Assembly (NCBI GenBank): GCA_018971365.1
Contig: JAGXAZ010000005.1
Span: forward strand, 1 to 35,384
DNA length: 35,384 nucleotides
Source: Gammaproteobacteria bacterium
GTDB lineage: Bacteria > Pseudomonadota > Gammaproteobacteria > Natronospirales > REEB76
Direction of reading: 5' to 3'
Position numbers and translations under genes: made by a program. The notes under the pieces are model-generated. The model saw nothing but the letters and a program-made list of their open reading frames with translations. It was not told the DNA's origin and did no database searches. Below, piece after piece: positions 1-35,384 of the stretch (the first letter of the stretch is position 1; the number at the start of each line of letters is the position of its first letter).

Positions 1-77
1 CATACCCCGATGGCACCCACCACGACGGTCGCAACGGTGAGGAAATGGCGTTTGCTCTGGTCTATTTCGTCGCTCAT
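1..77 (-). CDS. petA: Ubiquinol-cytochrome c reductase Rieske iron-sulfur subunit, N-terminal fragment
   Basis: Only the first 25 codons are inside the window; the gene runs off the left edge. The peptide starts MSDEIDQSKRHFLTVATVVV and continues into a glycine-rich membrane anchor. This matches the conserved N-terminus of proteobacterial Rieske proteins: a short polar stretch, an S-K-R-x-F-L-T-x-A-T twin-arginine-like motif, then the single transmembrane helix. In the family the protein carries the 2Fe-2S cluster of the cytochrome bc1 complex in the periplasmic space. The ATG at 75-77 is preceded by a GGAG/GGGG ribosome-binding site. It is divergent from degS, and a good TATAAT lies about 90 bases upstream. 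The iron-sulfur ligands are outside the window, so the call rests on the N-terminus only. Confidence 0.72.
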   Translation of the reverse strand, partial: MSDEIDQSKRHFLTVATVVVGAIGV

Positions 78-168
78 TCACCCCGCTCCGTACAAGTCAT
101 GCGCCGCGGCCCAGGGGCGGCCGGCCCGTGGGGCGGAAGAATCGGCTGGAATACTTGAAGAGTGCAGC

Positions 169-174
169 ATTATA
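169..174 (-). promoter_or_regulatory. Putative -10 element for petA
   Basis: A perfect TATAAT on the minus strand lies in the 166-base gap between petA and degS, about 90 bases before the petA ATG. No good -35 is seen 17 bases upstream, so only the -10 supports the call. Confidence 0.35.
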
Positions 175-243
175 CACAGCCGCTTTGTGGGCCCGCCAGT
201 CTGCATACCCCAGGCTGACCTGGTGGCGGCCGCATGCTAGCGT

Positions 244-1362
244 ATGCCGATGCGGACATTGGCGGATGCTCTTTCCTTCGCGTTGCGCGCGGTGGTGGTC
301 GGCCTGGCGATCGCGTTCGTGGTGGTGTACTTCCATCCGTCGCTGCTCACCGGCCCGGGCCGGCTTGCGCCTTATGGCGACGCCGGGTCATACGCCTCCG
401 CGGTGACGGCCTCGTCTACGTCGGTCGTGAACGTATTCAGCGCACGGCGCACGCGCGCTCCGCAACTCCCCGGTGCACCCTTGGGGCGCAGCGATTTCGA
501 CAACCTGCCGCCGCGCGTCCGTACCCAGACCAGTTTGGGTTCCGGCGTGATCGTCAGCCCCGACGGCTACATCCTCACCAATTACCACGTGATCAGCGGC
601 GCCGAGGCCATACAGGTGGGGCTTGCGGACGGGCGCAGCGCGCCGGCACGGGTGGTGGGCGTGGACCCGGACACCGACCTGGCGCTTATCAAGATCGGCC
701 TCCCCGGTTTGCGGCCTATCGACATGGGGCGCTCGGACGATCTGCACGTGGGCGACGTGGTGCTGGCCATCGGCGACCCCTATGGCGTCGGCCAGACCGT
801 GACGCACGGCATCGTGAGCGCTCTCGGCCGCAGCCAGCTCGGCCTGAGCACCTTCGAGAATTTCATCCAGACCGATGCATCCATCAACCCCGGCAACTCC
901 GGCGGCGCGCTGGTCGACGTGCACGGCCGGCTGGTCGGTATCAATACCGCGCTGTTTTCGCCGAACGGCAGCTCCACCGGCATAGGCTTCGCCACCCCCG
1001 TGAACCTGGCGCGCGGCGTCATGCAGCAGCTTATTGCCTACGGACGTGTGCGTCGCGGTTACCTGGGCGTCGAGCCGCAGGACATCACCCCGCAACTGGC
1101 CGCGGCCTTCCGGTTGAACAGCACCGACGGGTTCATCATTACCAGCCTGGCGCCGAACGGGCCGGGCAGCCGTGCGGGCCTGGTGCCCGGCGACGTGATT
1201 CAAAGCATAGACGGCAAGCCGGTCATCAACAGCCACGACGCACTCGACCGCATCGCCGGGCAGCCGCCCGGTACCTTGGTGACGCTGGGCGGCGTCCATC
1301 AGGGCAAAGCGTTTAGCGTCAAGGTGAAAATCGCCGAGCGGCCCGTACAGGCCAGCAGCTGA
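244..1362 (+). CDS. degS: DegS/AlgW-type periplasmic serine endoprotease with PDZ domain
   Basis: This is a membrane-anchored trypsin-like protease of the HtrA family (372 aa). One hydrophobic helix at about residues 12-30 would anchor it in the inner membrane with the rest in the periplasm. The chymotrypsin-fold domain shows the triad H115 (TNYHV), D145 (DTDLALIK) and S219 (NPGNSGGAL). A single PDZ domain follows from about residue 265 to the end (YLGV, then GLVPGDVI). A single PDZ and an uncleaved N-terminal anchor fit DegS/AlgW rather than DegP. In that family the PDZ domain senses misfolded porin tails and the protease starts regulated cleavage of the anti-sigma factor RseA/MucA. The ATG at 244 has a weak ribosome-binding site; the ATG two codons later is equally possible. 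It is divergent from petA and convergent with murA. Confidence 0.9.
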   Translation: MPMRTLADALSFALRAVVVGLAIAFVVVYFHPSLLTGPGRLAPYGDAGSYASAVTASSTSVVNVFSARRTRAPQLPGAPLGRSDFDNLPPRVRTQTSLGSGVIVSPDGYILTNYHVISGAEAIQVGLADGRSAPARVVGVDPDTDLALIKIGLPGLRPIDMGRSDDLHVGDVVLAIGDPYGVGQTVTHGIVSALGRSQLGLSTFENFIQTDASINPGNSGGALVDVHGRLVGINTALFSPNGSSTGIGFATPVNLARGVMQQLIAYGRVRRGYLGVEPQDITPQLAAAFRLNSTDGFIITSLAPNGPGSRAGLVPGDVIQSIDGKPVINSHDALDRIAGQPPGTLVTLGGVHQGKAFSVKVKIAERPVQASS

Positions 1363-1378
1363 TTTGAGTAAACAATAA

Positions 1379-1466
1379 GGCGTGAGGCGTTCGAAAGTGT
1401 AGCGCTGAAAATTTGCTCGTCAAGATTTTCTCGTTTTTTCTGACCCCTCACTCCCTCACCCCTCAC
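1379..1466. repeat. GTGAGG-type inverted repeat element, copy 1
   Basis: Between the convergent ends of degS and murA lies a left arm with GGCGTGAGGCG and a right arm of three spaced CCTCAC units (1445-1466), separated by an AT-rich spacer. On the plus strand the right arm runs into seven T residues (1467-1473), so the structure could end degS transcription. Its reverse complement resembles the element at 24341-24428: both begin GTGAGGGGTGAGG and both carry TCTTGAC in the spacer. I infer a dispersed family; it encodes no protein. Confidence 0.6.
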
Positions 1467-1472
1467 TTTTTT

Positions 1473-2741
<1,269 letters not shown>

Positions 2742-2758
2742 TCAGCGCGTTCGTGGCA

Positions 2759-3004
2759 TCACGCGGCGGACTGATGTTGCCACTCGTCCGGAGTCAGGGT
2801 ACGCAAACTGAGTGCGTGGATGTCCCCGCCGAGGCGCGCGCCCAGCGTGGCGTACACCATCTGGTGGCGCGCCACGGGGCGCTTGCCGGCGAACACCGCG
2901 GCAACGACCAGCGCCTCGAAGTGTGTGCCGTCCGCGCTCTGGACGCGCACTTCCGCCGTGGGCAGGCCCTGCATGATGAGATGCTCGACTTCCGCGGGCG
3001 ACAC
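2759..3004 (-). CDS. ibaG: BolA/IbaG family protein
   Basis: This 81-aa protein has the BolA fold pattern: an N-terminal helix (SPAEVEHLIMQGLP), strand EVRVQSADGTHFEALVVAA, the conserved segment RHQMVYATLGARLGGDIHALSLRTLTPDEW, and a short tail. BolA-family proteins partner monothiol glutaredoxins around 2Fe-2S clusters; IbaG is the form encoded next to murA. I chose the GTG at 3002-3004 because GGAG lies seven bases upstream and the resulting length is normal. A longer open frame upstream has no family similarity. It sits head-to-head with kdsD; in Pseudomonas and E. coli the mla lipid-transport genes usually lie between them, and they are absent here. Confidence 0.85.
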   Translation of the reverse strand: MSPAEVEHLIMQGLPTAEVRVQSADGTHFEALVVAAVFAGKRPVARHQMVYATLGARLGGDIHALSLRTLTPDEWQHQSAA

Positions 3005-3139
3005 GCGCTGGCTCCGGGATCCTAGGGGACCGGCACATGATACCCGATCGGCTGCGTGCGCCGGAACCGCGCGTCCGGAGTCCGCCGGTAAAACGTGTAT
3101 CATGACAGCTCGCGCGTTTTTCCACGGCTGCACCCGCCG

Positions 3140-4120
3140 ATGAACCGCAACGACAACGCCAGCCTGTTGCAGCATGGCATCCAGGTTCTGCAAACCGAAG
3201 CCGCGGCTGTGGCGGCGCTCGCTGCGCGCGTGGATGAGCGCTTCGCCGCGGCCTGCCGTGTGCTGCTGGAATGCCGCGGCCGGGCCGTGGTCATGGGCAT
3301 GGGCAAGTCCGGCCACGTGGCCAGCAAGATCGCTGCTACGCTCGCCTCCACCGGCACACCGGCGTTCTACGTGCATCCCGGCGAGGCCAGTCACGGGGAC
3401 ATGGGCATGATCACCGGCGAGGACGTGGTGCTGGCGGTGTCCAACTCCGGCGAAACCGCCGAACTGCTCACCTTGTTGCCACTCATCAAGCGGCTCGGCG
3501 TCAAGCTGATCGCCTTCACGGGCCACCCGCAGTCCACCTTGGCCAAAGCCGCGGACGTGAACCTGGACGTGAGCGTGACGCAGGAAGCCTGCCCGATGAA
3601 CCTCGCGCCCACAGCCAGCACCACCGCGGCGCTCGCCATGGGCGACGCGCTCGCCGTGTCGCTGCTCTCCGCACGCGGTTTCACTCAGGAGGATTTCGCG
3701 CGTTCACACCCCGGCGGCTCCCTCGGCCGGCGCCTGTTGCTGCACGTCGAAGACATCATGCACACCGGCAGTGCCGTACCGGTGGTGCCGCAGGACGCGC
3801 TGCTGAGCGCGGCACTCATGGAAATGACACGCAAGGGCCTGGGCATGACGGTCATCGTGGATGAAAAAAACCGTGTGGCCGGAATTTTCACCGACGGCGA
3901 TCTGCGCCGTGCGCTGGACCGTGAAATCAACGTGCACCGTGTCCGCATCGCCGACGTCATGACGCGCAGCTGCACCACGGTGCGCGGCGAAGTACTCGCC
4001 GGTGGAGCCATTCGCATCATGAACGACAAACGCATCACCGCGCTGCCGGTGGTGGACGCGGACAACAACCTGATCGGCGCGCTGCACATGCACGATCTGG
4101 TACGCGCCGGCGTGGTGTGA
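3140..4120 (+). CDS. kdsD: D-arabinose-5-phosphate isomerase
   Basis: KdsD converts ribulose-5-phosphate to arabinose-5-phosphate for KDO synthesis. The 326-aa product has an N-terminal SIS sugar-isomerase domain (about 40-175) with GMGKSGHVASK and SNSGETAELL phosphosugar-binding motifs. Two CBS domains follow from about residue 205 to the end, with the FTDGDLRR motif. The CNTERM-to-CBS arrangement and length are those of KdsD/GutQ. Its position directly before kdsC supports KdsD. The ATG at 3140 gives the normal start; the frame is open 15 codons further upstream but that extension is not family-like. The kdsC start follows the stop by one base, implying one operon. Confidence 0.96.
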   Translation: MNRNDNASLLQHGIQVLQTEAAAVAALAARVDERFAAACRVLLECRGRAVVMGMGKSGHVASKIAATLASTGTPAFYVHPGEASHGDMGMITGEDVVLAVSNSGETAELLTLLPLIKRLGVKLIAFTGHPQSTLAKAADVNLDVSVTQEACPMNLAPTASTTAALAMGDALAVSLLSARGFTQEDFARSHPGGSLGRRLLLHVEDIMHTGSAVPVVPQDALLSAALMEMTRKGLGMTVIVDEKNRVAGIFTDGDLRRALDREINVHRVRIADVMTRSCTTVRGEVLAGGAIRIMNDKRITALPVVDADNNLIGALHMHDLVRAGVV

Positions 4121-4121
4121 C

Positions 4122-4622
4122 ATGCCCGCGCTTGAAGAACGCGCGGCGCGCGTACAGCTTGCGGTGTTCGACGTGGACGGCGTGTTCACCGACGGGCGGC
4201 TGTATTACGGGGCCAGGGGCGAGCAATTGAAGGCTTTCCACGTGCGCGACGGTCACGGCATCAGGCTGCTGCTGCATCACGGCATGCGCGTGGCGGTGAT
4301 CTCGGGGCGCCGCTCGCCGGCGGTCGCGCAGCGCATGCGGGAACTGGGAATCCGTCACCTGTTCCAGGGTCGCGACGACAAGCTGGCGGTACTGCAGAAA
4401 CTTCTGCAACGACTCGAACTCGCCTGGAATCAGGTGGCTTGTGTCGGCGACGATCTCGTGGATTTGCCCCTATTCGAGGTCGCGGGTCTGGCGGTTGCGG
4501 TGGCCGATGCACAGCCCGAAGTACGCGCACGTGCGCATCACGTGACGCGCGCGCGCGGCGGTGAAGGCGCGGTGCGCGAGGTCTGCGACTTGCTGCTCGC
4601 AGCGCGGAACACGCAAGCGTGA
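4122..4622 (+). CDS. kdsC: 3-deoxy-D-manno-octulosonate 8-phosphate phosphatase
   Basis: KdsC removes the phosphate from KDO-8-phosphate in the cytoplasm. The 166-aa protein is a compact HAD-superfamily phosphatase without a large cap, as expected for the KdsC tetramer. Visible motifs are the nucleophile loop D17-x-D19-G (VFDVDGVFTDG), the SGR motif 2 near residue 61, the K of RDDKLAVL, and the metal-binding GDD at 109-111 followed by D114. It begins one base after kdsD, and its TGA overlaps the GTG start of lptC, which indicates translational coupling. Confidence 0.95.
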   Translation: MPALEERAARVQLAVFDVDGVFTDGRLYYGARGEQLKAFHVRDGHGIRLLLHHGMRVAVISGRRSPAVAQRMRELGIRHLFQGRDDKLAVLQKLLQRLELAWNQVACVGDDLVDLPLFEVAGLAVAVADAQPEVRARAHHVTRARGGEGAVREVCDLLLAARNTQA

Positions 4623-5185
4623 GCACGCGTTTCGCCGTGGGATTCCTGCTGCTGGTGCTGGCCGCCGCCGGAACCTGGTGGCTGCTGCGCCAGGTCACAC
4701 CACCCGGCGTGCCGCCGCCGGCCCCGGCCACGCATGTGCCCGATTACACCTTCACCGACGCCACGGTCACCGAACTCAATGCCCAGGGCCAGACGCACGC
4801 CGTACTGCGCTCACCGCGCATGCTGCACCATCCGGACGACGACAGCATCGAGGTGTTGGCGCCGCGCATCCGCTATTTCATCAGCGGCAGCCCGCCCTGG
4901 GACGTGGCGGCGGATCACGCGCTGCTGCCGGCCGGCGACCAGCGGGTAGAACTCGCGGGTCACGTGCAGATGCAGCATCCGGGCGCCAACGGTGCACCGG
5001 CGCTGGTGGTGCAGACGGATAAGATGAACGTGAATCTCAATACCAACATTGCCACCACGGCCGATCCCGTGGAAATTACCCAGGGCGGGAGCCGCATGAC
5101 CGGCGTGGGACTGGAAGCCTGGCTGAATGACAACCGCCTGCTGCTGCAAAGCCAGGTGCGGGGCTCTTATGCACGCCAGCCGTAA
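4619..5185 (+). CDS. lptC: LPS export system protein LptC
   Basis: LptC is the bitopic inner-membrane part of the Lpt bridge that passes lipopolysaccharide from LptB2FG to LptA. The 188-aa product has one N-terminal helix (about 5-22, FAVGFLLLVLAAAGTWWLL) followed by a periplasmic beta-jellyroll segment (YTFTDATVTELNAQG, then APRIRYFI). The start is GTG at 4619-4621, overlapping the kdsC stop as GTGA. Its 3' end overlaps the start of lptA by 17 bases. LptC sequences diverge strongly, so the call rests on fold pattern, length and gene order together. Confidence 0.9.
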   Translation: MSTRFAVGFLLLVLAAAGTWWLLRQVTPPGVPPPAPATHVPDYTFTDATVTELNAQGQTHAVLRSPRMLHHPDDDSIEVLAPRIRYFISGSPPWDVAADHALLPAGDQRVELAGHVQMQHPGANGAPALVVQTDKMNVNLNTNIATTADPVEITQGGSRMTGVGLEAWLNDNRLLLQSQVRGSYARQP

Positions 5186-5696
5186 ATGGCGCTGGCTGGT
5201 GGCCGCCGGTCTGCTGTGCCTGGCTGCGTCGGCGTCGGCGCTGAAAACCGACCGCAACCAACCCATCAACATCCAGGCGGATCACGGCGATTTCACCAAC
5301 GATTCCAAGGCCAATACCGGTACCGGCGTGTACACCGGTCACGTGCTCATCACCCAGGGCAGCATCCGCATTACCGCCGACAAGGCCGTGCTGCACATGC
5401 GCAACGGGGAAATCCAGACTGCCGACATCACCGGCTCCCCCGCCAGCTTCCAGCAACAGCCGGACAGCGGCGCGCTGGTGACCGGCACGGCCGCCGAAAT
5501 CACCTACAAGCAGAACAGCAACGAAGTGGATCTCTCGGGCAATGCCGAGCTCCACCAGGGCGAGCGCCTGCTGACCGCCGACGTGATCCGCTACAACACC
5601 AGCACCGAACACGTTGTCGCGCTGGGCGGCAAGAACAGCGAACGCGTGCACATCACCATCCCGCCCAAGGCGGCCACGCACACGCCGCCCGCATGA
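5169..5696 (+). CDS. lptA: LPS transport periplasmic protein LptA
   Basis: LptA forms the periplasmic bridge that carries lipopolysaccharide to the outer membrane LptDE complex. The 175-aa precursor has a signal peptide ([11 protein letters not shown], hydrophobic core, then AASASA before LKTDRNQP). The OstA-like domain starts with [10 protein letters not shown] and contains [19 protein letters not shown] and the late motif [12 protein letters not shown]. The ATG at 5169 was chosen because it gives a clean signal peptide; upstream codons in this frame lie inside lptC. Its TGA overlaps the lptB start as ATGA. Confidence 0.94.
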
Positions 5697-6418
5697 GCAC
5701 GCTGCGCGCCGAGAATCTGCTGAAGCGCTACCGCCGACGCGAGGTGGTGCGCAACGTGTCCCTGGAGGTCAAGCGCGGCGAGGTTGTGGGGCTGCTGGGT
5801 CCCAACGGCGCGGGCAAAACCACGTGCTTTTACATGATCGTGGGCCTGGTGCCGGCCGATGGCGGGCGCATATTTCTTGATGATGCCGAACTCACGGATC
5901 TGCCGGTGCACGCACGCGCGCGCCTCGGGCTCGGCTACCTGCCGCAGGAAGCCTCGGTGTTCCGCAAACTCACGGTGGCCGACAACATTCTCGCGATCCT
6001 GGAAACCCGCCCGCGTCTGACCCGTGCCGGGCGCCAGGCACGTCTGCAGCTATTGCTTGAGGAGTTGCACATCGCGCATCTGCGTGACGCGCTCAGCCTA
6101 TCGCTGTCCGGCGGCGAACGCCGGCGCGTCGAGATCGCGCGTGCACTGGCCGCGGATCCGGCGTTCATGCTGCTGGATGAGCCGTTCGCCGGCGTGGACC
6201 CGCTCTCGGTGATTGACATCCAGCGCATCGTCGAGCATCTCAGGGAGCGCAACATCGGCGTGCTCATCACCGACCACAACGTGCGCGAGACTCTGGGCAT
6301 CTGCGCCCGCGCCTACATCATCAGCAGCGGCGAGGTCATTGCTGCCGGCCCGCCGCAGGCCATCCTTGCCAATCAGCACGTGCGGGAGGTTTATCTCGGG
6401 GAGCATTTCAGGCTCTGA
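5693..6418 (+). CDS. lptB: LPS export ABC transporter ATP-binding protein LptB
   Basis: LptB is the cytoplasmic ATPase that powers lipopolysaccharide extraction with LptF and LptG. The 241-aa product has Walker [10 protein letters not shown] (36-44), the Q-loop in [14 protein letters not shown] (about 82-95), signature LSGGERRR (138-145), Walker [14 protein letters not shown] (158-170) with E163, and the switch histidine in TDHNVRET (H195). The ending YLGEHFRL is typical of LptB. The ATG overlaps the lptA stop as ATGA. rpoN normally follows directly; here a reversed cytochrome gene intervenes. Confidence 0.97.
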
Positions 6419-6444
6419 GCGCGCGATCCAGAGAGCCGGGGGCG

Positions 6445-7104
6445 TCAGAGCGAGCTCAGGTAATCCGCGACCGCACTCATCTGTGCATCGGTCAGGTGGA
6501 TCGCCACCTGCTTCATGATGTCGGCGTTCTTGTCGTTGCGCACGCCCGAGCGGAAGTAACGCAATTGCGCCAGCAGGTACTGGGCATTCTGGCCGGCCAG
6601 GCGCGGGAAGATGCCGTTGCCCGCGGCCTTGGGGCCGTGGCAGCTGGCGCAGGCCGGCACGTCCGCCTTGAGGATGCCGTGAAGGAATATTTCCTTGCCT
6701 TCGCTTGCGGACGGCCCCGGCGGGAACGGAGTCGGTGGCGGCTGCGAGGCAAACCATGCAGCTACTTGATCAATCTGCTGCGCGCTCAGCGTTTGGGCGA
6801 TAGGCCACATATAGATGGTCGCAGGCGGATCCGCGCGGCTGCCGTCGCGGAAGGCTTCCAACTGCTCCTTGATGTACACCGGATTCTGGGCCGCCAGGCG
6901 GGGAATAAATGCCAGGTCCGGATTATTGCCATGGGCGCTATGGCACATGTAACAACTGGTGCGCACAATCTCGGGGCCGGTGCGTCCGGGCTGCTGGGCC
7001 TGAGCGGTCAGGGACACGCACATTGAAAGCAGCAGCAACGGAAGCGGGAGTCGGATCCCGAGGCGGGAGATGAGGGTGGAGAGCAGCGTAATTGGCGTTG
7101 GCAT
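6445..7104 (-). CDS. Secreted dihaem cytochrome c (cytochrome c4-like)
   Basis: The 219-aa precursor has an N-terminal signal peptide (hydrophobic core LPLPLLLLSMCVSLTA, then QAQQ) and two haem c attachment motifs, CYMCH at 51-55 and CASCH at 152-156, each in a domain of about 90 residues. Both halves share the pattern RLAAQN/RLAGQN followed by Y-I/L-x-x-Q-L, which is typical of the duplicated c4 family. Methionines near 99 and 198 are candidate axial ligands. Cytochrome c4 passes electrons in the periplasm from bc1 to terminal oxidases. The ATG at 7104 has GAGGTG six bases upstream; a longer frame starting 31 codons earlier would bury the signal peptide. It lies reversed between lptB and rpoN, an unusual place. 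Confidence 0.88.
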   Translation of the reverse strand: MPTPITLLSTLISRLGIRLPLPLLLLSMCVSLTAQAQQPGRTGPEIVRTSCYMCHSAHGNNPDLAFIPRLAAQNPVYIKEQLEAFRDGSRADPPATIYMWPIAQTLSAQQIDQVAAWFASQPPPTPFPPGPSASEGKEIFLHGILKADVPACASCHGPKAAGNGIFPRLAGQNAQYLLAQLRYFRSGVRNDKNADIMKQVAIHLTDAQMSAVADYLSSL

Positions 7105-7235
7105 GACGGCACCTCGCGTGAATGCCCTATGAAATGCCCTATGATTAAGAATCGGAAACCCCGGTGGTCGATACACCTGCATGGCGTGCATGCTCATGCA
7201 GCGGGTCCGGCAAACCCCGGACAGCGGTCACCTTA

Positions 7236-7241
7236 ATTATA
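7236..7241 (-). promoter_or_regulatory. Putative -10 element for the cytochrome c gene
   Basis: A TATAAT on the minus strand sits in an AT-rich patch about 130 bases before the cytochrome ATG. The -35 region is GC-rich and poor, so this is a tentative call. Confidence 0.3.
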
Positions 7242-7435
7242 TAAAGCTGCCGGCCCACCCGACACCGCCCGCCCACCCGCAGCTTAAGGAGGCCTGCCCG
7301 GGCTTGAATTTTCGGCTATAACTATGACATGACCCCGGTACCCATGATCCGCTTCTTAATGAGAGGCGTCGGGTCCACCTTCCTCCAGAAGGCGTCACAG
7401 CGCAAGTTATTGTTCGGCATAAGGATCCCAGGGAC

Positions 7436-8887
7436 TTGAAAGCCACACTCGGACTCCGGCAAACCCAGCGGCTCAGCATGACGCCGGAGATGCGTCAGGC
7501 CTTGGGATTGCTGCAGATGTCGGCGCTGGAACTGCGCGATACGGTGCAGAACGCGCTGGAACACAACCTGCTGCTGGAAAGCGACGCGGACCACGCAGAA
7601 ACGCAGTTCCCGGACGCGGCTGAGCCTGCCGCGGAACCGCCCGAGGAAAGCGCGACTGCGGAAACCGGAGACGCCGAGGATCTGCCGCTGGCCGATCTGG
7701 ACAGTGCCGACCCCGCGTCCGCCCTGGGTCAAGGTAGCGAAGAAGACTGGCCCGAACCCGCCGCGCCGGCCGGTGCCAGCCTGCATGAGCATCTGCGTGC
7801 GCAACTCGACCTCGCGCACCTGAGCGCTCGCGACAAGGCCATCGGCGCACTGCTCATAGACAGCATCAATGACGACGGTTACCTCGACGACGATCTAGAG
7901 GAGCTGCGCCTGGCTATCGGCGATCAGGAAACCCTGCCCGAGCCGGAGGAAATGGAAGCCGTGCTGCATCACCTGCAGGCCCTGGATCCGCCAGGCGTGG
8001 CGGCGCGCAATCTCGGCGAGTGCCTTGGCATCCAGCTGCGCCAGCAACCGGCCACGCCAGCGCGTGAACTGGCGCTACAGCTGGTAAGCAAGCATCTCGA
8101 GGATCTGGCGGCCCATGCACACTCCCAGCTCGCGCGCCTGCTGAACGTGAGCCCGAAGGACCTGGCCGCTGCCGTAGCCCTGGTGCAATCCCTCAATCCT
8201 CGACCGGGTACGGCACTCGCTTCCAGCACCGTTGACTTCGTAATTCCGGACGTGGTGGTTTCGCGGCGCGACGGCCGCTGGGTGGTGGAACTCAACCCGG
8301 AAACCGCTCCGCGCCTGCGCGTCAATGCCCTGTATGCCGCGGCGCTCGGGCGGCGGCGCAACGGCGCGAATGCCGACCTGGGACGGCAGCTGCAGGAGGC
8401 GCGCTGGCTGGTACGCAGCCTGCGCATGCGCAATGAAACCCTGCTGCGCGTGGCACAATGCATCGTGCGCCGGCAGATGGAGTTCCTCAACCGCGGCGAG
8501 GAAGCCATGCGCCCGCTGATGCTCAAGGAAATCGCCGCGGAGCTCGGTCTACATGAATCCACGATCTCGCGCGTGGTGGCCAATAAATACCTGGCGGCAC
8601 CGCGCGGCACGCTCGCATTCCGGCACTTTTTTTCCAACGAGTTGTCTACTGATGACGGCGGCGCATTGTCCGCCACCGCCACCCGCGCCTTGATCCGCAA
8701 GCTGGTCGCCGGCGAGAACCCGCAACAACCGTTGAGCGACGACCGCATTACCCGGGAGCTCGTGAGCCGCGGTATCCGCGTGGCGCGACGCACGGTCGCC
8801 AAGTACCGTGAGTCCATGGCCATACCCGCAGCCCACGAGCGCAAACGCGTGGCAACGCAGCGTCAACACGAAGAACGCAAGGAGTAA
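7436..8887 (+). CDS. rpoN: RNA polymerase sigma-54 factor
   Basis: Sigma-54 directs RNA polymerase to -24/-12 promoters and needs an AAA+ activator. The 483-aa product has the glutamine/leucine-rich activator-interacting region I (LGLRQTQRLSMTPEMRQALGLLQMSALEL), an acidic region II (about 60-110, rich in D and E), the core-binding domain (IGALLIDSINDDGYL, then LDPPGVAARNLGECL), the DNA-binding region with LGLHESTISRVVANKYLAAPRGT, and the RpoN box ARRTVAKYRE near the C-terminus. The start is read as TTG at 7436, with AAGGA ten bases upstream; no ATG fits the expected N-terminus. hpf follows three bases after the stop. Confidence 0.96.
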   Translation: MKATLGLRQTQRLSMTPEMRQALGLLQMSALELRDTVQNALEHNLLLESDADHAETQFPDAAEPAAEPPEESATAETGDAEDLPLADLDSADPASALGQGSEEDWPEPAAPAGASLHEHLRAQLDLAHLSARDKAIGALLIDSINDDGYLDDDLEELRLAIGDQETLPEPEEMEAVLHHLQALDPPGVAARNLGECLGIQLRQQPATPARELALQLVSKHLEDLAAHAHSQLARLLNVSPKDLAAAVALVQSLNPRPGTALASSTVDFVIPDVVVSRRDGRWVVELNPETAPRLRVNALYAAALGRRRNGANADLGRQLQEARWLVRSLRMRNETLLRVAQCIVRRQMEFLNRGEEAMRPLMLKEIAAELGLHESTISRVVANKYLAAPRGTLAFRHFFSNELSTDDGGALSATATRALIRKLVAGENPQQPLSDDRITRELVSRGIRVARRTVAKYRESMAIPAAHERKRVATQRQHEERKE

Positions 8888-8890
8888 ATC

Positions 8891-9214
8891 ATGCAAATCG
8901 ACATCACCGGTCACCATGTGGAGATTACCCCGGCGCTGCGCAACTACGTGCACGCCAAACTCGAACGGGTGGTGCGACATTTTGATCACGTCACCGGCAT
9001 GCACGTGGTGCTCACGGTGACCAAGCTGGAACACCGCGCCGAGGCCACGTTGCGCATCAACGGGGGCAAGCTGTTTGCCGACGCAGTGGAAAACGACATG
9101 TATGCCGCCATTGACATGCTCAGCGACAAGCTCGCGCGCCAGGTGACCAAGCACAAGGAGAAACTCAGCGATCACGGTGATCGCGCGAGCGTGCGTACCG
9201 ACGCCGCTCCCTAG
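8891..9214 (+). CDS. hpf: Ribosome hibernation-promoting factor, short form
   Basis: This 107-aa protein matches the short HPF/YfiA family that binds the 30S decoding region and supports 100S ribosome dimers in slow growth. The family pattern is clear: MQIDITGHHVEITPALRNYV at the start, then HVVLTVTKLEHRAEATL and a closing helix DMYAAIDMLSDKLARQVTKHKEK. A strong ribosome-binding site (AAGGAG) overlaps the end of rpoN. In many gammaproteobacteria ptsN comes next, but here the frame is followed by about 130 bases and then rapZ. Confidence 0.95.
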   Translation: MQIDITGHHVEITPALRNYVHAKLERVVRHFDHVTGMHVVLTVTKLEHRAEATLRINGGKLFADAVENDMYAAIDMLSDKLARQVTKHKEKLSDHGDRASVRTDAAP

Positions 9215-9238
9215 GCGGTGCGTTCCCTCACCTGCAAA

Positions 9239-9278
9239 CCGGTCACCCGTGCGGGTACGGTACGGGGCCGGATTTTTT
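9239..9278 (+). terminator. Possible rho-independent terminator after hpf
   Basis: CCGG-x3-CCCGT can pair with ACGGG-x-CCGG across an 11-base loop, followed directly by A and six T residues. The stem has an asymmetric internal loop, so the call is tentative. It would separate hpf from rapZ in the place where ptsN is usually found. Confidence 0.4.
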
Positions 9279-9345
9279 GCATTCCTGCCACAGGCAGGTA
9301 TGCTGAGTGCATGAGCCTCCACGCCCGCCGGCTGCGCGGCACCGC

Positions 9346-10218
9346 ATGCGCCTCATAATCCTGAGCGGCTTGTCCGGCTCCGGCAAATCCGTGGCCCTGC
9401 GCATGCTCGAGGACCTGGATTACTACTGCGTAGACAATCTCCCGGCGCGATTGCTCGAGGACTTTGCGCGCGTCACGCTGCTGAGCGGCGACCCCGCCTA
9501 CGCCAGCATGGCGGTCGGCATAGATGCGCGCAACCTGCCCGACGACATCTCCGAGGTGCCGCAGGCCGTGGAACGCCTGCGTGCCAAGCAGGTGGATTGC
9601 AGGATCGCATTCCTGCAGGCTGAAGACAGCGTGCTCATCAAACGTTACAACGAGAGCCACCGGCCGCATCCGCTGGCGGGCGAAGGCCGCTCCCTGCGCG
9701 AAGCCATTGATGCGGAGCGCGAACTGCTCGGACCCCTGGCCGACCACGCCGACCTGATTCTCGATACCTCGCGCACCTCGGTGCACGAGCTGCGCGAACT
9801 GGTGCGCGCGCGCATCCAGCGTGAAGCGCGCACGCAGCTGTCGCTGATGTTCCAGTCCTTCGGCTACCGCAACGGCCTGCCCGGCGATTCGGATTTCGTG
9901 TTCGACGCCCGCGGCCTGCCGAACCCGTACTGGGAACCCGAGCTGCGGCCGCTGTCCGGCAAGGATGCGGCGGTGGCCGAGTTCCTGGAAAAAAGTCCGC
10001 AGGTCCAAGCCTTCCTGCGCGATCTCACCGCGTTTCTGGAAACCTGGATTCCGCAGTTTGAGGACTCCAACCGCCAGTACCTGACGGTTGCCATCGGCTG
10101 CACCGGCGGCTATCACCGTTCGGTGTTCCTGGTGGAGAAGCTCGCCGCTCACTTCCGCGCGGCCGGCCGCGAGGTACTGGTGCGACACAATGAGTCGCAG
10201 CCGCAGACCTTCAACTGA
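9346..10218 (+). CDS. rapZ: RNase adapter protein RapZ
   Basis: The 290-aa product is full length for RapZ (YhbJ). The N-terminal domain has the P-loop GLSGSGKS at 8-15 and the conserved YYCVDNLP segment just after. The C-terminal domain contains FGYRNGLPGDSDFVFDARGLPNPYW and GCTGGYHRSVFLVEKLA, both hallmarks of the family. In E. coli RapZ binds the small RNA GlmZ and brings it to RNase E, tuning GlmS levels; the role in this organism is inferred. The ATG at 9346 is chosen because the P-loop then lies at its usual place; no strong ribosome-binding site is seen. Its 3' end overlaps the end of the convergent phospholipase gene by eight bases. Confidence 0.95.
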   Translation: MRLIILSGLSGSGKSVALRMLEDLDYYCVDNLPARLLEDFARVTLLSGDPAYASMAVGIDARNLPDDISEVPQAVERLRAKQVDCRIAFLQAEDSVLIKRYNESHRPHPLAGEGRSLREAIDAERELLGPLADHADLILDTSRTSVHELRELVRARIQREARTQLSLMFQSFGYRNGLPGDSDFVFDARGLPNPYWEPELRPLSGKDAAVAEFLEKSPQVQAFLRDLTAFLETWIPQFEDSNRQYLTVAIGCTGGYHRSVFLVEKLAAHFRAAGREVLVRHNESQPQTFN

Positions 10219-11395
10219 GCGCCGGTTCTTTTCCTGTGGGCGCGCGCGCGGCGCCGAGAAACGCCAGCAACTTGTCAGCCTGAGCCAGCGCGTCCTTGCG
10301 GCCCAATTCCAGCAGCTCGCGACAGAAGCCGCCTTCAAACAACAGGTAACTGGCGAGTTGACTGCCGCTCTTGCGGGCACCGCCCAAGATGCGCAGCAGC
10401 ATACGCACGCTGCGCGGAAATTCCTGCACGTGGCGTTGCGCAATCTCGCGCATGTCCTCGCTGGGCACAATCACCAGGGTGTCAATTACCTTGAGCGACG
10501 GCGACGGGCCGGACGCCGCTACCAGTTCCCGCACGGTGTTGTTGATGCGCTGCAGGCGCTCAAGATCGGCATACAGGTTGTCACTGAACACCATATCCAT
10601 GAGGTAGCCCGCTACTTGCCCCGGTGACGGATACGGCACTTCCTCGCCCGGCTCCGGCAATTTGTTCGCCTGCTCGTTGCGCACACCGATCACCAGGATG
10701 CGGTCCGCGCCGAGGTGTACGGCCGGGCTGAGCGGGGCCGTCTGGCGCAGCGAACCGTCACCGTAATACTCGCGTCCCAGGCGCACGGCCGGGAATATCA
10801 CCGGCAGTGCCACGGAGGCCATGACGTGATCCAGACGCAACTCTGCCGGCTGGCCGATGCGCCGCGTGCGGTGCCAGGCCTTGAGACCCGGCTTGCCCTT
10901 GTAGAAGCACACGGCGCGCGCCGAGGTGTACCCGGAACAGGTCAGCGACAGCGCGTCCAGCGCGCCTGCGTCTATGGCTTCCTGCAGGCGCGCGAAGATG
11001 ATGTGCCGCTCCAGCAGCTTGCGCAGCGGCGTGTTGTCGAGCAGTGCAATCACGTTGCGGCGTGCGAAGCCCGCGTGCAGCAGCGCCATGAGCCAGGACA
11101 TGACGTTTTTGAACATGGTGCCCGCGTCGGTGCGAAACACCAGATCGCTGCGAATGTGCTCCCACACGCCCGCAAGTTCCTGCGCGCCACGGCGGAAATG
11201 CAGTGCATGGGCGGCAATCAGGGTGGCGTTGATGGCGCCCGCCGAGACGCCCGACACGATGGGGAACGGCGAGGCCGCATCCGGCGGCAGCAGCTCGGAA
11301 ATCGCCTGGAGTACGCCGGCCTGATACGCGGCGCGCGCCCCGCCCCCGGGCAGAACCAGCCCGACCTTCGGCCGCGGCGGACGCGCCTCAGCCAT
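10211..11395 (-). CDS. Patatin-like phospholipase family protein
   Basis: The 394-aa protein carries the patatin Ser-Asp dyad: the oxyanion loop PGGGARAAYQAG at about 16-27, nucleophile elbow GVSAG at 49-53 (S51), and DGS at 213-215 (D213). No signal peptide is visible, so it is probably cytoplasmic or peripheral. The C-terminal third (about 290-394) has a helical part typical of the larger bacterial RssA/YchK-like group and no known second domain that I can see. Family members hydrolyse lipid acyl esters; the substrate cannot be read from sequence. It converges on rapZ with an 8-base overlap, and a ParA-like gene starts divergently. Confidence 0.88.
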   Translation of the reverse strand: MAEARPPRPKVGLVLPGGGARAAYQAGVLQAISELLPPDAASPFPIVSGVSAGAINATLIAAHALHFRRGAQELAGVWEHIRSDLVFRTDAGTMFKNVMSWLMALLHAGFARRNVIALLDNTPLRKLLERHIIFARLQEAIDAGALDALSLTCSGYTSARAVCFYKGKPGLKAWHRTRRIGQPAELRLDHVMASVALPVIFPAVRLGREYYGDGSLRQTAPLSPAVHLGADRILVIGVRNEQANKLPEPGEEVPYPSPGQVAGYLMDMVFSDNLYADLERLQRINNTVRELVAASGPSPSLKVIDTLVIVPSEDMREIAQRHVQEFPRSVRMLLRILGGARKSGSQLASYLLFEGGFCRELLELGRKDALAQADKLLAFLGAARAPTGKEPALS

Positions 11396-11539
11396 GCGCC
11401 ATCCGCCACCGCCCGATACGGGGCCGGGCGAACCCTGAGTTAAAATCGTGTATATTCAAGGTCGTAGAGTTGGATAGTGCAGAGGTTCCTTTGAACTTGT
11501 TGCCACCTGCCCCTCACGTTCCGAAACTGCCGCCGCGTC

Positions 11540-12346
11540 ATGCTGAACCTGAACCTTTGGGTCCCTAAATCGCCGAAGCTGCCGGGCCGGCAGGCGCAGA
11601 GTAGCGCATCCGACACCGATGTGCCGCGACCGCTGCTGCGCATCGTGATCCTCAACACCAAAGGCGGCTGCGGCAAATCCACGCTGGCCACCAATCTTGC
11701 CGCCTATTATGCCTCGCACGACTATCGCACCGCGCTGCTGGATGCCGATCCGCAAGCCTCCAGCCTGCACTGGTTGCAAAATCGCGACGGTGCACACGCT
11801 GCGATCACCGCCATCAACGGCGCAGACCGCAGCCTGCGCGTCACCCGCAGCTTTCAGATGCGCGTGCCGCCGGGGATCGAGCGTCTGATCGTGGACACGC
11901 CGGCGGCGCTGGACAGTGTGCGCCTCCAGGACATGACGCGCGACGCCGACGCCATTCTCATTCCGGTGCTGCCCTCCGACATAGACATCCACGCGGTGTC
12001 GCGCTGCATCGCCGAACTGCTGCTCGCGGGACGCGTGGAGCAGCGCAGCGAGCGGGTGGCGGTGATTGCCAACCGCGTGAAGAAGAACACGCTGGTATAT
12101 GCAAAATTGCAGCGCTTCCTGGGCAGTCTGGGCATCACGTTTGCCGCGACCCTGCGCGATACGCAGAACTATGTGCATGCTTCGGAATGGGGCCTCGGCA
12201 TCCATGAACTCGAAGCCCAGGGTGCGGACCAGGATGCTCTCGACTGGGAACCCCTCGTCCAGTGGCTGGAACAGCGCCGCGTGCAAGCCAAAGCAATGCC
12301 GGACGACGCCACCGCAGACCAGACCGCGACTCAATCGCCGGGTTGA
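11540..12346 (+). CDS. ParA/MinD-family ATPase, orphan
   Basis: The 268-aa protein has the deviant Walker A KGGCGKST at 41-48, the switch segment LLDADPQASSLHW, and the Walker B-like LIVDTPAAL. These define ParA-type dimeric ATPases, which position plasmids, chromosomes or large protein complexes. The first 33 residues are an extension before the fold starts at LRIVILNTKGG. No ribosome-binding site precedes ATG 11540, so the true start could be further in, for example the GTG at 11621. No parB, parS-like cluster or chemotaxis gene is nearby, so the cargo is unknown. The 3' end overlaps the end of the convergent acylase gene by 16 bases. Confidence 0.82.
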   Translation: MLNLNLWVPKSPKLPGRQAQSSASDTDVPRPLLRIVILNTKGGCGKSTLATNLAAYYASHDYRTALLDADPQASSLHWLQNRDGAHAAITAINGADRSLRVTRSFQMRVPPGIERLIVDTPAALDSVRLQDMTRDADAILIPVLPSDIDIHAVSRCIAELLLAGRVEQRSERVAVIANRVKKNTLVYAKLQRFLGSLGITFAATLRDTQNYVHASEWGLGIHELEAQGADQDALDWEPLVQWLEQRRVQAKAMPDDATADQTATQSPG

Positions 12347-14709
12347 AATACCAGCCTATGTTGAGCGGCGCCGGGCAAAAAAGGCGTCGCTTCACCCCGC
12401 ACCCACGCAGGCTGACTGTTGCGGTAATACGCAGAGAACGGATAACCGCTCTGGCCGGTCGGCATCTCGAAGATGCCATGCGCCAGATTCGCGGGCTCCA
12501 CGTCCATGCGTTCGGATGCGCCGAAATCCACGCCCTGCACACGCGGCATATTGCTGTCACCGGGCAGCGCCACCGCCCGCATGTCCAGCCAGCGGCCCAG
12601 AAACGGCAACCCGTGCGTGATGGGCTGCTGAATGCGCACCCGGTTGCGCTCGCCCCAGGTGCGCGTCGCGAGACCACTCCCGGGCAACCACAAATCCTTG
12701 ACGACTTCATCCACGGCCGCCAGCAATAAATCGTTCCAGGAGTGGTATTCCGGATCGAGCAGATTCACCGGCTGCCGGGTCACCATGGCCCACAACGCCG
12801 CTTCGCGCTGAGTGAGTATCCGGTAATCGCACGGCGGATCGATTTTCCTGCAGGGAGCCGTGAGCGCGCCGAACACCATGGCATCCACCCGCCGGCGGAA
12901 GTCGCGCACCAGGCGATAGCCGACGGAATCCACCGCCGCACGCCCGCCCCAGTTTTCCACGTAGCGCCGGAATTGCGCGCGGTGCGGATGCGCATTCAAG
13001 GCCGGCGGCGCCAGCAGCTGCAGCAACAACGTGCGCCAGCGCGCGAGAAACAGCGCGCGGTCGTCGAGTTCGATGGCCAGCATGTCAGCGGGCGTGAATT
13101 TGTCCTGCGCGCGAAGATCATCGCGGATCTGTCCTGCGCGTGCGCCGAGGTCGTAGCCGCCGTCGCCAATCTGCGTGAGCATCGCGCCGTCCACCACGCG
13201 CGCGTTCGCGGTCCACAGGCGTCCGCCGGGCGGGTCCACGATGCGCGGGTACTGATCCGGCGCCAGCCACCCGGTCCAGCCCACTCCCGCCTGGTCCCAA
13301 TACGCCGGGAACTCCGGATCGTAACCGTTGCGCAGCGGGATTTTTCCGGCGATGGTCCAGCCAATGTGACCGGCGCGGTCCACCACCAGAAAATTCTGTT
13401 CCGGCATGCCGGCGCGATTGGCAATCGCCATGGCCTGCCGGATGTTCTGCGCCTACGCCATATCGCCGAGTTCGGCGTTGGTGGCCGCGGGATCCGCGGC
13501 GATCCAGTGCACGGCGCACAGTACGCCATGGTGATCCGTGCCGGTCACCGGTCCCCAGAGGGTGTCCATCACGTGCATGACCACGGGCTTTTGGCCCGCG
13601 ACCTGAATGATTTCCTGGTGATGGCCGAATGCGCGCCAGCCATCAGGAGTGAGGTAGCCATTGGGATCACCCGGCTTGAGGTGCAGATTGACGAGCGCCG
13701 CCCAGTTGCCGTAACTGTTGGTGAAGCCCCAGGCGACGTGGCCGTTGCTGCCGACCACCACCAGCGGCAGGCCCGGCAGGGTCACGCCGGTCACCGAAAC
13801 CCGAGTGCCGTCGGCGGCGCGGTAATTGAACTGCGCGCGGTACCAGATGTTCGGCACCGCGAGGCCCAGATGCATGTCGTTGGCGAGAATCGCATGGCCG
13901 TCAGCGCTGTGGGCCGCATCCACGGCGAAACTGTTGCTGCCGACGACTTCGTGTGGCGGCAACGACGCATCGAGGCGAGTGAAATCCGCTGCCGGCCAGC
14001 GGTGCAAATCCACTGCATTGCTTGTTGGAATCGGCGGTGGCGCGGTCGGCTGACCGAGAATCGGCGCATCCCATTGGGTGCCGGGTGCGTCGAGGAAATC
14101 GAACAGGGGTTTGGACAGGGTGTCGCGCATCAGCGCGAGCTGCGAGGCACGCCGGTCGTAGGCGTCCTGCAGATCGAAATACATGGCAAAAATCACCAGC
14201 ACCGAGTCCGCGGGCGTCCACGGCTGCGGCCGCTGGCGCAGCAGGCCGTACTCGAATGGCCGGGTCTTGAGCGCCGCGAGACCTGCGTTTACGCCATCCG
14301 TATAGGCCGTGATCAGCGTGCGCCGTTGCGGCGTTGCGCGCGCCAGTACCTGCTGCGCCACGGCGCGCAGGCGGAACAGGCGGTGCTGTTCATCGAGCTT
14401 CACCGCATCCGGCCCCACCAAGGCCGCGAGTTCTCCGGCCGCCAGCCGGCGCATCAGGTCCATCTGGAAAAAGCGGTCCTGGGCGTGCAGGAAACCAAGA
14501 ACCCGCGCCGCGTCCCGCTGGTTTGCGGCGGTGACGGTGGGCACGCCCAGCGCGTCGCGGGTCACGGTCACGGGCGCGCTCAAGCCGGCGAGTTGCACCG
14601 CACCGTCCAGTTGCGGTGCACTGCCGTGCAGGAACACCGTGAGCGCGATTGCGACGGCCGCAATCAGCGCCACCATGACCGTCAACGCGCTGACCAGTAC
14701 CCGCCGCAT
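12331..14709 (-). pseudogene. Penicillin acylase family (Ntn hydrolase) gene, interrupted by an in-frame TAG
   Basis: Read through, this is a 792-codon penicillin/acyl-homoserine-lactone acylase-type precursor. It has a membrane/signal helix at 7-27 (VSALTVMVALIAAVAIALTV), an alpha-chain region with GVPTVTAANQRDAARVLGFL, and the processing site VVGSNSFAV where S258 would become the N-terminal nucleophile of the beta chain. The beta chain continues with GHVAWGFTN, then NFLVVDRAGHIGWT and a normal C-terminal part. A single TAG at 13453-13455 (codon 419) cuts the frame; the same frame stays open on both sides, so one base change (for example CAG to TAG) explains it. It may be a real nonsense mutation, a sequencing error, or readthrough. 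An ATG at 14775 overlapping the permease stop is an alternative start, 22 codons longer. The gene is last in a run with two ABC permeases. Confidence 0.85.
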
Positions 14710-14774
14710 ATTGGGCGATCTCTGCAAATGGGGCAGCGGATAGTACCCGCCGGTGCCTGTATCGCGCCAGCGCA

Positions 14775-15956
14775 TCAGGCCTGTCGCAAGCTCGCGGCAA
14801 TCGGCAGGCGCGCCGCGCGTACGGCCGGCAGGATGCCGCCCAGAATGCCCATCGCCAGCGCGTACACCAGTCCCCAACCCAGCAATTGCGGCGTCACGGC
14901 GAAGCGAAAGGCGATGATGGTGAGGGTGTTGAAGGTGGTGGCCTGAAAGCCGTTGAACAGCAGATACGCAAGCACTCCGCCGCATACGCCGCCCACCAGC
15001 CCGAGCACCAGGGCTTCGATCAGCACCGAACACAATACCGGCGTGCGCGCGAATCCCAGCGCGCGCAGCATGGCGATTTCCTGGGTGCGTGCGGCGACCG
15101 CCGTGTACATGGTGTTGACCGCGCCAAACACCGCGCCGCCGCCCATGAGCACGGCGAGGATCACGCCGACGATACCGATGAACATGCTCAGGCCCTGGGC
15201 CTGCCCGGCGAAGTAATCCGACTCGCGCTGCACGCTCACGTTCAGCTGCGGGTTGTGTTCGAGCGATTGCTGGAATTCCGGAAACGCACTCGCGCCCGTG
15301 AGCTGTGCGTACATGGAACTCACGGAGTTGCCGCGCTGATAGGCGCCCTGCAACACCGGCAGACTGGTCCAGATCTCGGAATTGTGCAGTCCGCCGCCGT
15401 CATCGAAGATGCCCGCGACTTTCCAGTCATAGCGGCCTGAATGTAGCGTGTCCCCGAGCTGCACGCCCTGAAACAGGCGTGCCGCATCCGCACCCACGAT
15501 CACTTCATTCAGCCCGGGCGACAGCATGCGCCCGGCGACAATGTGCACCCTGGGATGCACCTTGAACGCTGCGGCCGTCACGCCGCGGAACGACACGTTC
15601 GACTGCAATCCGCTGCCGCGTTTCTTCAAACTGATCTGCACCAGCAGTTCGGGCGAGACCAGCGGACCGTTCGAGCCCTGAGCCACTCCCGGAGCCTGGT
15701 CCACGATGGAATCGCTGTTGCCGGCGAGCACGCTGTTCACCTCGCTGCCCGCACCCCCGCGCAAGACGATCGCGACATCCGGCGAGCCCGTGCTGGCGAG
15801 CGTGGAGCGAAATCCTGCACGGATGGAAAGGATCGCCACCACCACCAGCACCACGCCCGCGAACCCGATTACCGCCACCAGCGAAGAATCCAGTCGCCGG
15901 CCGAGGTTGCGGAAATTCATCAGGCTCACCGCCGCGAGTTGCTTCAGGCCTTTCAT
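14775..15956 (-). CDS. FtsX/MacB-type ABC transporter permease, second of a pair
   Basis: The 393-aa protein has one N-terminal transmembrane helix (about 25-46), a large extracytoplasmic MacB-PCD-like domain (about 50-250), and three C-terminal helices containing the FtsX-domain signature TQEIAMLRALGFARTPVL. This is the topology of permeases working with LolD/MacB-type ATPases in export or lipoprotein/peptide handling, not import. It starts inside the stop of the preceding permease (ATGA overlap) and its own TGA overlaps an ATG of the acylase frame, so the three are translationally coupled. No ATPase or membrane-fusion gene is present in this window. Substrate unknown. Confidence 0.85.
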   Translation of the reverse strand: MKGLKQLAAVSLMNFRNLGRRLDSSLVAVIGFAGVVLVVVAILSIRAGFRSTLASTGSPDVAIVLRGGAGSEVNSVLAGNSDSIVDQAPGVAQGSNGPLVSPELLVQISLKKRGSGLQSNVSFRGVTAAAFKVHPRVHIVAGRMLSPGLNEVIVGADAARLFQGVQLGDTLHSGRYDWKVAGIFDDGGGLHNSEIWTSLPVLQGAYQRGNSVSSMYAQLTGASAFPEFQQSLEHNPQLNVSVQRESDYFAGQAQGLSMFIGIVGVILAVLMGGGAVFGAVNTMYTAVAARTQEIAMLRALGFARTPVLCSVLIEALVLGLVGGVCGGVLAYLLFNGFQATTFNTLTIIAFRFAVTPQLLGWGLVYALAMGILGGILPAVRAARLPIAASLRQA

Positions 15957-17110
15957 CCCGTGCTCCTCAGCGCCATCACCACCTGCAGACGCACCGCACG
16001 GCTGACCGGCAAGAGTGCCGCCAGCACCCCCAGAAGCAACATCAGCAATACGCCCAGTCCCGCGCCTTGCGCCGGCAAATACAGCCCGGGCAGGAACTGC
16101 AGCAGCGCGCCCGGAATGGCGCCGATGACGGCGTACGACAACGCGAGCCCGATAAGCCCGCCGATGACCGTCAGCAGCAGCGATTCCGCCAATACCAGCG
16201 CGGCGATGCGCAGATTGCCGAAACCTACGGCCTTGAGTATCGCGAGTTCCGCCGTGCGCTCGCGCACCGATTGCGCCATGGTATTCACCGTCACCAGCAG
16301 CATGGTGAACAACACCACGGCGACGACGGTGGTAACGATGGTGCCGATGTCGCCGAACTGCGCCGCGAAGTTCGAGACAAACGCCTTCTCGGTCGAGGTG
16401 CGGGTCTCGTAGGGGGAATTGGCAAACAGCGCATCCACGGCCTGCGCCACCTGGCCGGCATCGGCCGGGTTGGCGATCTGCAGCACGAACCAGCTCACCG
16501 TGTTGTTGGCAAAGGCGCGCGCATCGTCCAGATACTGGTAGTGCATGAACAGCTGGTTGTCACCGCCTCTCTGGCTGCTGGTATAGATGCCGTCCACGAT
16601 CACGTTCCAGGTGTTGTTGCCCTGTGCATCACGCCAGATATTGGAACGCAGCGGAATCTGCTGACCGATTTTCCAGCCGTAGGCATTGGCGATTGCGGCA
16701 CCCACGATCACGCCGCGTTTGTCCGCAAGCCACGTCCGCTGCTGCGCGGCCGGTATCGAGTATTCGGGATACATCGCGAAAAAATCCTGACTGCGCACCG
16801 CCATGGCGAAGATGGGATTGCGTGGATCCTGGTAATAACCGCCCACCCAAGCCTGGGGATTCACGCGCTCCACGCCCTTGACGTGGGCGATGCGCTCGCC
16901 GTAGCTGATGGGCAGCGATACGGTGAGCGACACCGCACTCATGGTGAGCAGGCGGTTGGCGCCGGCGTAATTCGCGCCCAGCGTGAACGCTTCGCGGATC
17001 GCCATGAGCATGCCGAACAGCAGGAACGCGAACACCACGGACAAGAGCGTGAACACCAGGCGCGTCTTGTGGCGCGTGAGATTGACCCAGAGCAAAGGGA
17101 GGTATTTCAC
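15953..17110 (-). CDS. FtsX/MacB-type ABC transporter permease, first of a pair
   Basis: The 385-aa protein has the same four-helix plan as its neighbour: a helix at about 18-40 (TLLSVVFAFLLFGMLMAI), a periplasmic domain to about residue 235, then three helices with the FtsX signature RTAELAILKAVGFGNLRIA. The pair probably forms a heterodimer. Upstream, where an ATPase gene would be expected, there is only a 270-base gap with a regulator-like remnant and then the propeller gene on the same strand. No strong ribosome-binding site is evident before the ATG at 17110. Substrate unknown. Confidence 0.85.
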   Translation of the reverse strand: MKYLPLLWVNLTRHKTRLVFTLLSVVFAFLLFGMLMAIREAFTLGANYAGANRLLTMSAVSLTVSLPISYGERIAHVKGVERVNPQAWVGGYYQDPRNPIFAMAVRSQDFFAMYPEYSIPAAQQRTWLADKRGVIVGAAIANAYGWKIGQQIPLRSNIWRDAQGNNTWNVIVDGIYTSSQRGGDNQLFMHYQYLDDARAFANNTVSWFVLQIANPADAGQVAQAVDALFANSPYETRTSTEKAFVSNFAAQFGDIGTIVTTVVAVVLFTMLLVTVNTMAQSVRERTAELAILKAVGFGNLRIAALVLAESLLLTVIGGLIGLALSYAVIGAIPGALLQFLPGLYLPAQGAGLGVLLMLLLGVLAALLPVSRAVRLQVVMALRSTG

Positions 17111-17284
17111 CTTGGCGGTTCCCGTGCCGAGTGCTATGTACCGTGCCCGGGTGCCCGGATCGCGGCGCGGGAAATTATTGCCTGTGCCGCGCGCGATTGC
17201 CAGCCCGCGGCATCACGATTCGCGCATGAAAAGCGTCATGCGGCGCCCCGTGTGACGTTCGTCACTCGCAAGACGTGACGGAGC

Positions 17285-17370
17285 AAACCGGTGGCACGGC
17301 TCGGCAAACTCGGCGCGGCCAACCGCATCGAAGCCACGCGCATCGCGCGGCAAAAGGGCTGGCTTTATCT
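17285..17370 (+). pseudogene. LuxR-type regulator 3'-end remnant, copy A
   Basis: After an in-frame TGA this stretch reads VARLGKLGAANRIEATRIAR then QKGWL, which resembles the last helices of a LuxR/GerE helix-turn-helix domain (KLGxxNRxEAxxxAxxxGWL). There is no coding region upstream for the rest of such a protein. The core from AACCGC to GGCTGG differs from copy B at 20883-20924 at only five of 42 positions. The family assignment is by eye; the repeat itself is directly visible. Confidence 0.4.
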
Positions 17371-17380
17371 AGGAGCGATT

Positions 17381-19084
17381 CTAAAGCTGGCGCTGCAGTC
17401 GCCGACCAAAAGCAAACAGCAACACAATCAGAGGCCATAATCCCATGCCGCCGCCGCCAGATTTCGGCGGGGCGGGCTTGACGTCGGTAAACAACGTGAG
17501 CCCGTTATCGGCCGGGTTTGCATCCCCCTGATCGGCATCCACCGTTACGCTGGTCGAGATGGACATGACATCGTTGCGGTCCACGGCAAGCATCAGGCTG
17601 GTGGCCCGCGTAGCGCCCGGCATCAGATTACCGAGCGTGCAGAGCACCTGAGTTCCGGAGCTCGTTTGACAGTTCGCGCCGGTGCTTGAGACGATCGTCA
17701 TCACTCCGGGCAGGGTGAAATGCAGTTCCAGGTTCGTGGCAGTGAGCGCCGGATCGTTGTTGGTCACGGTAAATATGTAGCTCACCGTTTCCCCGGCGGT
17801 AATCTGCGCGGGGTTCGCTTGCCCCTCAAGGTGCAGATCAACGCTCGGGCCGAGTACATACACTATCCCGCCCTCGCCGGGGTTGACGCTTGGAGCCGCC
17901 GCCGCGTCACTGGCCAGCCATAGGCCGCCGCCTGCCTCGGCCAGTACGGCACCGAAACTGGTGAAATTATTCGCGCTCGGCGGGGGCGGAATTGTCTGGG
18001 TCCGTTGCCAGAGGCCGCTGACGGGGTCTTGGTCAAAGACCTGCAAATCCCCCTGGCAGGTAATCAAGGCACGGCTGTTGCTCAAGCTCACGGCATTGGG
18101 TGCGCAGGGCGCAATCTGCTGGCTGAGTTGCCATCGCCCGGCGGCTGCATCGTACGTATACACCAAGGCACGGCTGCCCACGCCGCTGCAGGAAGTAATC
18201 CCCACCAGGGCGGTACTGCCCCGCAACGCCACTTGCGTCCACACAAAGCAGGATGGCGCGTCTGCCGGCAAATCCAGCGCTTGGGCGATAGACCAGACTC
18301 CCGTGGCAGCGCGTGTCAGAACATAGGCCGCCCGGCCCTGACCGGATTTCATCTGATAGTCGGCCGCCACCAAAGCAGTATCGCCATCCAAGGCTATGGA
18401 TCTGCCAAACTGGTCATACGCTCCCCCGATGGGGTCGGGAATTACCTGGCTTTGAGTCCACTGGCCGCTGGCCGAGTCTTCGGTGAACACGTAAACGGCG
18501 CCTACCATCTGGCACGGTGTCCCGTCGGGATAACAAGGGACACCCGTTCGATAGCCCGGGGCACCGATCAGCGCAAAACCGTTCCCGAGCGCGATGGCAC
18601 TGCCAAAAAACCAGGCGTTGGAGACATCGGAAGCCGTCAATTGCTGACTGTTCACGAACAAGCCGCTCATCGCGTCGCGCCGGTAAACATACACCGCACC
18701 GGCAAGGTGGAACCTGGGAGTATCTGTGGACGAGCCGATCATCACCCAATCCCTGCCATCGGTAGCCGTGCTCTGACCATAACCATAGAGGTGCCCCGGT
18801 TGAGGCTCAAACAACCGCTGTAGAACGTTCAAATTGATCCCATCATTCAAAGCAAAAATATAAACGCTGCCGGCTCCTTGTACTCCGTTCACCATGGCAA
18901 AGGGATCACCCACCGCCGCCAAACGTCTGGCCACCCCCAATGCGTTGCCTATACCGCCACCCTGCACCAGATGAGTGGGATCCGGAGAAGGCCGCAGCGC
19001 ACTGCGCTGGGGTGCCAGCAGGTTCGAGGCCCCGGCCGAACCTGCCAGCATCAGCCCCAGCCATCCGCTCCAGACGCGTCGCAT
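17381..19084 (-). CDS. Secreted FG-GAP-like beta-propeller protein with DUF11 domain and GlyGly-CTERM-like tail
   Basis: The 567-aa protein has a signal peptide (WLGLMLAGSAGA). About five FG-GAP/integrin-alpha-like repeats follow between residues 45 and 400, each with a pattern such as FGSAIALGNGFALIGAP followed by GAVYVF. A DUF11 conserved-repeat domain lies at about 415-535 (ITAGETVSYIFTVTNNDP, then NPADN). The C-terminus is SGGGGMG, a hydrophobic helix WPLIVLLFAF and a basic end GRRLQRQL. This tripartite tail fits the GlyGly-CTERM signal processed by rhombosortase and linked to type II secretion in gammaproteobacteria. It lies 24 bases after the subtilisin gene on the same strand, so the two are probably co-expressed. 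Function beyond surface or secreted binding cannot be stated. Confidence 0.8.
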   Translation of the reverse strand: MRRVWSGWLGLMLAGSAGASNLLAPQRSALRPSPDPTHLVQGGGIGNALGVARRLAAVGDPFAMVNGVQGAGSVYIFALNDGINLNVLQRLFEPQPGHLYGYGQSTATDGRDWVMIGSSTDTPRFHLAGAVYVYRRDAMSGLFVNSQQLTASDVSNAWFFGSAIALGNGFALIGAPGYRTGVPCYPDGTPCQMVGAVYVFTEDSASGQWTQSQVIPDPIGGAYDQFGRSIALDGDTALVAADYQMKSGQGRAAYVLTRAATGVWSIAQALDLPADAPSCFVWTQVALRGSTALVGITSCSGVGSRALVYTYDAAAGRWQLSQQIAPCAPNAVSLSNSRALITCQGDLQVFDQDPVSGLWQRTQTIPPPPSANNFTSFGAVLAEAGGGLWLASDAAAAPSVNPGEGGIVYVLGPSVDLHLEGQANPAQITAGETVSYIFTVTNNDPALTATNLELHFTLPGVMTIVSSTGANCQTSSGTQVLCTLGNLMPGATRATSLMLAVDRNDVMSISTSVTVDADQGDANPADNGLTLFTDVKPAPPKSGGGGMGLWPLIVLLFAFGRRLQRQL

Positions 19085-19108
19085 ACTCGTCCGCTCCCGC
19101 CTGTGGAT

Positions 19109-20716
19109 TTAATTTGGCCCTGAGCAGTTCGCCGTGTACCAGTCGCTGTAGGTGAAATCGCTTTGCTCTCCCAGGCTGTCCGTACCGCGCACTCTGATCC
19201 GGAATGTTTGAGTCAATCCCACCGCAATGTTGCGGACAGTCATCCCGCCATCGTAGTAATCCTGCCAGCCCAGCGATCCGTAAGGTTGCAGGTCCATGTC
19301 ATAGCTGACGCTGCTGGTGGCCGAGGACCAGGAACCAAGGTATTTGGCGTTGGTCGGACTGCAGAACAGAAATTCCAGTGACACCAGCGGCGGGCCGAAA
19401 CCGAACACCAGCGCATTCGGCGTATTGGCGGCGACACCCGTTAAAGCCCCCAGGGTAGCGGTACCGGTCAGATAGCTGTGTGTATCCGTCGCGACGGCCT
19501 CCATCCGGACACCTACGTGCGGATTGAACTGCAAATAAATGGCCGCCTCGCCGGCCACATGGGGCGTGGCCATGGAAGTACCGTCCAACATACCAGTAGC
19601 GGTGTCGCTGGTGTCCCAATCGGACACGATGCTTTTACCGGGCGCAAAAATATTGACGCAGGCACCCTGATTGGAGAAGCTCGCCACGCTATCCGTGTTG
19701 GTGGTGGCCCCGACCACGAGCGCCACGGGCGGAGCGCTCACGATGCCGTCCGTGGTGATGTTGACATCGGCCGGTGAAACGGTGGGGGCCGGACTGAAGC
19801 GCGTATCGAGACACTGTGCCGAACCCCAGTTGCCGGCGGCAATGACCGGCACGAACCCTAAATTGATCAGTGTGCGCACTGCATCGTTCATCGCCGGACT
19901 GTGCGGCCCGCCGAAACTCATGTTCACCACTGTTGGGCCGAGATTGCGAAGACCAAGGCTATCTCCAGCAATCCGGTCCAAACCCCACAGGATGCTGTCC
20001 GTGCCATTGGCGACAGCACTGTAACCCCAGCAGCTGAATACCCGCACGTCCACCAGCGTGACGTTCTTGGCAACGCCGTAGGTGGTCCTGCCGACGGTGC
20101 CGCCCACATGCGTGGCATGACCACTTAAGGCGGTGGTTTGAGGTTGAGTCCCGGGCGGCGCCGGAGGGGGCAAAGCCGGGCAATAATCCACTCCGAACGT
20201 CGAAAAGAAATCGTACCCGGCAATCGCCCGTCCGCCGAAATCCAAGTGGCTCAACCGGATGCCGGTGTCCACCACAAAAACATACGCACTGCTGCCGTCG
20301 CCCCGATGGCGATAAGCGTTTTCCAGCGGCAGCGCACGCTGATCCATGCGGTCCAGACCCCAGTCCGGAGCATATTGAATGCCGCTGATTTGGAAGTGCT
20401 GGGCCTGCTCCACATACGCCACGCGCGGGTCACGGCTCAGGGAAAGCGCCGCAGCAGCGCCCAGCTGGGCGGAGAAGCCGTGGAAAATGTGGGTGTAAAT
20501 CGCGCCCACGGATCCGCCGTGCGTCTGAGCCAGACTTGCCCCTAGCGGCCCCACATCCGCCTCTGCGGTCAGACCGGGCTTGAACACGACGATATAGGCG
20601 CCGGGGATGGCTGCGGGACTATCGGCATTGATGACGGCTCCCGTGCCCGCAGCCAGTACGGAACCGGAAATCAATACGCCCCCGAGAAAAACGCTGAAAA
20701 TCCATTTGATGTTCAT
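19109..20716 (-). CDS. Secreted subtilisin-like serine protease (S8, proteinase K-like)
   Basis: The 535-aa precursor has a signal peptide (about 1-22, IFSVFLGGVLISGSVLAA). An I9-type inhibitor propeptide follows (about 38-108, PGAYIVVFKPG to VAYVEQ). The S8 catalytic domain runs to about residue 430 with D150 (VVDTGIRLSHLDF), H200 (SGHATHVGG, where the usual HGTH glycine is alanine), oxyanion N296 (AAGNWG) and S381 (DGTSMATPHVAG). The C-terminal 100 residues look like a fibronectin-III-like or beta-rich domain (SYDMDLQPYG, then TFRIRVRGTDSLGEQS). It carries no CTERM signal itself. The next gene downstream does. Substrate is unknown. Confidence 0.93.
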   Translation of the reverse strand: MNIKWIFSVFLGGVLISGSVLAAGTGAVINADSPAAIPGAYIVVFKPGLTAEADVGPLGASLAQTHGGSVGAIYTHIFHGFSAQLGAAAALSLSRDPRVAYVEQAQHFQISGIQYAPDWGLDRMDQRALPLENAYRHRGDGSSAYVFVVDTGIRLSHLDFGGRAIAGYDFFSTFGVDYCPALPPPAPPGTQPQTTALSGHATHVGGTVGRTTYGVAKNVTLVDVRVFSCWGYSAVANGTDSILWGLDRIAGDSLGLRNLGPTVVNMSFGGPHSPAMNDAVRTLINLGFVPVIAAGNWGSAQCLDTRFSPAPTVSPADVNITTDGIVSAPPVALVVGATTNTDSVASFSNQGACVNIFAPGKSIVSDWDTSDTATGMLDGTSMATPHVAGEAAIYLQFNPHVGVRMEAVATDTHSYLTGTATLGALTGVAANTPNALVFGFGPPLVSLEFLFCSPTNAKYLGSWSSATSSVSYDMDLQPYGSLGWQDYYDGGMTVRNIAVGLTQTFRIRVRGTDSLGEQSDFTYSDWYTANCSGPN

Positions 20717-20858
20717 GGGAAACTCCTTGTCGCCTCAGGCGACGCTCCTTTTCCACACAGCCCGCAATGTGAAGGCGGGCAACTCCATATCCTGCCACTT
20801 AAAGGTAGACCTCCCGGACAGATTGTCAAGGGATGGTCTCAGCATGAGTATTGCCGTC

Positions 20859-20930
20859 ATGCGCAGCGATCTGAATTCCGCTAACCGCATCGAAGCCGCA
20901 CGCATCGCGCGCCAGAAGGGTTGGTTGTAG
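20859..20930 (+). pseudogene. LuxR-type regulator 3'-end remnant, copy B
   Basis: An open stretch of 23 codons, MRSDLNSANRIEAARIARQK then GWL and TAG, is nearly the same as copy A at 17285-17370 but differs before the asparagine. It could be the end of a lost regulator gene or a tiny ORF. It lies between the subtilisin promoter region and the amidohydrolase. No helix-turn-helix upstream part is present. Confidence 0.4.
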
Positions 20931-20984
20931 CGTACGCGTAGCGCATACTGCGCGTCCGTGACCAATCCGCTGCCGAGGTGCGTG

Positions 20985-22850
20985 ATGCGCAAGCTGGCTG
21001 ATGTGCTTTTGTCCCTGGCCGTCGTGATCCCCGTGACTTCTGCGCTGGCCGCACCACCGCAGGCATCCAACAGCCTGTACAGCGGCATCGAGATTCCGCA
21101 ATCAAAAACACCGGTGCACGTCGGCGACTTCCCGCCCAAGCTCGAACCCGCCGATCTCGTGCTGCGCGGCGGCATCATTGAAACGCTGAACCCGACGCAG
21201 CCCCAAGTCCAGGCACTCGCGGTGCGTGACGGCAAAATCCTCGCGGTCGGCAGCGATGCCGCCATCGCCCGCTACATCGGCAAACACACTCAAGTGCTCG
21301 ATTTGCACGGCGCATTCGTGACACCGGGCTTCATCGAGGGCCACGGCCATCTTATGGCGACCGGCGAATCGTTGCTGCAGCTCAACGTCGGCAACTCACC
21401 GAACTGGGATGCCATTGTGGCCATGGTCAAGGCGGCCGTCGCGAAAGCCAAACCGGGTGAGTGGATCGTGGGCCAGGGCTGGCAGCAAACCAAGTGGAAC
21501 AAGGTGCCCGAGCCCAACGTCGGCGGCCTGCCGCTGCCCACGAGTCTGGACGCCGTATCACCCGACAATCCCGTGATTCTGCTGCACGCCAGTCGCCATG
21601 CAATTTACGCCAACGCCGCGGCCCTGAAAGCCGCCGGCATTACCGACCAGACCCCCAATCCGCCGGGCGGCACCATCGTGCGCGACGCGCAAGGCCACGC
21701 GATCGGCATGCTGAACGACACCGCGGCTGCGCTGGTGTCCGCGGCTTACGAACAACATCAAGCGTCGCTGTCGCCCGTAGAACGCGCGGCGCAGCGCGAA
21801 CAGGTGTTGCAGCTTGCGATCCACAACGAAATCCGCAAGGGCATCACCACCTTCGTAGACATGGGCGAAGATTTCCAGACCGTGGACTGGCTCAAGCAGC
21901 AAGCCACCAAGGGCATTGCGCTGCGGCTTTACGTGAACATCGCGGGCGAGTCCGTGGCCGCGCTCAACGCGCATCTCGCGCAATACCGCACCATCGGCTA
22001 CGCCGACAACCATTTCACCGTGCGCGGCGTGGGCGAAATCCTGTCCGACGGCGCGCTTGGCACGCGCAGTGCCTGGATGCTCAAGCCCTACAGCGACGCG
22101 CCGGACATCAGCGGCAAGAACGTCACATCCATGCACGAAATCGTACAGATCGCCGAAATCGCCGCGCGCGACGGCTTCCAGCTCTCAGTGCATGCCATCG
22201 GCGACCGCGCCAACCATGAAGTGCTGGACGTGTACCAGAAGATTTTCAGCGAGGATCCCGCGGCGCATGCATTGCGCTGGCGCATCGAGCACGCGCAACA
22301 CCTGAGCTCCGCCGACATCCCGCGCTTTGCCGAACTCGGCGTGATCGCCTCCATGCAATCCATCCATGCCTGCTCGGACGCGCCCATGGTGGTGGCGCGC
22401 ATCGGCGAGCAGCGTGCGCGCCAGGGCGCCTACGTGTGGCACGCGCTGATCGAGTCCGGCGCCATGGTGCTCGACGGCACCGACACGCCGGTCGAGGACA
22501 CCAACCCGATCCCGAATTTCTACTGCGGCGTCACGCGCAGTTATGCGCCCGGCAAATATTTCTTCCTCGCGCAGGTCAAGACGCGCATGCAGGAACTGCG
22601 CTCCTACACCTGGAACAACGCCTACGCGATTTTTGAGGACCGGGAGCTCGGCTCGCTCGCGCCCGGCAAGCTCGCCGACATGGACGTGTTCTCCGGCAAC
22701 CTGCTGACGCTGCCCGCGCACGACATCCTGCGCACGCGCGTGCTCTACACCATCGTCGGCGGCAAGATCGTGTACCAGCGGCCGGGTGCGGAAAACTGGC
22801 GCCGCGGCCAGTTATTCGAAGCCATGCCGGAGTTCAACCACGTGCAGTAA
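20985..22850 (+). CDS. Secreted amidohydrolase family 3 protein (YtcJ-like)
   Basis: The 621-aa protein has a signal peptide (MRKLADVLLSLAVVIPVTSA, cleaved near LAA-PP). A metal-dependent amidohydrolase fold follows: the composite N-terminal domain (ADLVLRGGIIETLNP), the HxH metal motif in GFIEGHGHLM, further candidate ligands in LSVHAIGDRANHEVLD and RIEHAQHLS, a late DGTDTPVEDTNPI, and the closing GSLAPGKLADMDVFSGN. Related YtcJ-type enzymes act on amides or formamides, but the substrate here is unknown. The ATG at 20985 has GAGG six bases upstream; a GTG nine codons earlier is less likely because it displaces the signal peptide. It converges on pyk. Confidence 0.88.
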   Translation: MRKLADVLLSLAVVIPVTSALAAPPQASNSLYSGIEIPQSKTPVHVGDFPPKLEPADLVLRGGIIETLNPTQPQVQALAVRDGKILAVGSDAAIARYIGKHTQVLDLHGAFVTPGFIEGHGHLMATGESLLQLNVGNSPNWDAIVAMVKAAVAKAKPGEWIVGQGWQQTKWNKVPEPNVGGLPLPTSLDAVSPDNPVILLHASRHAIYANAAALKAAGITDQTPNPPGGTIVRDAQGHAIGMLNDTAAALVSAAYEQHQASLSPVERAAQREQVLQLAIHNEIRKGITTFVDMGEDFQTVDWLKQQATKGIALRLYVNIAGESVAALNAHLAQYRTIGYADNHFTVRGVGEILSDGALGTRSAWMLKPYSDAPDISGKNVTSMHEIVQIAEIAARDGFQLSVHAIGDRANHEVLDVYQKIFSEDPAAHALRWRIEHAQHLSSADIPRFAELGVIASMQSIHACSDAPMVVARIGEQRARQGAYVWHALIESGAMVLDGTDTPVEDTNPIPNFYCGVTRSYAPGKYFFLAQVKTRMQELRSYTWNNAYAIFEDRELGSLAPGKLADMDVFSGNLLTLPAHDILRTRVLYTIVGGKIVYQRPGAENWRRGQLFEAMPEFNHVQ

Positions 22851-22852
22851 GC

Positions 22853-22876
22853 GCATGCGCGCGGCATTCCGCATGC
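22853..22876. terminator. Hairpin between convergent amidohydrolase and pyk genes
   Basis: GCATGCG at 22853-22859 pairs with CGCATGC at 22870-22876 across a 10-base loop, within the 32 bases between two convergent stop codons. There is no T tract, so it may be a rho-independent-like or purely structural hairpin. Confidence 0.3.
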
Positions 22877-22882
22877 ACGGAT

Positions 22883-24310
22883 TCATGCGCCCACGCGCAG
22901 AATCTTGAAGCTGTTGGTGCCGCCGGTGACGCCGGTGAGTTCACCCTTGGTGCAGATCACGTAATCGCCGTTCTGCACGAGATCGCGTTTTCGCAGCTCG
23001 CCCACTGCGCTTTGCAGCACGCGATCGGCGTTCTCATGCAGCACGTCGAAATTCACCGGGTACACGCCGCGGTACAGAGTCACGCGCCGGCGCGTGACCT
23101 CATGGCGGGTCATGGCGTAGATCGGAATGCCGGACCTGATGCGCGACATCCACAACGGCGTCGAACCGGACTCGGTGAGCGCGATGATGGCCTTTACGTC
23201 CATGTGGTTGGCGGTGTACATCACCGCCATCGCAATGGCTTCGTCCACGCGCTCTATATGCTGTTCCTGGCGGCGCGCGGAACGCAGGGTCACCCGTTGG
23301 CGCTCGGCACCTACGCATACGCGCGCCATGGCCTCGACGGTTTTGACCGGGAATTTCCCGGCCGCGGTCTCCGCCGACAGCATCACCGCATCCGTGCCGT
23401 CCATGACTGCATTCGCCACGTCCAGCACCTCGGCGCGCGTCGGCACCGGGCTATGGATCATGGATTCCATCATCTGCGTGGCGGTGATCACCACGCGCTG
23501 CAGTTCGCGCGCGCGGTGGATGATGAGCTTCTGGATGCCGGGCAATTCGGCATCGCCTATCTCCACGGCGAGATCGCCGCGCGCAATCATCACCGCGTCG
23601 CTGGCTTTGATGATGTCGTCCAGATTCTGGATGGCCTCGGCGCGCTCGATCTTGGCGACGATACCGGCACGGCTGCCGGCCGCGCGCAGCAGACTGCGCG
23701 CCCGCTCGATGTCGGCCGCGTCGCGCGGAAACGACACCGCAAGATAATCCACGTCCAGTTGCGCCGCGAATTTGACGTCGCGCAAATCCTTTTGGGTCAA
23801 CGCTTCCGCCGACAGTCCGCCGCCCTGGCGGTTGATGCCCTTGTGGTCGGAAAGCTCCCCGCCGTTCTCCACACGGCACAGGATGCGCGCGCCCTTGACG
23901 CTGTCCACCCGCAGGCTGATTTCGCCGTCGCCCAGCACCAGCACATCGCCGGATTTCACGTCCTGGGGCAGGGTCTTGTATGTCAGACCGACAGTTTGGG
24001 AAGAGCCGGCGTTGTCCGGCAGTTCCGCGTCCAGCGTGAAGGCCTGCCCGTCCTTGAGCGTGACATTGCCGGTGCGGAATTTCTCGATGCGGATCTTGGG
24101 GCCCTGCAAATCGCCGAGCACGCCCACGTCCTTGCCGACGCGGGCTGAGATGTCACGCAGTTGCTGCACACGGCGCTGGTGGTCGCCCGCTTCGCCGTGG
24201 GAGAAATTCAACCGCACCACGTCCACGCCGGCACGCACGATGGCCTCCATCGCCTCCGGCTTGTCGGTCGCGGGCCCAAGGGTGGCGACAATTTTTGTTC
24301 TGCGCAGCAT
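22883..24310 (-). CDS. pyk: Pyruvate kinase
   Basis: Pyruvate kinase makes pyruvate and ATP from phosphoenolpyruvate. The 475-aa product has the N-terminal MLRRTKIVATLGPAT, the substrate-loop VVRLNFSHGEAGDHQ, the B domain (about 70-165), the active-site lysine motif GIVAKIERAEAIQNL, IARGDLAVEIG, and the ATQMMESMIHSPVPTRAEVLDVANAVMDGTD-type segment, then a C-terminal regulatory domain ending in GGTNSFKILRVGA. Length and motifs are complete. It follows pgk on the same strand after about 90 bases that hold a GTGAGG repeat. Whether it is the PykA or PykF type cannot be judged here. Confidence 0.97.
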   Translation of the reverse strand: MLRRTKIVATLGPATDKPEAMEAIVRAGVDVVRLNFSHGEAGDHQRRVQQLRDISARVGKDVGVLGDLQGPKIRIEKFRTGNVTLKDGQAFTLDAELPDNAGSSQTVGLTYKTLPQDVKSGDVLVLGDGEISLRVDSVKGARILCRVENGGELSDHKGINRQGGGLSAEALTQKDLRDVKFAAQLDVDYLAVSFPRDAADIERARSLLRAAGSRAGIVAKIERAEAIQNLDDIIKASDAVMIARGDLAVEIGDAELPGIQKLIIHRARELQRVVITATQMMESMIHSPVPTRAEVLDVANAVMDGTDAVMLSAETAAGKFPVKTVEAMARVCVGAERQRVTLRSARRQEQHIERVDEAIAMAVMYTANHMDVKAIIALTESGSTPLWMSRIRSGIPIYAMTRHEVTRRRVTLYRGVYPVNFDVLHENADRVLQSAVGELRKRDLVQNGDYVICTKGELTGVTGGTNSFKILRVGA

Positions 24311-24340
24311 GGCCTAATTATGCGCCTGCAAGTTCAAGAA

Positions 24341-24428
24341 AGTGAGGGGTGAGGCGTGAGGTGTAAAAACAAAGAGAGGAAAACGTTGCAAGTCTTGACT
24401 CCTCACTCCTCACTCCTCACTCCCTCAC
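24341..24428. repeat. GTGAGG-type inverted repeat element, copy 2
   Basis: The left arm at 24341-24363 holds three GTGAGG units and the right arm at 24401-24428 holds four CCTCAC units spaced by CT or C. The arms can form a stem of roughly 20 bases around an A-rich loop. The right arm reads into the end of pgk: it supplies the TGA stop (24403-24405) and the last codons (CEGVRSEE). The spacer shares TCTTGAC with copy 1. The hairpin could weaken transcription from pgk into pyk. Confidence 0.7.
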
Positions 24429-25599
24429 ATCTTTCTTCCAGCATCGCCACCGCCGGCAGCTCCCGGCCTTCGAGAAATTCGAGGAACGCGCCGCCGCCGG
24501 TGGATATATAAGAAATGCGATCGGCCACGCCGTACTTGTCGAGCGCCGCAAGCGTGTCGCCACCGCCGGCGATGGAGAACGCCTGGCTTTCGGCCACCGC
24601 CTCCGCCACCGCACGCGTGCCCTCGCCGAACTGATCGAATTCGAAGACGCCCACGGGACCGTTCCACACGATGGTGCCCGCCTGTTTCAGAAGCTGCGCA
24701 TACAGCTCCGCGGTATCCGGGCCGATGTCGAGGATCATCTCGTCCGCGCCCACCTCGCCCACTTTGCGCACATCGGCCTCGGCGCTGGCGGCAAGCTCGC
24801 GCGCCACCACCACGTCCACGGGCAGCGGGATGTTCCCCTTGCGTGCGCGCGCCGTCTCCATGAGGCGCAGCGCTTCGGGAATTAAATCCGGTTCGTGCAG
24901 CGATTTGCCGACCTTGTATCCCGCCGCTGCAATGAAGGTATTGGCGATGCCGCCGCCCACGACCAGTTGATCCACCACTTTGATCAGCGCATCCAGCACC
25001 GTGAGTTTGGTGGACACCTTGGAGCCGGCCACGATTGCCACCAGCGGCCGTGCGGGATTCCGCAGCGCGCGCGCCAGGGCTTCCAGCTCGCCGGCCAGCA
25101 ACGGTCCCGCGCAGGCGATGGGCGCGTATTTGGCCACCCCGTGCGTGGACGCTTCGGCGCGGTGCGCGGTGCCGAAGGCGTCCATCACATAGATGTCGCA
25201 GAGCGCCGCCATCTTGCGCGCCAGAGTCTCGTCATCTTTTTTCTCGCCCTTGAGAAACCGCACGTTTTCGCACAGCACCGCAGCACCGGGCGCCGCCTCG
25301 ACGCCGTTGATCCAGTCCCTGGCCAGCGGCACGTTCACGCCCAGCAATTCCGTCAGGCGAGTGGCCACCGGCGCAAGCGACAGGCCCACGTCATAGCCGC
25401 CTTCCTTCGGGCGCCCGAGGTGCGACACCAGCAGGACGCGCGCGCCGGCCTTGAGTGCCTGCCGGATCGTCGGCAGCGCGGCACGGATGCGTGCGTCGCT
25501 GGTGATCCGGCCGTCCGCGTCCAGTGGCACGTTGAAATCCTCGCGCATCAACACGCGCTTGCCGCGCAGATCGAGATCAGTCATTTTGATAATGGGCAT
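24403..25599 (-). CDS. pgk: Phosphoglycerate kinase
   Basis: Pgk converts 1,3-bisphosphoglycerate plus ADP to 3-phosphoglycerate and ATP. The 398-aa product shows [21 protein letters not shown], the SHLGRPK motif, [22 protein letters not shown], and nucleotide-binding [18 protein letters not shown] and [13 protein letters not shown]. The ATG at 25599 gives the family start [14 protein letters not shown]; five upstream codons in frame are less likely. The last eight residues are encoded by the GTGAGG repeat and are not family-conserved. Upstream lies gap, separated by a REP doublet. Confidence 0.97.
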
Positions 25600-25638
25600 G
25601 CAACACCGCCTCATGCCGGCCGACGCGGGACCATTCTA

Positions 25639-25707
25639 TTGTGGGAGCGACGGTCCCCGTCGCGATTCTAGTTGGGAAGATCGCGGCAAGAATGCTGCTC
25701 CCACAAT
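25639..25707. repeat. REP/BIME-like doublet, copy 1
   Basis: Two inverted REP-type units face each other: TTGTGGGAGCGACGG on the left and its counterpart ending GCTGCTCCCACAAT on the right, each with an internal short hairpin (GCGACGG/CCGTCGC in the left unit). This GTGGGAGCG family is common in intergenic DNA of Pseudomonas and relatives. It occupies most of the 112-base gap-pgk gap and may stabilise or end the gap transcript. A second copy is at 35265-35329. Confidence 0.75.
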
Positions 25708-25711
25708 CAAT

Positions 25712-26719
25712 CTACTTGGCGTTCCCGAACGCCAGCGCCACATCCAGCATGCGGTTGCTGAATCCCCACTCGTTGTCGTACCAACCGCAGACCTTCACCA
25801 GCCGGCCCATGGCCCTGGTCATCCAGGCGTCATAGGTGCAGGACGCCGGATTGTGATTGAAGTCGGCCGATACCAGCGGCTTGTCGTTGTAATCCAGCAC
25901 GCCTTTCAAGGCACCGGTGCTGGCCTTGCGCATGATGCCGTCAATCTCGTCCTTGCTGGTGTCGCGCTTGGCCAGAATCGTAAGGTCCACGATCGAGACG
26001 TTGATGGTCGGCACCCGGATCGCGAAGCCGTCAAGTTTGCCGGCGAGTTCCGGCAGCACCAGGCCGATGGCGGACGCCGCGCCGGTCTTGGTGGGAATCA
26101 TGGACTGCGTCGCGGAGCGCGCGCGCCGCAGGTCCTTGTGATACACGTCGGTCAGCACCTGGTCGTTGGTGTAGCTGTGCACGGTGTTCATGAGACCGCC
26201 GACGATGCCGACACTCTCGTTCAGCACCTTGGCGAGCGGCGCGAGGCAGTTGGTGGTGCACGAGGCATTTGAGATCACGGTGTGCGACGCTTTCAGAATA
26301 TCGTGATTCACGCCGTACACCACGGTCGCGTCCACGCCTTCGGCCGGGGCGGAAATCAGCACCTTTTTCGCACCTCCCTGGAGGTGAGCCGCGGCCTTGG
26401 CCTTGCTCGCGAACAGTCCGGTGGACTCGATCACGAGTTCCGCGCCGGCACTCGCCCAGGGAATCTTCGCCGGATCACGTTCCGCGAACACGCGGATCCG
26501 GTCGCCGTTTACAACGATGGCATCACCCTCCACGGTCACGGTTCCGGGGAATTTTCCGTGCGCGGTGTCGTACTGGGTCAGGTGCGCGTTGGTGGCGGCG
26601 TCGCCGAGATCGTTGATGGCGACGATGTTCAAATCGCGCCGGTGCGGCCCCTCGTAAAGCGCACGCAGAATGTTGCGGCCGATGCGGCCGTAACCGTTGA
26701 TGCCAACCTTGATGGCCAT
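25712..26719 (-). CDS. gap: Glyceraldehyde-3-phosphate dehydrogenase
   Basis: The 335-aa enzyme oxidises glyceraldehyde-3-phosphate to 1,3-bisphosphoglycerate with NAD(P). Motifs are the Rossmann [16 protein letters not shown] at 7-22, [19 protein letters not shown], the catalytic [15 protein letters not shown] with C154, and the C-terminal [16 protein letters not shown]. The ATG at 26719 has GAGGAG seven bases upstream; a TTG two codons before is in frame but less likely. It follows tkt by 45 bases on the same strand. Confidence 0.97.
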
Positions 26720-26764
26720 GTCCAAGCTCCTCGATTAAGCGTTTCGAAACGAAACCGTGACCGG

Positions 26765-28765
26765 CTATTTTTTGCTCGCCGCTTTCACGTTCGCAACGAC
26801 GTTGTCCACGGTAAAGCCGAATTCCTTGAATACCTCTTCGCCCGGTGCCGAAGCGCCGTAATGGTCAATGCCGACGACGCGGCCACGGTCGCCGACGTAG
26901 CGCGGCCAGAAACCGGTGACCCCGGCTTCCACCGCCACGCGCGCGGTGACCGCTTTCGGCAACACGTACTCGTGCCAGTCGCGGTCCTGGGCGTCGAACA
27001 CGCTGGTGCAGGGCATCGACACCACGCGCACCCGGAGTTTCTGTTTGGTCAGTTCCCTGGCCGCGCCTACGGCCAGGCCCACTTCCGAGCCCGTGGCGAT
27101 GATGATGGCATCCGGCACGCCGTCGGTGTCCACCAATATATAAGCGCCGCGGCGGATGTCCCGCACCTGCGCCGTGCTGCGCGCCTGGTGCGGCAGGTTC
27201 TGGCGCGATAGAGCGAGCGCGGTGGGTCCGTGGCGGCGCTCGATCGCAGCCTGCCACGCCACGGCGGTTTCCACGTCGTCGCAAGGGCGCCAGAGCTCCA
27301 TGCCCGGCATCAAGCGCAGACTTGCGAGGTGCTCGATGGGCTGGTGCGTGGGGCCGTCGCCGCCAAGACCGATGGAATCGTGGGTATATATAAGAATGCT
27401 GCCCGCGCCCATGAACGAAGCCAGGCGCACGGCGTTGCGGGCGTAATCGGAAAACGTCAGGAACGTGCCGCCATAGGGGATCAGCCCGCCATGCAGCGCC
27501 ATCGCATTGAGGATCGTGGTCATGGAGAACTCGCGTACGCCGAAGTGCAGGTAGTTGCCGTCGAAATTGTCGCGGCTGAGGACGCGCGAACCTTTCCAGA
27601 AGGTGTCGTTGGATTCGGTGAGATCCGCCGAGCCGCCGACCAGCTCGGGCAGCAACGGTCCGAAGGCGTTGAGCGCCTGTTGCGACGCCTTGCGCGTGGC
27701 GATGTCGGTGCCCTTGTTCGCAATGCCGATGACCACCTGTTCGGCCTGCTTGGCCCAGTTGTCCGGCAGGCGTCCCGATGCGCGGCGCTCGAACTCGGTT
27801 GCCAGGTCCGGATACGACTTGCGGTATTCCGCGAACAGCTTGTTCCAGTTGTCCTCGAAAGCCCGGCCGCGCGCCTTCGCGTCCCACGCGGCGTAATATT
27901 CTTTTGGAATCTCGAACGGCGGATATTTCCAGCCGAGCGCGACACGCGCCGCCGCGACTTCCTCGGCGCCCAGCGCCGAACCATGAGAGGCCGCAGTGCC
28001 CTGCTTGTGCGGCGCGCCGTACCCGATGATGGTCTTGCAGCAGATGATCGAGGGGCGGTCGGTGACCGCGCGCGCTTCTTCGATCGCGCGCTTGACCGCC
28101 GCGCCGTCCATGCCGTCCACGTTGCGCACCGCGTGCCAGCCGTAGGCTTCAAAGCGCTTGGGCACGTCGTCGGTGAACCAGCCCTTCACGTGCCCGTCAA
28201 TGGAAATGCCGTTGTCGTCGTAAAACGCAATCAGCTTGCCCAAGCCCAGCGTTCCGGCAAGCGAGCAGGCGCCGTGCGAGATTTCCTCCATCAGGCAGCC
28301 GTCGCCGCAGAACACGTAGGTGTAATGGTCCACGATCTTGAAGCCGGGGCGGTTGAACTGCGCACCGAGCAGGCGCTCCGCGAGCGCGAAGCCGACGGCA
28401 TTGCCCACACCCTGCCCAAGCGGGCCCGTGGTGGTCTCGACGCCGGGTGTGACGCCGTACTCGGGATGGCCGGGGGTTTTGGAGTGCAGTTGCCGCAGGC
28501 GCTTGATTTCCTCCATCGGCAGGTCGTAGCCCGAGAGATGCAGCGCCGCGTACTGCAGCATGCAGCCGTGGCCGTTCGAGAGCAGGAAACGGTCGCGATC
28601 CGGCCAGTGGGGATTGGCGGGATTGTGCTTGAGGTAATCGTTCCACAGGACTTCGGCGATGTCGGCCATGCCCATGGGCATTCCCGGATGGCCGGACTTG
28701 GCGCGCTCCACCGCATCCATGGCAAGCGCGCGAATGCAATTGGCAAGTTCGCGTCGGGACGGCAT
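26765..28765 (-). CDS. tkt: Transketolase
   Basis: Transketolase moves two-carbon units between sugar phosphates, joining glycolysis and the pentose phosphate pathway. The 666-aa product is full length: the N-terminal [28 protein letters not shown]-type start with catalytic-site histidines, the thiamine-diphosphate motif [20 protein letters not shown], the pyrimidine-domain segment with [23 protein letters not shown], and a complete C-terminal domain. The ATG at 28765 has AAGGAG upstream. It is the first gene of the tkt-gap-pgk-pyk run and is divergent from a thioesterase gene. The Calvin-cycle genes that sometimes accompany it are not in this window. Confidence 0.97.
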
Positions 28766-28867
28766 GACAACTCCTTGCAGACAGGGTGTGTATTTTCGCG
28801 CACGTCGCACTCAGGTACAACTCGACCGCGTAAAATGTCGTCACTTCTAAAGTGAGGCGATCTTGCC

Positions 28868-29323
28868 TTGAGCACTCCATATCAACAGGAATTCGAAGTG
28901 CGCTGGGCCGATCTCGACCCCAACGGCCACATGCGCCACACCGCCTACATGGACTGCGCCGCGCAGGCACGCGTCGGTTTCCTGAATGCCGACGGCTTCA
29001 CGCTGGAGCGCTTCCGCGCGCTCGGCATCGGCCCGGTGCTGTTCCGCGAGGAAGCCCAGTATCTGCACGAAGTGCGCGCCAACGAGCACCTGTGCGTCAC
29101 CACGGAGATCGCGGGGCTGTCACCCAACCGCAAGCACTGGCGCATCCGCCACCGGATTTTCAAGGCGGACGGTGAACTTGCCTGCGTGGTGAACGTGCAG
29201 GGCGCGTGGCTGGACCTCAAGGCGCGCAAGATCGTGCCGCCGCCCGCGGAACTGATGCAAGTGATGGAGAAAGTCCCGCGCACCCAGGATTTCGCGGAGT
29301 TTGAGCCGCGCAAGCCCGCATGA
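28868..29323 (+). CDS. Hotdog-fold acyl-CoA thioesterase (4HBT/YbgC-like)
   Basis: The 151-aa protein has the single hotdog-domain layout. The start YQQEFEVRWADLDPNGHMRH contains the D-x-D/N-x-N-G-H-M-type active-site loop, followed by the long central helix (TAYMDCAAQARVGFL) and the strands FREEAQYLHEVRANEHL and HWRIRHRIFKADGELA. Family members hydrolyse acyl-CoA thioesters; the acyl substrate is not evident. The best start is TTG at 28868 with GAGG ten bases upstream, because the next ATG lies inside the active-site loop. It is divergent from tkt across about 100 bases. Confidence 0.85.
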   Translation: MSTPYQQEFEVRWADLDPNGHMRHTAYMDCAAQARVGFLNADGFTLERFRALGIGPVLFREEAQYLHEVRANEHLCVTTEIAGLSPNRKHWRIRHRIFKADGELACVVNVQGAWLDLKARKIVPPPAELMQVMEKVPRTQDFAEFEPRKPA

Positions 29324-29364
29324 CTCCTGTATCCGGCGTCGCCACTGATGTGGAGAAGCTCCGC

Positions 29365-29538
29365 AAATCCCCCTCACCGCCCTTTCCCAAAGTGGCGCGC
29401 GCCGCCGCGTAACGTGCCAATCCAATGCCGCCCTTCATCCCTTCCCCCCTTTGCAAAGGGGGTCAGGAGTAGTCGGGAGCGACGCCCAACTCACGCCGCG
29501 CGGCGCTCCCCTTAATAAAGGGGGATCAGGGGGGATTT
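29365..29538. repeat. AAATCCCCC palindromic repeat element, copy 1
   Basis: The 441-base gap between the thioesterase and the next gene holds this element. Its ends are AAATCCCCCTCA and a reversed GGGGGGATTT. Inside lies a perfect 18-base palindrome at 29445-29462 (CCCCCTTTGCAAAGGGGG) and a second CTCCCCTTAATAAAGGGGGAT arm. The same palindrome recurs at 31483-31502. The element encodes nothing. From 29540 to 29764 I see only a small stem (CAGGTTCGCGCGAAACCTG, 29697-29715) before the next ribosome-binding site. Confidence 0.6.
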
Positions 29539-29764
29539 CAGGCGATGATCACAACGGGAATGTAATGAACCTACAAAACCGCGCCACTGAAATCCGCGCA
29601 CCAGGTAAACTCGGTGACAAGGTCGAGGCGTTGAGCGTCGTTGATCTCACGGCCAATACCGGCAAGGACACCTGAAGATTACGCAAACTTAACGCACAGG
29701 TTCGCGCGAAACCTGCAACAGATACTAGACTTGATCCTCCCCGCACCGGATCAGGAGAGAATTC

Positions 29765-30250
29765 ATGCCTGCGCGCAACGTGCTGCTCTGTGTCTGCCTT
29801 GCCGCCGCGAGCGGCGTATCTGCCGGGACAGTAGCGTCACCCGCCGAGGTGTCCGCCGCGGTACCGCTGCAGGTCACTTACAGGGTCGAGGAACAGCCCG
29901 CGCAGTGTCCCGCGGACACGCATCCGCAAGGCGGTTGTGTGTGGCTGATCGGCAAGGCACTCGAGTCCGGTACCCCTTGGCCCGCGATGCGCCGGATCGC
30001 CATCGTAGGTACGCCCGCGCCCGGGCTGCCCGCCGGTTGTGACAGCGCCACGACCACGGGCGTTCTCTCCGGCAGCCACGGAAGCATGCATTTCAAGGGC
30101 GAGGGCTATTACTGCCCGAAAACCGATACCGCCTGGTACGGCTACACCTTTGACGCCGCGCAGGCGAGGCGCTTGATCCTGCCGCTGCACGGCTCCATTC
30201 GGTATGTCGGCAGCAGCAATACCGAAACGTTCACAAGCTCCGCGCAATAA
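29765..30250 (+). CDS. Secreted hypothetical protein
   Basis: I do not recognise this 161-aa protein. It has a clear signal peptide (VLLCVCLAAASGVSAG, probably cut near SAG-TV), so the mature part is about 140 residues and exported. The mature part has five cysteines (in QCPADT, GGCVWL, GCDSAT, YYCPK and none near the end), probably some in disulphides, and a glycine-rich SGSHGSMHFKGEGYYC segment. AGGAGAG lies six bases before the ATG. An 18-base gap separates it from the following YncE-like gene, so they are probably one operon. No domain name can be given. Confidence 0.7.
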   Translation: MPARNVLLCVCLAAASGVSAGTVASPAEVSAAVPLQVTYRVEEQPAQCPADTHPQGGCVWLIGKALESGTPWPAMRRIAIVGTPAPGLPAGCDSATTTGVLSGSHGSMHFKGEGYYCPKTDTAWYGYTFDAAQARRLILPLHGSIRYVGSSNTETFTSSAQ

Positions 30251-30268
30251 CTATCACGAGGATTCGTC

Positions 30269-31282
30269 ATGAAAACATCGTTCCTGGTTTCGTTGCTGCT
30301 CGCCTCTCTGCCGCTCCCCGCGTTGGCGGCACCCACACTGCTCACACCACAGACCATCATCAAAATTCCCGGCGGCGCGCACGGCATCGGTTTCGACGAC
30401 ATCGGTTACGCCGCGCCGCTCAAGCGCGTCACCGTTCCCGCCGGCGCCACCGGCAACCTGGTGCTGATTAACCCCGCCACCGACGCGCTCACCGTCATTC
30501 CCGGCGTGAGCGCCCCGCCCGCGAACTCCAAAGAGCGCCGCGAAGGCACGAGTTCGGCCATGTATGCCGAGGGTTACCTGTTCGCGAGCGACCACGACCC
30601 GGATGAAGTGGTGGCGATCAACCCGCACACGCACAAGATCGTCGGGCGCACGCGCCTGCAAAGCGGACCGGATTACGTGCGTTACGTGCCTCGCACGCAT
30701 GAGATCTGGGTCACCGAGCCGGAGAAACAGCAGATTCAGGTGTTCAAGCTGTCCGTGGACCCCAAACCCGTGCTCACGCCGGAAACCGTGATCCACATTG
30801 CCGGCGGTCCGGAATCGCTGGAAATAGACAACGCACGCAATCGCGCCTACTCCAATCTCTGGAAGGACAAGACCGTCGAGACGGAACTCACCACCCGCAA
30901 GGTGCTGGCCGAGTGGCCCAACGGCTGTCAGGGATCGCGCGGCCTGGCGCTGGACGAGATTCATGACTACCTGTTTGTGGCCTGCACCGAAGGCAAGGTG
31001 GCCGTGCTATCGCCCGATGAGCATGGCAAAGTGCTGGCCACCGCGCCGGCCGGCGCCGGCATAGACATCATCAGCTACGGCCCGCGGCTGCATCATCTGT
31101 ACGTGCCCGGCGCACGTGCAGCCACGCTCACGATCTTCAATGTGTCTCCGACCGGCGCACTTAATGCCCTGGCCGTTTACAAAACCGCGGAACATGCCCA
31201 CTGTGTCACCGACGACAACGCGGGTCATGTGTTTGTTTGTGATCCGCACGCCGGTGAGATTTTCAAAATTGACGACCGCTGA
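30269..31282 (+). CDS. Secreted YncE/NHL-like beta-propeller protein
   Basis: The 337-aa protein has a signal peptide (FLVSLLLASLPLPALA-AP). The mature part is built of repeating strands typical of YncE or SMP-30-like propellers: NLVLINPATDALTVIPG, VVAINPHTHKIVGRTRLQ, IQVFKLSVDPKPVL, ESLEIDNARNRAYSNL, KVAVLSPDEHGKVLA and HLYVPGARAATLTIFN, about six to seven blades. An ending VFVCDPHAGEIFKIDD closes the ring. Such proteins bind ligands or act as lactonases; no catalytic site is obvious. ACGAGGATTC lies upstream of the ATG. Its 3' side is a cluster of repeats. Confidence 0.75.
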   Translation: MKTSFLVSLLLASLPLPALAAPTLLTPQTIIKIPGGAHGIGFDDIGYAAPLKRVTVPAGATGNLVLINPATDALTVIPGVSAPPANSKERREGTSSAMYAEGYLFASDHDPDEVVAINPHTHKIVGRTRLQSGPDYVRYVPRTHEIWVTEPEKQQIQVFKLSVDPKPVLTPETVIHIAGGPESLEIDNARNRAYSNLWKDKTVETELTTRKVLAEWPNGCQGSRGLALDEIHDYLFVACTEGKVAVLSPDEHGKVLATAPAGAGIDIISYGPRLHHLYVPGARAATLTIFNVSPTGALNALAVYKTAEHAHCVTDDNAGHVFVCDPHAGEIFKIDDR

Positions 31283-31340
31283 TCTATGCGCCCACAAACA
31301 TTGAGGTCAATTCTTCGAGACGATATGAATTATTACCTTT

Positions 31341-31413
31341 TGTCTTTCCCGCAAAAGCGGGAATCCAGGAAATTAAATCTCTGGACCTCCGCCTCCGCGA
31401 GGATAGCGGATGT
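31341..31413. repeat. TTCCCGC-AAAA-GCGGGAA palindromic repeat
   Basis: A seven-base perfect stem (31346-31352 with 31357-31363) with an AAAA loop is followed by ATCCAGG and a matching CTGGAC about 20 bases on. This is the widespread proteobacterial intergenic repeat with ends like TTCCCGCnAAAGCGGGAATCCAG. The second half is diverged. It lies between the propeller gene and the MITE-like element. Confidence 0.55.
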
Positions 31414-31422
31414 GTCAAGGTC

Positions 31423-31566
31423 CCTTAGAGCACCTAACAAAAAGGCTATGCGTGACAAATCCCCCCGCGCGCAATGCGCGCTCCCCCCTTTGCAAAGGGG
31501 GGCACGGGGGGGGATTTAACGTGTGCCGGGCGATGGCCGCCGTACATTTCGTTAGACGCTCTTAGG
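31423..31566. mobile_element. MITE-like element with terminal inverted repeats
   Basis: The left end CCTTAGAGCACCTAACAAAA (31423-31442) is an imperfect inverted copy of the right end (31547-31566), matching at 16 of 20 positions. The 144-base interior has no transposase and is dominated by a smaller palindrome element (31457-31517). Size and inverted termini fit a non-autonomous miniature element. No clear target duplication is visible. The right end overlaps the stop codon of the DNA glycosylase gene. Confidence 0.55.
31457..31517. repeat. AAATCCCCC palindromic repeat element, copy 2, nested in the MITE-like element
   Basis: AAATCCCCCC at 31457 faces GGGGGGGGATTT at 31517, with a perfect 20-base palindrome between (31483-31502, CCCCCCTTTGCAAAGGGGGG) and a small GCGCGC-AAT-GCGCGC stem. 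It shares ends and core with copy 1 at 29365-29538. Confidence 0.65.
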
Positions 31567-32218
31567 CATTTAACGATTTCGGTCCGCTGACGAACGGATT
31601 GCCGCGTTCGTAAAAGCGCAGACGCCGGTCCGCGTCTTTGGTGATGCCGATGCGCACACCGCGGCCGATACGCCCGACCGGCCGCACCGCGTGCGCCAGC
31701 CACAGAGGCCCGCCGGCACACAGGTCCAGGCCGTCCTGTTTCATGGTCACGCGCAGCGCCGCCGCCAGCCGTCCGGGTCCGCGCGCCAAGTTTTTTTCCG
31801 CGACGTGGCTGCGGCCACGCTTCATAAGCTGCTCGCCCGCCAGCGGTTCCAGCGCACGGAACAGCACCGCCGCGCCCACTCCTGCTTTTCCCGCGCTCAC
31901 GTTGAGCATGAAGTAATTGCCGTAAATGAAATACACGTACGCGTGCCCGGGCGGCAGAAACAGGGAATGGTTGCGCTTGGTCATGCCGTTGAACGCATGA
32001 CAGGCCTTGTCGTAAGGCAGATAGGCTTCGGTTTCCACGATGCGTCCGGCGATCCGGCCCTCGGGCAGCTCGCGCACCAGCGTCTTGCCAATCAGAAATC
32101 GCGCCATAGTGATGGCGCCCACGGGCAAATCGCGGCGTGGCAACCGCCGCAAGGAGCTGACGGGCGACACCGGGACGCTCACGCGATCAGCTTGATGAAT
32201 TGAGTGCGTGTGTCTCAC
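31562..32218 (-). CDS. DNA-3-methyladenine glycosylase, Aag/MPG family
   Basis: This protein excises alkylated purines in base-excision repair. The 218-aa frame shows the Aag fold: ARFLIGKTLVRELPEGRIAGRIVETEAYLPYDKACHAF with the catalytic-site VETEAY, GMTKRNHSLFLPPGHAYVYFIYGNYFMLNVS, LFRALEPLAG, GPGRLAAALRVTMKQDGLDL and GRGVRIGITKDADRRLRFYERGNPFVS. The start is uncertain: the frame opens at GTG 32218, but no ribosome-binding site is visible and the first 30 residues are not conserved. A GTG at residue 13 is possible. The TAA stop (31562-31564) lies inside the end of the MITE-like element. Confidence 0.9.
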   Translation of the reverse strand: MRHTHSIHQADRVSVPVSPVSSLRRLPRRDLPVGAITMARFLIGKTLVRELPEGRIAGRIVETEAYLPYDKACHAFNGMTKRNHSLFLPPGHAYVYFIYGNYFMLNVSAGKAGVGAAVLFRALEPLAGEQLMKRGRSHVAEKNLARGPGRLAAALRVTMKQDGLDLCAGGPLWLAHAVRPVGRIGRGVRIGITKDADRRLRFYERGNPFVSGPKSLNA

Positions 32219-32310
32219 GCTTGACAGAGGAAACTGCGCCGTGGCATTGCCACCCTCTCATCCGGGTTCCCGTGTACCCGCCATGGTATACGGCAAACTC
32301 ATGGAAAATA

Positions 32311-32340
32311 AAAAGCCCCGCCGCGAACGGCAGGGCTTTT
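32311..32340 (-). terminator. Rho-independent terminator of the RRM gene
   Basis: AAAAGCCCCGCCG at 32311-32323 pairs with CGGCAGGGCTTTT at 32328-32340 around a short loop (one G-A mismatch). On the minus strand the stem is followed by TTTTTATTTT, so it ends the RNA-binding protein transcript about 35 bases after its stop. The symmetry also allows some plus-strand activity. Confidence 0.85.
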
Positions 32341-32373
32341 CATCGTCCGATTCACATCAGACGCGCTGCAGGT

Positions 32374-32685
32374 TCACCAGCGGGCGCGGCCGCCGCCATT
32401 GCCACCACCGCCACCGGGGCGGAAACCGCCGGTACGCGGCTTGTCAGTGGCGATGCTGACCTTGAGCGGACGACCGCTGAGGTCCTTGCCATTCTGCTCG
32501 AGGGCCTTCTCCGCCGCCGCCTGGGTGGCGAAGGTGATGAATCCGAAGCCCTTGGGGCGGCCGGTATCGCGGTCCATGATCATGGCCAGTTCTGAAATTT
32601 CTCCGTACTGGGAAAAGATTCCGCGCAACTGCGTTTCGTCCACCGAGTAAGGAAAATTTCCCACATACAGTTTGTTCTGTGACAT
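32374..32685 (-). CDS. RRM-domain RNA-binding protein (glycine-rich)
   Basis: The 103-aa protein is one RNA recognition motif with a glycine-rich tail. RNP2 is LYVGNF (6-11) and RNP1 is KGFGFITF (about 46-53), both with the aromatic residues that stack on RNA. The tail PGGGGGNGGGRARW ends in arginines. Such small RRM proteins are found in many bacteria (cyanobacterial Rbp and proteobacterial relatives), often cold-induced. The ATG at 32685 has AGAGAGA upstream. The frame is open another 51 codons upstream but that region lacks family similarity and is AT-rich leader. A good terminator follows. Confidence 0.92.
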   Translation of the reverse strand: MSQNKLYVGNFPYSVDETQLRGIFSQYGEISELAMIMDRDTGRPKGFGFITFATQAAAEKALEQNGKDLSGRPLKVSIATDKPRTGGFRPGGGGGNGGGRARW

Positions 32686-33317
32686 TGCAATCTCTCTGAA
32701 AAGTAATTGATAACTTGAAGTTTGTTCTCTAAAACAGCGATGGGTAATAACCATCAGAAGCCATCTCAAAAACGACTGGGGTACGGGCAGAACTTGACCG
32801 GCATCAGCGGGAAAGGGGGCGTACAGGGCGGTACACAAACAAGGTACGGGGATGTACGGGTGCCGCGCAACCCCTGGAAGTCCCCGGCGGGAGGAAACAG
32901 GAGGTCAAAGCGGCCATTCCGAGCTGACGCGCAACTGGGCTTTGCCCGGCGCAGTGATTTGTGAGATGGCTTCTGAATACCGCTGACTGTGTTGAGGACG
33001 CGCTCTTTATATCACGTCCGGTGGAAGATAGCAAAAACAGACGCTTCAATCGAGCAATGACCGCTTTGCCCAGTGTTCCCGAAAACACCAAACGTACTGC
33101 CGTGTTTCATAGGCTCACCGGGCCGAGAACCCGCGAACCGGGTGGAGACCAGCGGGCGGCCGCCGGTGGGTATCGAACCGGTCAAACCGAGCGCGCCCGC
33201 ACCGGTGTCTTGCCGACGAGAAACCGCGCCGGGGCAATAGTATTTATCGGTAATTCACTTCGAAGCAGGCATCGAAGTTGGTATGTGAGCCCGTTGCGCG
33301 AATCAATGCCAGCCGTT
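32686..33317. other. Gene-free stretch between RRM and brnA genes
   Basis: No convincing gene is present. The first 70 bases upstream of the RRM start are AT-rich, as in a leader or promoter. GTACGGG recurs at 32781, 32844 and 32854, with GTACAGG at 32821. A short piece at 33192-33231 resembles the DNA glycosylase gene. The rest shows nothing I can name. Confidence 0.6.
33192..33231 (-). pseudogene. Short fragment resembling the Aag/MPG glycosylase 5' region
   Basis: On the minus strand this reads ARFLVGKTPVRA, close to ARFLIGKTLVRE of the glycosylase gene at about 32105-32070. About 27 of 36 bases match. Outside this block the similarity is lost and stops follow. It may be the remnant of a partial duplication or chance. 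Confidence 0.28.
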
Positions 33318-33587
33318 CTATTGCTTCCCGACGGTACGGGCCGAGCGTTTTGCGGATGATTCATCATAGGTATCCACATAGGAGTCAACGAGCCGACGAA
33401 TCATGCGCTGATATTGAGTGTGATGTTTTTCCGCCTGTGACTTGAAGAAATCAACACTCTTTTTGCTCAGTGCAAGCGTGACCTTCACCCCTTGCTCGTG
33501 GAACGCAAGCAGCTCGGGTGGGGGAAGGAAGTCCCTAATAACCTTTGCCTTGACAGGTTCATTGGTGTATTTGATTTTCGTGCTCAT
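33318..33587 (-). CDS. brnA: BrnA-family antitoxin
   Basis: The 89-aa protein starts MSTKIKYTNEPVKAKVIRDFLPPPELLAFHE and contains the ribbon-helix-helix-like segment VKVTLALSKKSVDFFKSQAEKHHTQYQRMIRRLVDSYV. In characterised systems BrnA neutralises the BrnT toxin and represses the shared promoter. I chose ATG 33587 because AAGGC lies upstream; the frame is open further but there it overlaps brnT. Its start lies 29 bases inside brnT, so the two are coupled. Confidence 0.85.
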   Translation of the reverse strand: MSTKIKYTNEPVKAKVIRDFLPPPELLAFHEQGVKVTLALSKKSVDFFKSQAEKHHTQYQRMIRRLVDSYVDTYDESSAKRSARTVGKQ

Positions 33588-33849
33588 AAATTGCCTTGCC
33601 TTTTCGCCAGTAACCGGCGCCAAAAATACGAATGACACCGCCGCGATACGTAAAGCGGACGGTAAGAATGCCTTGTCCGACCTTACCGAAACAGAAATAA
33701 CGTTTTTCGGTTTCGCTGTGAGCAAGGTCTTCAGCAATGACACGATCGGGATCCGCGAAAGCGAGCTGTGCCATAGAGAATGACACCTCATGCTTCCGCT
33801 GGTTTTTGGCATCCTTGCCCGCGTCCCACTCAAACCGCGCCTTCCTCAT
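33559..33849 (-). CDS. brnT: BrnT-family ribonuclease toxin
   Basis: The 96-aa protein has the DUF497/BrnT pattern: FEWDAGKDAKNQRKHEVSF at the start, AQLAFADPDRVIAEDLAHSETEKRYFCFGKVGQGILTVRFTYRGGVIRIFGAGYW-type strands with R, H and E residues of the RelE-like fold, and a tail RKGKAIYEHE. BrnT cleaves RNA and slows growth until bound by BrnA. No strong ribosome-binding site stands out before ATG 33849. A perfect 10-base-arm palindrome lies 30 to 52 bases upstream. Confidence 0.9.
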   Translation of the reverse strand: MRKARFEWDAGKDAKNQRKHEVSFSMAQLAFADPDRVIAEDLAHSETEKRYFCFGKVGQGILTVRFTYRGGVIRIFGAGYWRKGKAIYEHENQIHQ

Positions 33850-33877
33850 GGGCAGAGACTAACACGACAAGAGACGG

Positions 33878-33912
33878 ATAGCCATATTAAGATATGGCTA
33901 TACATATGGCTA
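33878..33912. promoter_or_regulatory. Palindromic putative operator of brnTA
   Basis: ATAGCCATAT (33878-33887) and ATATGGCTAT (33892-33901) form a perfect inverted repeat with a four-base centre. A third half-site ATATGGCTA follows at 33904-33912, 12 bases from the second. It lies just upstream of brnT and overlaps AT-rich sequence that could hold the promoter. BrnA is known to autoregulate, so BrnA binding is inferred. Confidence 0.6.
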
Positions 33913-34044
33913 ACGCCGATTTGGATGAAGTAGGCGCGTTCAGCCGCCGATCCGCTGCATTATTGGGTGGATAACGGCATCTTCTCCCGCGCAGATGGCG
34001 CCGCAATACGCCGAAGCATGGTTTGGCTGGCCCTGTTGCCTGAG

Positions 34045-34118
34045 ATGCGAACGCCTCATGGACAGGCCGGACCAGAAGAGCGCCGTTCGCATGCGGCGTG
34101 TGCAGCCCGTGAGGCGTT
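34045..34118. repeat. Alternative-pairing hairpin region
   Basis: ATGCGAACGCCTCA (34045-34058) can pair through its first nine bases with CGTTCGCAT (34084-34092) or through its last nine with TGAGGCGTT (34110-34118). The gap 33913-34157 shows no gene. The strong folding resembles a recombination or regulatory site, but no known motif is complete. Confidence 0.4.
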
Positions 34119-34157
34119 GTTATCGTACTCTAGATATTCGCTCTGACCCCATTTCTC

Positions 34158-34298
34158 TTTGAAGCGAGCTGCCGATGGCGAGTTTGTCCGGCATGTGCAC
34201 CAGATAAGCAGCACCGGCACCGTGAGGATTGAGCCGCCCGAGCCCAGCAGCCCCAACATCAGGCCAATTAGCACTGCGCCGAGCAGGGCAAGCAACAT
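34158..34298 (-). pseudogene. TauE/SafE-family permease remnant, frameshifted and truncated
   Basis: From ATG 34298 the frame reads [20 protein letters not shown] then [11 protein letters not shown], the N-terminus of a TauE/SafE sulfite-exporter-family permease. At about 34206 the frame shifts by one base and the family sequence goes on as [15 protein letters not shown]. The rest of the gene is gone; similarity ends near 34158, beside GGGGTCAGAGC, a short sequence often seen at mobile-element edges. It is divergent from the persulfide dioxygenase gene. Confidence 0.65.
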
Positions 34299-34368
34299 GT
34301 GGAAAACTTTCGGGTTTGGGGCGCGCCAGTATATAGAATGGACAGACGAAACAGACGGGGAGCATATC

Positions 34369-35229
34369 GTGTCCGCTGAGATCACCGCTTTCTTCCACAA
34401 AGCCTCCTGCACGTTTTCCTATGTGGTGAGCGATCTGGCGACGCGGTGCGCCGCCGTGATTGATCCGGTGCTGGACTTCGACGCCGCCGCCGGCCGCACG
34501 GGAATTGAATCGGCGCAAACCATCGTGGATTTCCTGCACCGCAGCGACTGCACGCTCGACTGGATTCTGGAAACCCACGCGCATGCGGATCACGTGAGCG
34601 CTGCGCAGCACATCAAGAACAAGCTGGGCGGGCGTATTGCCATCGGCGAAGGCATCCGTCAGGTGCAGAAAACCTTCAAGGCACTCTACAACTTGAGCGA
34701 TGAATTCAAGCCGGATGGCCGCCAGTTCGACCACCTGTTCCGCGACGACGAAACCTTCACCATCGGCGGTCTCACGGCGCGCGTCATGACGACGCCCGGC
34801 CATACCAGCGATTGTGTGAGCTACGTGATCGCAGATGCGGCATTCGTCGGCGATACCTTGTTCATGCCGGATTCCGGCACGGCGCGTTGCGATTTCCCCG
34901 GCGGCGATGCCGGTATGCTCTATGACTCCATCGGAAAGATCCTGTCGCTGTCGCCCGAGACGCGCCTGTTCATGTGCCACGACTATGCGCCCGGCGGGCG
35001 CGAATACAAGAACGAAACCACGGTGGCGGAGCAGAAACGCGCCAACATCCACATCCACGACGGTGTGTCGCGCGAGGAATTTATCAAACTGCGCAACGCC
35101 CGCGACCAGACCTTAAATGTACCGGTACTGCTTCTTCCTGCAATACAGATCAACATCCGCGCCGGCCGTCTGCCCGAGCCGGAAGCCAACGGCGTTAGTT
35201 ATCTCAAGGTTCCGCTGAACAGGCTGTAA
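34369..35229 (+). CDS. Persulfide dioxygenase-like MBL-fold hydrolase (ETHE1/Blh family)
   Basis: The 286-aa protein belongs to the metallo-beta-lactamase superfamily. It has [19 protein letters not shown] and the family segment [16 protein letters not shown]. The metal motif is THAHADH with the further ligands in TPGHTSDC and in [20 protein letters not shown], then [12 protein letters not shown]. The combination DxDFPGGDA and HDYAPGGR is typical of ETHE1/Blh proteins, which oxidise glutathione persulfide to sulfite using iron. The GTG at 34369 is preceded by GGGGAG with a six-base spacer and gives the normal length; in-frame ATGs upstream (for example 34297) are possible but less family-like. 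A TauE/SafE remnant nearby fits a sulfide-detoxification locus of the BigR type; no bigR gene is visible. Confidence 0.88.
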
Positions 35230-35250
35230 AAAATACGCCGCCTTGCGGCG
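35228..35250 (-). terminator. Terminator-like hairpin after the persulfide dioxygenase
   Basis: CGCCGC (35236-35241) pairs with GCGGCG (35245-35250). On the minus strand the stem is followed by TATTTTTT, so it best fits the end of the gene entering from the right edge; on the plus strand it comes right after the dioxygenase stop. Confidence 0.55.
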
Positions 35251-35264
35251 GCGCTTCGATTCCC

Positions 35265-35329
35265 TGTGGGAGCGGCACTCTTGCCGCGATGGTGTTATTG
35301 AATCGCGACGGAGACCGTCGCTCCCACAA
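35265..35329. repeat. REP/BIME-like doublet, copy 2
   Basis: TGTGGGAGCGGCACTCTTGC on the left and an inverted unit ending CGTCGCTCCCACA on the right face each other, as in copy 1 at 25639-25707. It lies between two convergent genes at the right edge of the window. Confidence 0.75.
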
Positions 35330-35352
35330 GCTCGCTCCTCCCACCGCCTTTG

Positions 35353-35384
35353 TTATTTCACCAGCAGCGGAATAATCAGCAGCG
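35353..35384 (-). CDS. C-terminal end of an unidentified gene
   Basis: The minus strand reads LLIIPLLVK then TAA at 35353-35355, a hydrophobic ending cut by the window edge. The hairpin with a T tract at 35228-35250 lies downstream in the right orientation. Ten codons are too few to identify it; another frame cannot be excluded. Confidence 0.3.
   Translation of the reverse strand, partial: LLIIPLLVK

Follow-up and report, generated by a model that had tools for sequence, protein, structure and literature searches.

A MITE with IS5-type ends adjoining the stop codon of a DNA-3-methyladenine glycosylase gene

The locus and the borders of the element

The window analysed here is a stretch of 35,384 nucleotides from a gammaproteobacterial contig (own genome, G000). 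Towards its right end, a plus-strand open reading frame ending at 31282 on one side and a minus-strand DNA-3-methyladenine glycosylase gene on the other enclose a short element (Table 1), which is assigned to the MITEs on account of its short length, inverted ends, target duplication and several dispersed copies. A non-coding element with inverted ends had already been proposed at this place in a first-pass annotation, and its presence is confirmed beyond chance. The annotated 20-base terminal repeats are indeed inverted, but that length included five flanking bases per side; the true ends are 17 bp long and imperfect, with 13 of 17 positions matching. Similarly, the annotation was right that the element holds no gene, as each of the six frames comprises at most 44 codons and no transposase of its own is encoded, yet one frame per strand crosses 31428-31561 without a stop. 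The target duplication measures 3 bp (TTA on both sides). A 5-bp duplication of CTTAG was considered as well and rejected, since copies lacking the flanking C or G (G000 C129 and G000 C150) agree over three bases only. The motif CTWAG occurs just twice in the entire window, both times at the borders of this MITE.

Table 1 Features at the locus (positions in the window)
Feature	Position	Strand	Basis or remark
MITE, 134 bp	31428..31561	+ (family-alignment orientation)	Alignment of 19 full-length copies; borders set by duplication
Target duplication, left copy, TTA	31425..31427	.	Same triplet on both sides
Target duplication, right copy, TTA (TAA stop of the glycosylase on the minus strand)	31562..31564	-	
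Left terminal inverted repeat	31428..31444	+	13/17 positions match the right end
Right terminal inverted repeat	31545..31561	-	13/17 positions match the left end; also recovered by pattern search
CTTAG, left border	31424..31428	.	Final G is the first base of the element
CTTAG, right border	31561..31565	.	Initial C is the last base of the element
Inner palindromic module	31457..31518	.	Best-conserved part of the MITE family (19-copy alignment)
DNA-3-methyladenine glycosylase gene, start codon uncertain	31562..32218	-	NCBIfam NF002003 and TIGR00567, both over cut-off

Three further observations concern the surroundings of the element. A second repeat with an inverted TTCCCGCAAAAGCGGGAA core adjoins the MITE at 31339-31410 and is matched in part at three other places of the own genome. 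At about 29450-29560, translated open reading frames resemble a further copy of the CCCCTTT/AAAGGGG inner palindrome, an impression gained without alignment. Upstream of the glycosylase, a small RNA-recognition-motif protein with a glycine-rich tail is found on the minus strand (32374-32688). A search of the window against Rfam at gathering thresholds gave no match.

Copies of the element and likely source of the transposase

Within the own genome, a BLAST search with positions 31400-31600 returned 51 matches, 11 of which span nearly the whole MITE (the window's own copy being counted in both figures), while many of the remaining ones cover the inner palindrome only. The inner module by itself gave 64 matches, some of them overlapping both-strand matches of one palindrome. 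A separate origin of this inner repeat is not supported, as several inner-only matches retain decayed MITE sequence leftward on inspection by eye. The search covered 39 genomes, among them the own genome, and six had matches, with many copies in G000, G002 and G003 and weak partial matches only in G006, G016 and G027. The ten other genomes of the same genus accordingly comprise two with clear copies (G002 and G003) and one, G006, with a single marginal partial match. Nineteen full-length copies align end to end. The check for copies elsewhere that had been suggested with the first-pass annotation thus turned them up in the own genome and in congeners, rather than a lack of copies in any related genome.

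The ends of the MITE are shared with an autonomous element, an 891-bp IS flanked by TTA or TAA duplications, of which G001 carries two copies and G008 one (both of the same genus). Its transposase is encoded in two overlapping frames, DUF4096 followed by DDE, with domain matches to PF01609 and PF13340; the DDE part reaches 134.8 bits against NF033580 (cut-off 110) and is thereby assigned to the IS5 family. Judged by these sequence features, the 891-bp IS5-family IS is the likely source of the transposase acting on the MITE. An IS5 transposase of the G001/G008 kind had no match in G000 (about 81% complete), G002 or G003, where the source may be lost, unassembled or absent. The earlier description of the element as MITE-like is upheld: it is present in many copies, its ends are inverted, a 3-bp duplication flanks it, and sister genomes carry an IS5-family IS sharing its ends.

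Related ends are also seen outside this setting. Long forms of about 200-440 bp (L025, L054, L086 and L036) share the ends of the MITE and are extended by an additional palindromic module located between inner palindrome and right end. The exact end CATTTTGTTAGACGCTCTWA occurs in contigs of many phyla (L123-L237, among the matches listed) and is, again among the matches listed, commonest in two groundwater Nitrospinota genomes, which hold dozens of copies of several lengths. End pairs of IS length were found on named contigs of Noviherbaspirillum, Keguizhuia, Ereboglobus and an Opitutaceae MAG (among the matches listed), transposase domains having been looked at in the Keguizhuia and Ereboglobus pairs only.

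Target duplication across the family

For the congeneric genomes, 76 raw end pairs were reduced to 40 by requiring that the two triplets of the duplication differ by no more than one base and keeping one pair per right end, and removal of two false pairs (G000 C37 and G000 C55) and of the two IS copies of G001 left 36 copies; a 37th, G003 C17:105776, was added to these. Copies whose duplication has decayed by at least two bases are left out of the counts. In the set of 36, from which more divergent duplications had thus been excluded, the flanking triplets are identical in 25 copies, 23 times as TWA. For the end pairs on named contigs, the far triplet played no part in the selection unless several partners competed, and here 62 of 83 have identical triplets, all 62 of them TWA (among the matches listed). 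As the end pattern demanded TWA on one side, the evidence lies in the agreement of the two sides and not in the letters themselves. Among the 83 rows, at least six repeat copies already counted under G001, G002 and G007; the Nitrospinota test described below was run without these.

Age of the glycosylase stop codon

Read on the minus strand, positions 31562-31564 form the glycosylase stop TAA. This codon was originally placed inside the right terminus of the element; it actually lies just outside, being the duplicated target triplet. Orthologous glycosylases were found in five of the ten congeners (G001, G003, G005, G007 and G009; 72-89% identity), the search giving no match in the other five. 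All five orthologues terminate at the same codon, two residues past a conserved GP[KR]-x-L, with TAG as stop in one and TGA in four but TAA in none, and the MITE is absent from the 330 bases after the stop in every case. Since the five orthologues share the stop codon without the element, the MITE neither supplied the glycosylase stop nor altered the C-terminus, and by this comparison of sequences the stop predates the insertion. The proposal that the element's end supplied the stop and that insertion shaped the C-terminus is therefore abandoned, the observation named in advance as speaking against it, orthologues with the same C-terminus and no element, having been made. It is true that the stop touches the element and that, in sister copies sitting in TAG stops, the first base of the element (G) is the last base of the codon, as would be expected if the terminus had created a new stop and set the length of the protein. 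With the stop here being the duplicated target triplet and five element-free orthologues ending at the same codon, such an origin is nevertheless extremely improbable. A stop derived from the element is literally true only for the sister copies in TAG stops, and even there the codon is restored, not created.

In G003, the intergenic sequence after the glycosylase stop is unlike that of the window, so that an empty allele of the exact site was not observed. Three further pairs of filled and empty sites (G000 C15, G000 C74 and G007 C88, each compared with G003) gave the same outcome on the 30 bases after the stop. In other cases, both genomes carry the element at the same stop (G000 C168 and G003 C26; G000 C74 and G002 C92; G003 C11 and G000 C33). 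One pair is contrary: a copy of the element follows the stop both in the G000 C50 gene and in its relative in G003, yet the last residues differ.

Insertion into stop codons

CTWAG is strongly preferred as insertion target by the MITE family and carries TAA or TAG, according to strand. With G as its first base and C as its last, the element rebuilds CTWAG at both borders, so that TAA and TAG stops both survive an insertion. By gene calls from a simple purpose-made codon-usage caller, 14 of the 36 copies of G000, G002, G003 and G007 occupy a stop codon, 18 are intergenic and 4 genic. The extended set of 37 copies with recognisable duplication contains 15 in a stop codon (6/13 in G000, 3/9 in G007, 0/3 in G002 and 6/12 in G003), one of these in a stop shared by two convergent genes. 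This copy, at G003 C17:105776-106137 (L084, L248), sits where the stops of two convergent open reading frames overlap; the insertion has moved these stops apart, and both are kept. One frame ends in TAG, using the element's own G, and encodes a protein of 405 residues, for which the acyltransferase match is marginal; the other ends in TAA and encodes a 709-residue GGDEF-EAL protein. Pfam matches were obtained for 11 of the 14 other proteins ending at an occupied stop, which indicates that most of these open reading frames are real genes.

A target that itself contains stop codons, together with loss of genic insertions, could yield such a pattern as a mere by-product, with nothing further favouring stops. 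This reading is held for somewhat less than an even bet. About a fifth of the non-genic CTWAG sites of G003 are stops (19/93 in 1.2 Mb, with end-like sites removed), a null that replaced a first one from 400 kb of the same genome (10/37 CTWAG sites at stops), in which element borders were still included. Among strict CTWAG copies outside genes in the window's genus, in contrast, 11 of 19 occupy stops and the other 8 are intergenic, an excess over 19/93 (Fisher p 0.0017) for which the null comes from one genome, G003, and the copies from four. For this strict count, one of two same-looking insertions (G000 C168 and G003 C26:162128) was dropped and the G003 C17 copy added; without the latter, 10 stop and 8 intergenic copies gave p values of 0.0002 to 0.004 over four gene-caller settings. 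Strict CTWAG copies inside genes amount to 0/19 in a list compiled by hand that holds both members of the shared pair, compared with 61 of 154 CTWAG sites being genic in the 1.2 Mb of G003. The two Nitrospinota genomes with related ends, on the other hand, agree with a by-product: 74 loci gave 44 copies (among the matches listed), and 4 of the 35 non-genic ones are at stops versus 2.0 expected, which is no significant excess (p 0.13). In 37 of these 44 copies, a C or G is present at just one side of the target.

The bolder claim that a transposable element lineage treats stop codons as codon-level safe harbours, above target-sequence expectation in the window's genus, is regarded as rather doubtful. 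Were it true, entry into one gene's stop, or into the stop shared by a convergent pair, would alter neither protein.

Predicted RNA folding

The predicted RNA folds of the MITE are strong on both strands (z of -5.7 and -4.7, with 0/200 shuffles as good), which could suggest that the hairpin terminates or shields the upstream mRNA and that the element is retained after stops for this reason. Such a role, modelled from predicted folds, is unlikely in view of the lack of a terminator-like site within the element, and inverted ends by themselves yield folds of this kind. Covariation is almost absent as well, with a double change in 1 of 16 consensus pairs, and a selected RNA structure was rejected as an established fact for this reason.

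Proposed history of the insertion

Taken together, a MITE moved by an IS5-type transposase has very probably entered a CTTAG holding the glycosylase stop, whereby the duplication regenerated the stop and the protein remained unchanged. Mobilisation by the transposase, with this CTTAG as target, would have involved a 3-bp staggered cut at TTA, the repair of which presumably duplicated the triplet. One TTA copy would still read TAA for the glycosylase, while the other would have come to lie beyond the element, and the terminal G and C of the element would have rebuilt CTTAG at both borders. The glycosylase protein would thus be left as it was, and a transcript running past the stop would acquire a strong predicted hairpin. 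Recurrence at stops is partly to be expected from a palindromic target with TAA or TAG plus loss of genic insertions; a further excess in the genus may reflect milder effects at gene 3' ends than elsewhere between genes.

In this way, a mobile element can enter a gene's last codon at no protein cost owing to a duplication of 3 bp, and regeneration of CTWAG at both borders represents a simple rule predicting harmless sites, with the convergent stops of G003 C17:105776-106137 as its clearest example. A general caution also follows: contact between a stop codon and a repeat is no proof that the codon derives from the repeat.

Comparison with known systems

Among the titles and abstracts listed by literature searches, with subscription papers mostly beyond reach, no description of MITEs docking in stop codons was found. 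REP/BIME sequences are palindromes without IS-type ends or target duplication, and the window element, which has IS-type ends and a TWA duplication, does not belong to them. The IS5 groups follow the target rules TNA or C-TNA-G. The partner IS resembles the small two-frame members of the IS5 family (IS427 or IS1031 group) in its two overlapping frames, its 891 bp and its TWA duplication; in the accessible part of one source, a member of the IS1031 group has 893 bp and one of the IS427 group 860 bp, with two ORFs each (PMC3196728). The window MITE differs from such IS5 members in being without transposase, and the common sequence is mainly the terminal 17 or so bases.

Further likenesses can be drawn from the accessible part of the review by Delihas (PMC2229807). 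Correia/NEMIS, RUP and ERIC are, like the window MITE, short and dispersed, with inverted ends, target duplication and strong RNA folds, and RUP is tied to an IS through its ends, as the window MITE is. While the bacterial MITEs reviewed in that part are tied to TA sites, the window MITE duplicates TWA in CTWAG, often in stop codons. The frame-fusing MITE insertions of the same source are likewise small mobile repeats meeting protein-coding genes; they, however, add residues by in-frame fusion, whereas the insertion in the window leaves the protein unchanged.
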